The position numbers were made by a program, and so were the translations under genes. Positions 1 to 64,000 of a DNA stretch of 64,000 nt are shown one piece after another. The notes beneath the pieces are model-generated. The model was given only the letters and a program-made list of their open reading frames with translations, made no database searches and had not been told where the DNA came from. Origin of the DNA: Thermoanaerobacterales bacterium (GTDB lineage Bacteria > Bacillota > Desulfotomaculia > Desulfotomaculales > JASEER01); contig JASEER010000008.1 in the NCBI GenBank assembly GCA_030019475.1, positions 1 to 64,000 of the forward strand, in the 5' to 3' direction. How positions within the stretch are numbered: the first letter of the stretch is position 1; each line of letters begins with the position of its first letter.

Positions 1-156
1 CACGCCGTCGAGCAGTATGTCAGAACACAGAGACGCAAAAGACTGGCGGAGGAATGCCGCCGGCTGGCCGATGTCGAAGACCTGACCGCTCTGGCGGAAG
101 CGGACCTGGCCGAGCATGCGGAAAGAATGGCCCGGGCCGAGGAGGGTGAGTTCTAA
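1..156 (+). CDS. Antitoxin of a MazEF/PemIK-type pair, 3' end only
   Basis: Frame 1 is open from the window edge to a TAA at 154-156 and encodes 51 residues rich in Arg, Ala and Glu (ending ARAEEGEF). The stop overlaps the ATG of the next gene in a TAATG junction, typical of translationally coupled antitoxin-toxin pairs. The following protein is a PemK/MazF toxin, so this is inferred to be the charged C-terminal toxin-binding tail of the antitoxin. The DNA-binding N-terminus lies outside the window, so its class (AbrB-like or ribbon-helix-helix) cannot be told. Confidence 0.6.
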   Translation, partial: HAVEQYVRTQRRKRLAEECRRLADVEDLTALAEADLAEHAERMARAEEGEF

Positions 157-494
157 TGCCGGGCAACGTGCCGCGCCCGGGAGACATCTACCAGGTCAGC
201 CTCGAAGGCACCGGTCGAGTCCTCAGAGGCCCTCACTATGCGGTGTTTGTCTCCGACGAACCCTTCAATTATCTCTCCACAGTGGTTACGGTTCCTCTCT
301 CTTCGGGCCCCAGGCCCGCTTCCTTCCGCCCGGAAATGCCTCTGCACGGAAAGACAACTCGTGCCCTGCCCGACCAGATACGCGCTATTGTTAAGCACCG
401 GTTGAAGGATTTCCAGGGAAATGTGGCAGATACCTCTTTTTTTCTGGCCCTCAGGATTGCCCTGGGCGAACTGTTTTCTCTGCAGAAACCGTGA
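156..494 (+). CDS. PemK/MazF-family toxin (mRNA endoribonuclease)
   Basis: 112 residues, the usual MazF length. The N-terminus PRPGDIYQVSL matches the family's RGDI[YW] strand, followed by the RGPHYAVFVSDEPFN segment (family: R-P-x-VV-x-x) and a VVTVPLSS strand. In the family these form an SH3-like barrel that cuts single-stranded mRNA at short motifs. ALPDQIRAIVKHRLKDF matches the D-Q-[IV]-R-x-[IV]-D/K-x-x-R-L segment. It is translationally coupled to the upstream antitoxin. The cleavage motif cannot be predicted. Confidence 0.85.
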   Translation: MPGNVPRPGDIYQVSLEGTGRVLRGPHYAVFVSDEPFNYLSTVVTVPLSSGPRPASFRPEMPLHGKTTRALPDQIRAIVKHRLKDFQGNVADTSFFLALRIALGELFSLQKP

Positions 495-570
495 GGGTTG
501 AAGGCCGATTAACCTGCTCCGGCCGGGGCCCGGACGCGCGACGGCGTAAAACCACCGTTTGAATTAAGTT

Positions 571-599
571 TTGCAGGGGAATTGGGTACGGTACATAAT
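571..599 (+). promoter_or_regulatory. Candidate sigma-A promoter of the diguanylate cyclase gene
   Basis: TTGCAG (571-576) and CATAAT (594-599) are separated by 17 bp. Transcription would begin near 606, giving a leader of about 85 nt that includes the repeat and stem region at 602-671. No competing pair of hexamers was seen nearby. Confidence 0.45.
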
Positions 600-601
600 A
601 A

Positions 602-671
602 TTAGGTACTAGTTTAGGTACTAACGCCTCCGGCGGGGTAGCGGCGCCGCCGGACTTCGTCGTATGCTACC
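602..671 (+). promoter_or_regulatory. Structured leader or operator upstream of the GGDEF gene
   Basis: Two exact copies of TTAGGTACTA lie at 602-611 and 614-623, a 12-bp phase. They are followed by a perfect 7-bp GC stem, CCGGCGG (630-636) with CCGCCGG (647-653). The loop begins with GGTAGC (637-642), which is complementary to GCTACC at 666-671 downstream of the stem, so a pseudoknot or an alternative hairpin is possible. It does not match the GEMM-I c-di-GMP aptamer consensus, which needs GGGCAAACC and GCAAAG. Confidence 0.4.
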
Positions 672-692
672 GGTTCCTTTGAAAAATTCGCA

Positions 693-1949
693 TTGACTTC
701 ATCAAGTCTCTTTTTCATGACGGAATGGCAGGGTTTTTTAGTGAGGAGAAAGATAATTTCTAAACTTATCGGCGACAACGCCGTGTTTTCCCTTCAACAC
801 CGGATATTTAACGTGATCGCCCTAATGGGGATCATCATGTCTTTTTCAGCCTGTCTGGTAAATTACGCTCTTAAGCTGGGAACATTAACGGTAATCGTGC
901 CCTTTGGATGCGGCATTATGGCGCTAGGGCTGTACCTGATGTCTATTATTGGCAGGAAGTATACCGTCCCGGCAGTGGTAACCGTTATCATATTAAGCTT
1001 TGTCTTTTTCCCAGCGATGTGGATTATTAACGGCGGGACTTATGGTAGTATTCCTTACTACATGCTCTTAAATGCCGGCATAACCGTGGTCTTGCTTGCA
1101 GGTTTGAAGAGAATGCTGATCCTGGCCTTTTACTTTGTGGCCGTAGGTGCCCTTATTGCCGCAGAGTATCGGATTCCGGGCCTTGTAACGAGCTATGACT
1201 CCGAACTGATCAGGTACTTGGATTCATCTTTCGGGTATGTCGTTTGTTTGGTTTCCACGGCGGCACTGTTCGCCGTTCTTGTCGATAGTTATGCAAAAGA
1301 ACGCCAAAGGGCGGAGGAATATCTGGCTGTGCTTGAGAGACAGAATGAAGAAATAGAGGCTAAGAATAGGATGTTGGAGGCAAGTAACGCGGAGCTGAAA
1401 GAAGCAAAGGAAAAGGCAGAAGACCTGAACAGGCTGCTACACAAAGAAAAAGAAAAACTCCAGAAGTTATCGATCACCGATGATTTGACTGGCGTTTACA
1501 ACAGAATGTATATTACCGCCCGTCTCAGGGAGGAAGTCGAGGCATCGCGCAAGAGACAAAGGAAGCTTGTAGTGGCCCTGATTGACATAGACAACTTCAA
1601 GCGCGTTAATGATACGCACGGACATCTATTTGGAGACTGCGTGCTGAAAAGGGTTGGCGAAACCATTGCCGCCGGCTTGCGGCAAACCGATATAGTAGGA
1701 CGTTACGGGGGCGAGGAGTTTTTGCTCGTGTTGCCCGACACCGGCCTGGAAAATGGGTACGCGGTTGTGGAACGCATCCGCAGGAAGATATTGGACTTGA
1801 AGTGGGAGAATGACCTGAAAGTGACGATTAGCGGCGGTATCACTGAGCTGGACGGCGCCCAGGTGACCGACTTGCTGACGCAGGCCGACAGACTGTTATA
1901 CCAGGCAAAAGACAGAGGCAGGAACCGGATAGAAAAAGAGCCTGCTTGA
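693..1949 (+). CDS. Membrane-anchored diguanylate cyclase (GGDEF protein)
   Basis: About 418 residues if read from TTG 693. Roughly the first 200 residues carry five or six hydrophobic segments, followed by a Glu/Lys-rich coiled coil (about 205-255) and a C-terminal GGDEF domain. The active-site signature is GGEEF, compatible with activity, and RQTD lies five residues upstream, the c-di-GMP product-inhibition I-site. It should make c-di-GMP from two GTP at the inner membrane. The start is unclear: TTG 693 and ATG 717 lack a good ribosome site, while AGGAG near 743 could serve a non-ATG start close to 755. The N-terminal sensor is not a family I recognise. Confidence 0.88.
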   Translation: MTSSSLFFMTEWQGFLVRRKIISKLIGDNAVFSLQHRIFNVIALMGIIMSFSACLVNYALKLGTLTVIVPFGCGIMALGLYLMSIIGRKYTVPAVVTVIILSFVFFPAMWIINGGTYGSIPYYMLLNAGITVVLLAGLKRMLILAFYFVAVGALIAAEYRIPGLVTSYDSELIRYLDSSFGYVVCLVSTAALFAVLVDSYAKERQRAEEYLAVLERQNEEIEAKNRMLEASNAELKEAKEKAEDLNRLLHKEKEKLQKLSITDDLTGVYNRMYITARLREEVEASRKRQRKLVVALIDIDNFKRVNDTHGHLFGDCVLKRVGETIAAGLRQTDIVGRYGGEEFLLVLPDTGLENGYAVVERIRRKILDLKWENDLKVTISGGITELDGAQVTDLLTQADRLLYQAKDRGRNRIEKEPA

Positions 1950-2041
1950 CGGGATGCATGACACGCGTCATGTGTACCGACGTGGACAGCGATTGACGGA
2001 TTGTAGAGGCCCGGGGACAGGGGGTTCGGCGTCGGTCTCCT

Positions 2042-2761
2042 TCATGGTCGGTTTCGTCCGAAAACCTGCACGGACCTCGCCTTCGCCCGGCCGTAGCGGG
2101 CGAGGAACGCGGGGTCCGCTTCTTTCAACAGATCGGCGGGCGTAGTGTCCCCGGGATCGGCGCCGTCGTAGCGGTCGAGGTCAAACAGGCTTCGGACTAG
2201 CTCCAGCGAGGCCCCGTCCTCGTCGGGGACGTCGCAATGGAAATAGAGGTCATTCAGGTGGGCGCCGTAGTCCGTTGCCAGAGCCAGGTGGAGGCGGGCC
2301 GACTGCTGCTCCAGGTAGGCCCGGACCGTGGTGGTGGTTGCCTCCCGGTCCAGACCGGGACAGTCACGGACGGTGCGGCGTGTAAGGCCCCAGTGCGTGA
2401 ACCGCATGTCGCCATCGTCCCACGCGCCCACGTAGAGGCCCAGGGGGTAGAGCCGGCACGATGTGGGGCGGGCGTCGTAGACGCCGCAGAGCGTCCCGTC
2501 CAGGAAAGGGCAGGGGCCCTTCAGCAGGGGCTCGAGGTACACGCGGATGCGCCGGCCGTAGTCGGGGATGAGGGCGAGGACCGCGAACTCGGCGAGGAAC
2601 GAACCGGTACCGATCCCCAGCCTGCGGGCGAGGGTCCAGACGTCGTACGGCGTCAGCAGCAGCTTAACCTCCCGGCAGCAGCGGCCGCACAGCCGGCAGG
2701 AGAACCCGATCGGGTCGCCGGGTCGCATCACGGTTTCATTCCGGGAGGACACAGCGGGCAC
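2042..2761 (-). CDS. YkgJ-family Cys-cluster protein (putative Zn/Fe-chelating domain)
   Basis: 239 residues from GTG 2761, chosen because GGGAGG lies 8 nt upstream; the upstream in-frame GTG overlaps that site. The N-terminus has CRLCGRCCREV, the CxxCxxCC signature of the family, followed by PCPFLDGTLCGVYDARPTSCRLYP, so about eight conserved Cys may bind a metal ion or cluster. The function of the family is not firmly established; some members are linked to metal handling or protein modification. A second member is at 44541-45245. It is convergent with the upstream diguanylate cyclase gene. Confidence 0.8.
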   Translation of the reverse strand: MPAVSSRNETVMRPGDPIGFSCRLCGRCCREVKLLLTPYDVWTLARRLGIGTGSFLAEFAVLALIPDYGRRIRVYLEPLLKGPCPFLDGTLCGVYDARPTSCRLYPLGLYVGAWDDGDMRFTHWGLTRRTVRDCPGLDREATTTTVRAYLEQQSARLHLALATDYGAHLNDLYFHCDVPDEDGASLELVRSLFDLDRYDGADPGDTTPADLLKEADPAFLARYGRAKARSVQVFGRNRP

Positions 2762-2895
2762 GGCGGCCACCTCCCTTATTATCCACTCTACCCGAAGCGC
2801 TTCGTGTTGACCAGGATGTTGTGCGGCGCCTTTCGCGCGGGCTATACTGGAGGCACGAAGATGCAGTTTTGGCCAATCGGGGGGTCGGCCGACAG

Positions 2896-2967
2896 ATGCC
2901 CCACAGCGCCGAGGACGCGCCGCCGTCCCTGCGGGAAAAGGCGGCGGCCGAAGGAGTGGAACTGTAA
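2896..2967 (+). pseudogene. Remnant of an MNT-type nucleotidyltransferase C-terminus
   Basis: The short reading frame ending at TAA 2967 encodes AEDAPPSLREKAAAEGVEL. It closely resembles the C-terminus of the intact nucleotidyltransferase just downstream (AEDARPELREKAKRDGISL, ending at 3427). Nothing upstream in the same frame continues the similarity, so it looks like the decayed tail of a second copy. A chance ORF is possible, but the match in sequence, position and stop makes that less likely. Confidence 0.45.
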
Positions 2968-2979
2968 TGATAGGCAGTA

Positions 2980-3012
2980 AACCCCCTGCGGTCGAAGCGC
3001 TGTAGGGGGGTT
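2980..3012. terminator. Hairpin after the MNT remnant
   Basis: AACCCCCT (2980-2987) can pair with AGGGGGGTT (3004-3012) with one bulged G. The following sequence, TTATTGTCT, is only weakly U-rich, so terminator activity is uncertain. Confidence 0.4.
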
Positions 3013-3061
3013 ATTGTCTGATGGCGGCGAGAATTGGTAACATGGGAGTAGGTGATCAGCT

Positions 3062-3427
3062 GTGGAAAAGGAGTTCGAGGAGGAACTGCGACGGGCGTGG
3101 GCCGAACGGGCCGCAGCCGCAAGGCAGGCCCGCGAGCAACGCCGTGAAGCGGCGTGGCAGAAGGCCCGGGCAATGGCGCAATTCCTCAGGAAGGAATATG
3201 GCGTCGGACAGACCTATCTCTACGGCTCCCTGGCCTGGGGTCCGCGGTTCGGCGAGCGGTCCGATATCGACCTGCTGGTTGAGGGCTTCCCTCCCGCCGC
3301 CGGTTACTGGCGCATGCTGGTAGAACTCGAGCAAATAGCCTCACCTTTTGAGGCGAATGTTGCGCTGGCCGAGGATGCACGGCCTGAACTCCGCGAAAAG
3401 GCAAAAAGGGATGGCATATCACTTTGA
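3062..3427 (+). CDS. MNT-domain nucleotidyltransferase, MntA-type antitoxin
   Basis: 121 residues from GTG 3062. The minimal nucleotidyltransferase signature YGSLAWG...ERSDIDLL (about residues 59-78: GS-x-x-x-G-x(n)-S-D-I-D-L) is intact, with the metal-binding Asp pair in SDID. In the MntA/HepT (type VII) systems this enzyme AMPylates the HEPN partner and silences it. The N-terminus is a long charged helix. The stop overlaps the TTG of the HEPN gene (TTGA), so the two are translationally coupled. Confidence 0.82.
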   Translation: MEKEFEEELRRAWAERAAAARQAREQRREAAWQKARAMAQFLRKEYGVGQTYLYGSLAWGPRFGERSDIDLLVEGFPPAAGYWRMLVELEQIASPFEANVALAEDARPELREKAKRDGISL

Positions 3428-3942
3428 CCCGCAAGCAGTTTGCCGTCATTGCCTCCCGTCTCCGCCAGGAACTGAGAAACACCAGGCTTTTGCTCGACGA
3501 ACTGGCCCGGCAGGGACTGCTACCGGGAACGCGACGGAGCTTAGTGACATTGGACCCGAGGGATTCCTTTAGGCTACGCGCCATCGGTTCCATCCTGCAC
3601 GACTTTTACGTCGCGGCGGAGAATATCTTTGAAACCGTGGCCCGCAACCTGGATGACCTTTCACCCACGGGACCGGAATGGCACCGGGAGCTGCTGAGGC
3701 AAATGACCCTCTCCGTCCCCGGAATCAGACCGGCTTTACTGACTACCGAAACGGCGGACAGACTCGATGAATTCCGCGCTTTTCGGCAAGTGTTCCGGAA
3801 CGTCTACGGTTTCAATCTCTCCTCTCAACGGCTACAGGAACTCCTGAGGGCGCTTCCGGATACGGTATCGCGCCTGGAGGAAGAGGTCAACGAGTTCATT
3901 GCCGACATGCAGGAGATCCTTCCGGAGGAGCCTCTCCGTTAA
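3424..3942 (+). CDS. HepT-like HEPN protein, putative RNase toxin of an MNT/HEPN pair
   Basis: 172 mostly helical residues, longer than the compact HepT of about 130-140. It starts at a TTG overlapping the stop of the nucleotidyltransferase gene. LDEFRAFRQVFRNVYGF matches the HEPN active-site helix of the long HepT-like family, but I see no His at the expected 4-6 residues after the Arg. It may use a variant motif or be inactive; the Tyr next to the RN dyad sits near where MntA AMPylates its HepT in the characterised system. Gene order supports a toxin-antitoxin role. Confidence 0.7.
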   Translation: MTRKQFAVIASRLRQELRNTRLLLDELARQGLLPGTRRSLVTLDPRDSFRLRAIGSILHDFYVAAENIFETVARNLDDLSPTGPEWHRELLRQMTLSVPGIRPALLTTETADRLDEFRAFRQVFRNVYGFNLSSQRLQELLRALPDTVSRLEEEVNEFIADMQEILPEEPLR

Positions 3943-3962
3943 AGCATCCAAGGCTGTCCCTT

Positions 3963-4217
3963 TCACTCGCCGACCGGCGACCAGCGGGGGCGCGGGTCCT
4001 CCGGGACGGCCAGGACGAGGCGGGTGTTAAGGAAGTACAGGACGACGCGCCCGGCGTCCAGGCGCTCGACGCGGACCGCCCGCACCGGGGGGGAGACCGC
4101 CAGCGCGCGGTTGAGTTCGCGGACGCAGACCTGGGTGCCCCAGATCAGGGCGGCGGCCATCAGCAGGACGGTTACGGCGGCCAGGAGAGGCCACCTGGCG
4201 GCCGGCGAGGTCGGCAT
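3963..4217 (-). CDS. Small single-pass membrane protein, function unknown
   Basis: 84 residues: a short N-terminus, one hydrophobic helix (about 10-30, PLLAAVTVLLMAAALIWG) and a 50-residue extracytoplasmic domain with short beta-like strands. ATG 4217 lies 6 nt after the stop of spoIIP, and a GGAGGG 10 nt upstream overlaps the spoIIP 3' end, so it is probably co-transcribed with spoIIP. I do not recognise a family; a sporulation-linked role is only suggested by the neighbour. Confidence 0.55.
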   Translation of the reverse strand: MPTSPAARWPLLAAVTVLLMAAALIWGTQVCVRELNRALAVSPPVRAVRVERLDAGRVVLYFLNTRLVLAVPEDPRPRWSPVGE

Positions 4218-4223
4218 AAAGGC

Positions 4224-5252
4224 TCATCCCTCCACGGTTCCGGTTTTCTCCTCCCCTCCCCCTTCACCCCGCGGCCCTTCCGGAGTCGCCTCCGGGAATA
4301 GCAGCACGTCGGCCAGGATGTCGGCCAGGAGGCGCGCCGCGTAGAGGGCCTCGGCCCGGTGGTTGTTCACGCCCCCGATCTCGACCAGGATGGCCTGCGG
4401 GTGCAGGAACTGGTTGTACCGCCCGTCCTTGACCCGCACCCCCAGGCAGAGGCCGGGGTACTTCTTCGCGGCGGCGGCGGCCAGTTTCTCGGCGAAGGCC
4501 TTGTTCTCACGCCAGCCGGGGAACGGCTGGCGGGCGTCGGAGCCGACGATAAACAGGATCGTCGCCGCGTCCCGGCCGTTGATACGGACCACGCTGTGGT
4601 CCCGGTCCTTCTTGCTGTCCCGGTGGACATCGATCAAGACGTCGATCCCGGGATGGCCCTCCAGGAGTTCTTCGGCCGTCTTTTGCGACTTCAGGTAGGA
4701 CTTGGCGTAAGGGACGTCGTGCACCCGTTCCGAACGGACGATGTCGATTTCCCGTTCGGCCAGCGCCCGCTCAAGCTCGCGGGCGGCGTCGACCACCCCT
4801 CCCGGCCGGCCGTCAAAGCGTTCGACGCCGTCGTCCAGGGCGTAGGTCTCGCCGGTGTGGGTGCTGTAGATGGCCACCAGCGGACGGGCCCCGTCATCGT
4901 GGACGCCGGGGCCGGGCTTGGCCGGCGGGCCGGGGGTGAGGTGGACAACCGGCCGCCGGGCCAAAACACCCGGAAGCTGCGAGGCCAGGATCTCCTGGGC
5001 GTCGCCGAGGCTCACGCCCGCGGCGCGGCCCAGGGCTTCCCGGGCGAGCATCCCCGGAGAGGCCTCCTCGCCCTGCCATCCCCGTCCCGGCAGGGCCATG
5101 GCGATCAGGACCTCCGGGTGGCTTGTCCCCCACTCCCGCGCCGCTTTGCCTCCCGCCCGGGCCAGGCCCTTCGTCTCCGGGGCCGTAAGCCAGGTGGAGG
5201 TGACCAACAGGACGACCAGGAGCACCACCCGCAGCCAGCGCAAACGGAACAA
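4224..5252 (-). CDS. spoIIP: Stage II sporulation protein P (SpoIIP)
   Basis: 342 residues with an N-terminal signal/anchor helix and a C-terminal SpoIIP catalytic domain from about residue 120: VAIYSTHTGETYAL, then VDAARELERAL, DVLIDVHRDS, and ILFIVGSDARQPFPGW...N. SpoIIP is a dual amidase and endopeptidase that, with SpoIID and SpoIIM, thins septal peptidoglycan for engulfment of the forespore; the STHTGE and VHRD segments carry the metal-ligand His and acidic residues. The TTG start at 5252 sits in the 3' arm of a 13-bp hairpin (5248-5292). It is direct evidence for a spore former. Confidence 0.92.
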   Translation of the reverse strand: MFRLRWLRVVLLVVLLVTSTWLTAPETKGLARAGGKAAREWGTSHPEVLIAMALPGRGWQGEEASPGMLAREALGRAAGVSLGDAQEILASQLPGVLARRPVVHLTPGPPAKPGPGVHDDGARPLVAIYSTHTGETYALDDGVERFDGRPGGVVDAARELERALAEREIDIVRSERVHDVPYAKSYLKSQKTAEELLEGHPGIDVLIDVHRDSKKDRDHSVVRINGRDAATILFIVGSDARQPFPGWRENKAFAEKLAAAAAKKYPGLCLGVRVKDGRYNQFLHPQAILVEIGGVNNHRAEALYAARLLADILADVLLFPEATPEGPRGEGGGEEKTGTVEG

Positions 5253-5292
5253 CCCCCTCCAGAGACATAATTACGCCCGGGAGGGGGTTGTT
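5248..5292 (-). terminator. 13-bp perfect inverted repeat spanning the spoIIP start
   Basis: AACAACCCCCTCC (5248-5260) and GGAGGGGGTTGTT (5280-5292) are perfectly complementary with a 19-nt loop. On the minus strand this lies between the stop of the holin-like gene and the TTG of spoIIP, and its distal arm contains the spoIIP GGAGG site and start codon. It may terminate transcripts from upstream and hide the spoIIP ribosome site in read-through RNA. There is no clean U-tract. Confidence 0.5.
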
Positions 5293-5297
5293 ATGCT

Positions 5298-5657
5298 CTA
5301 GCGCAGCATTGTCGGGACAAAAGCATCGATAAGACCGATGACGAAGGCCGCAATCAGGGCCCCGATGATGCTGACCGACAGCAGGCCGGGGATAATAAAC
5401 TGCGCCAGGTAGATGACCACGGCGGCGACGATGAAGCCGACCAGGCCGCGGCTCTGCGGCGAGATCCGGTCGCCGAGCAGGGTCTCCGCCAGCCAGCCCA
5501 GGATAGCGATTACCGCCGCGGCAATCAGCGCGCCGACAAAGCCACCCTTGACCACGAAACCGGGCGAAACCCAACTTACGATCATGAGCACCAACGCGGA
5601 CACAACGAAACGGATGATCGCCCCGATCCAGGTTTGCCGAACATTGTTTTCCGCCAC
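5298..5657 (-). CDS. Phage_holin_4_2-type small membrane protein
   Basis: 119 residues from GTG 5657, chosen because AAAGGAGG lies upstream. It has four hydrophobic segments rich in Gly, Ala and Val (IGAIIRFVVSALVLMIVSW, GFVGALIAAAVIAILGWL, LVGFIVAAVVIYLAQ, SIIGALIAAFVIGLIDAF). This is the layout of the phage-holin family 4 superfamily, found widely in non-phage contexts in Firmicutes. There is no phage gene nearby, so a lytic role is not implied. It lies upstream of spoIIP on the same strand. Confidence 0.75.
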   Translation of the reverse strand: MAENNVRQTWIGAIIRFVVSALVLMIVSWVSPGFVVKGGFVGALIAAAVIAILGWLAETLLGDRISPQSRGLVGFIVAAVVIYLAQFIIPGLLSVSIIGALIAAFVIGLIDAFVPTMLR

Positions 5658-5737
5658 GGGAAACTCCACCTCCTTTCGTCGATACTCATCAGTAGGATTG
5701 ACGAAAAAAGGATAAACTATACCTCCGGAGGTTAGAC

Positions 5738-5767
5738 TTGCATTCCATACCCCGCGCGTGTTAGAAT
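5738..5767 (+). promoter_or_regulatory. Candidate promoter of rpsT
   Basis: TTGCAT (5738-5743) and TAGAAT (5762-5767) are separated by 18 bp. The predicted start of transcription is only about 15 nt before the rpsT codon 5790, leaving room for just the GGGAGGTG ribosome site. Confidence 0.45.
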
Positions 5768-5789
5768 CTCCACGTTGGGAGGTGAGACG

Positions 5790-6050
5790 GTGGCGAAGAA
5801 CCGGTCGGCATTGAAACGGGCTGAAATCATCCGCAAGCGCACCCTGCGCAACCGGGCCCTGCGGTCCACGCTGCGTACCGCGATCAAGAGGTTTGAGACG
5901 AGTCTCAGCGCGGGCGCCGAGGATGTCTCCGAAAAGCTGCGGAAGGCGCTTGTGACCATCGATAAAGCCGTGACCAAGGGCATCCTGCATAAGAATGCGG
6001 CGGCGCGCAAGAAGTCCCGCCTGATGAAAAAGTTTAACGCGGCTTCGTAA
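5790..6050 (+). CDS. rpsT: Ribosomal protein S20
   Basis: 86 residues from GTG 5790 behind GGGAGGTGA. The sequence AKNRSALKRAEIIRKRTLRN and the ending NAAARKKSRLMKKFNAAS are diagnostic of bS20, a three-helix 16S rRNA-binding protein of the small subunit. It is convergent with holA, the conserved rpsT/holA pairing of many Firmicutes, and followed by a GC hairpin. Confidence 0.97.
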   Translation: MAKNRSALKRAEIIRKRTLRNRALRSTLRTAIKRFETSLSAGAEDVSEKLRKALVTIDKAVTKGILHKNAAARKKSRLMKKFNAAS

Positions 6051-6088
6051 AAGAAGACCGCGTTCTGCTTTACCCAGTATTTGGCTAT

Positions 6089-6116
6089 GGCCGGCCCGGC
6101 GCCGGCTTTCTTATTT
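6089..6116. terminator. Terminator between rpsT and holA
   Basis: GCCGGC (6090-6095) and GCCGGC (6101-6106) form a hairpin with a CCGGC loop, followed on the plus strand by TTTCTTATTT. It ends rpsT and lies against the 3' end of holA. Confidence 0.6.
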
Positions 6117-7154
6117 CCCGCTGCAGATATGTAGAATGAGATCGGCCGCGGCCGGATAAAAGTCCCGCTGCCCGGTCTTGACCGCCAGGTCGATGTCCCG
6201 GATCCCCGCCAGGGCCTCGACCGCCCGGCGGGGAGGGATCGCCCTTCCCTGTTCCAGGGCGCGGCGGACGACAAAGGTCTTGAGCCCCAGTTCCCGGGCG
6301 ATGGCCGGCGCGGCCATACCCCGCCGTGCCAGATCCCCGGCGGCCAGGATGATCCGGAACTGGCGCGCCAGCATGCCCAGGATACGCAGGGGCTCATCCC
6401 CGGCCCGCAGAAGCGTCGCCAGGCCTTCCAGGGCCGGCCGGGCCCTTTTTTCTCCGATGGCGTCAATAACGGCGAAGACCGTCTCCTCGGCGGGCGGGAT
6501 CACAAGGGCCGCCACATCGTCCTCGACGATCCCCCGCCGGTCCCCGACGTAACAGAGAACCTTGTTGAGATCCTGCTCCAACCCGGCGAGCCCCCCCGTC
6601 GAAGAAACCACCAGCCGCCGCAACGCCGCCGGTTCGGCGGTCTTCCCCGCTTCCCGCACCCTCTTCGCCACCCAGCGCAGGCGGTCGGCCTCGCTCAGGG
6701 GAGTGAAGTCGATGGCCCGCCCCTTTTCGGTAATCAGGCGATAAAGCCGGCGCCGGCGGTCCACCGGACCGGAGTGGACCAGGACCAGGCAGGTGGCCGG
6801 AACGGGGTTCTCAAGGTAGAGTTCCAGGGCATGGACATCCCCCCGCCCGCCGCCTTTGCCGGTGCCTTTGCCGGGCTGCTCGCCCAGGCCGGGGGCGTGC
6901 CGGACGATCACCAGTCTCCTCGCCCCCAGGACGGGCGGCGTCTCGGCCGCCCGGACCACCGCCGGCGGTTCGGTCTCCTCCCCGTCCAGGACGTCACAAT
7001 CAAAGGCCGCGGCCGCCGGAGTCAGCAGGGACTCCTGCAGCATTTTGACCGCCCGGGCGTGCAGGAAGACCTCTTCGCCGTGGAAGAGATAGACGGGGGC
7101 AATGTCCCCCTCCCGCACGTTCTTGACCAACTCCAGGTAATACTGCATGGCCAT
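6111..7154 (-). CDS. holA: DNA polymerase III delta subunit
   Basis: 347 residues. APVYLFHGEEVFLHARAVKMLQ at the N-terminus matches the delta-subunit AAA+-like domain (family: Y-L-x-G-[ED]-[ED]-x-[YFL]). Typical segments follow: PPVLGARRLVIVRHAP, LVLVHSGPVDRRRRLYRLI, a domain II helix (GGLAGLEQDLNKVLCYVG) and the C-terminal LRILGMLARQFRIIL. Delta opens the beta clamp in the clamp loader. The N-terminal ATG pair follows only a weak ribosome site. Convergent with rpsT. Confidence 0.92.
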   Translation of the reverse strand: MAMQYYLELVKNVREGDIAPVYLFHGEEVFLHARAVKMLQESLLTPAAAAFDCDVLDGEETEPPAVVRAAETPPVLGARRLVIVRHAPGLGEQPGKGTGKGGGRGDVHALELYLENPVPATCLVLVHSGPVDRRRRLYRLITEKGRAIDFTPLSEADRLRWVAKRVREAGKTAEPAALRRLVVSSTGGLAGLEQDLNKVLCYVGDRRGIVEDDVAALVIPPAEETVFAVIDAIGEKRARPALEGLATLLRAGDEPLRILGMLARQFRIILAAGDLARRGMAAPAIARELGLKTFVVRRALEQGRAIPPRRAVEALAGIRDIDLAVKTGQRDFYPAAADLILHICSGK

Positions 7155-7202
7155 AGCTTACCATGCGCCGGCGGCCGCTGTCAGCGCCGGCGGACAGCAA
7201 AA

Positions 7203-7230
7203 GCCCGGCTTTTCCACCGGAAAGCCGGGC
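7203..7230 (-). terminator. Intrinsic terminator of the osmoprotectant operon
   Basis: GCCCGGCTTT (7203-7212) pairs perfectly with AAAGCCGGGC (7221-7230) over an 8-nt loop. Read on the minus strand the stem is followed by TTTTG, a standard intrinsic terminator 3' of the substrate-binding gene. Confidence 0.8.
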
Positions 7231-7258
7231 CTCTGTATCGGCGGGCGGGACGCTCTCT

Positions 7259-8173
7259 TTAGATAACGCCCCGCTCCTTCAGGAAGGCCTCGACGACCTC
7301 GGCGGGCTTCTTGCCCTGCTCCTTCACCTGGTAGTTCAGCTGCTGCATGTCCTCGTCCGAAATCTGCCCGGCGACGGTATTAAGGACTTCCTCAAGCTCG
7401 GGGTATTTCTCCAGGGTGTCCATGCGTACGATGGGCACGCAGTAGTACGGCGGGAAAAAGCCCTTATCGTCCTCCAGGATTTTTAGCTTGTAACTGATCA
7501 GTTCCCCGTCGGTGGAGAAGGCGTCAATGACGTCGACCTTGCCCTCGCCGATGGCCTGGTACTTCAGGGCGGTCTCCATTCCTTTAACGTCCTTGAACTT
7601 CAGCCCGTAGGCCTCGGTGTAGCCCGGGTACCCGTCCTTACGGTTGAGAAATTCCTGCTCGGCCCCGAAGACGAGGTCCTTCGCGTAGGGCACCAGGTCC
7701 GAGGTCTTTTCCAGGTTATACTCCTGCGCCAGTTCCTGTTTTACCGCGGTGGCATAGGTATTGTTGAAGCCCAGCGGTTGCATCCACTTAATCTTGTACT
7801 TCTCGTTGTACTCCTTCTGGACCAGGTTGTACACCTCGTCAGGGTCGTACATTACGTCATGCTTGAGGATGGCCATCAGGCCGGTCCCCGTATAGTCCGG
7901 GTAAAGATCCAGGTCGCCCTTCTTCAGCGCCTCCCAGCACACCAGGGTGCCGCCCAGATTCAACTTCCGCTCGACCTGAAGGTCGGTCTTGGCCTCGATC
8001 AACTGCGCCAGCATCTCGCCCATGACGATGTTCTCGGTAAAGTTCTTCGAGCCGACCGTCACCTTCCCGCCCTTGGCGGCATCCTGTGTCCCACCGCCAC
8101 AGCCGCCGACGGCCACCACGGCAAAGGCCAGGGCCACAACCAGGGCAATCCTCCGCCACAACCTCTTTTTCAC
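7259..8173 (-). CDS. opuCC: Osmoprotectant (glycine betaine/carnitine/choline) ABC substrate-binding lipoprotein
   Basis: 304 residues from GTG 8173 behind GAGGGGG. The signal peptide ends in a lipobox (AVGGC). The mature part starts GKVTVGSKNFTENIVMGEML, the hallmark of OpuAC/OsmF-type quaternary amine binding proteins, followed by GDLDLYPDYTGTG and the C-terminal PYYCVPIVRMD segment. It is the last gene of a minus-strand operon (ATPase, permease, permease, binding protein), followed by a terminator. The exact ligand cannot be set by eye. The whole operon lies downstream of a c-di-AMP riboswitch. Confidence 0.92.
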   Translation of the reverse strand: MKKRLWRRIALVVALAFAVVAVGGCGGGTQDAAKGGKVTVGSKNFTENIVMGEMLAQLIEAKTDLQVERKLNLGGTLVCWEALKKGDLDLYPDYTGTGLMAILKHDVMYDPDEVYNLVQKEYNEKYKIKWMQPLGFNNTYATAVKQELAQEYNLEKTSDLVPYAKDLVFGAEQEFLNRKDGYPGYTEAYGLKFKDVKGMETALKYQAIGEGKVDVIDAFSTDGELISYKLKILEDDKGFFPPYYCVPIVRMDTLEKYPELEEVLNTVAGQISDEDMQQLNYQVKEQGKKPAEVVEAFLKERGVI

Positions 8174-8219
8174 GATCATCCCCCTCTGCAAAATAGTTTT
8201 TTGCTCCTCGAAGGCGGCG

Positions 8220-8837
8220 CTACCGATGAGCCGTAGCGCGCAGTCCCCGCGGAGTCATGGCCCGCTCCAACCGTTCCAGTCCGACATCGCAGACGATTGC
8301 CAGGAGCGCCGCCGGCACGGCACCCGAAAGGATCAGGACCGCATCTGTCTGCTGGATGCCGCGCCAGATAGGGGAGCCGAGCCCACCGGCGCCGATCAGA
8401 ACGCCGATGGTGGCGATCCCGATGGCGGTGACCAGGGCGACCCTGATCCCCGCCAGGATTACGGGCAGGGCGATGGGCAGCTGGACCAGGCGCAGCAACT
8501 GTAACCTGGTCATGCCCATCCCCCGTCCGGCCTCAACCAGACCTTTATCGATACCGAGGATCCCGGCATAAGTGTTACGGACGATGGGCAGCAGCGAATA
8601 CAAGACCAGAGAGATCACCAGGGTGGTGTCCCCCAGGCCGAAGACCATCATTAAGAGGGCCAGCATGGCAAGCGCAGGTACGGTTTGCAGTATGTCGGTC
8701 ACGGCCATGGTAATGCCGGCGGCCAGGCGGTAACGGGTAATGATGATCCCCAGCGGGATACCCACCGCCATCGCCAGCAATACGCCGACGGCCGAAAGCT
8801 CCAGGTGTTCAATTGTAAGGAGAAGAATGTTGTCCAA
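8220..8837 (-). CDS. Osmoprotectant ABC transporter permease
   Basis: 205 residues with about five membrane helices. The binding-protein-dependent permease EAA loop is EAGRGMGMTRLQLLRLVQLPIALPVILAGIRVA, where the ATPase docks. The length and sequence fit OpuCB/OpuCD-type subunits. It sits 4 nt after the stop of the first permease and 46 nt before the binding-protein gene. The two permeases are paralogous and probably form a heterodimer. Confidence 0.9.
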   Translation of the reverse strand: MDNILLLTIEHLELSAVGVLLAMAVGIPLGIIITRYRLAAGITMAVTDILQTVPALAMLALLMMVFGLGDTTLVISLVLYSLLPIVRNTYAGILGIDKGLVEAGRGMGMTRLQLLRLVQLPIALPVILAGIRVALVTAIGIATIGVLIGAGGLGSPIWRGIQQTDAVLILSGAVPAALLAIVCDVGLERLERAMTPRGLRATAHR

Positions 8838-8841
8838 GCGG

Positions 8842-9504
8842 TCACTCCCTTTCGACGCCGTAAATCCTTAACCCGCGGGGCGTTACCGCACGCTCCAGCA
8901 GGCCGAGGACCCAGCCGGTGACCAGGGCCAGCAGGGCGGTGGGGATCGCCCCTGCGAGGATAAAGTACAGGTCCATCGTCTGGATCCCGGTGACGATCAG
9001 GTCTCCAAGGCCCCCGGCCCCGATGAAGGCCGCAAACGTCGCCCAGCTGATGATGTAGATGGAGGAAATGCGGATACCGGTCATTATCACCGGAAGTGCC
9101 AACGGGAGTTTGACCATTACCAACAGCTGGCAGTTGCTCATCCCCATTCCCTTCCCGGCCTCGATGAGAGCCGGGCTGACACCCTTGAGGCTGGTGTAAG
9201 TATTCCTGAGGATCGGGAGCAGGGAGTACAGAAACAGCACAACCATAGCCGGGAAAAAGCCGATGCCCAGGATGGGCAGGGCAAAGCCGAAGAGGGCCAG
9301 ACTGGGAATGGTCTGGATGGTGCCGGTAACCGACAGACAGGCTTGTGCCGCCTTTTCCCTGCCCGTCAGCCAGATGCCGAGCGGGATGGCCAGTGAAGCC
9401 CCCGCGAACACCGCACCGAATGAAAGATAGACGTGCTGCAAGGTCGCCGTGATGACGGCGTCGGAATTGTACTGGAGGAAAGAAACGAAATCACTCACCG
9501 TCAT
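8842..9504 (-). CDS. Osmoprotectant ABC transporter permease (paralogue)
   Basis: 220 residues from ATG 9504, overlapping the 3' end of the ATPase gene by 14 nt. It has five or six helices and the EAA loop EAGKGMGMSNCQLLVMVKLPLALPVIMTGIRIS. It closely resembles the next permease, as in Opu systems with two different subunits. The short N-terminal extension in the longer reading frame lies inside the ATPase gene and is unlikely to be translated. Confidence 0.9.
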   Translation of the reverse strand: MTVSDFVSFLQYNSDAVITATLQHVYLSFGAVFAGASLAIPLGIWLTGREKAAQACLSVTGTIQTIPSLALFGFALPILGIGFFPAMVVLFLYSLLPILRNTYTSLKGVSPALIEAGKGMGMSNCQLLVMVKLPLALPVIMTGIRISSIYIISWATFAAFIGAGGLGDLIVTGIQTMDLYFILAGAIPTALLALVTGWVLGLLERAVTPRGLRIYGVERE

Positions 9505-10612
9505 CACCCCAGACCAGGGACGCCAGGGCATTCACCATGCTGGTCCGCGTCACCAACCCCACCAAGGCGCCGTCCCGGTCCACCACCGGGAGGTACTTAA
9601 GCTTCTCCTCGACCATCTTGTCGAAGGCCTCCTTGGCAGAGGCATCCCGGCTGATCGTCGGCATCCCGCGCTCGGCAAGATCCCCAACGGTCGTGGCCCG
9701 CCGGTGCTCCCGGTCGAGCTGTTCCACGCTTACGCTGCCGACCAGGTGTCCCCGGTCGTCGGTGACCAGCACCGTGTCCACCTTCTTGCGCTTCATAAGG
9801 GCCAGGCCTTCGGCCAGTCCGAGATGCGGCGCGACCGTTACGGGTTTGGCCACCATCACCTGGTCCACGGTCTGCAGACCCTGACTCATAAGGCGGTCCT
9901 TGCCGATAAAGGAGGCCACGAAGTCATCGGCCGGTTTGCGCAGAAGCTCTTCCGGCGACGCCGCCTGGACGATCCGCCCGTCCCTCATCAGGACGATACG
10001 GTCCGCCAACTTGAGGGCCTCATCGATATCGTGAGTGACGAAGATGATCGTCTTTTGCAGCTTGCTTTGCAGGTTTTTCAGTTCGTCCTGGAGCGTCTCG
10101 CGGGTGATGGGGTCCAGAGCGCCGAAGGGCTCGTCCATCAGGATCAGCGGGGGCTCGGCCGCCAGGGCGCGCAGGACGCCTATGCGCTGCTGCTGTCCAC
10201 CGCTCAACTCAGTGGGATAACGGTGGGCGTAGACCTCGTAATCCATGCCCACCAGTTCCAGCAACTCTCGCACGCGCCGGTCCCGCCGCTCCTTGTCCCG
10301 TCCGAGCAGCCGGAGCACAAGGTCGACATTCTGGGCGATGGTCATGTTGGGGAAAAGACCGATCTGCTGAATGACGTAGCCGATCTCCCGGCGAAGCAAA
10401 ACGCCGTTCATTTCTTGCACGTTCTTGCCCCGCACGTATATGGCGCCGCTCGTGGGCTCGATCAGCCTGTTGACCATCTTTAAGGTGGTGGTCTTGCCGC
10501 AGCCGCTGGGGCCGATCAGAACCAGGAACTCACCCCCGGCGATCTTGAGGTTCAGGTTGTCGACCGCAGCGTGCCGGCCGTACACCTTGGACACATTCTC
10601 GAAAACAACCAT
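9491..10612 (-). CDS. opuCA: Quaternary amine ABC transporter ATPase with CBS domains
   Basis: 373 residues from ATG 10612. Walker A GPSGCGKTT, signature LSGGQQQR and Walker B LILMDEPFGALD are intact. After about residue 240 come two CBS modules (VAKPVTVAPHLGLAEGLALM and MPTISRDASAKEAFDKMVEEK). In OpuA/OpuC ATPases the CBS domains sense ionic strength or bind c-di-AMP. It is the first gene of the operon, so the c-di-AMP riboswitch upstream could add transcript-level control to any protein-level control. AAGGGGAG lies 10 nt before the ATG. Confidence 0.95.
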   Translation of the reverse strand: MVVFENVSKVYGRHAAVDNLNLKIAGGEFLVLIGPSGCGKTTTLKMVNRLIEPTSGAIYVRGKNVQEMNGVLLRREIGYVIQQIGLFPNMTIAQNVDLVLRLLGRDKERRDRRVRELLELVGMDYEVYAHRYPTELSGGQQQRIGVLRALAAEPPLILMDEPFGALDPITRETLQDELKNLQSKLQKTIIFVTHDIDEALKLADRIVLMRDGRIVQAASPEELLRKPADDFVASFIGKDRLMSQGLQTVDQVMVAKPVTVAPHLGLAEGLALMKRKKVDTVLVTDDRGHLVGSVSVEQLDREHRRATTVGDLAERGMPTISRDASAKEAFDKMVEEKLKYLPVVDRDGALVGLVTRTSMVNALASLVWGDDGE

Positions 10613-10844
10613 GTGCTTCGCGTCTCCCCTTCCCTGATCAGGGTGGAATGAAAGCAAGAGCAAAGCCTGGGCCGACTGCCGCGGCAAACACCGGCAGCGG
10701 CGGGAAGGCCCAACGCCAAAGCTCAGGCCGTGACAAGGCCTGCCGTGGTGCTGGGGTCCGGCTGGACAAGGGATGAAAACTGGGCTGAACAGAAGACTCG
10801 TGCAGAAGGAAGCACAAGAAGAAGAGCCTTACATCATCCCTTAA

Positions 10845-10968
10845 CAACGCGTACGGGGTTAGCTGACGGGTTTGGGCTGTTAAGGCTGCCCTACCACTGG
10901 CGTGGATTCACCCCATGAGAAAAACTGGGTCCCCCGCTTCTCCTTACGGAGAATTAGGCGCTTTGGCA
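10845..10968 (-). promoter_or_regulatory. Cyclic di-AMP riboswitch (ydaO/yuaA leader)
   Basis: Read on the minus strand, from about 10968 to 10845, the conserved blocks of the ydaO aptamer appear in order: AAGCGGGGGACCCA, GGGGTGAATCC, a GGTAGGGCAGCC stem region, then CCCGTCAGCTAACCCCGTA. The aptamer lies about 230 nt upstream of the osmoprotectant ATPase. In known cases c-di-AMP binding turns the downstream gene off, and osmolyte and K+ transporters are frequent targets. Between aptamer and gene (10613-10844) are GC hairpins, for example CAGGCC/GGCCTG near 10730-10750, that could form the expression platform; I do not see an unambiguous U-tract terminator there. Confidence 0.9.
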
Positions 10969-11120
10969 CCATTATTTGGTTGTCGGGTCCTTATTTTATG
11001 TCCTTCGAGCAAGCATCTGTTTTCTCCTGCCTGTTAAAGTTTTTAAAAATTTCCGGTAGGTGCAAACCATCCGCTTCCCCCGGGCGTCTAAAGGGTAAAA
11101 GACATAAAGGAGGGATTTGT
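10969..11120. other. Divergent intergenic region between riboswitch and SLH gene
   Basis: This stretch should hold the promoter of the minus-strand riboswitch transcript and the leader of the plus-strand SLH protein gene. AAAGTTTTTAAAAATTT (about 11036-11052) is AT-rich against a GC-rich background. GGTGCAAACCATCC near 11057 resembles part of a c-di-GMP aptamer, but the rest of that motif is missing. AAGGAGG at 11106-11112 is the ribosome site of the next gene. Confidence 0.4.
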
Positions 11121-13349
11121 TTGCGGAGGTTATCGATCATCCTCGCGGCGGTTGTGATGGGTCTTTTGGCCGGAGCCGGACTGGCCTGGGGGGCCGAGGA
11201 GCCGGCGGTCGTCAGCCAGGGAGCGGTGGTGGCGGCCGGGGAGGCCGGAAAGGCGCCAGGGGCCACCCTCACCGAGGCCGAGGCCATGGCCCTGGCGAAG
11301 AAGGTCTTCCCGCAACTGGAGGGCCTGGAGTTGCGTGCGGAATTCGAGGAGAACGCCTATGAGGCCCGGCGTGTCTGGAATATCCGCACGGAGCCGGAGC
11401 ATTTCCGGCCGGGCCCATGGGCGGAGCGGGTCTGGATCGCCATTGACGCCGATACCGGAACGATTCTGCATTCCGACATCATCATCCCGCCCGGGGAGCC
11501 GGTTCCGGGGCGCGTCCTGACCCGCGAGGAGGCCCGGGCCGCCGCCGAGGCCTTCATCGCCAAGATGGTTCCGGCCGAGGCGCGGGCGCACCTGCGTTGG
11601 GATGACGGCTACACCGGCTACCAGCCGAAAGGGACGCTCAGCCTGGTGTACAGCTTCCACTGGAACCGCATGGCCAACGGGATCCCGGTCTCCGGGGACG
11701 GGGTCACTGCGCAGGTGGACGCCGTTACCGGCGAGGTGGTCGGCTACAACTTGAGCTGGCACCCCGAGATCGGCCTCCCCGACCCGAACGGCGTAATGCC
11801 CCCGGCCGAGATTACGCAACGCGTCCTGGACGAGCTGGGCCTCGTACCGCAGTACGTGATAGGGGAGCCGTCCGCGACCGCGCTGCCGGAGGTAAGGCTG
11901 GTCTATCAGCTCAACAGCCTGCTGCCGTTCTTCGACGCGCGCACCGGCCAGGCCCTGGGTTACGAGGGACAGGCCGTTCCGCTGGAGAACGCGCGGCTCT
12001 TCGACCGCGCCTTCAGCCCGGCGCAGGAGGCGCCCGGGGCCGCGCCCCCGGCAGGCCGGATCACGCCGGAGGAGGGCCTGGCGGCCGCCACCGCCTTCTT
12101 CCGCGCTCTGGGCTACGAAGGCCGCGTGGAGCGTTCCGGAGGCGGCTCCAGCGGCGGCCCGGGGTACCGCATAGAGACCTGGGGCTATGCCGTCGTCCCG
12201 GAGGGCCAGGACCGGCGGGGCATGGAGCCGACCGTGCAGCTCGATACCCGTAACGGCGGCATAGTCAGCTTTTTCAGTGAAGAACGCGGGGTATCCGCCG
12301 TGCCCGGTAAGGTGAATCTGACTTACCGGCAGGCATACGACAGGGCCCTGGCCTTCCTGCGACAGGTTGAGCCCGATCTGGCGGACAGCCTGGTCCGCCA
12401 GCAGAACTCCCGGCAGGAGCCTGAAGGCGACCGCTACGCGTTCAGATTCTCACGGCTCGTCAACGGCATCCCCTTCCCGTACAGGGGCATTATGGTGACC
12501 ATCAGCGCTGCCGACGGACGGGTGCTCGACTACCATAACAATCTTTACCCCCACCTGCCCGTCCCGCCGGTCACGGGGATGATCGACCCCGCCCGGGCGA
12601 CGGAAATCTTCAAGGCCCGCGTCGCACCGCAATTGATCTATTACTTCACCAGGGAACGGGACGGCCGCCCGACCGGCAAGGCGGCGCTTGTCTACCACTT
12701 CCCGGACCTGGGCCGGGGCATCGACGCCCACACCGGAGCCATCGTTGCCGAGCGGCAAGGCCCCAACGGCCGCCTCGCCGCTTACGCCGCACGGATCGGC
12801 AATCACTGGGCGCGCGCCCCGCTGCTCCTCCTGGCCGAAAACGGTTTCCTGCCGGACCCGGAAAAGTTCGACCCCAACCGGACCATCAGCCGGCGCGAAG
12901 GAGTACGACTGCTGGCGGCCGCCGCCACGCGCTACTGGGATTACCCCGAGGGGCCGGTGAAGCCGCCGTTCACCGACCTCAAGGCCGGTGACCCGGACCT
13001 CGTTTACTTCGACCGCGCCGTGCAGATGGGCCTGTTTGCCGGCGGTGGGGCCTTCAACCCCCAAGGCACGCTGACCCGCGAGCAGTTCGCGGCCTGGCTC
13101 GTCAACGCCCTGGGCTGCAAGGAAGTGGCCCGGATCCGCGGCCGCATCGAGAGCCCCTTCAAGGATGCGAAGAGTGTCACCCCCGGCCTGGCGAACTACG
13201 TCGCCCTGGCCGGGCAGCTCGGCCTGATGGGCGGTGACGCCGGGGGGAACTTCCGGCCGCAAGCCGGGCTGACCTGGGGCGAGGCGGCGGCGGTCGTTAC
13301 CAAGGCCGTCCCGCGGCTGCAAAACAATCCGCTGCTTTATCGCTGGTAA
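11121..13349 (+). CDS. Exported protein with YcdB/PepSY-like repeats and SLH domains
   Basis: 742 residues from TTG 11121, chosen for AAGGAGG upstream and because the next residues form a signal peptide (LSIILAAVVMGLLAGAGLAWGAEE). The central 500 residues hold repeated PepSY/YcdB-like units (WNIRTEP...WIAIDADTGTI, NGIPVSGDGVTAQVDAVTGEV, NGIPFPYRGIMVTISAADGRV), as in propeptide and protease-inhibitor domains. The C-terminus (about 590-742) has S-layer homology modules (FTDLKAGDPDLVYFDRAVQMG; FKDAKSVTPGLANYVALAGQLGLMGG), which bind pyruvylated cell-wall polymer. A cell-surface location is inferred; no catalytic motif is seen. Confidence 0.82.
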   Translation: MRRLSIILAAVVMGLLAGAGLAWGAEEPAVVSQGAVVAAGEAGKAPGATLTEAEAMALAKKVFPQLEGLELRAEFEENAYEARRVWNIRTEPEHFRPGPWAERVWIAIDADTGTILHSDIIIPPGEPVPGRVLTREEARAAAEAFIAKMVPAEARAHLRWDDGYTGYQPKGTLSLVYSFHWNRMANGIPVSGDGVTAQVDAVTGEVVGYNLSWHPEIGLPDPNGVMPPAEITQRVLDELGLVPQYVIGEPSATALPEVRLVYQLNSLLPFFDARTGQALGYEGQAVPLENARLFDRAFSPAQEAPGAAPPAGRITPEEGLAAATAFFRALGYEGRVERSGGGSSGGPGYRIETWGYAVVPEGQDRRGMEPTVQLDTRNGGIVSFFSEERGVSAVPGKVNLTYRQAYDRALAFLRQVEPDLADSLVRQQNSRQEPEGDRYAFRFSRLVNGIPFPYRGIMVTISAADGRVLDYHNNLYPHLPVPPVTGMIDPARATEIFKARVAPQLIYYFTRERDGRPTGKAALVYHFPDLGRGIDAHTGAIVAERQGPNGRLAAYAARIGNHWARAPLLLLAENGFLPDPEKFDPNRTISRREGVRLLAAAATRYWDYPEGPVKPPFTDLKAGDPDLVYFDRAVQMGLFAGGGAFNPQGTLTREQFAAWLVNALGCKEVARIRGRIESPFKDAKSVTPGLANYVALAGQLGLMGGDAGGNFRPQAGLTWGEAAAVVTKAVPRLQNNPLLYRW

Positions 13350-13375
13350 ACACGCGGTACGGCGCAGGAACACAA

Positions 13376-13413
13376 GGGAGAGAGGACCCCGGATGCCCGG
13401 GGCCCTCTCTCCC
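13376..13413. terminator. Strong hairpin terminator after the SLH gene
   Basis: GGGAGAGAGGACCCCGG (13376-13392) faces CCGGGGCCCTCTCTCCC (13397-13413) over a 4-nt loop, with one internal mismatch. The following TTCGTCATT is only partly U-rich, but stem strength and position suggest termination. Confidence 0.7.
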
Positions 13414-13495
13414 TTCGTCATTCCCTGGAGAGGATCCTTGCCACGCCCGGCCGGGTCCGGTAGCATGGGGAAAAGCGCGGGAGGAGGATACATCC

Positions 13496-13933
13496 ATGGC
13501 GCGCAGGATCCTGGTCCCGGTGGACGGCTCCGAGAATGCGCTCCGGGCCGCCGACTTCGCCGCGGGACTGGCCGAAAGCAGCCCCGGCACCGAGGTAACC
13601 CTGCTCCACGTTTGCTCGGGCCCCGAAGCCTGTGCCATGCCCGGCAGGGCTAACTGGTTTTCACGTGAGAAATGGGAGGTCGAGATCCGGGCCCACGCCG
13701 AGGCGATACTGCGCCGGGCGGAACGACCTTTCAAAGCCCGCAACCTTACCCCGGTCACGCTCATTAAGGTAGGCGACCCGGCCGGAACCATTGTGGAGAT
13801 CGCCGGTGAGGAAGGGTACAACCAGATCGTCATGGGCAGCCGCGGCCTCAGCAACGTGAAGGGACTCGTGCTGGGCAGCGTGAGCCACAAGGTGATCTCC
13901 CTTTCCGGCGTTCCGGTAACGATCGTAAAATGA
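13496..13933 (+). CDS. Universal stress protein (UspA family)
   Basis: 145 residues. N-terminal RRILVPVDGSENALRAADFA contains the ATP-contacting Asp. The C-terminal GSRGLSNVKGLVLGSVSHKV is the G-2x-G-9x-G-[ST] ATP-binding motif, so it belongs to the ATP-binding class. A ribosome site GGAGGAGG precedes the ATG. It lies 12 nt before the PPC-domain gene, probably an operon. A second Usp is at 36818-37249. Confidence 0.92.
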   Translation: MARRILVPVDGSENALRAADFAAGLAESSPGTEVTLLHVCSGPEACAMPGRANWFSREKWEVEIRAHAEAILRRAERPFKARNLTPVTLIKVGDPAGTIVEIAGEEGYNQIVMGSRGLSNVKGLVLGSVSHKVISLSGVPVTIVK

Positions 13934-13945
13934 GGTGAAAGATTA

Positions 13946-14407
13946 ATGTTGATGCGAGAGGCAAAATCCGGGCGGATCCTCATCGGACGGCTGGCCAAGG
14001 GAGCCGACCTCCTGCCCGCCCTGACCGGGATCTGCGTACGGGAGGGTATCACCCACGGTGAGGTGTGGGCCATCGGTGCACTCGCCCGGGCGCGGGTGGC
14101 TTATTATGACCAGACCGCCCGCCGGTACAAAACGCTCGACATCCCGGAGCCCTGCGAGATCGTCTCCCTGGTGGGGAACATTTCCCTTAAGGACGGAGAG
14201 CCCTTCGTGCACGCCCACCTGGCGGTGGGCGACGAGAAGGGTCACGTGTTCGGCGGTCACCTGGTCGAGGGCTGCGAGGTCTTCGCCGCGGAGTACGTCA
14301 TCCGGGAGTACCTGGTGGCCGCACACCTGGAGCGCACCTACGACGAGCCGACGGGCCTGGCTCTGTGGAAGTCGGAGGCGGGATGTCAGAGGTCGGAACA
14401 GAGGTAG
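13946..14407 (+). CDS. PPC/DUF296-domain protein
   Basis: 153 residues. The sequence fits the plants-and-prokaryotes conserved (PPC, DUF296) fold: GRILIGRLAKGADLLPALT, EVWAIGALARARVAYYD, EIVSLVGNISLKDGEPFVHAHLAVGDEKGHVFGGHLVEGCEVFAAEYVI. The His residues of FVHAH and GGH form the metal site seen in bacterial members. Bacterial PPC proteins are trimers of unknown biological role, often annotated as DNA-binding without proof. It follows the usp gene by 12 nt. Confidence 0.8.
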   Translation: MLMREAKSGRILIGRLAKGADLLPALTGICVREGITHGEVWAIGALARARVAYYDQTARRYKTLDIPEPCEIVSLVGNISLKDGEPFVHAHLAVGDEKGHVFGGHLVEGCEVFAAEYVIREYLVAAHLERTYDEPTGLALWKSEAGCQRSEQR

Positions 14408-14421
14408 GGATCGGCCGATCC

Positions 14422-16194
14422 CTACAAGGAAAGCCCCACGAGGTCGATAATCCCTTCCCTTTCGTCCAGACTCGCCTTCACGTTCCGCAGAGGCTTCTCG
14501 ATGGTGGTCGCCCGGTTGCCGATGCGCACGATGATGACCGGGTAGGCGGCGTCGATGCGCAGCTTGCCGCCCGTACCCAGGCTGATTTCGGCCTTCGACA
14601 TGCCCCGTTCGGACCCGGCCTTGCTCAGCCAGACCTCTCCCTTGGCGTTGATTTTCCCGCCGCGGAACTGCCCGGCGACCTTGACGTCGCCCCCGGCGTG
14701 CAGGGTCGAGTTCCAGGCGCCCTGGGTGGCGACAATGATATCGCCGGTCGCTTCCACGACGCTGGAAGCCACGGAGGAGGCGGTGACGCTGTGCCGGTCA
14801 CCCACCACGGCCTCCACTTCCGCCGTGGCCGCGCGCAGATTGTTCAGCAGGCTGATGAAAACGGCTATGTTGTCCACCGTCGCGACATGGATGTTTAAGA
14901 AGGTCTGCGCCAGTTCATTAATGGTTGCCGTGAGGGTTTCGGGGACAGACAGCTTGGCCGCTTTGGTCTCGGCCTCCATCTTCTGGAGTTTTCGGACCAG
15001 GTTCGGGATACGGGGGAACTTCTGGTCCATCACCACCAGGAAAGCGCGTCCCGGTTCCAGCTTCCCCTGTCCGGCGGCCACGAGCTGCCGGGTGGCCACG
15101 AGCGCCCCGGTAACCTGTTCCGTCAGCTCGTTCAGGCTCTCCAGGAACTTACCCAGGTGCGCGCCCTCGCCCCCGGCGCGGACATTGCTGGAAAAAACGT
15201 GACCGTGAATCAGGACGTCCGCGCGCGCCTGCACCGTGGCCTCGGCGACGTTGCCCATTATTTCGATGTTGCCGTCGGCCTGGACCACCATCCCCTCCTG
15301 GACCGAACCCGTAACCTTGACATCCCCCACGAAGCGTATATTCCCCGTTTCCAGGGAGACGTCGCCGTTGCACTCCAGGACGCGGGCCACTTCGAAGCGG
15401 TACACGTTGCCCCGCCTGGACCAGCTGGGACGGCCGCTGATGGCGGCCACGGCCGCGAAGCCTTCGTTAATGATCTCCGCCCCGGGGCCGGCCTGCAGAA
15501 TCATGGCCTTCGGTTCGGGAACCTGGAGGACCTCCCCGGTCACCTTGACGCCGTCTTCCCCGGGAACGGCGGGATGCTTGACCGCCAGGCGCTCCCCCTG
15601 CCTGATCGAGGGGAAGCTCTGGAGTTCATAAAAGTCCACGCTGTCGTCGGCCCGGACGAGCGGCCTGCCCTTTTCGCCTTCTTTAAAAAGGATCTCGACC
15701 CGCTCGTCCACCGGCGGCTTCGGGGGCCGTCCCTCGGCCACGACGTAGAGGCCCGCCCGGGGCTGGGCGAGGATCCGGCGGATGTTTTCCTCCTGTATAC
15801 CGGTGGTCACCCCGTGCTCCCCCAGGATCCTCATTAGATCTTCGTGCGTAATGGAGTAAAAGGGAGTTACCTGGGGTTCACCCGCCAGCCTCAGTTCCGG
15901 AGCCGGCGGCTGATCGGGGATGGTGTAAGTCCTGCGGGTTTCCGGTTTAATGTCTACCCTGGCCACAAGGCCGTTATCATCAATCATCACCGTGCAATGT
16001 CCCGGTTCCACGTCCTCAACAGGGGTGACGGTTATTTTATCGGCGGCGCGGACTTCAACCGCCCCCTCAACCCGGTGGCCGTTGACGAAAACCGCCAGGC
16101 CGTCGCCGGGTAAAAGCATGGCCGGGAGGTCACCCTCTGTCGGATCGGAAACGAAGATCTGCCCCTCTTTAACCCAGACCATTCCCTGCGGCAA
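14422..16194 (-). CDS. FapA/DUF342-domain protein
   Basis: 590 residues. The N-terminal part up to about 270 has the alpha/beta FapA domain, and the middle has the right-handed parallel beta-helix of DUF342 (DVSLETGNIRFVGDVKVTGSVQEGMVVQADGNIEIMGNVAEATVQARADVLI), interrupted by a coiled-coil segment (about 345-450). FapA links cell-surface or polar structures with flagellar placement in some bacteria, but no flagellar gene is nearby. The TTG start at 16194 has GGGGG 8 nt upstream; an in-frame ATG four codons later is an alternative. Region 16195-16284 is its leader; I see no other gene in it. Confidence 0.82.
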   Translation of the reverse strand: MPQGMVWVKEGQIFVSDPTEGDLPAMLLPGDGLAVFVNGHRVEGAVEVRAADKITVTPVEDVEPGHCTVMIDDNGLVARVDIKPETRRTYTIPDQPPAPELRLAGEPQVTPFYSITHEDLMRILGEHGVTTGIQEENIRRILAQPRAGLYVVAEGRPPKPPVDERVEILFKEGEKGRPLVRADDSVDFYELQSFPSIRQGERLAVKHPAVPGEDGVKVTGEVLQVPEPKAMILQAGPGAEIINEGFAAVAAISGRPSWSRRGNVYRFEVARVLECNGDVSLETGNIRFVGDVKVTGSVQEGMVVQADGNIEIMGNVAEATVQARADVLIHGHVFSSNVRAGGEGAHLGKFLESLNELTEQVTGALVATRQLVAAGQGKLEPGRAFLVVMDQKFPRIPNLVRKLQKMEAETKAAKLSVPETLTATINELAQTFLNIHVATVDNIAVFISLLNNLRAATAEVEAVVGDRHSVTASSVASSVVEATGDIIVATQGAWNSTLHAGGDVKVAGQFRGGKINAKGEVWLSKAGSERGMSKAEISLGTGGKLRIDAAYPVIIVRIGNRATTIEKPLRNVKASLDEREGIIDLVGLSL

Positions 16195-16284
16195 GCTTCA
16201 TTCCCCCTGACCACGCAAATCTAACAGCTTTCTTTAATATATTTCGACATAGATTTCCCAAACCTGCAACGTAGCCCCAAAATA

Positions 16285-18729
16285 TCACGCAGCATCCCTG
16301 GCCTGTCTGTTCCTGCCCGTCCGCACGCTCAACGAACGCCCGTCGCTGGTAATAATCACCGCCCCGTCCCGGTCGGTGCGGTAGATGCGCGCTCCGAGCC
16401 GCTGCAGCCGGGAGACCGTTTCCGGGTGCGGCAGGCCATAGCGGTTGGCCCTGCCCACCAAGATTACGGCGGCCGCCGGCCGGACCTTCTCGAAGAAGGC
16501 GGGCACGTAAGCCTGGCTGCCGTGATGCGGCACTTTGAGAACATCGGCCCTCAGGTCGGCCCCGGAGACAATCAGGCGCGCCTGCCCCTCCTGCTCGACA
16601 TCGCCGGTGAAAAGGAATACCCGTTCACCGTAAGTCAGGCGCATAACCAGGGAGTTGTTGTTCGGGTCTCCGTCCGGACCGGGCAGCAGAGGTAAAACGG
16701 GTCCCAGGAAGTCCAGCCTCGTCCCCCGGTCAAGTCCAACCCTGTCGCCGGCGGCGGCCTGCTGGACCCGGACGCCTCGTCCCGAGGCGAACGCGGCGAG
16801 GCGCGCCAGTTCGTCTTCCGGCGGGTACGGCGGGAGGACGAGGGTCTTCACCGGCATGGAGGCCAGCACCGCCCGCGCTCCCCCGCTGTGGTCCTCGTGC
16901 CCGTGGCTGAGGATCAACATATCCAGACGGCGGATCCCCAAACGCTTGAGATAGGGTACCACCACTCTCTCCCCCGCGCCGCGCTCCCCCGCCAGTTCAC
17001 CGGGCCAGCCGCCGGCGTCCACCAGGATTTCCTCCCCCCCCGGGGCACGGACCAGCGCCGCGTCACCCTGGCCGACATCAATGAAATGCACTTCCAACGG
17101 GCGGGCCCGCTCCAGGGGCAGGAGGTACAGGGCCAGTCCGGCGAGGGCCAGAACGGCCCACGGCGCCCAGCGGCGCACCCCGCCCACACCCCGCAGGGCG
17201 CCGGCCAACCGCCGGCGCAGGCCGCCGTCGCCGGCGGGCAGTGCGGCCGCGTACCAGAGGGCGAACCAGAGCGCGATCAGCACCGGATGCGGGGTAGGCA
17301 CAGGCAGGCTGCCTCCCGGAACGGCCGCGAAAAACCCGACGAGCCGGAGGAAAAGGTCGGTCAGCGCCCCCGTGGCGAGGCCGGTCAACCAGGCCATGTG
17401 GGGCAGCACCGCCCCGATGACCGACGTCAAAAGGCCGAGCGGGAATATGGCCCCCACCAGCGGCACCGCAACCAGGTTGGCCACCAGCCCCACGGGCGAG
17501 CAGAGGTTGTAGTAGTAGGCGACGAGCGGGAGGGTGGCCAGCTGCGCCCCGAGGGGCACGCCCACAAACCACCCCCAGCCGGGGCGCCAGGCCAGACCGC
17601 GCCGCCCGGCGAAAGCGTCCAATCCCCGCACGACCGGCGGACCGATATAGAGGATGCCCCAGGTGGCGGCGAAGGAAAGCTGGAAGCCGGGGTCGTAAAG
17701 CGCCAGGGGATTGGCGAGAAGGATGATCAGGGCGGCGCCGGCCAGCGCGGTGGGCCAGTCGTACTTTCTCCCCAGTTGGTGAGCGAACAGGAGCATTACG
17801 GCCATCACGCCCGCGCGGACCACGGCCGGCTTGGCCCCTACCATTACGGTGTAAAGGGCCAGGCCCGCCACCGAGATGATCAGTATTACACCGGGCCGCA
17901 GGCGCAAGGCCGTCCCGGCGAAAAGAATCAACCCGGCCAGGAAGCCGACGTGCAGGCCGCTGACGCTTAAGATGTGCACTACCCCGGTGGCTGTAAAGGC
18001 CTCTTCGAGCCCCTCGTCGATCGCCCCCCGGGTGCCGAAGACGATGCCGGCCACAACCGCGGCGCGCCGCTCGCCGAGCCCCTCGGCCAACCCCTGCTGC
18101 AGGCGGGCCTTCAACGCCAGCAGACGGGAGACCATGCCGCTGCCGTAACCGGGTTCCAGGCGGGTGAGGGCGTCACCTTTCGCGACCAGCAGGAGGCCGA
18201 TCCCCTGGCGCTCCAGGTAGGCCCGGTAGTCGAAAGCACCGGGGTTGCCCGCGTCCTGCGGCAGGACGAGCCGTCCCCTGACGCGCACCAGGTCGCCGTA
18301 CGCAACCCCTCCGGCGTCGCCTTCGACGCTTAAGAGCACGCGCCCCCGCGTGTCCTCGGCGCGCCCGCCGCTCGGGCCGACCTGCCGGGCTTCCAGAACG
18401 TAAAGCGTACGGTCCGGGCGCCAGTCGGGCTCGGCCGCCACGACGCCGGTCAGCTCCACATTCCGCCCGGCCCAGCCCGCCAGCGGCGTGTCCACCGCCG
18501 CCAGCGCCAGGCGCGCGGCCACCAGTCCGAGCAGTACGAACAGGGTATAAAGGAGAAGGCGGTTGCTGCGCCAGCCCCAGACGTAGGCGATGGCGGCAAC
18601 GATGAGCGTGACCAGGAGGCTCCAGAGCCCGGCCCCCCCGGAGATGGGAAGATAACGGGCCAGGACGATGCCCCCCGCGAAAAGGAAAACCAGCAGGACC
18701 AGCGGCCGGCCCGCGCGTTCTTCGCCCAT
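16285..18729 (-). CDS. comEC: ComEC/Rec2 DNA-uptake channel with metallo-beta-lactamase domain
   Basis: 814 residues. N-terminal hydrophobic helices and an OB-like soluble region (to about 200) are followed by the Competence domain (GIVFGTRGAIDEGLEEAFTATGVVHILSVSGLHVGFLAG) with multiple membrane helices. The C-terminal metallo-beta-lactamase-like domain (from about 550) has FIDVGQGDAALV and the metal motif SHGHEDHSGG. In transformable bacteria ComEC carries single-stranded DNA across the membrane. It starts at an ATG overlapping the comEA stop (TGATG). Full length, so likely functional. Confidence 0.93.
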   Translation of the reverse strand: MGEERAGRPLVLLVFLFAGGIVLARYLPISGGAGLWSLLVTLIVAAIAYVWGWRSNRLLLYTLFVLLGLVAARLALAAVDTPLAGWAGRNVELTGVVAAEPDWRPDRTLYVLEARQVGPSGGRAEDTRGRVLLSVEGDAGGVAYGDLVRVRGRLVLPQDAGNPGAFDYRAYLERQGIGLLLVAKGDALTRLEPGYGSGMVSRLLALKARLQQGLAEGLGERRAAVVAGIVFGTRGAIDEGLEEAFTATGVVHILSVSGLHVGFLAGLILFAGTALRLRPGVILIISVAGLALYTVMVGAKPAVVRAGVMAVMLLFAHQLGRKYDWPTALAGAALIILLANPLALYDPGFQLSFAATWGILYIGPPVVRGLDAFAGRRGLAWRPGWGWFVGVPLGAQLATLPLVAYYYNLCSPVGLVANLVAVPLVGAIFPLGLLTSVIGAVLPHMAWLTGLATGALTDLFLRLVGFFAAVPGGSLPVPTPHPVLIALWFALWYAAALPAGDGGLRRRLAGALRGVGGVRRWAPWAVLALAGLALYLLPLERARPLEVHFIDVGQGDAALVRAPGGEEILVDAGGWPGELAGERGAGERVVVPYLKRLGIRRLDMLILSHGHEDHSGGARAVLASMPVKTLVLPPYPPEDELARLAAFASGRGVRVQQAAAGDRVGLDRGTRLDFLGPVLPLLPGPDGDPNNNSLVMRLTYGERVFLFTGDVEQEGQARLIVSGADLRADVLKVPHHGSQAYVPAFFEKVRPAAAVILVGRANRYGLPHPETVSRLQRLGARIYRTDRDGAVIITSDGRSLSVRTGRNRQARDAA

Positions 18730-19352
18730 CAGTGCACCGTGACCCGGTCCCGCAGGTCAGCCAGCTTCTTCTCCCCGATACCCGGGACGTTTACCAGGTC
18801 TTCGACGGAGGCGAAGGGGCCGTTCTCCTGCCGGTACTGGATGATCCTCGCCGCCAGCGACGGCCCGATCCCCGGGAGCTGGTCAAGCGTGGCCGCGTCG
18901 GCGGTATTGATGTTGATCCTGCCCCCGGCCTGGGGGGAGGCGAAGGGGTTCGCCGCCGTCCCCGGCGGAGCGGTTCCCCCGGCCGGCAGGGGGCCCGCGC
19001 CCTGCGCCGCCGCTTTCAAGGGCACGAAGACTTTTTGCTGGTCCTCGAGCAGGGCGGCCAGGTTAAGGGCGTCCAGGTCGGCCTCGGCCAGCGGCTGCGC
19101 CTCCCTTAACGCGTCGTCGATACGGGCGCCCCGCGGCAGGCGGTAAAGCCCCGGCTTGCTCACCGCGCCGGCGACATGCACCACGACCTCGCCGGCCTCT
19201 TCCTCCCCCGCGGCGGCGTCCTTTTGCACAAGCGGAATCTTATCCGGCACCCGCAGCACCGCATACTTGTAGCCGAGCCCGAAGATGACGACGGCGGCCA
19301 GCACCAGCAGGGCCACCTGTTCCCGCCGGCCTAGCAAGGCTCTCACCACCAC
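18729..19352 (-). CDS. comEA: ComEA-like DNA receptor
   Basis: 207 residues: an N-terminal membrane anchor (VALLVLAAVVIFGLGYKYAV), an SLBB domain (EVVVHVAGAVSKPGLYRLPRGARIDDAL), a Pro/Ala/Gly-rich linker and a C-terminal helix-hairpin-helix pair (ININTADAATLDQLPGIGPSLAARII and FASVEDLVNVPGIGEKKLADL) that binds double-stranded DNA. It is translationally coupled to comEC. Three consecutive GTG codons make the exact start uncertain by one or two residues. Confidence 0.93.
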   Translation of the reverse strand: MVVRALLGRREQVALLVLAAVVIFGLGYKYAVLRVPDKIPLVQKDAAAGEEEAGEVVVHVAGAVSKPGLYRLPRGARIDDALREAQPLAEADLDALNLAALLEDQQKVFVPLKAAAQGAGPLPAGGTAPPGTAANPFASPQAGGRININTADAATLDQLPGIGPSLAARIIQYRQENGPFASVEDLVNVPGIGEKKLADLRDRVTVH

Positions 19353-19369
19353 ACTTAGCTCTCTTCGGC

Positions 19370-20044
19370 CTATTTCGCCTTTTTGCCCCCTTTTTCCTGC
19401 CGCGGATTATCCTTGGTCTGCAGCCAAATTGTGCCGTCGGTGTTCAGCATGGCGAGGAAGACCTCAGCCGGGCAGAGACCTCGTTCGTCCAGGTGACGCT
19501 GCAGCCACTCCCCGTTCAGGCCGGCCGCGGCCAGGTTCGCCCGCTGCACTTGCCCGTCGGCGATCAACACATAGGGGAACCACACCCGGTCCGCGCCCCC
19601 GGTCGGGATCACGCTGAGCCGGCCGGAGGTCTCCAGCACGCCGTGCGCCACCCGGCGCATGTCGGAAAACCCCTCCTGCCGGAGCTGCCCGAGGATCTCA
19701 TCGATGTTGCACCGCGCCGCCCGCATCTCGTCGATCTTCAGCCGGCCGTCCTTGATGACCACCTGCGGCACCCCGCTCAGCAGGCGCCGCAGAAGTTCGG
19801 TCCGCAGGGCAAGGTAGGAGAAGCCGATTTCCAGCAGGACCAGCACCGCCAGGGGGAGCAGTCCCCGCCAGAGCGGTTCGCCCGGGGCCTCCAGGGGGTT
19901 CGCCGCCAGTTCGGCAATGATGATCGCCACCACGAAGTCGAAAGGCGATAAGTTCCCGATCTGGCGCTTGCCCATCACCCGCATCACAAACAGCAGCACC
20001 ACGTAGACCAGGCAGGTGCGAAAGATGATCTCCGTGACGGTCAT
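19370..20044 (-). CDS. YetF/DUF421 membrane protein
   Basis: 224 residues from ATG 20044 behind GGAGTGGAAGG. Three N-terminal helices (TEIIFRTCLVYVVLLFVMRV, PFDFVVAIIIAELAANPL, PLAVLVLLEIGFSYLAL) are followed by the characteristic cytoplasmic domain (GVPQVVIKDGRLKIDEMRAARCNIDEILGQLRQEGF). MGKRQIGNLSPFDFV is a family signature. DUF421 proteins occur in many spore formers, with roles proposed in spore membrane properties. A paralogue is at 42513-43190. The gene lies 17 nt upstream of comEA on the same strand. Confidence 0.85.
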   Translation of the reverse strand: MTVTEIIFRTCLVYVVLLFVMRVMGKRQIGNLSPFDFVVAIIIAELAANPLEAPGEPLWRGLLPLAVLVLLEIGFSYLALRTELLRRLLSGVPQVVIKDGRLKIDEMRAARCNIDEILGQLRQEGFSDMRRVAHGVLETSGRLSVIPTGGADRVWFPYVLIADGQVQRANLAAAGLNGEWLQRHLDERGLCPAEVFLAMLNTDGTIWLQTKDNPRQEKGGKKAK

Positions 20045-20132
20045 TGCGCCTTCCACTCCTCAGTGGTTTAGCCTCTCCACCGGCCCTTTGGGACAGTATT
20101 CTCCCCGGGCCGAGCGCGGCAAAAATTCGGAA

Positions 20133-20161
20133 TTGACAGCCCAAAAGCCGTCCGATAGGAT
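20133..20161 (+). promoter_or_regulatory. Sigma-A promoter of the orphan ABC importer operon
   Basis: TTGACA (20133-20138), a 17-bp spacer and TAGGAT (20156-20161). The predicted transcript begins near 20168, about 65 nt before the GTG of the binding-protein gene. I see no riboswitch or T-box elements in that leader. Confidence 0.6.
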
Positions 20162-20232
20162 TAAGTTGACATGGTGCGCCACCGTCGTGTAGAGACGAAA
20201 CGCACCAAAAAATCTAGGGGGAGGGGACTTGG

Positions 20233-21201
20233 GTGAGACGAGCGGTTTACGTATTGTTGGCGGCGCTCCTGGTTCTGGGGGCGGTCGCGGGGTGCGGCGG
20301 CGCAGAGGCGGAGCAGGTCAAGCTCGGCGTTATTCAGATCGTCGAGCACCCGGCACTGGACGCCGCTCGGAAGGGTTTCCTGGACGTGCTGGCGGAGAAC
20401 GGTTACAAGGACGGCGAAAGGCTGGCCGTCGATTACCAGAACGCGCAGGGACAGCAGGACACCCTGCAGACCATCGCCAACAAGTTCATCCAGGACAAGA
20501 AGGACCTGATCCTGGCCATCGCCACCCCTTCGGCCCAGGCTATGGCCGACAAGACGAGTGACATCCCCATCCTTATCACCGCCGTCACCGACCCGGTGGC
20601 CGCCAAGCTGGTCAAGAGCATGGATAAGCCGGAAACCAACGTCACCGGCACCACCGATATGAACCCCATTAAAGAACAACTCCAGTTGATCAAAGACCTC
20701 GTCCCGACCGCCAAGAAGGTCGGCGTCATCTACAACTCCAGCGAAGTCAACTCCCAGGTACAGGTCAAGATCTGCAAGGAAGTCGCGCCGGAACTCGGCC
20801 TGGAGATCGTCGAGGCCCCGATCACCGCGAGCAACGAGGTGATGCAGGGCGCCCAGTCGCTTGTCGGACGGTGTGACGCCATCTACGTCCCGACCGATAA
20901 CATGGTCGTGGCCGCCGTCGCCAGCGTCGTCAAGGTCGGCGAGGACAACAAGCTGCCCGTGTTCGCCGGCGAGGAGAACACCGTCACGAAGGGCGCCATC
21001 GGCACCTTCGGCATCGACTACTACAAGCTCGGTCGCCAGACCGGCGAGATGGCCGTCCGGGTGCTGAAGGGCGAAAAGCCGCAGGATATGCCGATCGAGA
21101 GCCAGAAGGAACTGACCCTGACCCTGAACCCGGGAGCCGCCGAGCGGATGGGCGTCACGATCCCTGAGGAAATGAAAGGCAAGGCGAAGCTGGTTCAGTA
21201 G
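20233..21201 (+). CDS. ABC substrate-binding lipoprotein (ABC_sub_bind, PF04392 type)
   Basis: 322 residues from GTG 20233 behind GAGGGG. The lipobox is AGCGG after a 19-residue hydrophobic signal. The body has the two-lobed layout of the family: KLGVIQIVEHPALDAARKGFLDVL, LAIATPSAQAMADKTSDIPILITAVTDPVAAKLV, VGVIYNSSEVNSQVQVKI and AIYVPTDNMVVAAVASVV. Some relatives (TrpX) are predicted to import tryptophan, others small aromatic or vitamin-like molecules; without a riboswitch or T-box the substrate stays open. It leads a three-gene operon with a permease and an ATPase. Confidence 0.85.
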   Translation: MRRAVYVLLAALLVLGAVAGCGGAEAEQVKLGVIQIVEHPALDAARKGFLDVLAENGYKDGERLAVDYQNAQGQQDTLQTIANKFIQDKKDLILAIATPSAQAMADKTSDIPILITAVTDPVAAKLVKSMDKPETNVTGTTDMNPIKEQLQLIKDLVPTAKKVGVIYNSSEVNSQVQVKICKEVAPELGLEIVEAPITASNEVMQGAQSLVGRCDAIYVPTDNMVVAAVASVVKVGEDNKLPVFAGEENTVTKGAIGTFGIDYYKLGRQTGEMAVRVLKGEKPQDMPIESQKELTLTLNPGAAERMGVTIPEEMKGKAKLVQ

Positions 21202-21240
21202 TAAAATACGATCTCTCTATATGGAATCAGGTGAAGGGCA

Positions 21241-22143
21241 TTGTCGTTGAGTATCTGGACGGGGGCCCTGGAGCAAGGATTACTCTGGGGCCCCATGATT
21301 CTGGGTGTCTATTTAACCTTCCGGGTCCTTAACTTCCCCGACCTCACGGTGGACGGAGCCTTCACCCTGGGAGCCGCGGTGAGCACCCGTTTAATCCTTA
21401 TGGACTGCGACCCGTGGACGGCCACCCTGGTAGCCGTCCTGGCAGGCGCCCTGGCCGGTCTGATGACCGGCCTGATCCATACCCAGCTCAAGATCGATCC
21501 CCTGCTCTCCGGCATCCTCTCAATGATCGCCCTTTATTCCGTCAACCTGCGGGTAATGGGCGCGGCCAACCTTTCCCTGCTGCGCATCGATACCGTTTTT
21601 ACGGATGTCGTCAGCCTGGTGACCCGTCCTTACGCAGCCCTTGCCCTCGGAGGCGCGGTATGCCTGGTACTGATCATCATCCTGTACCGCTTTCTCCAGA
21701 CCGAGGTCGGCCTGGCCGTCCGCGCCACCGGAGACAACCCCCAGATGATCCGCAGCCTGGGCGTGAATACGAACCACACGAAGATCATCGGCCTTTCCCT
21801 CAGCAACGCCCTGGTAGCCGTTTCGGGGAGCCTCGTGGGCCAGTACCAGAGCTTCGCCGACGTCGGCATGGGCATCGGCATGATCGTCGTCGGTCTGGCC
21901 TCGGTGATCATCGGGGAGGTGCTGGTGCGCACCCCGACTCTCCTCCGTGCGCTGCTGGCGGCCCTGGTCGGTTCCATCGTCTATCGGGCCGTTATCGCCC
22001 TTGTCTTGCAGCTCGGCATGCCGCCTACGGACCTGAAGCTGCTCACGGCGGCCATCGTTACCATGGCCCTGGCCTTCCCCATCTTCCGGACCCGATTCCG
22101 CAGGCTGCCGCCGTTACCGGGAAGGGGGAGCCAGAGTGCTTGA
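21241..22143 (+). CDS. ABC transporter permease (BPD_transp_2 type)
   Basis: 300 residues with about eight hydrophobic segments; TTG start. YLTFRVLNFPDLTVDGAFTLGAAV is typical of the permease that pairs with PF04392 binding proteins. The cytoplasmic loop AVRATGDNPQMIRSLGVNTNHTKIIGLSLSNALVA is the ATPase-docking region. It begins 40 nt after the binding-protein gene and overlaps the ATPase gene by 8 nt. Confidence 0.87.
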   Translation: MSLSIWTGALEQGLLWGPMILGVYLTFRVLNFPDLTVDGAFTLGAAVSTRLILMDCDPWTATLVAVLAGALAGLMTGLIHTQLKIDPLLSGILSMIALYSVNLRVMGAANLSLLRIDTVFTDVVSLVTRPYAALALGGAVCLVLIIILYRFLQTEVGLAVRATGDNPQMIRSLGVNTNHTKIIGLSLSNALVAVSGSLVGQYQSFADVGMGIGMIVVGLASVIIGEVLVRTPTLLRALLAALVGSIVYRAVIALVLQLGMPPTDLKLLTAAIVTMALAFPIFRTRFRRLPPLPGRGSQSA

Positions 22144-22933
22144 GCTTATAAACGTTACCAAGGTCTTTCACCGGGGCGATATCAACGAAAAGGTAGCCAT
22201 ACGGAACCTTTCCCTCCACCTGGCCGCCGGTGAGGTCGTAACGGTGATCGGGAGCAACGGAGCCGGCAAGACCACCCTGCTGAACACGGTGGCCGGGGTC
22301 TTCCCCATCGATGAGGGGCAGATCCTGATCGAGGGGCGGGACATCACCCGCCATCCCGAGCACATCCGCGCGGCCTACATCGGGCGTGTCTTTCAGGACC
22401 CGAACCTGGGGACGGCGGCCTCAATGACCATAGAGGAGAATCTGGCCATGGCCCTGCGGCGCGGCCAGCCGCTGCGCCTGCGCCGCGGAACGGGCCGGCG
22501 GCGCCGGGAGCTGTTCCGCGAGCACCTGAAACTGCTCGGGCTGGGACTCGAGAACCGCCTGGCGACCAAGGTGGGGCTGCTTTCCGGCGGCCAGCGCCAG
22601 GCGCTGACGGTCCTGATGGCCACCATCGCCTCCCCCAAGCTCCTGCTTCTCGACGAACACACGGCGGCGCTCGACCCCAAGACGGCCGCCGTCGTCCTCG
22701 ACCTGACGACCCAGATCATCGAGCGGGAGAGGCTGAGCACGCTCATGGTCACCCACAACATGGAGCAGGCCCTCACGGTCGGCACGCGGACGATCATGAT
22801 GCACGAGGGCCGGATCATACTGGACATCAGCGGCCCTGAGAGGGAGCGCGTCAAGGTCCCCGACCTGCTCCAGATGTTTGAGGCAGCCAGCGGCAAGAAG
22901 CTGAACACGGACCGGCTGCTCCTGGCCCAGTAA
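22136..22933 (+). CDS. ABC transporter ATPase of the orphan importer
   Basis: 265 residues from GTG 22136. Walker A GSNGAGKTT, signature LLSGGQRQALTV, Walker B KLLLLDEHTAALD (His after DE instead of the usual Pro) and the switch His in MVTHNMEQAL are present. It follows and overlaps the permease gene, completing a binding protein-permease-ATPase importer. A terminator (22955-22986) ends the unit. Confidence 0.9.
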   Translation: MLELINVTKVFHRGDINEKVAIRNLSLHLAAGEVVTVIGSNGAGKTTLLNTVAGVFPIDEGQILIEGRDITRHPEHIRAAYIGRVFQDPNLGTAASMTIEENLAMALRRGQPLRLRRGTGRRRRELFREHLKLLGLGLENRLATKVGLLSGGQRQALTVLMATIASPKLLLLDEHTAALDPKTAAVVLDLTTQIIERERLSTLMVTHNMEQALTVGTRTIMMHEGRIILDISGPERERVKVPDLLQMFEAASGKKLNTDRLLLAQ

Positions 22934-22954
22934 AGCCTGTCGACAAACCGAGTC

Positions 22955-22986
22955 AAGCCGGCGTAACGGGCCGGCTTTCACATTTT
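22955..22986 (+). terminator. Terminator of the orphan ABC operon
   Basis: AAGCCGGC (22955-22962) pairs with GCCGGCTT (22970-22977) across a 7-nt loop, followed by TCACATTTTT. Confidence 0.75.
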
Positions 22987-23008
22987 TGCGCCTTAATCCG
23001 GGGAAAGG

Positions 23009-23032
23009 AATTCGGCGGATTGCCGCCGAATT
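23009..23032 (+). promoter_or_regulatory. Perfect 10-bp hairpin directly upstream of metN
   Basis: AATTCGGCGG (23009-23018) and CCGCCGAATT (23023-23032) form a perfect stem with an ATTG loop, ending 10 nt before the metN ATG. It has no U-tract and would enclose or abut the ribosome-binding region, suggesting translational control or a protein-binding site. No SAM aptamer (S-box) elements were found here, although metNIQ is a common SAM-riboswitch target. Confidence 0.45.
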
Positions 23033-23042
23033 ACCATAGGAT

Positions 23043-24080
23043 ATGATCAGCATCAGGGGTTTAACGAAGATCTATCATACACCGGGCGGGGACATCGTTG
23101 CCATCGACAACCTGACCCTGCACGTGGCCGAGAGCCGGATCTTCGGCGTCGTCGGCTTTTCCGGGGCCGGGAAGTCGAGCCTGGTACGCTGTGTCAATAT
23201 GCTGGAGCACCCCACCGCCGGGTCCATCGTCGTCGACGGGCGGGAGATCACCAGCCTGCGCGGGCCCGAACTCCGCGCCGCCCGGCGCAAGATCGGCATG
23301 ATCTTTCAGCATTTTAACCTGCTGTCCTCGCGCACCGTCTTCGAAAACGTAGCCTTTCCCCTGGATATCGCCGGCGTCCCCCGCCGGGAGAGCACGCCCA
23401 AAGTCAACCAGCTGCTGGACCTCGTGGGGCTGGCCGACAAGGCCCGCGCCTACCCGTCCCAACTCTCCGGCGGCCAGAAGCAGCGGGTGGGCATCGCCCG
23501 CGCCCTGGCCAACGATCCCAAGGTTCTGCTCTGCGACGAGGCGACCTCGGCCCTGGACCCCTACACCACCCTTTCCATTTTAAAGCTCTTAAAGGACATC
23601 AACCGCTCCCTGAACCTGACCATCCTGCTGATCACCCACGAAATGAAGGTCGTCACGGAAATTTGTGACCACGTGGCCGTGATCGAAAACGGGCGGATCA
23701 TCGAGCAGGGGCCGGTGCTGGAGGTCTTCCTCCACCCCCGCGCCCGGACGACCCGCAACTTCGTGGCCACCGTGCTCAATACCGGCCTGCCGGAGGAGAT
23801 CCGGCGGCGCCTGCAGGAACGCGCCGGGCGGGGGGAGGACGGCACCCAGATCGTGCGCCTCTCCTTTGTCGGCGAGAGCGCCGGGGAGCCCGTCATCTCC
23901 CGCGTCATCCGGGAGTGCAACGTCGATGTCAACATCCTTTCCGGCAATATCGACCGCATCCAGGACACCCCCTTCGGCATACTCCTGGTCGAAATCCTCG
24001 GCGCGGCCGAGAGGCGGGCCGCCGCGCTCGATTTCCTGGCCGGAAGCGGCCTGACCGTCGAGGTGATCGACCATGTTTAG
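23043..24080 (+). CDS. metN: Methionine ABC transporter ATPase
   Basis: 345 residues. Walker [10 protein letters not shown], signature [15 protein letters not shown] and Walker [14 protein letters not shown] are MetN-like. The C-terminal NIL domain (about 265-345: [49 protein letters not shown]) binds methionine and gives trans-inhibition in MetNI. It starts at ATG 23043, immediately after a perfect hairpin, and overlaps metI by 8 nt. Confidence 0.95.
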
Positions 24081-24741
24081 CAGCCTGGCCGGCCTGGGGC
24101 CCGAGATCTGGGCATCCACGTATGAAACGCTGTATATGACCTTCGTGTCGGTCCTCTTCGCCACCCTTATCGGCCTGCCCCTGGGGGTGATCCTGGTCAT
24201 GACCGACCGGGGACATATTCTGGAAAACCGGACCGTAAACAGTGTCCTGGGCTGGGCCGTCAACATCGGCCGTTCCTTCCCCTTCATCATCCTGTTGGTG
24301 GCCATTATCCCGTTCACGAAGATGATCGTCGGCACCTTCATCGGGACCACGGGGGCCATCCCGCCCCTGGTCGTCGCCGCCGCCCCCTTCGTCGCACGGA
24401 TCGTCGAAAGTTCCCTTAAGGAAGTCGAGTGGGGCGTCGTCGAAGCCGCCGTAGCGATGGGAGCCACACCCTGGCAGGTAGTCTCCAAGGTGTTGCTCCC
24501 GGAGGCCCTCCCGGGGCTGATTCTGGGAACGACCATTACCACCATCAATGTTCTGGGCTACACCGCGATGGCCGGTGTCGTGGGAGGAGGTGGACTGGGC
24601 GACCTGGCGATACGTTACGGTTTTCAGCGTTGGCGGCCCGACGTGATGCTGGTGACGGTGATCATCCTCATCGTGATGGTCCAGTTGCTGCAATCCGCGG
24701 GTGACTGGCTGGCCAGAAGGGTTGACAAGCGTAAACTTTAG
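24073..24741 (+). CDS. metI: Methionine ABC transporter permease
   Basis: 222 residues, five helices, typical MetI length. LPLGVILVMTDRGHILENRTVNSVLGWAVNIGRSFPFIILLVAIIPFTKMIVGT is characteristic, and the EAA loop is EAAVAMGATPWQVVSKVLLPEALPGLILG. It lies between metN and metQ in a metNIQ operon. Confidence 0.95.
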   Translation: MFSSLAGLGPEIWASTYETLYMTFVSVLFATLIGLPLGVILVMTDRGHILENRTVNSVLGWAVNIGRSFPFIILLVAIIPFTKMIVGTFIGTTGAIPPLVVAAAPFVARIVESSLKEVEWGVVEAAVAMGATPWQVVSKVLLPEALPGLILGTTITTINVLGYTAMAGVVGGGGLGDLAIRYGFQRWRPDVMLVTVIILIVMVQLLQSAGDWLARRVDKRKL

Positions 24742-24766
24742 CATTGGCAAAGGAGGCCGGATAAAG

Positions 24767-25603
24767 TTGAAAAAAGCTCTTGTTGTCCTATTGGCCCTGG
24801 CGTTGGTCATCGCCCTTGCCGCCGGCTGCGGGCAGTCGGCCAAGGAACAGCCCCAGGGGAGCGAACAGCCCCAGGTGGAGAAGAAGACCCTGGTAGTCGG
24901 CGCCACGCCGGTGCCGCACGGCGACATCCTGAACGTCGTCAAGCCCATCCTGGAGAAGGAAGGCATTACCCTGGAAATCAAGGAGTTCACCGACTACGTG
25001 ACTCCGAACCTGGCCCTGGCCGACAAGCAGCTGGACGCCAACTACTTCCAGCACCTGCCCTACCTGGAGGAGTTCTGCAAGGACAAGGGCCTGGACCTGA
25101 CCTACACCGCCAAGATCCATTTTGAGCCCATGGGCCTGTACTCCAAGAAGGTCAAGAAAGTGGACGAGTTCGCCGACGGGGCGACCATCGCCGTCCCGAA
25201 CGACCCGACCAACGGCGGGCGCGCCCTGGTCGTCCTGGAGAAGGCCGGCCTCTTGAAGCTGAAGGAGGGCGTGGGCATCAAGGCCACGGTGCAGGACATC
25301 GTGGAGAAGAAGGTCAACGTCAAGGAGCTGGAGGCCGCCATGCTGCCCAAGGTCCTGGATGAGGTCGACGGTGCGGTGATCAACGGCAACTACGCCGTCC
25401 AGGCCGGCCTGAAGCCCAGCGACGCCCTGGTGGCTGAGGACGCCAAGTCGGAGGCCGCAGACACCTACGGCAACATCGTCGCCGTGCGCAAGGGCGACGA
25501 GAACCGCCCGGAGATCCAGGCTCTGACCAAGGCCCTGCAGTCGCCCGAGGTCAAGAAGTTCATCGAGGAGACCTACCAGGGAGCCGTCATCCCGACCTTC
25601 TAA
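24767..25603 (+). CDS. metQ: Methionine-binding lipoprotein
   Basis: 278 residues from TTG 24767 behind AAAGGAGG. The lipobox is LAAGCG after KKALVVLLALALVIALA. The mature sequence (LVVGATPVPHGDILNVVKPILEKEGI, FTDYVTPNLALADKQLDANYFQHLPYL) is the NlpA/MetQ family, and NGNYAVQAGL near the C-terminus carries the family's Asn-Tyr ligand segment. The binding protein delivers L- or D-methionine to MetNI. A strong terminator follows. Confidence 0.95.
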   Translation: MKKALVVLLALALVIALAAGCGQSAKEQPQGSEQPQVEKKTLVVGATPVPHGDILNVVKPILEKEGITLEIKEFTDYVTPNLALADKQLDANYFQHLPYLEEFCKDKGLDLTYTAKIHFEPMGLYSKKVKKVDEFADGATIAVPNDPTNGGRALVVLEKAGLLKLKEGVGIKATVQDIVEKKVNVKELEAAMLPKVLDEVDGAVINGNYAVQAGLKPSDALVAEDAKSEAADTYGNIVAVRKGDENRPEIQALTKALQSPEVKKFIEETYQGAVIPTF

Positions 25604-25632
25604 CCCCGGGTTGCGGCCACCTCCGGAACATG

Positions 25633-25666
25633 AAAAGAGAGAACCCTTTCCCGGGTTCTCTCTTTT
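25633..25666 (+). terminator. Terminator of metNIQ
   Basis: AAAAGAGAGAACCC (25633-25646) pairs with GGGTTCTCTCTTTT (25653-25666); the T-rich 3' arm makes it effective in both directions, also for the small minus-strand gene that follows. Confidence 0.85.
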
Positions 25667-25684
25667 GTGTTCAGCTTTGAGGCC

Positions 25685-25873
25685 TCACACCAGCCTGTTC
25701 CGGCAGGCGGTCGGATCCTCTCCGATATCGCAAACGTACAAGACTTCGCCGGCATCGGCCATAATCTCCTTGCCGGGGTGCATGCTTTCGGCCTTCCGCA
25801 ACGCCTCGTCCAGGCTGTCCGCGCTTATCTCCTTACAGGCCCTGCCCGGCCCCTTTACCGCAAACCTGCGCAT
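25685..25873 (-). CDS. Small protein of unknown function
   Basis: 62 residues from ATG 25873, with GGAGGTGATGTCG before it. The sequence (RRFAVKGPGRACKEISADSLDEALRKAESMHPGKEIMADAGEVLYVCDIGEDPTACRNRLV) has alternating strands and a helix and three Cys. It resembles the small beta-alpha-beta domains sometimes found as stand-alone proteins, but I do not recognise it. Confidence 0.5.
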   Translation of the reverse strand: MRRFAVKGPGRACKEISADSLDEALRKAESMHPGKEIMADAGEVLYVCDIGEDPTACRNRLV

Positions 25874-26000
25874 CGACATCACCTCCGAGGCTTATCCTTC
25901 CCAGGATGGCCGCCATACCTGCATCAGCAGCCGCCGTGATCTTTTCGTAAGACGGGGCTGATCTCGCCAACCCGGTGGATTATAATATGGACGAGGTGAT

Positions 26001-26354
26001 ATGCACATGTACTACCTGTTCGCGGACGAGCCCGAGGTCTGGCCCAATGTCGTACCCCTGGTGAAGGACCTGGCGCTCGCCCCCCGCGCCGGCACCGTCC
26101 TGGACGCTCCCCGGGCGACAATCATGAACGTCGGGATCCGGGTACGGACCACGGGCACCCTCAACGCCGTCCTCGAGGAATTCGACGGCGCGGACTGGAT
26201 CGCCAGGGACCGGACGGAGTGCCTGGGAGGGGACACCCTCTGGCATCACCAACTCCGCCACCCGGAGTTCCGCCTCCGCCTGGAAAACCCCTCACCCGAC
26301 GGCGAAGTTACGGTCTCCATCGACCTGAACATGCCCCAGCGCCCCGAACCTTAA
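26001..26354 (+). CDS. Hypothetical protein, 117 residues
   Basis: Starts at ATG 26001 with GAGGTGAT upstream and a TATAAT at 25981-25986 as a likely -10 box; the -35 (CTGATC, 25958-25963) is poor. The protein has no signal or membrane segment. It is probably a mixed alpha/beta cytoplasmic protein with a Trp-His-His motif (DTLWHHQLRH). No family recognised. Its TAA stop lies at the first bases of the palindromic element at 26351-26453. Confidence 0.5.
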   Translation: MHMYYLFADEPEVWPNVVPLVKDLALAPRAGTVLDAPRATIMNVGIRVRTTGTLNAVLEEFDGADWIARDRTECLGGDTLWHHQLRHPEFRLRLENPSPDGEVTVSIDLNMPQRPEP

Positions 26355-26432
26355 ATTTTAAGTTAGGGGTCAGGCACCTTACTTAAAATTTTTGCGTATG
26401 CACAAAAAGGGTCAAGCATCTTTCACAAGTTT

Positions 26433-26453
<21 letters not shown>
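26351..26453. repeat. Palindromic repeat element, copy 1 (GGGGTCAGGCAC type)
   Basis: GGGGTCAGGCAC (26366-26377) and GTGCCTGACCCC (26442-26453) are inverted copies flanked by TTAAGTTA-type sequence. The same core and flanks recur at 42019-42093. It resembles REP-like palindromes that are often mobilised by RAYT-type transposases (general knowledge; none is in the window). The element lies between convergent genes: the stop of the 117-residue gene and the last seven residues and stop of livF are within it. Confidence 0.8.
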
Positions 26454-27160
<707 letters not shown>

Positions 27161-27161
<1 letters not shown>

Positions 27162-27931
27162 CAGGCGACCGCCCCCTTGCCCAGGTAGGCCTGCAGGACA
27201 CGCGGGTCCTGACGAACCTCGGCCGGCAGGCCGGCGGCAATGACCTCGCCGAAATCCATGACCACTACCCGCTCGCAGACGTTCATTACCAGGCCCATCT
27301 GGTGTTCGATCAAAAGCACCGTAAGGTCGAACTTCTCCTTAATCCCCCTGACCAAGTCGACCAACTGGCGGACCTCAGCCGGATTCATCCCAGCCGCCGG
27401 CTCGTCGAGGAGCAGCAGGCGCGGCCGCCCGGCCAGGGCGCGCGCCATCTCGAGCCGCCGCTGCTGCCCGTAGGGCAGGCTGCCCGCCAGGTCCATCGCC
27501 CGCGCTTCGAGTCCCAGGATCGCCAGGAGGTCGTAAGCCTGGTCGGTGATCTCCCGCTCCTCCGCCCGGAACCGCGGCGTGCGTAACAGGGCGTCCAGGA
27601 GGCCGTAGCGCACATGCTGGTGGAAGGCCACCCGCACGTTATCCAGAACGGTGTTGCCCTTGAAAAGCCGGATATTCTGGAAGGTCCGGGCGATGCCCCG
27701 TTCGCAGATCTGGAAGGGACGTAATCCAACCAGGGACTCCCCCTGAAAGACGATGTCCCCGTCCGTCGGCCGGAAGTGGCCGGTGATCAGGTTGAACACC
27801 GTCGTCTTCCCCGCCCCGTTAGGCCCGATCAGGCCCACCACTTCCCCCGGTTCGAGGGTCAGGTTGAAGTTGTTGACCGCCCGTAGCCCGCCGAAGTTTA
27901 TCCCAAGGTTAGAGGCTTCCAGCAGGGGCAT
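27161..27931 (-). CDS. livG: Branched-chain amino acid ABC transporter ATPase
   Basis: 256 residues from ATG 27931 behind GGGAGGAGGG. Walker A GPNGAGKTT, the LivG-specific GIARTFQNIRLF segment, signature-region LPYGQQRRLEMARAL (LPYG rather than LSGG, as usual in LivG) and Walker B LLLLDEPAAGMNP are intact. The start lies 23 nt inside the 3' end of livM. Confidence 0.94.
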
Positions 27932-28910
27932 TCCGTCGTTCCCTCCTCCCGATCTGCGGTACAATGAGGCCGATTTCCTTGCCGCCGAAGAGGCCCTGCC
28001 GGCGCACCAGGACGACCACGATAAGCAAAAGCGCATAGATCACGCCCCGGAAGTCCACGAACGCCTGGCCCAGGACAAACCGCAGGCCTTCCAGCAGGAA
28101 CGCCCAGCCGATACCGGTCACCACTGTCCCGGTCAGGCTGCCCAACCCCCCGGCGACGACAATGATTAGGAAGTTGAAGGACTGCAAGAAATCAAAGGTC
28201 GTTGGATGCAGGAAGGGATAACGAAAGGCGTAGAGGGCCCCTGCCAGGCCGGCCAGGCTGCACCCCAAAACGAAAGACATCATCTTGTAGCGGGTGGGGT
28301 TGACCCCCACGGAGCTGGTTGCGATCTCGTCCTCGCGGATGGACGTGCAGGCCCTGCCGAACGTTGAATAAACGAAATTGCGGCATAGCAGAATGGACAA
28401 CAGGAGAAACCCGAAGATCCATTCGAAGTCAGCCGTTTGCGGGATCCCGGTCATTCCCACCGCCCCGCCCAGCGAGGGAATCACCTTGTTAATGTTGTCC
28501 AGGACAACCTTGACAATGATCCCGAAGCCCAGGGTGGCGATGCCCAGGTAGTCCGACGTCAGGCGTAGGACCGGGAGACCGACAAGGTAAGCCACCAGGG
28601 CGGCGAAAAGCGTTCCCACGGCAAGCGCCAGCAGGAAAGCCGGTGTCCCGCCGCCCACCGTCTTGCCGATATAGCCGGCGGCATATGCCCCCAGGCCGAA
28701 CCAGGCCGCGTGCCCGATGGAAAACTGGCCCGTGAATCCGTAGATCAGGCTCAGGCCCAGGGAGCCGATGGTCATAATTAACCCGAAGTCCAGAACCCGT
28801 TGCCAGTAGCTGTTCATCAACCCGGTCTGGACAAGGACCTTGACCAGTACATACACAGCGATAACCCCGACCAGCAACTTGAACCACTGGGTGGTTGATT
28901 TCGTCGCCAT
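27909..28910 (-). CDS. livM: Branched-chain amino acid ABC transporter permease
   Basis: 333 residues with about eight to nine hydrophobic segments. LSLIYGFTGQFSIGHAAWFGLGAY and LRLTSDYLGIATLGFGIIVKVVL are LivM signatures, and the loop ACTSIREDEIATSSVGVNPTRYKMMSFVLG contacts the ATPase. Partner of livH. Confidence 0.94.
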   Translation of the reverse strand: MATKSTTQWFKLLVGVIAVYVLVKVLVQTGLMNSYWQRVLDFGLIMTIGSLGLSLIYGFTGQFSIGHAAWFGLGAYAAGYIGKTVGGGTPAFLLALAVGTLFAALVAYLVGLPVLRLTSDYLGIATLGFGIIVKVVLDNINKVIPSLGGAVGMTGIPQTADFEWIFGFLLLSILLCRNFVYSTFGRACTSIREDEIATSSVGVNPTRYKMMSFVLGCSLAGLAGALYAFRYPFLHPTTFDFLQSFNFLIIVVAGGLGSLTGTVVTGIGWAFLLEGLRFVLGQAFVDFRGVIYALLLIVVVLVRRQGLFGGKEIGLIVPQIGRRERRNAPAGSL

Positions 28911-28932
28911 AGCTTACCTCCCCGCCCCCGCC

Positions 28933-29817
28933 TTAAACCTTCTCCGGTTCCGTACGGCCCAGAATACCGCACGGGCGGACCAGGAGCACAACGATCAGAA
29001 TGACAAATACGATAGCGTCTCGCAGTTGGGACGAGATATAGGCCGCCGTCATAGTCTCCACCTGACCCATAATCAGCGCCCCGAGCACCGCGCCGGGGAT
29101 GAGCCCGATTCCGCCCAGTACGGCGGCGGTGAAGGCTTTCAGGCCCGGCATAATGCCCATAAAGGGCTGGATCTGTGGGTAGGCGATAGCGTATAAAACA
29201 CCACCCAGCGCCGCCATCGCAGAGCCGAGGGCGAAAGTAATCGAGATCGTGCGGTCGACATCCACGCCCATCAGGCGCGCGGCGTCGTGGTCATAGGAAA
29301 CCGTACGCATGGCCGCCCCGACCCTGGTACGGAAAACAACATACTGCAGAAAAATGAGCATTGCCGCCACGGTAACCATTATGATCAGTTGCAGGTTGGT
29401 GACCGTAACCCCGCCCAAATGCCAGGTAACCGTCTGTATCGGCCGCTCAACCACCCGGTAGTCGGGGCCGAAGACAAAACGGAGGCTGCAAAAGTACTCC
29501 AGGAAGAAGGAAACACCGATGGCGCTGATCAATGCCATGATCCGCGGCGCGTAGCGCAACGGCCGGTATGCCAGGCGCTCGATCACCACCCCCAGGATGG
29601 CGCAGGTAAGCATTGAAAACAGGATGGCCACCGGCAAGGGCAGGCCCCAGTGCGCAAAACCGAAATAGCCCACAAAAGCCCCGACCATAAACACGTCGCC
29701 ATGGGCAAAGTTAATAAGTTTAACGATGCCGTACACCATTGTATAGCCCAGGGCGATCAGGGCATAGACCAGGCCGAGCTGCAGGCCGTTAATGACCTGG
29801 TTCAGAAAGTAGTCCAA
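28933..29817 (-). CDS. livH: Branched-chain amino acid ABC transporter permease
   Basis: 294 residues. NGLQLGLVYALIALGYTMVYGIVKLINFAHGDVFMVGAF at the N-terminus is diagnostic of LivH. The ATPase-docking loop is MRTVSYDHDAARLMGVDVDRTISITFALGSA. A hairpin between livK and livH (29851-29877) probably lowers read-through from the binding protein to the membrane subunits. Confidence 0.94.
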   Translation of the reverse strand: MDYFLNQVINGLQLGLVYALIALGYTMVYGIVKLINFAHGDVFMVGAFVGYFGFAHWGLPLPVAILFSMLTCAILGVVIERLAYRPLRYAPRIMALISAIGVSFFLEYFCSLRFVFGPDYRVVERPIQTVTWHLGGVTVTNLQLIIMVTVAAMLIFLQYVVFRTRVGAAMRTVSYDHDAARLMGVDVDRTISITFALGSAMAALGGVLYAIAYPQIQPFMGIMPGLKAFTAAVLGGIGLIPGAVLGALIMGQVETMTAAYISSQLRDAIVFVILIVVLLVRPCGILGRTEPEKV

Positions 29818-29850
29818 TGGAGCGACCCCCTCGATGGAAAAAACATGACC

Positions 29851-29877
29851 GGGGGAGAGGACCGCGTCCTCTCCCCC
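29851..29877 (-). terminator. Intercistronic hairpin between livK and livH
   Basis: GGGGGAGAGGAC (29851-29862) and GTCCTCTCCCCC (29866-29877) form a perfect 12-bp stem with a CGC loop. Its place between a binding-protein gene and permease genes suggests a partial terminator or an mRNA-stabilising stem that raises livK expression. Confidence 0.7.
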
Positions 29878-29892
29878 CGATCATCCTGACAT

Positions 29893-31065
29893 TTAGGGCT
29901 CAATGGTGGTGATGTACTTGTAGGTCTTATCCTTCTGTACCTGGAGAATAACGGCCGACTTCACCGGGTTGCCCTGCTCGTCGAAGGTGACCTTGCCGGA
30001 GACCACCGGGAAGTCCTTGATGTTCTGCATGGCTTCCTTGATCTTGGCCGGGTCGGTGGACTTGGCGTCCTCGATGGCCTTCAGCAGGAGCTTGGTGGCG
30101 TCGTAGGCCAGGGTGGCGAAGGAGTCCGGCTTCGAGCCGTACTTCTTCTCGTACTTCTCGACCCACTGCTTGACCTCCGGGCGCGGGTCGTCACCGGAGT
30201 AGTGGGCGGTAAAGTACCCGCCGTCCATGGTGGCGTAGTCAAGCTCGGTAGAGTCCCAGCCGTCACCGCCAAGGAAGGCCGCGGTGATACCCTTGTCCCG
30301 GGCCTGCTTGCCGATCAGGCTGACCTTCTGGTAGTAGTCGGGCAGGTACAGGACATCCGGCTTCTTCTGGGCGATGGTGGTCAACACGGCGTTGAAGTCG
30401 GTGTCGTTCTTGGCGTAAGCTTCCTCGGCCACAATCTGGCCGCCGAGCTTGGTGAACTCATCCTTAAAGGCCTTGGAGAGGCCGACAGTGTAGGGGTTGC
30501 CCTGGTCAAAAAGGATGGCGGCGGACTTGGCTTGCAGGTCGTTAAACGCAAACCGCGCGCCGACCGTGCCCTGGAACGGGTCGATGAAGCAGGCGCGGAA
30601 GATGAAGTCCTTGCGGTCGGGGTCCATGGTGACGTTGGCTGCGGTCGAGGTCGGGGAGATCATAACCACCCCCGCCGACTGCGCGATGGCGCTGGCCGGC
30701 ACGGTGCAGTTCGAGGTCACGGACCCGACGATGGCCGACACCTTGTCCTGGTCGATGAGCTTGGTGGCGACGTTGGTAGCCTCGGTCGCGTCGGCGCGGT
30801 CGTCGGCGATGACCTTTTCGATCTTGATGTCGCCGACCTGATAGTTGGCCTCCTCGAGGGCCAGCTCAAAGCCCTTCTGGACCGACTCACCGAAGGTCTT
30901 GACGTCACCGGTCAGGGGAGAGATCAAACCGATTTTAATGCTGTTACCCTTGTCCCCTTCGCCGGTCTTTTGGTCCTGCGCCTGCTGACCGCCGCAGCCG
31001 CCGGCCACGAGGGACAGCGACAGCAGCGCGACAAGCAGCATTACAAACCATTTTGGAAGCCTCAC
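29893..31065 (-). CDS. livK: Branched-chain amino acid ABC substrate-binding lipoprotein
   Basis: 390 residues from GTG 31065 with TAGGAGGG upstream. The signal peptide ends in a lipobox (VAGGC). The mature domain (IKIGLISPLTGDVKTFGESVQKGFELALEEANYQVGDIKIEKVIADDRADATEATNVATKLIDQDKVSAIVGSVTS) is the Leu/Ile/Val-binding periplasmic-binding type I fold. First gene of the minus-strand liv operon. Confidence 0.94.
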   Translation of the reverse strand: MRLPKWFVMLLVALLSLSLVAGGCGGQQAQDQKTGEGDKGNSIKIGLISPLTGDVKTFGESVQKGFELALEEANYQVGDIKIEKVIADDRADATEATNVATKLIDQDKVSAIVGSVTSNCTVPASAIAQSAGVVMISPTSTAANVTMDPDRKDFIFRACFIDPFQGTVGARFAFNDLQAKSAAILFDQGNPYTVGLSKAFKDEFTKLGGQIVAEEAYAKNDTDFNAVLTTIAQKKPDVLYLPDYYQKVSLIGKQARDKGITAAFLGGDGWDSTELDYATMDGGYFTAHYSGDDPRPEVKQWVEKYEKKYGSKPDSFATLAYDATKLLLKAIEDAKSTDPAKIKEAMQNIKDFPVVSGKVTFDEQGNPVKSAVILQVQKDKTYKYITTIEP

Positions 31066-31465
31066 GAATCTTTCCCTCCTAAAATTAGTACTTGTTTTTC
31101 GTACTCCTGAGGCCCGCGGCCTTTGACCCAATGAGTTGTTCCACCCACCTCCCCCAGCCCGGACTTACAAAACCAGAAAAGACAGATGCCGGGGAAAACC
31201 AACAGGAAAAATATTCAGCAAAACGAATATCCATTCCTGCCGTTCTGAACCCTGGTCCTGTATTTCGTATACAAGAATGACCTTTGTTGTTCGACAACCC
31301 CGTGGGAATATCCTGCTTAAAGAACGCTTGCTACGGACTTCTCTTTGAAATAAGGGTGCTTGGACCGGACGGGTATTCAATTGCCAGAGGAAGGCTCTGG
31401 TATTATCACCGTTTTCCAGGTTATAATAAGGGTTAAGTATTCATTCCTGGGGGAGGTTAAGGACG
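31066..31465. other. 400-bp divergent intergenic region between livK and a zinc-ribbon gene
   Basis: AT-rich region with no convincing ORF. TATAAT at 31422-31427 is a likely -10 box for the plus-strand zinc-ribbon gene, but no good -35 is seen. On the minus strand the livK leader contains an AGTAC...GTACT inverted repeat just before the ribosome site. GTATTTCGTATACAAGAATG near 31260-31279 is locally palindromic. No riboswitch was recognised. Confidence 0.4.
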
Positions 31466-31756
31466 ATGAAGAACTGCCCGGTCTGTGCAACAGAGCTTAA
31501 CGAGGCTACCAAATACGGGGTGCAGATCGACGTCTGCCCGCGCTGCCGCGGGGTGTGGCTTGACCGCGGGGAGTTGGAGAAGGTTATCGGGATGGCCCGC
31601 GACTTCCGGGGTATGGACGCCGGGAGGGAGATGCACGACGAGGACCGCAACGAACTCCGGTACCGGAAAGACGATGACGACTCCCGCTACGGCAAACCCC
31701 ACGGCCGGAAGAAAAAGCGGGGATTCCTGGACATGTTCGAGGAGATGTTCGATTAG
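31466..31756 (+). CDS. TFIIB-type zinc-ribbon protein
   Basis: 96 residues. CPVCATELNEATKYGVQIDVCPRCRGVWLDRGELEKVI is the zf-TFIIB domain: two CxxC knuckles (CPVC, CPRC) binding Zn, followed by the family's GVWLDRGEL. The C-terminal half is very charged (a DDDD run, a Lys/Arg-rich GRKKKRGF) and ends in an amphipathic helix. The role of these small proteins is unknown. GGGGGAGG precedes the ATG and a tight terminator overlaps the stop. Confidence 0.85.
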   Translation: MKNCPVCATELNEATKYGVQIDVCPRCRGVWLDRGELEKVIGMARDFRGMDAGREMHDEDRNELRYRKDDDDSRYGKPHGRKKKRGFLDMFEEMFD

Positions 31757-31778
31757 GGAGCCGAAAGGGCTCCCTTTT
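31756..31778 (+). terminator. Terminator of the zinc-ribbon gene
   Basis: GGGAGCC (31756-31762), a GAAA loop, GGGCTCCC (31767-31774) and TTTT. It begins at the last base of the stop codon. Confidence 0.85.
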
Positions 31779-31846
31779 CAGTATCTTGGGTCGAAATCTG
31801 TTATAATGCCAGGAGAACATCCAAGCGAGAAGGAGACACCGACTAC

Positions 31847-32788
31847 ATGCGGCCGCTGCCCATCATCCTGGCCCTCTCCCTGGTTGCCAACCTGGCCCTG
31901 GCGGGGTACCTGCTCAGCAGCCCCGGCCTCCAGGCCCCCGGCGGCGCCGGCGGCGACGACCCCCGGGCGGAACAGGTCGAGGCCCTTGAACGCCGGTTGG
32001 ACGCCCTCCGGCAGGAAAACGCCGCCCTGCGGGCCGAACTCGAGGAATTGAAAGCGCCGTCCGCGGACCCGGCCCCCGGGGGGATGGGGGATACTTCCCA
32101 GGATAAAACAGTCCTCTCCTGGTATTTCTACCGCAACAAGGAACACCGCCCGCCGACAACGGATCCGGCTTACCTCCAGGCCATCGCCGACGGGCGGGGC
32201 ATCTTCCTGGGCCCCACCGACCGGAAGACGGTGTACCTGACCTTTGACGAGGGCTACGAAAACAGCTATACCGCACGCATCCTGGACATCCTGGCGGCCA
32301 ACGGCGTGCGGGCGGCGTTCTTTGTCACCGGCCCCTATGTCCGGGCCAACCCCGCCCTCGTACGCCGCATGGCGGCCGAGGGCCATGTTGTAGGCAATCA
32401 CAGCCAGACCCATCCGTCCCTGCCGAAGGTCAGCAACGACCTCATCCGGGAGGAGGTCCTCAGCGTCCACCGGCAGGTCCGGGAACTGACCGGCACCGAG
32501 ATGCGCTTCTTCCGTCCCCCGATGGGCGAGTTCAACCGGCGCACCCTCGACCAGGTGCATTCCCTCGGTTATACGAGCGTCTTCTGGAGCATGGCCTACA
32601 AGGACTGGGACGTCAACAAGCAGCCCGGGAGCGAGGCCGCCTACCGTCACGTCATCGACAACATACACCCGGGGGCGGTGATCCTTCTCCACGCCGTCTC
32701 GCAGTCCAACACCGAGGCCCTGGACCGTATCCTTAAAGAACTGAAGCGCCAGGGGTACACCTTCGGCACCCTTGACGAATTGGCTTAA
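31847..32788 (+). CDS. PdaA-like polysaccharide deacetylase
   Basis: 313 residues, AAGGAG before the ATG. An N-terminal membrane helix (PIILALSLVANLALAGYLL) and short coiled coil (EALERRLDALRQENAALRAELEEL) are followed by a NodB deacetylase domain from about residue 115. Motifs: VYLTFDEGYENSYT (TFDxGYE, PdaA-specific), the metal-site HSQTH, the RPPMGEF motif and the C-terminal LLHAVS motif. PdaA removes the acetyl group from muramic acid so that spore-cortex muramic delta-lactam can form, which fits a spore former. A general peptidoglycan deacetylase cannot be excluded. Confidence 0.85.
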   Translation: MRPLPIILALSLVANLALAGYLLSSPGLQAPGGAGGDDPRAEQVEALERRLDALRQENAALRAELEELKAPSADPAPGGMGDTSQDKTVLSWYFYRNKEHRPPTTDPAYLQAIADGRGIFLGPTDRKTVYLTFDEGYENSYTARILDILAANGVRAAFFVTGPYVRANPALVRRMAAEGHVVGNHSQTHPSLPKVSNDLIREEVLSVHRQVRELTGTEMRFFRPPMGEFNRRTLDQVHSLGYTSVFWSMAYKDWDVNKQPGSEAAYRHVIDNIHPGAVILLHAVSQSNTEALDRILKELKRQGYTFGTLDELA

Positions 32789-32899
32789 AACCAAAGAAAC
32801 CCATTGCATTTTCCGGCACAATCATATATCACTGTAGACAGAAGCCCCCGATGGCCGCAGTGCCGGAGGGGCAAACTTTTGCCCGGTGGAGGAAGAGCC

Positions 32900-34252
32900 G
32901 TGAAGATTACCATTATCGGCGCCGGCAAGGTCGGCGTCGAGATCGCCAGGCGGCTCGTGGGCGAAGGACATGACCTGGTACTGATCGACCAGGACGAAAC
33001 CAAGCTTTCCCGCCTTGAGGGCCACCTGGACGCCCTCATGCTGAAAGGCAGCGGGTCCAGCGCGACCGTCCTGAAACACCCCGACGTGGCCAGAAGCGAC
33101 ATGGTGGCTGCGGTCACCAACGCCGACGAGATCAACATGATCGCGTGCATGATGGCCAAGAAGCTCGGGGTCCCCCGCACCATCGCCCGCATCCGCGACC
33201 CGGTCTACGCCCGCGATCTGGTTGTCTCCAAAGAGGACCTCGGGCTGGACCTGGTCATCAACCCCGAACACTCGGCGGCCATGGAGATCGCCCGCCTGCT
33301 GACGGTCTCCCTCCCCGTGCACACCGAGCCTTTCGCCGACGGCAAGGTCCAGATGGCCGAAATCACAATCGACGAGTCTCATCGTTTCTTCGCTAACAAG
33401 CGACTGTCCGAGGCCGAACTGCCTCACTCCTGCCTGATCGTCGGTATCTCGCGCCGCGGGGGGATGATTGTCCCCGGCGGGCGTGACCAAATCCTGCCCG
33501 GCGACACTCTCTACATCCTGGGACATGCCGACAGCGTGGAGAAGGTCTGCGCGCGCATCAAGAAGCGCCGCCCGCGGACAAGCAGCGTCATCATCCTCGG
33601 CGGCGGGCGGATCGGATTCTACCTGGGAGAAAAGCTCTGTTCCCTCGGCATAAGGCCCAAGATTATCGAGCAGAACCACGAGCGCTGTCTCAGCCTGGCC
33701 GAGCGTCTGCCGGAGGCCCTTATCCTCGAGGGCGACGGCTCCGACCTTGACCTTCTGAAGCGCGAGGGCATCAAAGATACGGACGGCTTTGTAGCCGTCA
33801 CCGGTTTCGATGAGGAAAACCTGCTCCTGTCGCTCCTGGCCAAACAGATGGGGGCCAAGTATGTCATCGCCAAGGTAAGCCGCCCGAACTACGCCCATCT
33901 CGTCGAGCACCTCGGCGTGGACGCCGCGATCAGCCCGTTGCTGATCACGGCCAGCGCCATCCTGCGGTATATCCGCGGCGGGCGGCTCCTGTCCCTGGTC
34001 CTGCTCCTTAACGGGCAGGCCGAGGTGGTCGAACTGATCCTGCAGCCCGAAAGCCGCATGGTCGGCAAGCCGTTGTCCCGCCTGGGGCTGCCCAAGGGTG
34101 TCATCGTCGGGGCCATCAAGCGCCAGCAGCGGGTCATCATCCCCAAGGGCGACGTGGTCCTGCAGGGGGGCGACCGCCTGGTGGTCTTCGCCGTCGGCTA
34201 CGGTGTGGATACCATAGAGCGCCTGTTTAACGTGGGGGGCGGCAAATCCTGA
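32900..34252 (+). CDS. trkA: Trk potassium uptake protein TrkA
   Basis: 450 residues from GTG 32900 behind GGTGGAGG. Two tandem RCK units, each with a Rossmann NAD-binding part (KITIIGAGKVGVEIARRL and SVIILGGGRIGFYLGEKL) and a TrkA_C subdomain (about 135-215 and 370-450). This peripheral ring gates TrkH according to bound nucleotide; RCK_C domains of some Firmicute homologues bind c-di-AMP. The stop overlaps the proposed CTG start of trkH. Confidence 0.95.
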   Translation: MKITIIGAGKVGVEIARRLVGEGHDLVLIDQDETKLSRLEGHLDALMLKGSGSSATVLKHPDVARSDMVAAVTNADEINMIACMMAKKLGVPRTIARIRDPVYARDLVVSKEDLGLDLVINPEHSAAMEIARLLTVSLPVHTEPFADGKVQMAEITIDESHRFFANKRLSEAELPHSCLIVGISRRGGMIVPGGRDQILPGDTLYILGHADSVEKVCARIKKRRPRTSSVIILGGGRIGFYLGEKLCSLGIRPKIIEQNHERCLSLAERLPEALILEGDGSDLDLLKREGIKDTDGFVAVTGFDEENLLLSLLAKQMGAKYVIAKVSRPNYAHLVEHLGVDAAISPLLITASAILRYIRGGRLLSLVLLLNGQAEVVELILQPESRMVGKPLSRLGLPKGVIVGAIKRQQRVIIPKGDVVLQGGDRLVVFAVGYGVDTIERLFNVGGGKS

Positions 34253-35691
34253 ACAGGAGACTGGTCGCAAAAACACTCGGGCTGTTGTTGCTTGCCGAGG
34301 GGGCGGCCCTGGTCCCCTGTCTCTGGATCGCCGTTTTTCACCAGGGTCCGGATGTCCCGGCGTTCATCTGGACCATCGCCCTTGCCGCGGCCGTCGGCCT
34401 CCCCCTGGCCCTCATCAGGGCCGACCTGGGGGACGTGGGCTACCGCGAGGGCTTCATGGTGGCCGCCATCGGCTGGGTGGTCCTGGCCGCTTTCGGATCC
34501 TTACCTTTCATATTCAGCGGCGTGCTGCCCAACCCGGTGGACGCCTTCTTCGAGGCCATGTCGGGGTTTACCACCACGGGGGCGTCCACCATCGCCGACC
34601 TGACACCGGTCCCGTACGGCATCCTCTTCTGGCGAAGCCTGACACATTGGCTGGGCGGGATGGGGATCGTCGTCTTCATCGTCGCCCTCCTGCCGTCCCT
34701 CAAGGTGGCGGGGATACAGCTGTACCGGGCGGAGGTTCCGGGACCCTCCAAGATCAAGGTCGTCCCCCGCGTCGCTCAGACCTCGCGCGAACTCTACCGG
34801 GTCTACCTCCTGTTCACCCTGGCCGAAATCCTCCTGCTGCGCCTGGCCGGGCTGCCCTGGTTCGACAGTCTCATTCATACCTTCGGCACGGTGGCCACCG
34901 GCGGTTTCTCCAACCAGAACGCCAGCGTCGGCGCATACAACAATCTGGCCGTGGAACTGATCATCGTCATGTTTATGATCCTGTGCGGCATGAGCTTCAG
35001 CCTGCACATCCGGGCCATTAAGGGCCACTACCGGGCCATCTGGCAGGACACGGAGCTGAGGGTCTACCTGGCCATCATCGCCGTTGCCGTGGCCGCGGTC
35101 ACGTTGAACCTGGTCTCTTCCCTGGGCCTGGCGCCGGCGCAGGCCGCCCGCCATGCCCTCTTCCAGGTGGCGTCCATCATTACCACCACCGGCTTTTCGA
35201 CCGTGGACTTCAACCTCTGGCCGGACTTCAGCCGCCTCATACTTGTCCTGCTGATGTTCATCGGCGGCTGCGCGGGATCCACGGGCGGCGCGATCAAGGT
35301 CGTCCGCTTCATCATCCTGTGGAAGGTGGCCATACGTCAGTTGCGGCGCCTCATCCACCCCCAGGCCGTGCTCCCCGTTCGCCTGGGCGGCGCCGTTATC
35401 CCCTCCGAGATGGTCGATATCGTGCAGGCCTTCTTCATTCTGTACCTGGGCCTCTTCTTCGGCTCGGTCATCATTGTGGCCGGCGGCGGCGCCGATTTCC
35501 TGACCGCCCTGACCGCCGTCGCCGCCACCCTGGGTAACGTCGGCCCGGGCCTGGGGCTGGTCGGTCCTATGTCCAACTTCGCCGCCCTCCCTGACCTCGC
35601 CAAGGCCCTACTCTCGTTCTGCATGCTGGTCGGCCGCCTGGAGCTGTTCACCGTGCTGGCCCTGTTGCACCCCGGATTCTGGCGCCGCTGA
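34249..35691 (+). CDS. trkH: Trk potassium uptake membrane protein TrkH
   Basis: 480 residues if read from CTG 34249. The usual TrkH N-terminus (MNxRLVxKxLGLLLLxE) is matched only by extending upstream of the first TTG (34285) to LNRRLVAKTLGLLLLAE, whose first codon is a CTG that overlaps the trkA stop (CTGA). Selectivity-filter P-loops follow the family pattern: TGFTTTGASTIADL (MSGFTTTGAS), GTVATGGFSNQN, ITTTGFSTVDFNLW and ATLGNVGPGLG. Forms the K+ channel gated by TrkA. Confidence 0.93.
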   Translation: MNRRLVAKTLGLLLLAEGAALVPCLWIAVFHQGPDVPAFIWTIALAAAVGLPLALIRADLGDVGYREGFMVAAIGWVVLAAFGSLPFIFSGVLPNPVDAFFEAMSGFTTTGASTIADLTPVPYGILFWRSLTHWLGGMGIVVFIVALLPSLKVAGIQLYRAEVPGPSKIKVVPRVAQTSRELYRVYLLFTLAEILLLRLAGLPWFDSLIHTFGTVATGGFSNQNASVGAYNNLAVELIIVMFMILCGMSFSLHIRAIKGHYRAIWQDTELRVYLAIIAVAVAAVTLNLVSSLGLAPAQAARHALFQVASIITTTGFSTVDFNLWPDFSRLILVLLMFIGGCAGSTGGAIKVVRFIILWKVAIRQLRRLIHPQAVLPVRLGGAVIPSEMVDIVQAFFILYLGLFFGSVIIVAGGGADFLTALTAVAATLGNVGPGLGLVGPMSNFAALPDLAKALLSFCMLVGRLELFTVLALLHPGFWRR

Positions 35692-35721
35692 AGCGGCCCG
35701 CCGTGTGACCGGAAACAAAAC

Positions 35722-35743
35722 GGGCGTGGCCTAAACCACGCCC
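35722..35743 (+). terminator. Hairpin after trkH
   Basis: GGGCGTGG (35722-35729) pairs with CCACGCCC (35736-35743) over a 6-nt loop; no U-tract follows, so it may be a stabiliser or a Rho-dependent end. Confidence 0.5.
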
Positions 35744-35815
35744 ATACAGGAAACCCGGCGTCAATGGGTTACCTTCGTCCGTGAAAGCGAACCAGCAGGA
35801 CCTACCCGGTCCTTC

Positions 35816-35998
35816 TCAGTGCCGGACGGTGGAATGAAGGGACAATGCCCCCACCGCCTGCGCCAGGCTGAACGATCCCGCGAACGTTACCCGTACGGCT
35901 CTCGGCCGGGCGGGCCTGAAGTACAGGTGGTAACAGAGCCCGATGTAACCGGCCAGGTAGAGAAGCATTACCGCCATCGCCAGGTAAAAGATCTTCAC
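35816..35998 (-). CDS. Small single-pass membrane protein, unknown
   Basis: 60 residues from GTG 35998 behind a GGGGGGGTGATC ribosome site. One membrane helix (IFYLAMAVMLLYLAGYIGLCYHLYF) is followed by a basic segment and a 25-residue tail. No family is recognised. It is divergent from the shortened K+ channel gene, with an AT-rich region between. Confidence 0.45.
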   Translation of the reverse strand: MKIFYLAMAVMLLYLAGYIGLCYHLYFRPARPRAVRVTFAGSFSLAQAVGALSLHSTVRH

Positions 35999-36154
35999 GA
36001 GATCACCCCCCCAATCCGTCCCTTAAGAACATTGTATACAGTATCCAATAATGCACAAGACATCACGAAAATATCGTAATAGGAAGTTTTTTCTGACAAT
36101 GTCAGACGGGGCGGTCCCTGCAAGTTGACCGAAACGCAAATAACCGTCCTGTTG

Positions 36155-36160
36155 TATAAT
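36155..36160 (+). promoter_or_regulatory. Probable -10 box upstream of the K+ channel gene
   Basis: A perfect TATAAT hexamer. The sequence 17 bp upstream does not match a -35 well, and TTGACC at 36125-36130 is too far. A CTGAC-AAT-GTCAG inverted repeat near 36095-36107 could be an operator. Confidence 0.4.
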
Positions 36161-36178
36161 TGACCCGAGGTGTTGCCC

Positions 36179-36739
36179 TTGTCCTCATCGCGGGCTCTCT
36201 TGTACGCTTTTCTGGCCCTGGCCGTGATCCTGGGCGGCAGCGTCCCGGCCCTGACGGCGTTTGAGGATTTGACAACATTTGAAGCCTTCTGGCTGGCGGT
36301 GGTCAGTATCGCCACCGTGGGCTACGGTGATTACGTGCCCGTTACGACGGCCGGCCGGATCACGACCATCGTCATCATTTTTGCCGGCGTGGGCCTTTTC
36401 TTTTACGCGATGACCATCTTGAACGGCGTCGTCATCGAGGGGCGTATTTTAAATGTGTGGGGGAGACGAAGAATGCAGCGCGAGATCTCCAGGCTTAAGG
36501 ACCACGTGATCGTATGCGGCGGGGGCCGGGTGGGCCAGGCGGTGATCGAACAGCTTCGCCACGAACGCGCCCCCCTGGTGGTCATCGAGCGGGAGGGGGA
36601 GATCATCCAGGGCCCGTCTCCTGACGAATTGATCCTGGCGGGGGACACCCTGGTCGTTTTCGGCCCCGGAAACCGGCTGGCGGACCTGGAGGTCAAGGCC
36701 CAGAGGGCGGCCCCGGGACGGGCCGGCTGGAGGAGTTGA
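36179..36739 (+). CDS. Two-helix K+ channel with a strongly shortened RCK domain
   Basis: 186 residues from TTG 36179 (GAGG 8 nt upstream; GTG 36170 also in frame). Helix 1, pore loop with the K+ filter VSIATVGYGDYVP and helix 2 are complete. The following RCK domain starts normally (HVIVCGGGRVGQAVIEQLRHERAPLVVIERE, the first beta-alpha-beta of TrkA_N) but jumps directly to the end of a TrkA_C domain (SPDELILAGDTLVVFGPGNRLADLE). Compared with usual MthK-like channels of about 330-340 residues, roughly 130-150 residues are missing in frame. The pore may still form but nucleotide or ion gating is probably altered. Confidence 0.8.
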   Translation: MSSSRALLYAFLALAVILGGSVPALTAFEDLTTFEAFWLAVVSIATVGYGDYVPVTTAGRITTIVIIFAGVGLFFYAMTILNGVVIEGRILNVWGRRRMQREISRLKDHVIVCGGGRVGQAVIEQLRHERAPLVVIEREGEIIQGPSPDELILAGDTLVVFGPGNRLADLEVKAQRAAPGRAGWRS

Positions 36740-36758
36740 GATCCCGTCAAAAATACCG

Positions 36759-36778
36759 GGGCCGGCAAGCGCCGGCCC
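36759..36778. terminator. Terminator between the channel and usp genes
   Basis: GGGCCGGC (36759-36766) and GCCGGCCC (36771-36778) form a perfect 8-bp GC stem with an AAGC loop between convergent genes. Confidence 0.65.
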
Positions 36779-36817
36779 TACCGTTTCTATCGATACCTTT
36801 TGCGCCCAAGGGCCCTT

Positions 36818-37249
36818 CTACTTCACCAACAGCACCGGACACGGCGCCAGCTGGACCACCTTCTGGGCCACACTGCCGAAAATGAGGCCTCCCAGGGCGC
36901 CGGCTCCACGCGTTCCCATAATAATGTGGTCGAAACCTCCCTCGCGGGCCAGCTCCGCGATCTCCCGCCCGGGATCCCCGCGGCGCACCACGGTCTCCGC
37001 CTTGATGCCGGCATCCTCGAAGACCTTCGCCGTTTTTTCCAGGATGGCCTGGGCCTGTTCATCGGCAAAGGTGATGATGGAAGGCGTAAAGGGCGTATCG
37101 AGGGCCAGATCGGGCACCAGCTGGTAGGCATAGACGATCGTTATCTCCACCGCGGGGTTTTCTTTGGCCACCTCCAGGGCATACTCCGCCGCCCGCATCG
37201 CATACTCCGACCCGTCCGAGGGTATCAAGATTTTCTTATACATGGCCAA
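36818..37249 (-). CDS. Universal stress protein (UspA family), second copy
   Basis: 143 residues. KKILIPSDGSEYAMRAAEYALEVA at the N-terminus and GTRGAGALGGLIFGSVAQKV (the G-2x-G-9x-G-S ATP-binding motif) near the C-terminus. It belongs to the ATP-binding class and resembles the first copy at 13496. AGGAGG precedes the ATG. The upstream region 37250-37361 holds its promoter and otherwise shows nothing. Confidence 0.92.
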   Translation of the reverse strand: MAMYKKILIPSDGSEYAMRAAEYALEVAKENPAVEITIVYAYQLVPDLALDTPFTPSIITFADEQAQAILEKTAKVFEDAGIKAETVVRRGDPGREIAELAREGGFDHIIMGTRGAGALGGLIFGSVAQKVVQLAPCPVLLVK

Positions 37250-37361
37250 CCTCCTCTCAAAGTTCGGGTAATCTTTGTGAAAACGGTAACTAATATCCCG
37301 TACCTATGGTACCCCTTCGGCTCATTTCTGACAAGACCCAAAACAATATTCCAATTATGAA

Positions 37362-38873
37362 TTACCCTTCAGCCGGCGGCGCCTCGCGGTTCTCCTCCGC
37401 GGAAGAGAGTCGCCCCGGCGAGGGGAGGCACAGCCCGACCAGCAGCCCTATGAAGGCCAGCGCCAGCACAGCCCAGAAGGCGCCGTGCAGGCCGTAGGCC
37501 AGCGCTTCCTGGACGGCCTGGCGTTCCCCGGCTCCAAGCACGGCGCGCTGCAGGGGGTCCAGCAGGCAGTTGGTCAATGCCGCGGGGTCGGCACCCGCAA
37601 GCGAGGGCACCCCTTCGAGCCCGCGCGCCAGCAGGCGGTTCATGATCGCCGCCGTCAGCGCCACGCCCACCGTGGAGCCCAGGGTGCGCATGAACTGGAC
37701 CACGGCCGTGGCCACCCCGCGCTGCCGCCAGCCCACCGAGGACTGGACATAGACAATAAAGGCCGTGGTGGAGAAGCCAAGCCCCAGGCCCATAGTGAAG
37801 GTCGCCGCCGTCACCAGGATCTGAGGCGAGCCGGGCGCGAGGGCGACGAGCATTACGGCGGACAAGACGTTGAAGCCCAGGCCCAGGACGGCCATGCGCT
37901 TGTACCCCACGCGGAGCAGGAAACGGCCCCCGATGGTGCTCCCCAGGGGCCAGCCGATGGACATCGGCGCCACCGCCGCCCCCGCCGTAAGCGCCGACCC
38001 GCCCAGCACGCCCTGGACAAAGAGCGGAATATATGAGGAGACGCCAATCATCACCGCGCCGGCGATGAAGTTTCCTGCCACTGAACCGCTGATGACCCGG
38101 TTGCGGAAAAGGGAAAGGGGGAGCATGGGCTCGGGGACGCGGGCCTCGTGGTGCACGAAGAAGGCCAGCAGGGCGAGGGCGGCGCCGCCCAGGGCGAAGA
38201 CCGGCCAGGACGACCACGGCCAGTCGCCCCCGCCTTCGAGGAGCACGAGGAGGAGAGCGGTGACCCCCGCGGCCAGGGTGAGCGAACCCAGGTAGTCCAT
38301 CCGGGGGCGGCCGGGGTGGCGGGTCTCCGCCAGGTAGCGCAGGATCATGGCCATGGCCAGAAGGCCCAGGGGCAGGTTGATGTAAAAGACCCAGCGCCAG
38401 TCCAGGTAGTCGACAATGAAGCCCCCTATGCCGGGGCCGATGATGGCCGAGATGCCCCAGACGCTGCTGAAGAGCCCCTGCATCCGGGCGCGCTCCTCGG
38501 CGGCGAAGATGTCCCCGATGATGGTGATCGTCACCGGGAGAACGGCGCCGGCCCCCAGGCCCTGGATCGCCCGGAAGAGGATGAGCTGGGGCATGCTCTG
38601 TGCCAGGCCGCAGAGCGCGGACCCGAGCAGGAAAAGGCCGGTACCGCAGACGAAAACCGCTTTCCGCCCGAAGAGGTCGGCCAGCTTGCCGTAAATCGGC
38701 GTGCTGACCGCCGAGGTCAAGAGGTAAATGGAAAACACCCAGGAGAAAAGGGCCATCCCCCCGAGCCGGCCGATGATGGTCGGCATGGCCGTCCCGACGA
38801 TGGTGATGTCGAGGGCGGCGAGGAAGGTCGCCAGGAGGACGGCGATGGTGATCATCCGGCGCTGCTTGTCCAA
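37362..38873 (-). CDS. MFS multidrug exporter, DHA2 (14-helix) family
   Basis: 503 residues from TTG 38873, chosen for GGGAGG 5 nt upstream and because it starts 20 nt after the preceding gene. Fourteen hydrophobic segments, motif C region GPGIGGFIVDYLDWRWVFYINLPLG (the EmrB/QacA-type 'WRWIFYINLP' signature) and motif A GKLADLFGRKAVF are clear. The first helix has ALDITIVGTAMPTI (motif D1). Proton-driven drug or metabolite export is inferred. It is probably co-transcribed with the FG-GAP lipoprotein upstream. Confidence 0.9.
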   Translation of the reverse strand: MDKQRRMITIAVLLATFLAALDITIVGTAMPTIIGRLGGMALFSWVFSIYLLTSAVSTPIYGKLADLFGRKAVFVCGTGLFLLGSALCGLAQSMPQLILFRAIQGLGAGAVLPVTITIIGDIFAAEERARMQGLFSSVWGISAIIGPGIGGFIVDYLDWRWVFYINLPLGLLAMAMILRYLAETRHPGRPRMDYLGSLTLAAGVTALLLVLLEGGGDWPWSSWPVFALGGAALALLAFFVHHEARVPEPMLPLSLFRNRVISGSVAGNFIAGAVMIGVSSYIPLFVQGVLGGSALTAGAAVAPMSIGWPLGSTIGGRFLLRVGYKRMAVLGLGFNVLSAVMLVALAPGSPQILVTAATFTMGLGLGFSTTAFIVYVQSSVGWRQRGVATAVVQFMRTLGSTVGVALTAAIMNRLLARGLEGVPSLAGADPAALTNCLLDPLQRAVLGAGERQAVQEALAYGLHGAFWAVLALAFIGLLVGLCLPSPGRLSSAEENREAPPAEG

Positions 38874-38892
38874 GTAAGGCCTCCCGTGGCTT

Positions 38893-40335
38893 TCAGGCTT
38901 TTTGGGCCCCCTGCGGGGGGATAAAGGCCGGCCCTTCAGGCGTCTCCTGGTAGAGTTCAACGCCGTCCCGCACAAACCTCTGCCCGTCCCAGCGGAAAAT
39001 CTGGCTTAAGAAGCCGATAATGTCCACGTGGGCGATGCCGCACATCCTCTGGTGCCCGACGATTTCCGGGAGACCGTCCCCGTTTGTGTCCTCAATGTCA
39101 TAGTCCGAGAAAGGGTCCAGCCAGTTGGTGCCGTAGCCTTCCTTGATCTGCTGTTCGGTCAGCTCGGGGTTGTTCCGGTAGTTGGAATAGGCCACTTCGT
39201 ACTCCCATACGAGACCCAGGGGATCGATCGCCGCCCGGACCCGGCTGTCACCCAGGTACTCGCGGTGCATGCCGGGGACCTCGCAATGGTCTTCGGCGCG
39301 GAACAGCGTCCGCAGGCGGTCTCCCTGTAGAGAATAGACATTCAGGTTGACGATCGCCCCGCTGCCCCCTATGTGTTCAAAGAAAAGCAATTCCGGGCGG
39401 CCGTCGCCGGTGAGGTCCCGCAGGCGAAGGCTGCTGCCGTAGTAACCGCCCTGACCCGGCACGTTCATCCGGGGGCCGTTCCCCCCGACGAGCAGGGACT
39501 TACGGTCGGGGAAGGGCAGTTCCGGCTGCGACCTTGTTCCCAGCAGGTACACCGTTTCCCGCGCTCCGTCCCCGTCCAGGTCGGCCCAGCGGGTATCCAG
39601 CCACTCCTCCCCGGAGGCCGCGGGCGGGGGCTCGATCCGCACGCCTTCCGTCACCGTGCCGCAGAGGGCCGCCAGGACATAGTGACGGCCTTTATCCCCA
39701 GCCGGCTTTGCGCCCACCGCCTCGGCCTGCAAGACGACAGCCCGCCCGTCCACGGCCACCGGGTCGGGCTCCTCAATTCTACGGGTGCCTTTGCTCCCCG
39801 CAAGGTATATCTCATGGTAAGGGTCGCGGCCGAAAAGACGCCCCTCTTCAGCCGTCACCACCAGATCCACCGCCGTGAATTCCCCCGCTTCCAGCGTCAG
39901 GGCGGCAGGACCGATCCGGTCGATCTCCCGTACCAGATCCTCAACGGGGACAAATGCCTGCAGGTCAAGACGGCGGGGGTAGGGCTGCGCGCCGGTATCG
40001 TAGGTCTTTTGCCCGGGCTCGCGCCGCACCGTGAAAACGGTTGCCTTTTCGCTCCCGGGAATCACGAACTGTATATTGAGCGACCGGATTTCACCCTTGC
40101 CCCCGGGAAGAAGGGTGAAACTTAATTTGCGGGTGTAAGCCTTTTGAGGATCGATCTTAAGCGCGCTCTGAATATCCAGCCAGGCCTCTCCAAGCGGGCC
40201 TGGCGGCAGCGGCCGAGGAGGAGCCCCGTCCCGGGGAGCCGGCCGTGAACCACAGCCCGCCGAAATGACAAGAAGGATGATCATCACCAAGACACCCGGA
40301 ACCAGGGAACACGTGGACCACGCCCGCCGGCTCAT
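38893..40335 (-). CDS. Lipoprotein with FG-GAP-like calcium-binding repeats
   Basis: 480 residues from ATG 40335 (AGAGGGAAGG upstream). The lipobox is ISAGC after a hydrophobic signal. The first half is a beta-rich domain of unknown kind. The second half has three DxDGDG-like turns (DLDGDGARE, DLTGDGRPE, DTNGDGLPE), the Ca-binding signature of FG-GAP/VCBS repeats in surface proteins. Located upstream of an MFS exporter on the same strand. No enzymatic motif recognised. Confidence 0.7.
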   Translation of the reverse strand: MSRRAWSTCSLVPGVLVMIILLVISAGCGSRPAPRDGAPPRPLPPGPLGEAWLDIQSALKIDPQKAYTRKLSFTLLPGGKGEIRSLNIQFVIPGSEKATVFTVRREPGQKTYDTGAQPYPRRLDLQAFVPVEDLVREIDRIGPAALTLEAGEFTAVDLVVTAEEGRLFGRDPYHEIYLAGSKGTRRIEEPDPVAVDGRAVVLQAEAVGAKPAGDKGRHYVLAALCGTVTEGVRIEPPPAASGEEWLDTRWADLDGDGARETVYLLGTRSQPELPFPDRKSLLVGGNGPRMNVPGQGGYYGSSLRLRDLTGDGRPELLFFEHIGGSGAIVNLNVYSLQGDRLRTLFRAEDHCEVPGMHREYLGDSRVRAAIDPLGLVWEYEVAYSNYRNNPELTEQQIKEGYGTNWLDPFSDYDIEDTNGDGLPEIVGHQRMCGIAHVDIIGFLSQIFRWDGQRFVRDGVELYQETPEGPAFIPPQGAQKA

Positions 40336-40526
40336 GCCTTCCCTCTCTCCCCTTCTCCTGTCCCTTGCGGGACGTGCTATAACCAATAATGGCAGAGCGG
40401 GGCAAAATGTGACATGAAACGGCGCGCCGGGGGCAGCTTCGCCCGCTCTTTACTCCGGGCGTAAGATGTTGTTAAATGGGTGATAAGGTTCCCGGACGGA
40501 ATCCAGGAAGGAGAGAACCTGATCCA

Positions 40527-42023
40527 ATGCTCTACGAAAGCACCCGGGGCGGGCAGCGCAACGCCACCGCCGCCCAGGCCATCTGCCGGGGTATCGCCTC
40601 CGACGGGGGCCTGTTCGTCCCCTCGTCCCCGGTCCGTCTCAGCCTCGAAGAGATCGCCCGCCTGGCGCCTCTCCCGTACCCGCGGCGGGCGGCGGCCGTC
40701 CTCGCCCCTTACCTGAGCGACTACACCCCGGAAGAACTGGACGCCTGCGTGGCCGCCGCTTACAACACGGAGCGTTTCGACACCCCGGCCATCGCGCCCC
40801 TGGTGCGGACCGCGGCCGGCGAGTATTACCTCGAACTCTGGCACGGCCCGACCTGCGCCTTCAAGGACATGGCCCTGCAGGTCATGCCCCACCTGCTGGC
40901 GCGCGCCGTCGCCAAGACCGGCGAGAAGGCCGAGATCGTCATTCTGGTCGCCACCTCGGGCGATACCGGCAAGGCCGCCCTGGAGGGCTTCCGCGACGTG
41001 CCCGGGACCAGGATCATCGTCTTCTACCCCGCGCGGGGAGTCAGCGAAATCCAGAAACTCCAGATGGTCACCCAGGAGGGGGCCAATGTCGGGGTGGTGG
41101 CCGTCGACGGCAACTTCGACGACGCCCAGAGCGGCGTCAAGGCCATCTTTACGGACCCGGAGGTGCGGTCCCTGCTGGCCGCCCACGGCCTCAAGTTCTC
41201 CTCGGCGAACTCCATCAACTGGGGCCGCCTGGTGCCCCAGATCGCCTATTACATCTCCGCCTACCTCGACCTGGCGGCCGACGGCGGCGTCCGCCCCGGG
41301 GACCCGGTCAACTTCGTGGTGCCCACCGGCAACTTCGGCAACATCCTGGCCGCCTTCTATGCCCGGCGGATGGGCCTGCCCGTAAACCGCCTGGTCTGCG
41401 CCGCCAATACCAACAACGTCCTCACGGACTTCATCCGCACCGGGACCTACGACCGGCGGCGTCATTTCGCCAGGACCCTGTCGCCCTCGATGGACATCCT
41501 CATCTCGTCCAACCTGGAGCGGCTGCTCTACGAACTGACCGGGCACGACGCGGCGCGCGTCGCCGGCTGGATGGCCGCCCTGGTCCGGGACGGGGCCTAC
41601 AGCATCGACGCCGGTACGTATGCGCAGGTGGCCGGCCTGTTCTGGTCCGACTTCGCCGACGACACCGAGACCCTGGCCACCATCCGTGCGACGTACGCCG
41701 AAAGTCGTTACGTCCTGGACACCCATACCGCGGTCGGACGCGCCGTCTACGCCAAGTACCGCCTGGCCACCGGCGATGAAACGCCGACCATCATCGTCAG
41801 TACGGCCAGCCCCTTCAAGTTCAACGCCGCCGTCGCCCGGGCCATCCTGGGCGAGGAGGCCGTGGCCGGCAGAACGGAGTTCGAGCTGCTGGAGATGCTC
41901 TCGGCCGCGACCGGCCTTGAGATCCCGCCCGGCCTGCGCGGCCTCGACCGGCGGCCGGTCCACCACACCCGCAAGGTCAAGAAGGACGAGATGCGCCAGG
42001 CCCTCCTCGACCTCCTCCTTTAA
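40527..42023 (+). CDS. thrC: Threonine synthase
   Basis: 498 residues from ATG 40527 behind GGAAGGAGAG. N-terminal STRGGQRNATAAQAICRGIASDGGLFVP, the PLP-lysine motif GPTCAFKDMALQ, and VATSGDTGKAALEGF and VPTGNFGNILAAFYARRMG for phosphate and cofactor binding are class I threonine synthase signatures. Converts O-phosphohomoserine to threonine. The TAA stop is the first codon inside a palindromic repeat (42019-42093). Confidence 0.96.
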   Translation: MLYESTRGGQRNATAAQAICRGIASDGGLFVPSSPVRLSLEEIARLAPLPYPRRAAAVLAPYLSDYTPEELDACVAAAYNTERFDTPAIAPLVRTAAGEYYLELWHGPTCAFKDMALQVMPHLLARAVAKTGEKAEIVILVATSGDTGKAALEGFRDVPGTRIIVFYPARGVSEIQKLQMVTQEGANVGVVAVDGNFDDAQSGVKAIFTDPEVRSLLAAHGLKFSSANSINWGRLVPQIAYYISAYLDLAADGGVRPGDPVNFVVPTGNFGNILAAFYARRMGLPVNRLVCAANTNNVLTDFIRTGTYDRRRHFARTLSPSMDILISSNLERLLYELTGHDAARVAGWMAALVRDGAYSIDAGTYAQVAGLFWSDFADDTETLATIRATYAESRYVLDTHTAVGRAVYAKYRLATGDETPTIIVSTASPFKFNAAVARAILGEEAVAGRTEFELLEMLSAATGLEIPPGLRGLDRRPVHHTRKVKKDEMRQALLDLLL

Positions 42024-42093
42024 GTAAGGGGTCAGGCACTCAACTTAAAACATAGGTGCCGTTTTAAGTAAGGGGCCTGACCCCTTACTTAAA
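42019..42093. repeat. Palindromic repeat element, copy 2
   Basis: Perfect 19-bp arms: TTTAAGTAAGGGGTCAGGC (42019-42037) and its reverse complement (42075-42093), with a 37-nt centre that holds a second AACTTAAAA...TTTTAAGTA pair. It is the same family as the element at 26351-26453. Both flanking convergent genes (thrC and the DUF4363 gene) use the TTTAA of the arms as their stop codon. It may also act as a bidirectional terminator. Confidence 0.85.
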
Positions 42094-42469
42094 GGATGTT
42101 TTCCAGTGTGAATGATTCCTTCTCGGGGATGTGCTCGATCATTTTCTTCAGCGCAGCGGCTTCCCCGAGGGCCAGTTCCTCGTCTTCCGCCCAGAGGTAC
42201 TCGCGGATGCGGACAATGGAGAAGTCGATGTTGTCGATCTCCTGGTGATCAACGAACGCCGTCCACCACTTCTTGGACTTTTCCCAGCGGCCGCCCAGCC
42301 CGTCGAGCGCGCGCTCGGCTTCTTGCCACCTTTCCTGCTTTACCAGGGCCTGCACGCGGTCGATCCGCATGCCCAGTTCATCGGCCGTCCCCCGCAGCGC
42401 CTGGACCGTCCAGACGCCAAACCCGATGACCACGACCAGCAGCACCAGCAGGACCGCCACGAAGCGCAA
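42089..42469 (-). CDS. DUF4363-family protein, partner of YetF
   Basis: 126 residues: an N-terminal membrane helix (FVAVLLVLLVVVIGFGVWTV) and a helical extracytoplasmic domain (LVKQERWQEAERALDGLGGRWEKSKKWWTAFVDHQEIDNIDFSIVRIREYLWAEDEELALGEAAALKKMIEHI). The W-x-x-x-x-x-x-W-W-x-x-F-x-x-H-x-E-I-D segment is typical of DUF4363. In Firmicutes such genes lie next to DUF421 genes, as here (42513-43190). Stop codon supplied by the palindromic element. Confidence 0.75.
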   Translation of the reverse strand: MRFVAVLLVLLVVVIGFGVWTVQALRGTADELGMRIDRVQALVKQERWQEAERALDGLGGRWEKSKKWWTAFVDHQEIDNIDFSIVRIREYLWAEDEELALGEAAALKKMIEHIPEKESFTLENIL

Positions 42470-42512
42470 TCCCTCTCACCTCCGAAGATAAGCACCGGGG
42501 CAAAGCCTGGTA

Positions 42513-43190
42513 TCAGCTTGCACCCTTTAACTGGTAGAAGAGCTTGCCGCCCGTGTCCAGGGCGGCGAACAGTACGCGTTTTAAATCCCGGATCCCGAAC
42601 TTGGCCAGTTCGCTGCGCAGCCAGTTGACGTCGAGGTTGATCCCGGCCAGGTTCTTTTCCAAAACCTTGCCGTCGATGATCAGGGTCGTCGGCAGGCCCT
42701 CGTAGCCGGTCGAGAGATTCAAGTCCTCGGGGCATACCGGGCGTTTCTGTGATTTGGGAACGACGGACAGGTGCCCGTTGGTCTCCAAAATGGCGAACTC
42801 GACGTCGGCCAGGTTCGGAAGGTTCTTGGCCCGGAGCTGCTCCAGGAGGTCGTTGATGTCGTACCGGAGCCGGGCCAGTTCCTTCTCCACGATCTTGCCG
42901 TTGGCCACCAGGACGCTGGGCGTGCCGCAGATCACAGCGCGGGCCTTCAGGCTCTTCAATGAGGCATAGGACAGGATGACCTGGGCGACCAGCAGGACGA
43001 AGATGGGCACCAGCCCGTTGACCAGGGGGACGTCGGTATTGGCGATCGGGATTGACGCCAGCTCCGAGAGCATGATGATGACCACCAGTTCGAAGGGCTG
43101 GAGCTGCCCGACCTGCCGCTTGCCGGTCAGGCGTAGAACGACGACCACGGCGGCAAAGAGGATGAGCGTCCGCACCAGGACCAGGAGCAT
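42513..43190 (-). CDS. YetF/DUF421 membrane protein, second copy
   Basis: 225 residues. LVRTLILFAAVVVVLRLTGKRQVGQLQPFELVVIIMLSELASIPIAN has the GKRQxGxLxPFE signature. Three helices are followed by the DUF421 soluble domain (GTPSVLVANGKIVEKELARLRYDINDLLEQLRAKN). Together with the downstream DUF4363 gene it forms the common spore-former pair. It differs clearly from the copy at 19370-20044. Confidence 0.85.
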   Translation of the reverse strand: MLLVLVRTLILFAAVVVVLRLTGKRQVGQLQPFELVVIIMLSELASIPIANTDVPLVNGLVPIFVLLVAQVILSYASLKSLKARAVICGTPSVLVANGKIVEKELARLRYDINDLLEQLRAKNLPNLADVEFAILETNGHLSVVPKSQKRPVCPEDLNLSTGYEGLPTTLIIDGKVLEKNLAGINLDVNWLRSELAKFGIRDLKRVLFAALDTGGKLFYQLKGAS

Positions 43191-43245
43191 GGATCAGCCT
43201 CCCCGAAAAGGATTCTCTTGTCATTTTGCCAGCCCGGGGCGGCCT

Positions 43246-43410
43246 TTATGCGACCCAATAACAAAACCGGCCGTTATCCGGCCGGTCTTCGCGCCGCAGG
43301 CGCTCCTTCTCGCGCTTGCGGTCGTACTTTTTCTTGTCCGGGACCACCTGGCTCTGGGGCTTACGCGTCCAGGTACGGCGCACGGAGTTATAAATGATCC
43401 TTCTCTTCAT
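43246..43410 (-). CDS. Small basic protein, 54 residues
   Basis: ATG 43410 with AAAGGGG upstream. The peptide begins MKRRIIYNSVRRTWTRKPQS and continues with VVPDKKKYDRKREKERLRRE, a Lys/Arg-rich profile with conserved-looking KxxYN and VVPxKKxY features. It was read by eye between the YetF and YchF-type genes on the same strand, with good spacing, so it is probably real. The high charge suggests RNA or ribosome binding; no function is claimed. Confidence 0.6.
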   Translation of the reverse strand: MKRRIIYNSVRRTWTRKPQSQVVPDKKKYDRKREKERLRREDRPDNGRFCYWVA

Positions 43411-43437
43411 TCGGCCATCCCCTTTCGGTCCCCGCCC

Positions 43438-44514
43438 CTACACATTGAAGCGGAAGCAGATGATGTCCCCGTCCTGCACGACGTAGTCCTTGCCCTCCAG
43501 GCGGAAGAGCCCGCGTTCCCGGACGGCGGCGGGCGACCCCGCGGCCTCCAGGTCCGCGAAGTTGAAGACCTCGGCGCGTATGAAACCGCGCTCGATGTCC
43601 GAGTGCACCTTCCCGGCCGCCCGGCGGGCCACCGTGCCCCGGCGGATGGTCCAGGCGCGGACCTCGTCCTCGCCCACCGTAAAGAAGGAGATCAGGCCCA
43701 GGTAGTCGTAGGCGGCGCGGGCCAGGCGGGCCATGCCCGGCTCGGACAGGCCCAGGTCGGCCATAAACTCGGCGCGGTCCTCCGGGGGCAGCTCGCTGAT
43801 CTCCATCTCCACCTGCGCGGAGACCTCGATGACCGGGAAGCCCCTCTCCGCCGCGTAGGCCGTCAATTCGTCCCGCCGCGGGTACTCGCCCGCCCCTAGC
43901 TGGTCCTCGTCGAGGTTTACCGCCAGCAGGAGAGGCTTCTCGGTCAAAAAGCTCTGCCCGGCCAGCAGCTCCTTCTCCTCATCGGCAAGGGGCACGCTGC
44001 TCACCGGCTGCTCCGCCTCCAGGGCCGCCAGGAACCGCTCCAGGACGGCGAGTTCGGCGGCCGCGGTCTTCGGCGGTTTCTTCGCCCCCTTGATGCGCTC
44101 GATGCGTTTCTCCACGGCCCCCATGTCGGCCAGCAGAAGCTCGGTGTTAAAGTCGGCCAGGTCGCGCTTGGGATCGACGCTCCCCGCGACATGCGGCACC
44201 TCTTCGGAGGAGAAGGCCCGCACGACGTGCACCAGCAGGTCGGCGGCGCGCACCTCGTCCAGGAACTTGCCCGCCACCCCCTGGCCCGGCTCCACCCCCG
44301 GCAGGTCCTTGAACTGCACCTGGGCGTAGGTGGTCTTGCGCGGTTTGTAGTGCGCGCTTAAGAAGTCGATGCGCCGGTCGGGAACCGGCGCCATCCCGAC
44401 GTTAACCCCCGCTCCGGCGCCCATAAAGGTGCCGGTCGCCGCGTGCTGGCCTGTCAGAAGGTTAAAGAGGGTCGTCTTGCCGACGAGCGGCAGTCCGACG
44501 AGCCCGATAAGCAA
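43438..44514 (-). CDS. YchF/Obg-like GTPase (DUF933 family)
   Basis: 358 residues. G1 GLPLVGKTTLFNLLTG, a G2/G3 region ending in DLPGVEPGQGVAGKFLDEVRAADLLVHVVRAF (DxPG), a coiled-coil insertion (about 130-175), a G4-like AVNLDE in place of NKxD, and a C-terminal TGS-like domain (RRGTVARRAAGKVHSDIERGFIRAEVF ... VVQDGDIICFRFNV) are those of YchF-type P-loop proteins, which prefer ATP. Its cellular role, possibly in stress or ribosome function, is not settled. Confidence 0.9.
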   Translation of the reverse strand: MLIGLVGLPLVGKTTLFNLLTGQHAATGTFMGAGAGVNVGMAPVPDRRIDFLSAHYKPRKTTYAQVQFKDLPGVEPGQGVAGKFLDEVRAADLLVHVVRAFSSEEVPHVAGSVDPKRDLADFNTELLLADMGAVEKRIERIKGAKKPPKTAAAELAVLERFLAALEAEQPVSSVPLADEEKELLAGQSFLTEKPLLLAVNLDEDQLGAGEYPRRDELTAYAAERGFPVIEVSAQVEMEISELPPEDRAEFMADLGLSEPGMARLARAAYDYLGLISFFTVGEDEVRAWTIRRGTVARRAAGKVHSDIERGFIRAEVFNFADLEAAGSPAAVRERGLFRLEGKDYVVQDGDIICFRFNV

Positions 44515-44540
44515 GGTTTCTCACTTCCTCCAAGTAGATC

Positions 44541-45245
44541 TCAGCGGACGGGCGAAGGTTCCCCGGCCACCATCTCGGTTGTAAGCTCACGCCAGATACC
44601 CGGCGGGCAGACTTCCCGCAGCAGGATCTCATCGTAGCCTTCACAGCCGGCGAAGGGGGTCGCAGGCCAGTCGGCGGCCCGCACCCGGGGGCTGTAACCC
44701 TCGTGGATCAACGGTTCCCGCCCCGTAGCGCCGGGCTCGCCCAGCCATTGCCGGACCAGCTCATCCTCCCCTTTGTTCACCAACACTTCGCGCAGGCGGT
44801 GGGCGCGCTTGGTCTGCGGGCTGCAGATGAAGGTCTGGCAGACCAGGGGGCGCGCGGTGTAAAGACGGCAGGTCCGCGTCCCACACTCCAGGAAACAGCA
44901 GCGGCCGTCCTCCCGGCGGGCCAGGGTGATGTCCACCGCTCGCCCGTCGACCAGGACGTGGCCGTAAAGCGCCAGGAAGGCGGAAAGCGTCGGCGCCCCC
45001 GTGGCCCGGCGCAGGACCCGGGCATCGACGGCGGTCAGCGGCAGCCGTTCCGCGCAGCAGCGGTCGCACCCCTTGCACTCCCGCCGCCGGGCGCGCCCCC
45101 GGTCCAGGGGCAGCTCCTCGATGGCCCGGTTCAGGGCGGCCAGGTAGTCCCCAACCGTGGCCTCCGGGTCGGCCACAAACAGGTCGTACCCGTTGGCGCC
45201 GTCGATCCGCACCATGTCGACCCTTACCCTGTCCGGCGCGCTCAT
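44541..45245 (-). CDS. YkgJ-family Cys-cluster protein, second copy
   Basis: 234 residues. CKGCDRCCAERLPL is the CxxCxxCC motif and CCFLECGTRTCRLYTARPLVCQTFIC supplies the second Cys group. Like the copy at 2042-2761 it should bind a metal ion. The N-terminal 60 residues are a separate segment (RVDMVRIDGANGYDLFVADPEATVGDYLAAL). It lies 26 nt upstream of the YchF-type gene on the same strand. Confidence 0.8.
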   Translation of the reverse strand: MSAPDRVRVDMVRIDGANGYDLFVADPEATVGDYLAALNRAIEELPLDRGRARRRECKGCDRCCAERLPLTAVDARVLRRATGAPTLSAFLALYGHVLVDGRAVDITLARREDGRCCFLECGTRTCRLYTARPLVCQTFICSPQTKRAHRLREVLVNKGEDELVRQWLGEPGATGREPLIHEGYSPRVRAADWPATPFAGCEGYDEILLREVCPPGIWRELTTEMVAGEPSPVR

Positions 45246-45308
45246 ATCGTCATCCCTCCGCTTATTCCATTTGCCACTGCCGGGGCACGGGCATTCCGTC
45301 CCCCGCCC

Positions 45309-45575
45309 TCAGCCAACGAGGATATTATACTTCACCGGACCCGTTTCCCGCAGCAATTCGTCCAGGGTTTGGGGCTCATCCGGGGGGCGCAGGCGGGATA
45401 CCGCAAAAAACGCGTTCCAGAGCCCGGCGTGCACCAGGGGTCCGGTACCCCCGAACATTACTTCCCGCCAGGGAAGCCCGAAATAGCGTTCAAACTCCTC
45501 CACCAGCGTCGCCAGGTCCGCAAGCGTATCCGGCAGGTCGACCCACACCCGTGCCAGGCTGCCGACGGCAACCAC
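45309..45575 (-). CDS. Hypothetical protein, 88 residues
   Basis: GTG 45575 starts 16 nt after the stop of the preceding small gene. The sequence starts VAVGSLARVWVDLPDTLADLATLVEEFERYFGLPWREV and has no membrane segment. No family was recognised. Its position in a tight minus-strand run supports expression. Confidence 0.5.
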   Translation of the reverse strand: MVAVGSLARVWVDLPDTLADLATLVEEFERYFGLPWREVMFGGTGPLVHAGLWNAFFAVSRLRPPDEPQTLDELLRETGPVKYNILVG

Positions 45576-45590
45576 CTTGCGGGGCGGGCA

Positions 45591-45803
45591 TCACCCGGAC
45601 TCGTAAAAGTAAACCGGCACCGCCGAATCACCGGTCCGGCAGCGCTCCTCGTCCAGCCGCCTCAGCGCCGGCTCGTCCAACGTGCCGAAAACAACCAGGG
45701 GCTGTCCCCGGGCCACGCGCAGCGCCTCGCCCGCCAGCCGCCCGCCGATCGCCGCCAGGAGCATTTGGATCAAAGGAAAACCCCCCAGGATGTTTTCCTC
45801 CAT
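45591..45803 (-). CDS. Hypothetical protein, 70 residues
   Basis: ATG 45803, first gene of the minus-strand run down to DUF4363. The N-terminal half is moderately hydrophobic (NILGGFPLIQMLLAAIGGRLAGEAL) and the C-terminal half short strands (PLVVFGTLDEPALRRLDEERCRTGDSAVPVYFYESG). No family recognised. GGAGG-like sequence upstream of the ATG is part of AGAATGGAGG. Confidence 0.45.
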   Translation of the reverse strand: MEENILGGFPLIQMLLAAIGGRLAGEALRVARGQPLVVFGTLDEPALRRLDEERCRTGDSAVPVYFYESG

Positions 45804-45838
45804 TCTAGCACAACCCGGCGTCCGCTTGACCCCCGCGG

Positions 45839-45867
45839 TTGACGGCCGGGATGGCCTCCTCTAAAAT
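45839..45867 (+). promoter_or_regulatory. Sigma-A promoter of the DsbA/FrnE-like gene
   Basis: TTGACG (45839-45844), exactly 17 bp, TAAAAT (45862-45867). The ATG follows 26 nt later behind AGAGGTG. A near-consensus promoter in front of a damaged gene suggests either recent damage or functional recoding. Confidence 0.65.
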
Positions 45868-45892
45868 GTGAAAGCGCAAGAGGTGATAACGA

Positions 45893-46355
45893 ATGATGCA
45901 TAAGGTAACGGTCTTCTCCGACTATGCCTGACCCTTCTGCTACGTCGGCACGGGCATTGTCGAGAGACTGCAAGAGGAATACCCGCTGGAGGTCGAGTGG
46001 GTGGGCTACGAACTGCACCCGGAGACCCCGCCGGAGGGGATCCGGGTAAACCGCCTGAACCCGGGAATCGACCTCACGGAAGCTTACCGGCGCTTGCAGA
46101 GAATGGGGGCGGAATATCGGGAAGGCGGAAGTGGTTGTGGACGTCGCCGCCCGTGTGGGCCTGGACGCCGCTGGACTGCGGGCGGCCCTTGAAAGCCATG
46201 CCTACGCCGGCGCACTGGCGCAAAACGCCGCCCGGGCGCGCGCTCAGGGTGTGGTGGCCCTGCCCACCTTCTTTTTCGAGGACGGCAGCCGGCTCGTCGG
46301 GGCCCGGCCCTACAAAGAGTTCACCCGCCTCCTGGAGACACAGAGGGGGAGGTAA
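45893..46355 (+). pseudogene. DsbA/FrnE-like oxidoreductase with in-frame UGA and internal deletion
   Basis: From ATG 45893 the frame reads KVTVFSDYA-UGA-PFCYVG; family members have SDYxCPFCYxG, so the UGA (45929-45931) stands exactly at the first redox Cys. The frame continues through IVERLQEEYPLEVEWVGYELHPETPPEG and AYRRLQRMGAEY, then shifts near 46118-46122 into another frame encoding AEVVVDVAARVGLDAAGLRAALESHAYAGAL...GVVALPTFFFEDG up to TGA 46355. About 50-60 residues of the helical domain seem missing at the junction. A weak SECIS-like hairpin follows the UGA (stem 45945-45950 with 45958-45963, 7-nt loop). The frameshift argues for a pseudogene; the UGA position argues for a former or true selenoprotein. 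Confidence 0.75.
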
Positions 46356-46440
46356 AAGTTCACAAATCCGTCACATTCCCGTGACAGCCCTGCCACAGTC
46401 GTCCGTTACACTAAGTAAAAAAACCAAAGGAGGGGCGCGC

Positions 46441-46815
46441 ATGAAGAGAAAGCTTGTGGTCTCGCTTCTGCTTCTGGCCTTCACGGGCCTCGTGGCGGTG
46501 CCCGCGTTCGCAGCCACGGATCCGGTGTCGGACGCCAAGGCGTGGTTCGAGCAAAAGTTCAGCGCCAAGAAGGCGTGGGTCGACCAGGCCGTGAAGGACG
46601 GCCGGCTGACTCCCGAGCAGGGCCAGGCCATGAAGGAGCACTTCGACCAGATGTACGAGTTCCACGAGCAGAACGGCTTCGTGTGCCCCAACGGGGGTCC
46701 CGGGATGGGCCGGGGCATGGGTAACGGCATGGGCCGCCACGGCGGCTTCGGCGCCGGCTTCGGCAGGTGGGGCGGCCAGGCTCCGGCGGCACCGAACACA
46801 GCCCCGGGCGCCTAG
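46441..46815 (+). CDS. Secreted DUF2680-like protein
   Basis: 124 residues from ATG 46441 with AAAGGAGG upstream. A Sec signal peptide (KRKLVVSLLLLAFTGLVAVPAFA, cut after AFA) precedes a helical segment (DAKAWFEQKFSAKKAWVDQAVKDGRLTPEQGQAMKEHFDQMYEFHEQNGF) typical of DUF2680/YckD, and a Gly/Met-rich tail (GPGMGRGMGNGMGRHGGFGAGFG). Metal binding by the Met/His tail is possible but not shown. A GTCAC-ATTCCC-GTGAC repeat lies at 46370-46385. A terminator follows at 46825-46857. Confidence 0.7.
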   Translation: MKRKLVVSLLLLAFTGLVAVPAFAATDPVSDAKAWFEQKFSAKKAWVDQAVKDGRLTPEQGQAMKEHFDQMYEFHEQNGFVCPNGGPGMGRGMGNGMGRHGGFGAGFGRWGGQAPAAPNTAPGA

Positions 46816-46824
46816 CGAATCACC

Positions 46825-46857
46825 GGCAAAGACCCCGGTTCCCCCGGGGTCTTTGCC
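46825..46857 (+). terminator. Terminator of the DUF2680 gene
   Basis: GGCAAAGACCCCGG (46825-46838) and CCGGGGTCTTTGCC (46844-46857) form a perfect 14-bp stem over a 5-nt loop; no U-tract, but the stem contains TCTTTG. Confidence 0.7.
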
Positions 46858-46916
46858 GTTCCCAGCCACCCGGTGGTCGCCGGATGGTAAAGAAATGGAG
46901 AAGGGAGTGCCTACGA

Positions 46917-48047
46917 ATGAGCGGGAGAAGGTTGTTGTTGTTCATCGCTCTGGCGGCGTTCGTGGCCGGGGTGATGTTCGCCGGGGGGGCCATGCTTTTT
47001 AAGGAACTGGCACCACCGCAACCGCCTCTCGCCGGCCACACGGCCGGGGCAAACGCGGTGGTTTCCGGCGGCGATTCTGTCGCCGACATTGTCGATAAGG
47101 TGAGTCCGGCCGTGGTCAAGATCGACACCCGGGTGACCAAAACGTCGGGCTGGGACCCCTTCTTCAACGACCCGTTCTTCCGTGAGTTCTTCGGCCGTCC
47201 GATCCCGCTGCAGCCGCGGGAAGAGCACGGCATGGGCTCGGGGTTCATCTTCTCCCCGGACGGCTATATCCTGACCAACGAGCACGTCATTCAGGGCGCG
47301 ACAGACGTTACGGTGACCCTTGCGGGCAGCCGGAAGCCCCTGCCGGCAAAGGTCATCGGGGCGGACCACGATTTGGACCTGGCGGTGGTCAAGATCGACG
47401 GCCACGGCCTGCCGACCCTGAAGATCGGTGACTCCAACCGTACCCGGGTGGGGGATCTGGTCATCGCCATCGGCAACCCCTACGGCCTGGACCACACGGT
47501 GACCACCGGCGTCATCAGCGCCAAAGGGCGCCCCATTGTCATCGAAGACCGTTATTACGACAACCTGCTGCAGACCGACGCCTCCATCAATCCCGGGAAC
47601 AGCGGCGGTCCTCTCCTGAATATGCAAGGCGAGGTTATCGGCGTGAACACCGCCGTGAACACCCAGGCGCAGGGCATCGGTTTCGCCATCCCCACCAGTA
47701 CCATACGCCCGGTCCTGGACGAATTGATCCGGACGGGCAAGATCACCCACCCCTGGCTGGGCGTTCAGATGCAGGAGCTCACGCCCGAGGTGGCCCAGTA
47801 TGCCGGCCTGCCGGATACGCAGGGGGTGCTGGTCATCGCCGTGGTGCCGCAAAGCCCGGCGGCCCGGGCCGGCATTAAGCCCGGGGATATCCTGCTCACC
47901 CTGGACGGGAACAAGATCAGCGGCCCGCAGCATCTCGGCAACCTGGTGCGCAGCCGTAAAGCGGGTGATAAGGCCAAGATCGTCATCCGCCGCGATGGGC
48001 GCGACATAACCGTACAGGCCACCCTGGAGCGGCGCCCGAGCAACTAG
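46917..48047 (+). CDS. HtrA/DegP-like serine protease
   Basis: 376 residues from ATG 46917 behind AGAAGGGAG. An N-terminal anchor (LLLFIALAAFVAGVMFAGGAML) is followed by a trypsin-like domain with His in LTNEHVIQG, Asp in DHDLDLAVVKI and Ser in NPGNSGGPLLN, all intact. One PDZ domain follows (about 285-370: LGVQMQELTPEVAQYAGLPDTQGVLVIAVVPQSPAARAGIKPGDILLTLDG). It degrades or refolds misfolded exported proteins. Its neighbours are a DsbA remnant and a secreted protein, suggesting an envelope-stress theme. Confidence 0.94.
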   Translation: MSGRRLLLFIALAAFVAGVMFAGGAMLFKELAPPQPPLAGHTAGANAVVSGGDSVADIVDKVSPAVVKIDTRVTKTSGWDPFFNDPFFREFFGRPIPLQPREEHGMGSGFIFSPDGYILTNEHVIQGATDVTVTLAGSRKPLPAKVIGADHDLDLAVVKIDGHGLPTLKIGDSNRTRVGDLVIAIGNPYGLDHTVTTGVISAKGRPIVIEDRYYDNLLQTDASINPGNSGGPLLNMQGEVIGVNTAVNTQAQGIGFAIPTSTIRPVLDELIRTGKITHPWLGVQMQELTPEVAQYAGLPDTQGVLVIAVVPQSPAARAGIKPGDILLTLDGNKISGPQHLGNLVRSRKAGDKAKIVIRRDGRDITVQATLERRPSN

Positions 48048-48157
48048 GAGACACTTCTACGCAGGGTCCCGAACCGCGTGGCCAGTGACGTCAAGGGCAG
48101 TCTTTCAATTATCACCCGGACTGATATACCCGACTTGGAGTTTGGGCCGCTGCCGCC

Positions 48158-50059
48158 TCATCCCGTGCGCATCAGGCGCATGGAGTTCAAGACAACGAGG
48201 ATGGAACTCATGTTGTGCACGACGGCCGCCGGCACCGGGCCAAGAAGGCCGCCCGCGGCCAGGGCCAGGGCCAGCACATTGACCGAGTTGGCCAGGATGA
48301 TGTTCTGGTTGATGACGCCCAGGGTACGGCGGCCGAGCTGAAGCACCTCGGGCACCCGTCCCAGGTCGCCGCCCACCAGGGCGATATCGGCCGTCTCCAG
48401 CGCCACGTCGGTTCCGCTCCCCACCGCAATCCCCACGTCGGCCGTCGCCAGGGCCGGGGCGTCGTTCACGCCGTCGCCGACCATGGCCACGCGCCTTCCC
48501 CGCGCCTGCAGGTCGCGGATATGCGCGGCCTTGGCCTCCGGCAGTTGTCCGGCCACGATCCGGTCGACCCCCGCCTCGGCCCCCACGGCCCGCGCCGCGA
48601 TCTCGCTGTCGCCCGAAAGGAGCACGACTTCCCGGGCGAGCGAGCCGCGCAGGCGGCCGACGGCCTGCCGCGCCTCGCCGCGCAAGCGGTCGGCGATACT
48701 CAAGGCGCCGACAAGCTTTCCGTCGCGCGCCACCAGGACCACGGTCTCCCCCCGTGCCTGGTGCTCCCGTACCAGGGCGCGGGCCCGGACGTCGGGTACC
48801 ACCCCGTGGTCCGCCAGCCAGCGCTCGCTGCCGAGAACGATCCTCGCCCCGTCCCAGCGGGCGACGACCCCCCGGCCCGGCACCGTTTCCCATTCATCGG
48901 GGTCGGGTACCGCCAGGCCTGCGTCGGCCGCCCGCCGCAGGACGGCCCCGGCCAGGTGATGTTCCGACCGCTTCTCGACAACGGCCGCCGCCAGGAGGAC
49001 TTCGGCCGTCCCGGCTCCGTTCCAGGTGATGACCTCCCTGACCTCCGGCCGGCCCCTGGTCAGGGTCCCCGTCTTGTCGAAGACAACGGTGTCCACCCGC
49101 CCGGTCCGCTCCAGGACCTCCCCGCCCTTGACCAGGACACCCCGCCGGGCGGCACGGCCCACAGCGGCCAGGACCGCGGTGGGCGTAGAAAGAAGCATGG
49201 CGCAGGGGCAGAAAACGATGAGCACCGTCACGGCCCGGGTGACACTCCCGGTGGCAAGGTACACGGCCGACGCAAGGACCAGGCTCACCGGAACAAACCA
49301 GGCCGACCAGCGGTCGATAAGACGAGCGATAGGCGCCTTTTGCTCCCGGGCCAACCGGACGAGCCGGACAATACCGCCGAGGGTGGTCTGGTCGCCCGTG
49401 CGCTCGGCGCGGACTTCCAGGAAGCCCCGCTCGTTGAGCGTACCGCCGAAGACCTCGTCCCCGGGGGCCTTCGCGACCGGCACCGGCTCCCCGGTGACCG
49501 CCGCCTGGCTGACGCTGCCGCTCCCGGCCAGCACCCGGCCGTCGACCGGGATCTTCTCTCCGGGGCGGACCAGGACGACCTCCCCGGGGCGGACGTCGGC
49601 CGCCATGACCTCCACTTCGTCCCCCTCGCGGCGGACCCGGGCCGTCAGCGGGGCCAGCTCGATCAGGCGTTCCACCGCCCGGTTGGCGCGCCGGACCGTA
49701 AGGGTCTCCAACTGCTCGCCGACGAGCATGATCAAGGCCACCTCGGCCGCCGCCAGGTACTCCCCGATGGCCACCGCGGCTACTAGGGCGATGCTGACCA
49801 GCAGCCCGACCCGGGTGTCCCGCCGCCGCACCAGGGCCGCCGCGGCCTCCCACACGATGGGCAGGCCGCCGGCCACGGCCGCCACAAGGGCCAGGTCGAC
49901 CCCCAGCACTTCCCGGGTGATCCCCGCCAGGTAGAGCAATACCAGGAGGCCGGCAAAAGTAATGATGATGTAGTGACTATAGGAAAAAATCCCTGGCGGC
50001 GGGCCATGATGCCTGCCGCAACCGCACGCGCAGGGCGCGCCGGGGAGGGCCTGGTGCAT
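48158..50059 (-). CDS. P1B-type heavy-metal transporting ATPase
   Basis: 633 residues from ATG 50059 (GAGGAG 8 nt upstream). The N-terminus has a Cys/His cluster ([10 protein letters not shown]) instead of a full HMA domain. Conserved parts: TGEPVP, the membrane metal motif [15 protein letters not shown] (phosphorylated Asp), and GDGVNDAP. The last helices have [16 protein letters not shown] and [13 protein letters not shown]: neither the Lys/Asp-Gly pair of Zn/Cd pumps nor a clear copper motif. The co-transcribed SmtB-like regulator with a complete alpha-5 site points to Zn or Co/Cd. Confidence 0.88.
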
Positions 50060-50088
50060 TGCTCTCACTCCTCTTTGTCTCTCAGAGA

Positions 50089-50436
50089 TTACTCCAAAAC
50101 GTGCTCCAGGGCCTGGTTGAAGAGCTGCGTGATGTGGTGGTCGCTGAGGCGGTAATAGACCAGTTGGCCTTCGCGCCTCGTCCGGACCAGGTTAAGCCCG
50201 CGCAGAAGCCGTAGCTGGTGTGAAACGGCGGACGGCGTCATGCCTACCAGCTGGCACAGGTGGCCGACACAGAGTTCGTCGGCCAGGCTCAGGGCATGCA
50301 CGATCCGCACGCGGCTCCGGTCGGCCAGCACCTTGAAGGTTTCGGCCAACCGCGCGGCGGTCTCCTCATTGACTACGCCGTAATGGATACCGGCCAGGGA
50401 GACCCCTTGGTTACAACACGTCTTGGGCACCGCCAT
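50089..50436 (-). CDS. SmtB/ArsR-family metal-responsive repressor
   Basis: 115 residues. Winged helix with recognition segment [33 protein letters not shown]. The C-terminal helix [18 protein letters not shown] has Asp, His (+2), His (+13) and Glu (+16), the exact spacing of the alpha-5 Zn/Co site of SmtB and CzrA. The alpha-3 helix has ELCVGHLC rather than CVC, so the alpha-3N (CadC-type) site is incomplete despite an N-terminal CC. It precedes the P1B ATPase and has an operator-like palindrome at 50445-50464. Confidence 0.9.
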
Positions 50437-50444
50437 CCCCTACC

Positions 50445-50464
50445 TATGAATAGTTGTTCAAATA
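50445..50464 (-). promoter_or_regulatory. SmtB/ArsR-type operator
   Basis: On the minus strand TATTTGAACA-AC-TATTCATA, an imperfect palindrome with the TGAACA/TATTCA halves seen in SmtB/CzrA/CadC operators. It lies between the promoter (50474-50503) and the repressor gene, so a bound repressor would block the operon. Confidence 0.7.
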
Positions 50465-50473
50465 CTCCACCCT

Positions 50474-50503
50474 AGCATACACGTCTCCGGCGGATACTGT
50501 CAA
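50474..50503 (-). promoter_or_regulatory. Promoter of the metal-efflux operon
   Basis: Read on the minus strand, TTGACA (50503-50498), an 18-bp spacer and TATGCT (50479-50474). Transcription would begin within or next to the operator palindrome. Confidence 0.7.
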
Positions 50504-50606
50504 TCCCTCTTTCGCCCGGCCGCCGCAACCTTACTTTTACTGTTAGGAGGATCTGGGAACGCCGCCGTGGAAGAATGTATGTAAACAAGAAAAATGAAAA
50601 AGGATG

Positions 50607-50717
50607 GTGATCCCGCCTGTGCGCCGGATGAACCAGCGCTTTCTTTGGGCGCTTCGCATCGGTTTTCTGATTATCGTTCTCCTATACCTCTATGACCGGG
50701 GTGTTTTCAGCCGCTAA
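50607..50717 (+). CDS. Small membrane peptide, 36 residues
   Basis: GTG 50607 with AAGGA upstream; GTG 50619 and ATG 50628 are alternatives in frame. The peptide has an Arg-rich start (PPVRRMNQRFLWALR), one hydrophobic helix (IGFLIIVLLYLY) and a short tail ending at TAA 50717. It lies 35 nt before another small membrane protein gene. Coding is probable from composition and spacing, not from homology. Confidence 0.45.
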   Translation: MIPPVRRMNQRFLWALRIGFLIIVLLYLYDRGVFSR

Positions 50718-50752
50718 GCCGAAAAGTTGTATCGAAAGGAGTTAAAATTGAC

Positions 50753-51004
50753 GTGACGGGACGTTTGGCAGTCTACCTGCTGGCCCTGGCCTTTGTCTCG
50801 CCGGTGTTCATCGGGGCTCTTTGGCTCAAGGCCTACCTTATTGAAGCCAGTGGCGGCACGCTGCCGACCCGGGCCGCCGATCTGGTGTTGTACTTTATGC
50901 TCGGGGCGATGGTCCTGGGCACCATCGGCGGAATCATCGCCCAGGGCATAAGACGTGATTACAAAAAGCAAAGCGCCGCGGAAGAAGAAAAGGACAGACT
51001 TTAA
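50753..51004 (+). CDS. Small two-helix membrane protein, unknown
   Basis: 83 residues from GTG 50753 behind AAAGGAG. Two membrane helices (AVYLLALAFVSPVFIGALWL; LVLYFMLGAMVLGTIGGIIAQGI) and a charged C-terminus (KKQSAAEEEKDRL). No family recognised. Confidence 0.55.
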   Translation: MTGRLAVYLLALAFVSPVFIGALWLKAYLIEASGGTLPTRAADLVLYFMLGAMVLGTIGGIIAQGIRRDYKKQSAAEEEKDRL

Positions 51005-51127
51005 ACCATTGATCACCGCACGTTGTTTGACCGTAGGACGAAAAGCCTTGTCTTCTTGCGCAAAAATGGTATATCCTAAAACTGTAGGGAAATAATATTT
51101 CTAAAACCACGTTAAGGAGAATGGTGC

Positions 51128-51442
51128 ATGGCCTTTCAAGTTTACTTTCCTAAAGAGAAAAGGCCCAAGAAGGAGCCGAAGCCGATTGTTTCCCTGTCCA
51201 AGAGTTCCATCGTCCTGAACAAGCTGGCCCGGGCCAAGATCAAAGCCGACCGGCTGGAACTGGCCTATGACCCGGAGAAACGCTTGATCCGCATCCGCCC
51301 CGGCACCGATGGTTCAGCCCTGAACCTGAAGAAGACCAAGGTCCACGCGCGGGGGTTTTTCAAGCACTTTAAGATCCAGGAAAAGGGGAGGTTTGAAGCC
51401 CACTACGACGAAGAGGAAAACGCCCTCTACGTACAACTCTAG
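51128..51442 (+). CDS. Conserved-looking hypothetical protein, 104 residues
   Basis: ATG 51128 with AAGGAG upstream. Basic N-terminus (EKRPKKEPKP), then a beta-rich body: IVSLSKSSIVLNKLARAKIKADRLELAYDPEKRLIRIRPGTDGSALNLKKTKVHARGFFKHF. The RLELAYDPEKRLIRIRP segment resembles small SpoVT/AbrB-like or PH-like strands, but I cannot name the family. A strong terminator follows, so it is a monocistronic unit. Confidence 0.6.
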   Translation: MAFQVYFPKEKRPKKEPKPIVSLSKSSIVLNKLARAKIKADRLELAYDPEKRLIRIRPGTDGSALNLKKTKVHARGFFKHFKIQEKGRFEAHYDEEENALYVQL

Positions 51443-51444
51443 CA

Positions 51445-51472
51445 AAGGGCCGCCGGCACGGCGGCCCTTTAA
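51445..51472 (+). terminator. Terminator of the 104-residue gene
   Basis: AAGGGCCGCCG, a short loop and CGGCGGCCCTTT just after the TAG stop form a GC-rich hairpin whose 3' arm ends in TTTAAA. Confidence 0.75.
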
Positions 51473-51544
51473 ACTTTACGATCTGCATAGTCCGGGGGGA
51501 GGTCCGGCAAAGCTAAAGCTAAACTACAAGGAGATGAGCGTGCT

Positions 51545-51706
51545 TTGCCGAAAAACCCACCCGAGAACGACCCGCCGAAGATCACTCCCAACCCGGTTAA
51601 AGGGCCGTCCGACCTGAAACGAAACGACGTGGAATCCTGGGACGAGATGGCCGGCGAGAAAACGCCCTACCTGCAGAACGATAGCCTCGATGGTCCCCGC
51701 CCGTAA
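51545..51706 (+). CDS. Small Pro-rich hydrophilic protein, 53 residues
   Basis: TTG 51545, 11 nt after AAGGAG. The peptide (PKNPPENDPPKITPNPVKG then PSDLKRNDVESWDEMAGEKTPYLQNDSLDG) is hydrophilic and probably disordered. A terminator overlaps its stop, which supports a real transcription unit. No family known. Confidence 0.45.
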   Translation: MPKNPPENDPPKITPNPVKGPSDLKRNDVESWDEMAGEKTPYLQNDSLDGPRP

Positions 51707-51722
51707 CGGCGGGGCGTTTTTT
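51695..51722. terminator. Terminator between the small Pro-rich gene and the GAF-GGDEF gene
   Basis: CCCCGCC (about 51696-51702), a CGTAAC loop and GGCGGGG followed by CGTTTTTT. It overlaps the TAA stop at 51704-51706 and abuts the 3' end of the convergent gene. Confidence 0.8.
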
Positions 51723-53952
51723 ACCCATCCCGGGGTCTGCCGGCCTCTTCCTTGAAGATCTGCACCTGGCGGGGGTCGAACCGGCCCCTGGCGCCCGCGA
51801 GGAGTTCGAGGATAGCCTTTACCACAAGCCTCTCCGCCTGGTCATCCAGCCGGTCTTTCCGTTCCCGCAGGGCGGACATGAGCATATTGACGACCGACTG
51901 TTGCAGTTCGGGGCGCCGGGCTAGCTTGTTCTCGTACATGGCGGTATCGGCGCTCTTTAAGACGTCAGACAAAGAGAAGGTGTGATCCGCGGCCGTGCCG
52001 TGCCCGAAAGAGATGGACAGCGGAACTGGAGGGTTCTCCCGGTTGTACGCGCCGATGGTCTCCTCAAACACCCGACACCGTGCGGCGGCCGCGCTCTCAT
52101 CGGCCCCGGGCAGGATGACGGCGAATTCATCCCCGCCGATGCGGGCGACCACATCGCTCGCACGGCAACACTGCCGGAGGAGATCGGCGGCCGTTTTTAG
52201 GAGTTCGTCCCCCCGGGCATGGCCCAGGCTGTCGTTGACGGCCTTCAAGCCGTCCAGGTCGGCCAGGATAATGCTCACCGGCCAGACCCGTCCCCGCTCC
52301 AGCCTCTTCAGTTCCTCCTCGAAGAACAGCCGGTTGTAAAGCCCGGTCAGCTTGTCCTTGATGGACAGTTCCCGGAACTCGGCCTCCGAACGGCGCAGGG
52401 CCTGTACCAGGCGCGCGTTCTCAATGGCCACCGCAGCCTGGCGGGCCACGTTTTCGGCCAGCTCCTGGTCCACAATATCAAAGACGCGGCCGCCCGTGCG
52501 GTCCATCACCGCCAGGGCCCCCAGGGTCCGGTTGCCGACCCGCAGGGGAGCGCTCAGGGCCGCTTTGACCCCCGCTTCGATGAAAGCCGGGATCGCCATA
52601 GGATAAGAGGGGTAATCTTGAACAACCTGGGGCCGGCCGGTAAGAATGGCCTGCCGCGAAAGGCCAAGCCCTTCTTGTATGGCGAGGGAGGAAAGACCCC
52701 TGGGCAAATCGCTGGAGATGTAAGGGTAGGTAACCGTACCGGTCCCTTCGTCCCAGAAAGCGATCAGGCCGGAATCGGCGTTCAGCAGGTCCCTGGCCAG
52801 GGCGACAATGGCCGGCAGGAGTTCCTCCAGGTCGATTTCCTCGGCAATACGGGCCGCCACGGCATTCAAGCGCCGCACCCGCGCCAGGTGCCTCTGGGTT
52901 TCCTCGTTGAGTTGCACCCGGTCCAGGGCGATCGCCGCCTGGTTGGCGATCAGGCTGAGCAGCCGCCGTTCCCGGTCGGAGAACTGGCGGCGGCGACGGC
53001 TGTGGACGGCGATGGTTCCCTTGAGCTTGTTCATGGCCAGCATGTGGACCACTACCCCGGACTGGATGGCGGAAGCGTCAAAAAGGGGCGCCAGGCAGGC
53101 GCCGCAGGCCGGGGGGAAGTCCTGGGGGGACATCATTAGCAGATCAGTCATCCGGCATCCGGCGGGCCTGGTGGTGGACCGGCCCAAAGCTTCGGCTCCC
53201 CAGCCGCGGACGGCGCGCACAACCATGCTGTTTGTGGCCTCGTCAAAGAAGGCGCAGCCGACCAGCTCGGCGTCCAGGCTCTCGGCCACGCAGTCTACGA
53301 CCTTCTCCGCCACCTCCCGCCCATCCAGGGTCGCCAGGAGTTCCTCCGAAAGGCGCAGCAACACCCCATGCTCCTGGACCCACTGTTCCTGGGCCATGAC
53401 AAACAACTGCGCCCGCTCCAGGGCTACGGCCGTGAGGTTAGCGATCAGCGTAACCAGCTCAAGGTCGGTGGGGCCAACGGACCTCTGGCTGTTCCAGGCC
53501 ACCACCAGTGTACCCAGCGCCTTGCTCCGGCCGGGAAGCATGGGCACGATGACCGCCGTGTGGGCCCCCCACACTTCGAGTACGGACATCTTGAAGCGCC
53601 CCTCGGCGTGCAGGTCTTCCACAATCACCGGGCGCCGGTGGCGGATCGCCCAGCCGCTGCCCGAGGTTGAGCGAGGGATGGCCACGATACCCACCTGGCG
53701 TTGCAGCGCCCCGCGCGCCGCCGCCAAACGGAGGCTGTGCGACCCGTCCTCAGCCAGCCAGATCAGGTGGTGGTCCGCCGGCAGGAGTTCCGCCAGGCAT
53801 GCCAGGGCCAGCGTGAGAACCCTGGCGGGGTCCATGGCGGACATCAGGTGCTCGGACAGGGTCAGGAGTCGGTATTGGAAGGCTTCCTCTTTCTGGGGCA
53901 CCCGCCTTTCACCACCAGCCAGTACATGGCAAGTACCGTTAGTCCTGGACAT
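51721..53952 (-). CDS. Multi-GAF diguanylate cyclase
   Basis: About 743 residues from ATG 53952; no ribosome site fits well, and GTG codons further in (for example before PQKEEAF) are possible. Three GAF-like sensor domains (about 40-190, 205-355, 370-530) are followed by a GGDEF domain: LTGLYNRLFFEEELKRLERG, RASDVVARIGGDEFAVILPGA. GGDEF is canonical and RASD five residues upstream is an I-site. It has no membrane helix, so it should sense a soluble ligand or redox signal and make c-di-GMP. It is divergent from the Crp/Fnr gene. Confidence 0.9.
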   Translation of the reverse strand: MSRTNGTCHVLAGGERRVPQKEEAFQYRLLTLSEHLMSAMDPARVLTLALACLAELLPADHHLIWLAEDGSHSLRLAAARGALQRQVGIVAIPRSTSGSGWAIRHRRPVIVEDLHAEGRFKMSVLEVWGAHTAVIVPMLPGRSKALGTLVVAWNSQRSVGPTDLELVTLIANLTAVALERAQLFVMAQEQWVQEHGVLLRLSEELLATLDGREVAEKVVDCVAESLDAELVGCAFFDEATNSMVVRAVRGWGAEALGRSTTRPAGCRMTDLLMMSPQDFPPACGACLAPLFDASAIQSGVVVHMLAMNKLKGTIAVHSRRRRQFSDRERRLLSLIANQAAIALDRVQLNEETQRHLARVRRLNAVAARIAEEIDLEELLPAIVALARDLLNADSGLIAFWDEGTGTVTYPYISSDLPRGLSSLAIQEGLGLSRQAILTGRPQVVQDYPSYPMAIPAFIEAGVKAALSAPLRVGNRTLGALAVMDRTGGRVFDIVDQELAENVARQAAVAIENARLVQALRRSEAEFRELSIKDKLTGLYNRLFFEEELKRLERGRVWPVSIILADLDGLKAVNDSLGHARGDELLKTAADLLRQCCRASDVVARIGGDEFAVILPGADESAAAARCRVFEETIGAYNRENPPVPLSISFGHGTAADHTFSLSDVLKSADTAMYENKLARRPELQQSVVNMLMSALRERKDRLDDQAERLVVKAILELLAGARGRFDPRQVQIFKEEAGRPRDG

Positions 53953-54122
53953 GTTTTTCGACAGGTGAAACGTTTTCCCTGTACTCTCGTGTTTGAAAAT
54001 GAAGGCGGCCACTCTGACAGTCACCAACAGCCGCGGCCGTTTGCCTCCGAAGCCTATAGTTATTTATACTTAGAGTAAGAAAGGTCGTAGTAAGGTCCCT
54101 GGGGGAGGGTACTACTCTTGGG

Positions 54123-54800
54123 GTGAATCAGAAAAACACAGAGCACCGGCCCGGTGTGTTGATCTGCAAGAAGGCTCTGGCACGCATCCGCCAGTCCGGA
54201 CCTTGTGTCTCTTATCCCAAGGGGCAGATGGTCTTCACGGCGGGGGAGGTGGCGGACAGGGTTTTCTTCATCGAGGAGGGCATGATCAAGGTCTTTACCG
54301 CCACGGGGGAAGGACACCAAATGATCGTTGCCCTGCGCTACGCCGGGGAGTTACTCGGCCTGGCTGAAACCCTTTACGGCGGGGAGCGGAGCTGCAGCGC
54401 TGAAGCTGTGGCCCCGACCCGGTTGATCATCCTTCCGAAGGAGACCTTCTTACAGTTGATGCGGGACGAGCCGAACTTCGCCCTGCGTGTCAGCGAGGTG
54501 CTCGGGGCACGCGTACGCGAGGCGCAGATTAAGCTGTGCGAGTTGACCTGTTACCAGGTCCCCGGGCGGCTGGCCCTCTACTTGCTTAACCTTATGGAAC
54601 GCTGCGGTGTAGAGACGCCGCAAGGAATCAAACTGGATTTTAAACTGACCCACGAGGAACTGGCACGTATTGTGGGGACCTCCCGCCCCACATTGACCTC
54701 GACCCTGAACAGCTTCCGGAAAGAAGGGAGCATAGACCTGCGCGGCCGGGAGATTTGGATAATCAAACCCGAGAAGCTGCGGCACTGGATTGTCGGGTAA
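54123..54800 (+). CDS. Crp/Fnr-family transcription regulator
   Basis: 225 residues from GTG 54123. An effector domain (PKGQMVFTAGEVADRVFFIEEGMIKVFTATGEGHQMIVALRYAGELLGLAETLYGG), a dimer helix (NFALRVSEVLGARVREAQIKLCELTC) and a Crp winged helix (LTHEELARIVGTSRPTLTSTLNSFRKEGSIDLRGREIWI) are present. The cAMP-binding RxS signature is not obvious and the FNR four-Cys pattern is absent, so the effector is unknown. The gene stands directly upstream of the DASS-apr-hdr operon, in front of which lies a perfect palindrome (54945-54964). Confidence 0.88.
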   Translation: MNQKNTEHRPGVLICKKALARIRQSGPCVSYPKGQMVFTAGEVADRVFFIEEGMIKVFTATGEGHQMIVALRYAGELLGLAETLYGGERSCSAEAVAPTRLIILPKETFLQLMRDEPNFALRVSEVLGARVREAQIKLCELTCYQVPGRLALYLLNLMERCGVETPQGIKLDFKLTHEELARIVGTSRPTLTSTLNSFRKEGSIDLRGREIWIIKPEKLRHWIVG

Positions 54801-54838
54801 CATCGCTACTAAGTTAATTGATTATTGAGCCCGGGCTT

Positions 54839-54869
54839 CACCAGTCACCGTTGACTGGTGTTTGTTTTG
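54839..54869 (+). terminator. Terminator of the Crp/Fnr gene
   Basis: CACCAGTCA and TGACTGGTG form a 9-bp stem with a short loop, followed by TTTGTTTTG. It separates the regulator gene from the DASS-apr-hdr transcript. Confidence 0.8.
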
Positions 54870-54944
54870 TCATCCAGCCGACATTCGCCGGTCAGGAAGA
54901 TAACCGACCCGCCGTTTGTCAACTAACCGACAGGCGATGGCACT

Positions 54945-54964
54945 CTTGTTATTGTGATAACAAG
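54945..54964 (+). promoter_or_regulatory. CRP/FNR-type operator palindrome upstream of the DASS gene
   Basis: CTTGTTAT-TGTG-ATAACAAG is a perfect 8-4-8 palindrome, about 37 nt before the transporter ATG. It resembles CRP-family half-sites (TTGTTA/TAACAA). The adjacent Crp/Fnr-type regulator is the natural candidate to bind it; I see no identical site in front of that regulator itself. Confidence 0.6.
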
Positions 54965-55000
54965 GGCCCTTAGAAAAATTCACGAGGAGGTGTGTTGGCA

Positions 55001-56503
55001 ATGGCGACTGGTTTGGCTGAAGCCAGTCAAGCGGAAGTCGGCTTTCTTGAGCGGATGCGTGCCAACGTCAGGGAGAGCGGCGCGGGTAACCCGGCCCTCT
55101 CGATGATCGGCTTTATCGTGGCGTGGGTGGTCTTCTTCCTTATCCTGACCCTGGTCCCGGTGACAAAGGAACTGACGCCCGCGTCCCGGGCGGCGATCGC
55201 CGTGATGGGCTGGGTAATCGTAATCTGGGTAACGGATGCCCTGCCGAAGGCGATTTCGGGGCTGGCCATCCCCGTGCTGCTGATCCTGACCGGAGTGACG
55301 CAGAAGATCCCGGAGGCCTTCGCCGGGTTCACGAAAAACGAGGCCTTCCTCTGCCTGGGCGCTTTCATCCTGGCCGGCGTAATGCAGGTCACCGGTTTGG
55401 ACCGGCGCATCGCCCTGACCATCGTTTCGGTCGTTAAGCCCCGTGTGGGAAGCCTGCTCAAGGGCTTCTTCGCCGCGCACATCGTGACCGCCTTGCTGGT
55501 GCCGGCAACCGTGGCCCGTGCCGGAATGTACCTGCCCATTGTGAAAGGCGTTACGGCCCTCTTCGGCGACGACGAGGCCGGCATCCGGGCGCGCAAGGCG
55601 TTGGCAATGGCGGCGATCGGTTTCGGCGCCGTCTTTGCCGCTCCCGTCTTTCTGACCGGGCACATGCCCAACGTGATCATGAGCAGCCTGTTGAACGAAA
55701 AGGCCGGCGCCGGTTTAACCTGGGGACGCTGGTTCTGGCTGCACTGGCCGATGCTGGGGATGTTTCCCCTGATGTATATCTGGGTAACCCGCCACTTCAA
55801 GGTGCAGGACGTCGCCCTTCCCGGCGGGCTGGAGAAGATCAAGAAGGAGAAGGAAAGGCTGGGCCGGATCAGCGCCAACGACCTGGTTATTCTGGCCTGC
55901 TTCGCCGTGGCTGTAGCCCTATGGGCCACGGACAGCCTGCATGGGCTTCAGACGGGGATCACGACCCTGATCGCCGTCTCCCTGCTCTTTATCCCCGGCC
56001 TGGCCGCTCTCAACTGGAAGAAGGTCCAGCACAACACGATCTGGGGCACCTGGCTGCTCCTGGGCGGCGCGCTCTGCCTGGTCGATGCTTTCGGCAAGAC
56101 GGGCGCGGACGCCTGGCTGGCCAAGAACATGGTCAACCTGGTACCGGCCTGGGGCTGGGTCGGCATGCTCCTCTTCGTCTGCGTGCTGGTACAGGTCCTG
56201 CGCCTGGGTATCATCTCTAACGTCGGCGCTGTGACCCTGATGGCCCCGATCGTCTTCTCGATGGCGCCGATGCTGGGACTGAACAGCGTATCCTTCACCC
56301 TCGCGGTCCTGAACGTGGATACCTACGCGATGATCCTGCCGATGGAGGTCACGGCCTGCCTGGTGGCCTATGCCTCGGATGAGTTTACCTTTATCGACTT
56401 CATCAAGGCGGGCGCACCTCTGACCTTGATGGCCATTCTGTACATCACCTTCATTATGGTGCCGTGGTGGGCCGTCAACGGCTTCCCCATCTGGGTGCCG
56501 TAA
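55001..56503 (+). CDS. DASS/SLC13-type divalent anion transporter
   Basis: 500 residues from ATG 55001 (GAGGAGG 10 nt upstream; GTG 54992 and TTG 54995 are in frame but too close). About 12 hydrophobic segments. VIVIWVTDALPKAISGLAIPVLLILTG and AFLCLGAFILAGVMQVTGLDRRIALTIV match the DASS/CitT family, with LGIISNVGAVTLMAPIVFSMAP as the second repeat. Such carriers move sulfate, dicarboxylates or related anions. It is the first gene of the apr-hdr operon, so its substrate is probably the same anion that the Apr-like enzyme uses. Confidence 0.87.
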   Translation: MATGLAEASQAEVGFLERMRANVRESGAGNPALSMIGFIVAWVVFFLILTLVPVTKELTPASRAAIAVMGWVIVIWVTDALPKAISGLAIPVLLILTGVTQKIPEAFAGFTKNEAFLCLGAFILAGVMQVTGLDRRIALTIVSVVKPRVGSLLKGFFAAHIVTALLVPATVARAGMYLPIVKGVTALFGDDEAGIRARKALAMAAIGFGAVFAAPVFLTGHMPNVIMSSLLNEKAGAGLTWGRWFWLHWPMLGMFPLMYIWVTRHFKVQDVALPGGLEKIKKEKERLGRISANDLVILACFAVAVALWATDSLHGLQTGITTLIAVSLLFIPGLAALNWKKVQHNTIWGTWLLLGGALCLVDAFGKTGADAWLAKNMVNLVPAWGWVGMLLFVCVLVQVLRLGIISNVGAVTLMAPIVFSMAPMLGLNSVSFTLAVLNVDTYAMILPMEVTACLVAYASDEFTFIDFIKAGAPLTLMAILYITFIMVPWWAVNGFPIWVP

Positions 56504-56556
56504 ACCCCCGCGGCCTCGCCGGGTTGCAGAACAGATTATTCAAGGAGGCGGATGCA

Positions 56557-58308
56557 ATGCCTGCGGCAAAACTGGTCACCGACCCCGCTGCCGTCCAGGA
56601 GGTTCACCTGGAAACCGACATCCTGATCATCGGCGCGGGCAACGCCGGTTGCTTCGCGGCCATCGAGGCCAAACGGGTGAACCCCGACCTGAAGGTAACA
56701 TTGATGGAAAAGGCGCATATCGACCGGAGCGGCTGCCTGGCCGCCGGGATGGACGCCATCAACACCTACATCAAGAAGGGATACACGAAGGAGGACCTGG
56801 TCCGCTGGAGCCGCGCCCAGGTCGGCGGCGGCCCCCTACGGGAGGACCTGACCCTCTCGATGGCCGGGTACCTTAACCAGTGCATCGAAGAATGGGAGGA
56901 GTGGGGTCTCCCGATCAAAAAGGATGAGAACGGCGAGTACAAGGCCCGCGGGAAGTGGGACATCGCCATCCACGGAGCGGACATGAAGGTCATCCTGGCC
57001 GAGAAAGTCCGGGAGTACGGCTGCGAAGTCCTCAACCGCATCGTGGCCACCAACTATCTGGTGGACAACGGCCGGGCCATCGGCGCCCTCGGTTTCGGCG
57101 TGCGGGACGGCAAGTTATACGTCATCAAGGCCGGGGCCACGATCATTGCCACGGGCGGCGCGGGCGGCCTCTACAAGCCCTATACCAATGACGGCAACGA
57201 CGCGCACCACCAGATCTGGTACTGCCCGTTCAATGTCGGCACCGGTTATGCGATGGGTATCCGGGCCGGCGCCGAGATGACGACCTTCGAGATGCGCTGG
57301 TGTGCGACGCGGACCAAGGATTACAACGGGCCGATCGACACCATCTCGGTCGGTTACAAGGCGGCTATGATCAACGCCAAGGGCGAGAGGATCCTGCAGG
57401 AGCGTTACGCCCACCTTGGCGGGGATGCCGCGCCGCGCTACATCCGGGCGAACGCCCCGATGGAGGAGTGGCTGACCGGTCGCGGCCCCTGTTATGTTGA
57501 CACCACGCACATGACCGCGGAAGAGATCAAGGACCTGAAGACCGACTACCTCAACGAGCGGCCCAGCTTCGTCCTCTTCCTGGCCAGCCGGGCCCAGGAC
57601 ATCAGCAAGGAGCCGATCGAGATCTACGGCTCCGACCCGTACATCGTCGGCGGGCATACGGCCAGCGGGTACTGGATCGACAACGACCGGGCGACCACGC
57701 TGCCGGGCCTGTTCGCCTGCGGTGACGTGGCCGGCGGCGTGCCGAACAAGTTCGTCGGCGGCTGTGCGGCCGAGGGTCTCATTTCCGGGCGGGCCGCGGC
57801 GCGGTACGTGGCCGGCCTGGCGGATCGCGGCATGATCGACCGGGAGCAGGTCGAGGCCGAGAAACGCCGCGTCTTCGCCCCGGCGGTACGCCTGGCCGCG
57901 GAAGGTGACGGCGTACGCCCGCGGGAGATGGAAGAGCGGCTGCAGCGGCTGATGGACGAGTACGCCGGCGGAGTCCACCAGTTCTACCGCACCAACCGGG
58001 AGCGGCTGGAATACGCCCTGAAACACATCAAGACCATGCGGGAACAGGTGAAGTACCTGGTGGCGCAGGATCTCCACGAGCTGATGGAAGCGCACGAGGT
58101 TATCGACCGCCTGGACGTGGCCGAGGTGCTGCTCCACCACCTGATGGCCCGGGAGGAGACGCGGTGGCCGGCCTGGCAGACCCGTGCGGACCACCCCGAG
58201 CGGGACGACGAACGGTTCAACTGCTTCATCAACTCGCGCCGCAACCCCCAGACAGGGGCGATCGAGATCCTGACTCGGCCCTACGAGCCGGTAGTGGAAG
58301 AGAAGTAA
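56557..58308 (+). CDS. AprA-like flavoprotein (adenylylsulfate reductase alpha homologue)
   Basis: 583 residues from ATG 56557 behind AAGGAGG. The FAD motif is DILIIGAGNAGCFAAIEA (about 21-38). RSGCLAAGMDAINTYI, ATGGAGGLYKPYTNDG, GGHTASGYWIDND and GDVAGGVPNKFVGGCAAEGL are AprA-type. It is shorter than usual AprA (about 620-660). The substrate-clamp stretch after RTKDYNGP reads IDTISVGYKAA, unlike the VGAWFLLFKA of classical AprA. The AprB-like gene follows, an order opposite to classical aprBA. It may reduce APS or a different anion. Confidence 0.82.
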   Translation: MPAAKLVTDPAAVQEVHLETDILIIGAGNAGCFAAIEAKRVNPDLKVTLMEKAHIDRSGCLAAGMDAINTYIKKGYTKEDLVRWSRAQVGGGPLREDLTLSMAGYLNQCIEEWEEWGLPIKKDENGEYKARGKWDIAIHGADMKVILAEKVREYGCEVLNRIVATNYLVDNGRAIGALGFGVRDGKLYVIKAGATIIATGGAGGLYKPYTNDGNDAHHQIWYCPFNVGTGYAMGIRAGAEMTTFEMRWCATRTKDYNGPIDTISVGYKAAMINAKGERILQERYAHLGGDAAPRYIRANAPMEEWLTGRGPCYVDTTHMTAEEIKDLKTDYLNERPSFVLFLASRAQDISKEPIEIYGSDPYIVGGHTASGYWIDNDRATTLPGLFACGDVAGGVPNKFVGGCAAEGLISGRAAARYVAGLADRGMIDREQVEAEKRRVFAPAVRLAAEGDGVRPREMEERLQRLMDEYAGGVHQFYRTNRERLEYALKHIKTMREQVKYLVAQDLHELMEAHEVIDRLDVAEVLLHHLMAREETRWPAWQTRADHPERDDERFNCFINSRRNPQTGAIEILTRPYEPVVEEK

Positions 58309-58328
58309 CAGACAGGGGGTAGGTTAAC

Positions 58329-58652
58329 ATGCCGCCAAGAGTAAATGTCGATAAGTGCGACGGTTGCCGGGGAGAGAACGAAGCGCTCTGCGAGGCGGTC
58401 TGCCCCGGAGACCTGATGACTGTAAACGAGGAGACCGGCAAGGCTTACTGCCGCTCCGCGCGGGACTGCTGGGACTGCATGTGCTGCACCCGGGTCTGCC
58501 CGCAGGGAGCCATCGAGACCCGCATCCCGTACCAGCTCGGGTACTACCCGGCGAAGCTGGTGCCCTTCGCCGGCACGGACAAGGTGACCTGGACCGCCGT
58601 GGACATCAACGGCAAGGTCGAGCGGTTCACCTTCCGGACACGGAACAAGTAG
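58329..58652 (+). CDS. AprB-like ferredoxin subunit
   Basis: 107 residues. CDGCRGENEALCEAVCPGDLM and CWDCMCCTRVCPQGAIETR bind two [4Fe-4S] clusters in the AprB arrangement; the Trp in CWDC matches the electron-relay Trp of AprB. The part after the clusters (AKLVPFAGTDKVTWTAVDINGKVERFTFRTRNK) is the AprB beta-sheet domain, but the long C-terminal tail that wraps AprA in classical enzymes (total about 150) is missing. It begins 20 nt after the AprA-like gene. Confidence 0.85.
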   Translation: MPPRVNVDKCDGCRGENEALCEAVCPGDLMTVNEETGKAYCRSARDCWDCMCCTRVCPQGAIETRIPYQLGYYPAKLVPFAGTDKVTWTAVDINGKVERFTFRTRNK

Positions 58653-58671
58653 GCAAATGACAAAAACCACG

Positions 58672-58705
58672 GCGGAATGAAGGGGGCATAGCCCCCTCAT
58701 TCCGC
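58672..58705 (+). other. Strong hairpin between the aprB-like and hdrA-like genes
   Basis: GCGGAATGAAGGGGG can pair with CCCCCTCATTCCGC with one bulge and an ATAG-type loop. No U-tract follows, and the next gene starts 18 nt later, so it is more likely an mRNA processing or stabilising stem than a terminator. Confidence 0.55.
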
Positions 58706-58723
58706 GCTTGGGGGGATAGTACA

Positions 58724-61060
58724 ATGAATCAGCCAGGAATCGGTGCGTACCTCTGCACCTGCGGCGGCCGGACCGGCGGGCCGCCGGGGCTGGAGGAGCT
58801 GGCCGCCTCCCTGGGCCGGCAAAGAGGCGTTACCGTAAGCCGGGTGCTGGAGAGGGCCTGCGCTCCGGCGGGTCTGGAGACGATCAAGGACGATCTGCGG
58901 GACGGGCAGGTGGAGCGGGTATTGATAGGCGCCTGCTCGCCGCGGCTGATTGCGGATGTAATACAGCGGGAGTTGAAGGAAGCGGGGCTGGATCCGGCGT
59001 TTTTGGAAGTGGTCGGCCTGCGGGAACAGTGCGCCTGGACCGGCCCGGAGACCATAACCGAAGCGGTGCGGCGTAAGGCCAAGGTCTTAATGGCCATGGG
59101 GCTGGCGAAGCTTAAGGCGGCCGTCGCCGCCGCTGAACCCCTCGAAGCCCGTGGCGAGGGGCGTGCGCTGGTCGTCGGCGGCGGGATCGCCGGCTTGACG
59201 GCGGCGCAGGCCCTCGCCGAGGCCGGCACCGAGGTCGTCCTGGTGGAGCGGAACCCGCACCTGGGCGGCCGGGTGGCCGAACTCCACCGCTACTGGCCCC
59301 GCCTATGCAACCCGGCCTGCGGGCTGGAGGTCATCACCGCAAAACTGCGCGACAGCGATCGCGTCATTATACACACGAACGCCGAATTGGTGGAACTCAC
59401 CGGAACGGCGGGCGATTTCACGGCACGGATTCGGGCAACCCATCCCGGTGTCGATTCCCGTTTGTGCACCGGTTGCGGCGCCTGCGCGGCGGCCTGTCCC
59501 GCCGAACGGAAGCCGTCCCGGACGGTGGGGACGCGCCACGCGATTGATGTCCTGCGTCCCGATCTCTACCCCCCGGTCTACGGCATTGACCAGGAAAGCT
59601 GCCTGGGCGAAGCCGAATGCGGGCGCTGCCGGGAGGTCTGCCCCGTGGGCGCGGTGACGATCACCCCCGTGGAAGAAGAGGTAAGCTACAGGGTCGGGGC
59701 CGTCATCCAGGCCACCGGGTGGCGGCCGTACGACGCGGCACGCCTCACGGAATACGGTTACGGACGCTATACCAATGTCATCACCAACCTGGACTTCGAG
59801 CGTTTGGCGGCCGGCGGCGGGCCGACGGGCGGCGTGTTTCTCCGTCCCTCGGACGGGCGGGCGGTTAAGCGGGTAGCTTTCATTCAGTGCGCCGGCAGCC
59901 GTAATAAGAACCACCTCCCCTACTGCTCAAACGTCTGCTGTTTGGCAACCCTGAAGCAGATCGCCTTCCTGCGCGAGGCCGTGCCGGACGCCGAGATCAC
60001 GGTGTTCTACATGGACATGCGGTCCTTCGGCCGGCATGAGGCGATGTACCGGGCCGCCCAGGAGGAGCACGGGGCGCGGTTTGTCCGCGGCATTCCTTCA
60101 ACCGTCACCCAGGACCCGGGCAGCGGGGATGTCATCGTGCGGGCTGTGGACACCCTTTCGGGACGGTCACTGACCGTGAAAGCCGATCTCGTGGTCCTGG
60201 CGACGGGGATGGTTCCCAACCGGGAGATCCCCGGCGAAACCGGCAGGGTGGAACTGGATGTCTTGGACAACCCCCACGAAGTCTGCTTCCCGGTTTACGC
60301 GCCCCGGCCGGGTGTCGTTCCGGCCGGAGCCTGCCTGGATCCGATGGACGCAGCCGCTGCGGTGCAAAGTGCGATGGCGGCGTCAATGCAGATCCTGCCT
60401 GTCCTGAACGGCGGCAAGCGGAAAGACCTGCCGCGCGTGGAACGCACCAAATGTGACCGCTGCCACCGCTGCGTGAACGAGTGTCCTACCGGAGCGATGC
60501 GTCCGGACAAGGACGGAATACCCGTGCCCAATCCCCTGGTCTGCCGGCGGTGCGGGATCTGCCAGGGCGGTTGTCCCCTGCAGGCCGTCTCACTGCCGGA
60601 GTGCGGGATCAAGGCGGTGGCCGGGATGATCGAGGCGGCCGACCCCTCTTTCGCCGGGGACGGGGAACCGGCCGTTCTGGCCTTCCTCTGCGCCCATGAC
60701 GCTTACGTCGCCGCCGAGGCCGCGGTCCGGGCGGGCCGGATGGCGCCCAACGTGGTGACGATAAAGGTTCCCTGCGCCGGCGCCGTGAACATGGCCTGGG
60801 TCGGTGACGCAATGACGCAGGGGTTTGACGGCGTCCTGATCGGCGGTTGCCCGCGCCGCGAATGCCACCACGGCAAGGGGCGGGAACTGGCCGAACAGCG
60901 CCTGGCGAACGCCCGGGAGACCCTGGAGCGGATGATGCTGGAGCCGGGGCGCATACGTGTGGCACCCATCGGTATCGGGGATGTAAACGGGTTTATGCGT
61001 GAGGTCGGGGAATTCACCGCTGCCCTGAAGAAAATGGGACCCAACCCGTTCCGGGTATAG
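58724..61060 (+). CDS. HdrA-like FAD/Fe-S protein fused to an MvhD domain (QmoB-like)
   Basis: 778 residues. An N-terminal HdrA domain (AYLCTCGG, ERACAP, GACSPR) is followed by an FAD/NAD fold (ALVVGGGIAGLTAAQALAEAG, about 147-167) and ferredoxin-type clusters: CTGCGACAAACP, CLGEAECGRCREVCPVGA, CDRCHRCVNECPTGA, CRRCGICQGGCPLQA. The last 150 residues are an MvhD/FlpD-type domain (FLCAHDAYVAAEAA, VPCAGAVN, GGCPRRECHHGKG), a [2Fe-2S] protein that normally hands electrons to HdrA. Comparable fusions are QmoB in sulfate reducers. It should relay electrons to or from the AprAB-like pair. Confidence 0.88.
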   Translation: MNQPGIGAYLCTCGGRTGGPPGLEELAASLGRQRGVTVSRVLERACAPAGLETIKDDLRDGQVERVLIGACSPRLIADVIQRELKEAGLDPAFLEVVGLREQCAWTGPETITEAVRRKAKVLMAMGLAKLKAAVAAAEPLEARGEGRALVVGGGIAGLTAAQALAEAGTEVVLVERNPHLGGRVAELHRYWPRLCNPACGLEVITAKLRDSDRVIIHTNAELVELTGTAGDFTARIRATHPGVDSRLCTGCGACAAACPAERKPSRTVGTRHAIDVLRPDLYPPVYGIDQESCLGEAECGRCREVCPVGAVTITPVEEEVSYRVGAVIQATGWRPYDAARLTEYGYGRYTNVITNLDFERLAAGGGPTGGVFLRPSDGRAVKRVAFIQCAGSRNKNHLPYCSNVCCLATLKQIAFLREAVPDAEITVFYMDMRSFGRHEAMYRAAQEEHGARFVRGIPSTVTQDPGSGDVIVRAVDTLSGRSLTVKADLVVLATGMVPNREIPGETGRVELDVLDNPHEVCFPVYAPRPGVVPAGACLDPMDAAAAVQSAMAASMQILPVLNGGKRKDLPRVERTKCDRCHRCVNECPTGAMRPDKDGIPVPNPLVCRRCGICQGGCPLQAVSLPECGIKAVAGMIEAADPSFAGDGEPAVLAFLCAHDAYVAAEAAVRAGRMAPNVVTIKVPCAGAVNMAWVGDAMTQGFDGVLIGGCPRRECHHGKGRELAEQRLANARETLERMMLEPGRIRVAPIGIGDVNGFMREVGEFTAALKKMGPNPFRV

Positions 61061-61073
61061 GGGGTGGAGTCCA

Positions 61074-61430
61074 ATGCAAGATTTCGAGTTGCAAGCGATC
61101 TGGTCACGTGACCTCAAGGCCCTGCAGGCGGTGGCGGCCTGCAACCAGTGCGGCCGCTGTACCGCCGCCTGCCCGGTCGAATCGGAAATGGAGCACCCCC
61201 CCGCACGCCTGGTACGCATACTGCAACTGGGCGCATTAACTGAAGCCGCGGAAACGCCGGGGATCTGGCGCTGCATCGCCTGCGGGCACTGCCGGCGGCT
61301 CTGCCCCCAGGGCGTCAGTGTAAGAGAAATCATCGGCTGTCTCAGACGGCTGGCCTTTCACCGCGGGAACGAAGTGTTCGCCCGGGTCACAACTTTGGCC
61401 CGAGAGATGAACCGCTTTCTCCAGCACTAA
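61074..61430 (+). CDS. HdrC-like iron-sulfur protein
   Basis: 118 residues. Two CxxCxxCxxxC motifs (CNQCGRCTAACPVE, CIACGHCRRLCPQG) give two [4Fe-4S] clusters; the flanks (FELQAIWSRDLKALQAVAA; SVREIIGCLRRLAFHR) are HdrC-like. No CCG domain or membrane helix is fused. It lies 14 nt after the HdrA-MvhD gene and is the last gene of the operon, followed by a terminator. HdrB is absent, so it probably connects the complex to another electron carrier. Confidence 0.85.
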   Translation: MQDFELQAIWSRDLKALQAVAACNQCGRCTAACPVESEMEHPPARLVRILQLGALTEAAETPGIWRCIACGHCRRLCPQGVSVREIIGCLRRLAFHRGNEVFARVTTLAREMNRFLQH

Positions 61431-61458
61431 ATCCCCGACTCTCTCCCGTCCATAGACA

Positions 61459-61490
61459 AAGGCTCTTGCTGCGGCAGGAGCCTTTTCGGT
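61459..61490 (+). terminator. Terminator of the apr-hdr operon
   Basis: AAGGCTC and GAGCCTT with an internal TTGC/GCAG extension form a hairpin, followed by TTCGG; the 3' arm ends in TTTT. Confidence 0.75.
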
Positions 61491-61542
61491 CACCGGACGG
61501 CGTTTCCAGTTTAAAGCCGTTGGAAAGCCCTCCGCCATTATG

Positions 61543-61968
61543 TCAAGGGGCTTTGGGAACCCGCGCCCGGCGGAAGGCGCGCAGTCCGTCCAGGCATTCT
61601 GGACGATGTCTGAGGAAGGCCACCAGGTCGGCGACGGCCTCGATGGTCGCGGGGCTCAGGTAGTGCTCCATGGCCTCGGCCTCGGCGGCGATGTCACAGC
61701 CGGCGTCGATGACGGTAAGGAACTCCTGCAGGGTGCGGTTGCGCTCGACCAGGTAGCGTCCGGTCCGCCGCCCGCGCTCGGTGAGGGTGATCTCCCGGTA
61801 CCGCTCGTAGGTCAGGTAGGCGTCGTCGTGCAGGCGCTGCAGGGCCCGGGTCACCGAGGGCAGCTTGACCCCGAGCCGGGCGGCCACGTCGCTCACCCGC
61901 ACCGTCTGCCCGCTCAGGGACAGCCGGTAAATCTCCTCCAGGTAGTCCTCCAGGCTGGGGGAGAGCAT
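61543..61968 (-). CDS. DtxR/MntR-family metal-dependent repressor
   Basis: 141 residues from ATG 61968 (GGAGG about 9 nt upstream; TTG 61971 is also in frame). An N-terminal winged helix (VRVSDVAARLGVKLPSVTRALQRLHDDAYLTYERYREITLTERGR) is followed by a dimer and metal domain. By alignment with B. subtilis MntR, the ligands Asp8, Glu11, Glu99, Glu102 and His103 are kept (LEDYLEEIY; EAEAMEHYL), but His77 is replaced by Asn (VERNRTL). Manganese or iron sensing may be altered. It has no SH3-like third domain. Confidence 0.82.
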   Translation of the reverse strand: MLSPSLEDYLEEIYRLSLSGQTVRVSDVAARLGVKLPSVTRALQRLHDDAYLTYERYREITLTERGRRTGRYLVERNRTLQEFLTVIDAGCDIAAEAEAMEHYLSPATIEAVADLVAFLRHRPECLDGLRAFRRARVPKAP

Positions 61969-62096
61969 CAAACGGCGCCTCCTTTCGCGGCCGCGGGCCG
62001 GCCGCTTTCTGCTCCAGTCTACGCGCCGGGGTCCGTAAATGCGCGCATACTAAGGCGTAGAAAAGACACCAGCGATATGGAGGAGGATTTCGAGAG

Positions 62097-62441
62097 ATGA
62101 TCGTTCAGTCCCTTGACGATTTTACATCCCGGGTCCGCAACGACTGGCTGGGTTCCGAGATCGAGGTGACCAAGACGGAACCCATACCCCCCATCCGGTT
62201 TCAGTTGCGTGACGCGCGAACGGTCGGCTGGGATGACGTGGACCCCGCCATCCGCCGTTGCTACCCGCCGGGCAGCCGCTTTTTTGTCTTAAGTGGGAGG
62301 GATGAAAAAGGTGACGGCGAGGGTCCCAGCCTGAAGGCCCTGGTCATTCACGCCGGTGAAGATGCGGCTTTCGATGTCCGGCCCGGCCGCCTGGTGCTCC
62401 TTTCGGACGAGGAGGTGGTCCAGGTCAAACGGCTGCACTAA
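62097..62441 (+). CDS. Hypothetical protein, 114 residues
   Basis: ATG 62097 behind GGAGGAGG. No signal or membrane segment. The sequence alternates short strands and Pro/Gly turns (TEPIPPIRFQLRDARTVGWDDVDPAIRRCYPPGSRFFVLSGRDEKG) and ends in a beta hairpin (PGRLVLLSDEEVVQVKRLH). No family recognised. The region 62442-62540 to the next gene holds nothing else clear. Confidence 0.55.
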   Translation: MIVQSLDDFTSRVRNDWLGSEIEVTKTEPIPPIRFQLRDARTVGWDDVDPAIRRCYPPGSRFFVLSGRDEKGDGEGPSLKALVIHAGEDAAFDVRPGRLVLLSDEEVVQVKRLH

Positions 62442-62540
62442 CCGCTGCTTTAGAGGCCGACCTGGGCGCTGACATAGCCGCGCCCCCCGCCCGCAGACCG
62501 AGCGGAGCCGGTAAAACCTCGGCAACCGCCGCCTGCGGTA

Positions 62541-63407
62541 CTATCCGGCGGCCGGGCGGTATTTGACCCAGACGTTGAGGTCCTCGTACCCCCCGGGGCC
62601 GATGCGGGCGTTCTGGACCAGGGTCCCGCCGTACTCGTATCCCAGGCGGTGAAAAACCTTGTTCACCCCGGGATGAAAGGCGCGGGCCAGGCTGTAGAGG
62701 CAGGTGCAGCCCCCCCGGCGGCACTCCTCCTCGAGGCGCGTCACCAGCGCCGTGCCCAGCCCCCGGCCCTGGTGGGCGGGAAGGGTGGCGCAGTCGGTGA
62801 TCTCGGCGTGACCGAGGCGCAGGTCGGTCTCGGCCGCCGCGGCCGCCACCAGCCGCCCGCCGTCCACGGCAGCGACGAAGAGGGCGCCGTGGGCCATGGC
62901 CGCCCGTAGGTAATCGGGGTCGTGCACGGGGGTAGGGTAGGTCATAAAGACGGTGCCGAAGAGGCGCGCCAGGGCCGGGGCGTCGTCCGGGCCGGCGCGG
63001 CGCAGGGGCAGCGGCGACCGGACCTCGGGCGGCTCCCGGCGCGCCCTCGCCGCGAGGGAGTCCAGCAAGCGCTGTTCATCCTGCAGGCGCGGGCTGGTCG
63101 CCCGCAGGCGGGAGAGGTATCGGGCCAGGAAAACAGCCGTCCGCCCGCGAAAGAAACCGGGCACCCGGGCCTCCGGGAGAAACCCCTGTTCGGCCAGGAC
63201 CGCCGCTTCCGCCTCGACGCAGGGAAAGACGATTTTCCCGCATCCATGCTTCCCGGCCAGGGCGGTCAGCTCACCGGCCAGGGCCGCCGCATCCCAAGCG
63301 GTATAGTCGATAATCCACAGCCGCTCGTTCGCCTGGTCGACGTGCACCCGCGCCGTAAAACCCTTGCCCTTCCGCTGTACGATCTCGGCTTCGTTCAGGA
63401 AAAGCAT
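62541..63407 (-). CDS. ablB: Beta-lysine N6-acetyltransferase (AblB)
   Basis: 288 residues from ATG 63407, 28 nt after kamA. The N-terminal half (IVQRKGKGFTARVHVDQANERLWIIDYTAWDA; GCGKIVFPCVEAEAAVLAEQGFLPEARVPGFFRGRTAVFLARYL) matches AblB. The C-terminal half is a GNAT domain with the acetyl-CoA loop ATLPAHQGRGLGTALV (Q/R-x-x-G-x-G/A). AblA and AblB make N-epsilon-acetyl-beta-lysine, an osmolyte of methanogens and some anaerobic bacteria. It fits the osmotic theme of the window. Confidence 0.9.
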   Translation of the reverse strand: MLFLNEAEIVQRKGKGFTARVHVDQANERLWIIDYTAWDAAALAGELTALAGKHGCGKIVFPCVEAEAAVLAEQGFLPEARVPGFFRGRTAVFLARYLSRLRATSPRLQDEQRLLDSLAARARREPPEVRSPLPLRRAGPDDAPALARLFGTVFMTYPTPVHDPDYLRAAMAHGALFVAAVDGGRLVAAAAAETDLRLGHAEITDCATLPAHQGRGLGTALVTRLEEECRRGGCTCLYSLARAFHPGVNKVFHRLGYEYGGTLVQNARIGPGGYEDLNVWVKYRPAAG

Positions 63408-63435
63408 CCCCCGCATCCTTTCTCCGGTGCGCCGT

Positions 63436-64000
63436 CTAGGCGGGGCTGCACCGGTCGTGCTCTCCGCCTTCGCCACCGTCCTTCGCCCGGTACGGGTCCG
63501 CGCCGCAGAGCATCCCGGCCACCCCCGCTGGCCGCGCGCCCCCGGTACAGGCAGGGCACATGCAGCGCTCCCGGGCGTCCCGGGGTTCGGTGTACGTGAA
63601 GAGACGCCCCTCGAAGTTGCGCAGCACCACACGGCCCCCGCCGCTCGCCAGCAGGTACTCCGGGCCGACGGGGATCTTCCCGCCCCCGCCCGGGGCGTCG
63701 ATCACGAAGGTCGGCACCGCCAGCCCCGAGGTGTGCCCGCGCAGGCTCTCCAGGATGGCGATCCCGGTGCTGACCGGGGTACGGAAGTGGCCGATCCCCC
63801 TGGTCATGTCACACTGGTAGAGGTAATACGGCCGTACCCGGATGCGGAGCAGTTTATGCACCAGCTCTTTCATCACCTGGGGGCAGTCGTTGACCCCCCG
63901 CAGCAGAACCGACTGATTGCCCAGCGGGAGGCCGGCGTCGGCCAGGCGTCGGCAGGCGGCCGCCGCCTCCGGCGTGATCTCCCGGGGGTGGTTGAAATGG
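63436..64000 (-). CDS. kamA: Lysine 2,3-aminomutase, C-terminal part (cut by the window edge)
   Basis: The frame is open from the window edge (64000) to a stop at 63436, about 187 residues. [107 protein letters not shown] are highly conserved; the Lys in GGGGKIPV is the PLP Lys. The radical SAM Cys motif lies outside the window. A C-terminal CMCPAC zinc or dimer segment follows. KamA converts L-lysine to L-beta-lysine, the substrate of AblB. Confidence 0.95.

Follow-up and report, generated by a model that had tools for sequence, protein, structure and literature searches.

The locus

The window, a 64,000-nucleotide stretch from a Thermoanaerobacterales bacterium, contains two divergently oriented genes that each carry an in-frame UGA (Table 1). 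On the plus strand lies a DsbA/FrnE-like gene. A near-consensus promoter and a ribosome site had been proposed upstream of it by an earlier sequence-only reading of this DNA, and both are present: TTGACG-17-TAAAAT matches the consensus at 10 of 12 positions (one such site found, 0.2 expected) and is followed by GAGGTGA. The motif SDYA-TGA-PFCYVG described in the same reading also held when sequence and coordinates were rechecked, with the TGA at 45929-45931. Translated from ATG 45893 with the TGA read as selenocysteine (Sec), the product begins MMHKVTVFSDYAUPFCYVGTGIVERL.... The upstream frame is lost past MGAEY at 46117; a downstream frame, two bases on, runs from 46104 as GRNIGKAEVVVDVAARVGLD...ALPTFFFEDGSRLVGARPYKEF to a stop at 46355. 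Both pieces score above the 25.6-bit cut-off for the PF01323 DSBA domain (32.7 and 42.1 bits, respectively). An Rfam scan of 45700-46500 gave no match, even up to E = 1. Downstream of the dsbA-like gene, 46441-46815 (+) encodes a DUF2680 domain (PF10925).

The second UGA gene occupies the minus strand. The sequence-only reading had covered the gene at 45893-46355 and made no mention of this adjacent one at 45803-45309, which we refer to as the neighbour.

Table 1. Coordinates of the features at the locus within the window
Feature	Position	Strand	Basis or remark
CxxCxxCC gene (PF03692)	44541..45245	-	63 nt downstream of neighbour, same strand
Neighbour gene, second UGA family, ~150-164 aa	45309..45803	-	start uncertain: ATG 45803, TTG 45773 or ATG 45764
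Neighbour SECIS hairpin GGUUGCC-GUC-GGCAGCC	45557..45573	-	covariation
Neighbour in-frame UGA, VYFYESG-U-CPPRKVVAVG	45591..45593	-	homologue alignment
Promoter-like TTGACG-17-TAAAAT	45839..45867	+	5' of dsbA-like gene; consensus match only
RBS-like GAGGTGA	45880..45886	+	from sequence
N-terminal piece, DsbA/FrnE-like selenoprotein	45893..46117	+	model positions 4-76, frame 1; PF01323 E 8.4e-8
In-frame UGA, Sec codon of UPFC redox motif	45929..45931	+	homologue comparison
Bacterial SECIS hairpin UCGGCA-CGGGCAU-UGUCGA	45945..45963	+	loop starts 19 nt past UGA
Deletion junction	46104..46118	+	GAEY in upstream frame, GRNI in downstream frame; ~140 nt gone
C-terminal piece, cis-Pro loop ALPTFFF	46104..46355	+	model positions 119-197, shifted frame, stop-free inside; PF01323 E 1.1e-10
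Second TGA, end of upstream frame past frameshift	46190..46192	+	99-residue product

The UGA of the dsbA-like gene

Searching the order with the N-terminal piece returned matches in 28 of 113 genomes, the window's own included, and every match contained the TGA, with UPFC at the identical place in the same-order translations. A wider set, built by scanning one genome per species and removing near-duplicates, gave 80 non-redundant homologues with 77 TGA, two TGC and one TGT. Relatives outside the order come from other Firmicutes, Deltaproteobacteria, Nitrospirae, a Chloroflexi bin and others, and nearly all have TGA; an IMG/VR scan revealed no viral relatives. The sequence-only reading had suggested comparing homologues for UGA or Cys and held that Cys-only homologues would point to an ordinary nonsense mutation; the outcome is the opposite, as nearly all homologues have TGA. 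Judged from these comparisons, TGA is the ancestral codon of the DsbA-like family at this site, within the order as well as in most relatives from other groups, and the UGA that the window has there, at 45929-45931, is a selenocysteine codon and not a nonsense mutation, with Sec insertion itself predicted.

The genome is equipped for such decoding. Absence of sel genes had been named as a second sign of a nonsense mutation, and here too the reverse was found, with the whole Sec set in place: selA and selB adjoin each other (L003), a tRNA-Sec with anticodon TCA is present, and there are two selD genes (L041 and L042), each with one in-frame TGA. Because selB occurs in 109 of the 113 genomes of the order, the Sec machinery does not discriminate within it.

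A DsbA/FrnE-like selenoprotein with UxxC is an already known kind. COG2761 with UXXC was reported from the Sargasso Sea (PMC1088965), a DsbA-like selenoprotein is listed for Desulfotomaculum reducens (PMC1794560), and it is form 1 in a 2026 inventory (PMC13188914). The window gene shares with these proteins (PF01323, COG2761) the domain, a first redox position occupied by Sec and a short SECIS directly downstream, but differs in having lost ~140 nt and the reading frame. Among solved structures, the family profile matches best, over nearly its whole length, FrnE (5cnw/5cp1, E 1.1e-27) and SCO1869 (3gl5, E 3.2e-18). Compared with FrnE, the family here has Sec in place of the first Cys and is shorter, at about 200 residues against 260 in the FrnE chain. 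The protein does not begin with an evident signal peptide, so we propose a cytoplasmic location; by homology, it is likely to act there as a thiol-disulfide oxidoreductase that attacks through its Sec.

The hairpin downstream of the UGA

The SECIS-like hairpin that had been noticed after the UGA was recovered at the same coordinates: its stem (45945-45950/45958-45963) has six pairs and closes a 7-nt loop, CGGGCAU, 19 nt from the UGA. In the section of PMC13188914 that sets out the bSECIS model, the loop has 3-9 nt with a G in the first two positions, the stem 4-16 pairs, the UGA-to-loop distance is 16-37 nt, and the minimum free energy is -7.5 kcal/mol or lower. Modelled in this way, as the sequence-only reading had recommended, the window hairpin fits the geometry given there, with its G at the second loop position. 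The energy is -4.6 kcal/mol for the window hairpin and -7.05 kcal/mol for a 20-relative consensus, to be set beside a published bound of -7.5 kcal/mol for which that section states no span. The isolated window strand prefers a different fold (z = 0.19), and the hairpin is not the minimum-energy fold of the 45-mer. Because the window hairpin is weak by itself, the case for it rests on comparison.

That comparison points to strong constraint. Codons +5 to +10 past the UGA read ATC-GGC-AAR-GGN-ATT-GTC across 70 main-clade sequences, and their synonymous sites are frozen: GGC in 69 of 70, ATT in all 62 Ile codons and GTC in all 64 Val codons. Pairs of sequences with the same amino acid differ in codon in only 2.9% (Gly, +6), 0% (Ile/Leu, +9) and 0% (Val, +10) of cases, whereas codon use further down predicts about 64-75%; beyond +12 the differences are mostly as expected. 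All six pairs of UCGGCA/UGUCGA form in 68 of the 70 sequences, and the window copy keeps every fixed stem base despite its differing amino acids (VGTG for IGKG). Because 70 relatives share these frozen bases, the hairpin is more than a chance structure, and as it hardly varies, its covariation is slight. We found no description of near-invariant SECIS codons across phyla in PMC1088965, PMC1794560 or PMC13188914. The frozen synonymous sites make this a very clean natural SECIS for testing. UGA homologues from Anaeromyxobacter (L116, L117 and L118) and Hyalangium (L113) have a differing sequence after the UGA, with a hairpin-like stretch of their own, GCAGCC-UGGUCA-GGCUGC.

These data bear on whether an ordinary Cys codon mutated to TGA in a plain pseudogene. 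The gene is indeed frameshifted, and Cys versions of the family are known (L072, L073 and L115), one of which (L072, from a related bin) keeps the hairpin pairing while the other two do not. With TGA ancestral in the order and in most outside relatives, and a frozen hairpin behind it, such an origin is barely conceivable. The change from TGY to TGA was accordingly rejected as an explanation, on the strength of the ancestral codon, the conserved recoding hairpin and the Sec genes of this genome.

The deletion and frameshift in the assembly

A profile built from intact relatives and run against the genome matched in two pieces in different frames, the first covering positions 4-76 (45899-46117) and the second positions 119-197 (46104-46340); it matched nowhere else, so the genome yielded no intact second copy. 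Model positions 77-118 are absent. The 42 missing positions times three, plus the 14 nt used twice, amount to 140 nt. Motif spacing leads independently to the same 140 nt: between the G of GxxY and that of GxNIG, 54 of 56 homologues have 47 codons where the window gene has 1 nt. This agrees with the ~130-180 nt that had been proposed as deleted near 46118, with a frameshift, and establishes that loss in the assembly. Even with the UGA read through, the window copy has no single open frame to the cis-Pro loop, and in the assembly it is a broken member of the family.

The junction itself is informative. The segment GGGGCGGAATATC can be read as GAEY or, in the second frame, as GRNI. Each of these is family consensus, and such a double reading is the expected remnant of a deletion between two short similar stretches. 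Within the window gene, a direct-repeat search recovered no other copy of the junction stretch, in keeping with a deletion, and in relatives the search for the repeat turned up only runs of 2-6 nt. Because 46104-46118 reads both ways and the relatives have no clear repeat, the ancestral repeat is something we infer rather than see. The downstream frame is free of stops for 83 codons and has a coding-like GC3 of 0.81; the event looks recent, or confined to the assembly.

We therefore consider it probable that a true DsbA/FrnE-like selenoprotein gene lies here and has undergone inactivation. In family members that are intact, SelB and Sec-tRNA would decode the UGA as Sec at the hairpin 13-32 nt downstream; the product, as FrnE homology predicts, would be a thiol-disulfide oxidoreductase of the cytoplasm, its active site being UxxC, that also has a cis-Pro loop. 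A deletion of ~140 nt between two short stretches overlapping at 46104-46118 would then have taken out the greater part of the helical insert and put what follows in another frame, so that a Sec-inserting ribosome would still stop at 46190 and release a 99-residue fragment without the cis-Pro loop. That the deletion is present in the organism, and not merely in the assembly, is what we infer. On that footing, the case documents the loss of a selenoprotein through one deletion in a lineage that keeps its whole Sec machinery.

Of the three explanations that the sequence-only reading had offered, the plain pseudogene falls, and both a decaying selenoprotein and an assembly fault in a functional one still stand. 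The gene could be intact and functional in the organism if an assembly fault or a chimeric read had joined two short similar stretches. The genome is a draft of 87 contigs, outside the break the gene is in good condition and neither piece contains another stop, and the promoter-like site and ribosome-binding site are present. We nonetheless hold such an artefact to be rather unlikely, since the overlap measures merely about 12-14 nt and the words commonly used in assembly are longer than this, and since other genomes of the family also hold broken copies. Identity to other families, moreover, just reaches the lower limit of the range for the N-terminal piece (0.534; range 0.534-0.625) and falls below it for the C-terminal piece (0.361; range 0.394-0.465), and this weakly hints at some relaxation of the window copy.

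Function might also be rescued if programmed frameshifting joined the two pieces or if they acted as separate proteins, and the downstream piece does remain open, with a GTG in frame at 46131. This is highly improbable, as 42 conserved positions are absent in any frame and no relative has an arrangement of the same form.

Several other dsbA-like copies are broken as well, no two of them in the same manner. In BRH_c4b L119, which is identical to G019 L032 over the tested 90 nt, the UGA and hairpin are kept and the frame stops after ~20 more codons. L112 has an in-frame loss of the block before IIND, the frame of L126 changes past FELRPRG, and L120 holds the first ~30 residues only, with an intact copy on contig L075 of the same bin. 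Loss of this selenoprotein gene thus seems, from the genomes compared, to recur, and draft-genome errors may explain some cases.

The neighbour gene and its family

Across the order, a search for the neighbour family gave 47 matches in 46 of the 113 genomes, with TGA inside all but two; 45 of the 47 read through exactly one UGA or, in one genome, two stops including the UGA. When the loci were aligned, the UGA of these 45 fell at one position within VYFYExG-U-xxxRKVVAVGNL. A profile search of the same genomes found strong matches without UGA only at G046:C1:280554 and G064:C21:2977, and both genomes also hold a UGA copy. These paralogues (L162 in G064 and L163 in G046) have Ala and, aligned by eye, Asp at the Sec position, and none of the homologues found in the 46 genomes has Cys there. 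Most selenoproteins are found through their Cys homologues, which is why a selenoprotein family seen with no Cys form is unusual. Among 399 genomes sampled from the phylum, matches were confined to the same order. The main subfamily has the motif YFYExGUxxxR, with no conserved CxxU or UxxC partner; divergent members (L173, L174, L195 and L198) have CTPTU instead, and a differing sequence at the hairpin site.

Downstream of the neighbour UGA lies a hairpin with the consensus GGUUGCC-GUG-GGCAACC, which begins 17 nt past the UGA and places its loop 24 nt past it. Over 33 distinct sequences, 96.5% of cells are paired, and 25 cells have changed on both sides compared with 6.2 after shuffling, a value that none of 500 shuffles reached. 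The covariation score is 0.398 against 0.181, all slid versions scoring far lower, and RNAalifold returned the same seven pairs unprompted. Compensatory pairs are visible in GCAGCC/GGCUGC and CUGGCC/GGCCAG, which take the place of GUUGCC/GGCAAC, and codon +8 is GCC in 40 of 40. With a 7-bp stem and a 3-nt loop that starts with G, 24 nt from the UGA, this element fits the bSECIS geometry given in PMC13188914.

The family matched nothing in NCBIfam, Pfam or PDB, and literature searches on it found nothing. Table 1 of the 2026 inventory, which covers 119 prokaryotic selenoprotein families that mostly carry Pfam- or NCBIfam-type models, has no entry recognisable as this family (PMC13188914). The family is apparently undescribed, in the sense of being absent from the sources searched, which is not proof of novelty. 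AlphaFold, given the single sequence, returned a mean pLDDT of 40.9 and no usable model.

The dsbA-like gene and the neighbour do not adjoin in other genomes where both were located, so the adjacency of the two UGA genes in the window need not mean joint function. Of 45 other loci that were inspected, 13 have a gene for a CxxCxxCC protein adjoining the neighbour in the same orientation (e.g. L167, L177, L186 and L193), which suggests that these two may be functionally linked. We think it quite likely that the neighbour is a founding member of a selenoprotein family that has gone undescribed, with proteins of ~150 residues, confined to the order in our survey and seemingly almost only in Sec form, whose position beside CxxCxxCC (PF03692) in about a third of genomes suggests a shared redox or metal role. 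It is the more novel item of the two and should interest selenoprotein specialists. Wherever the family occurs, it is wrongly annotated as a truncated hypothetical protein.
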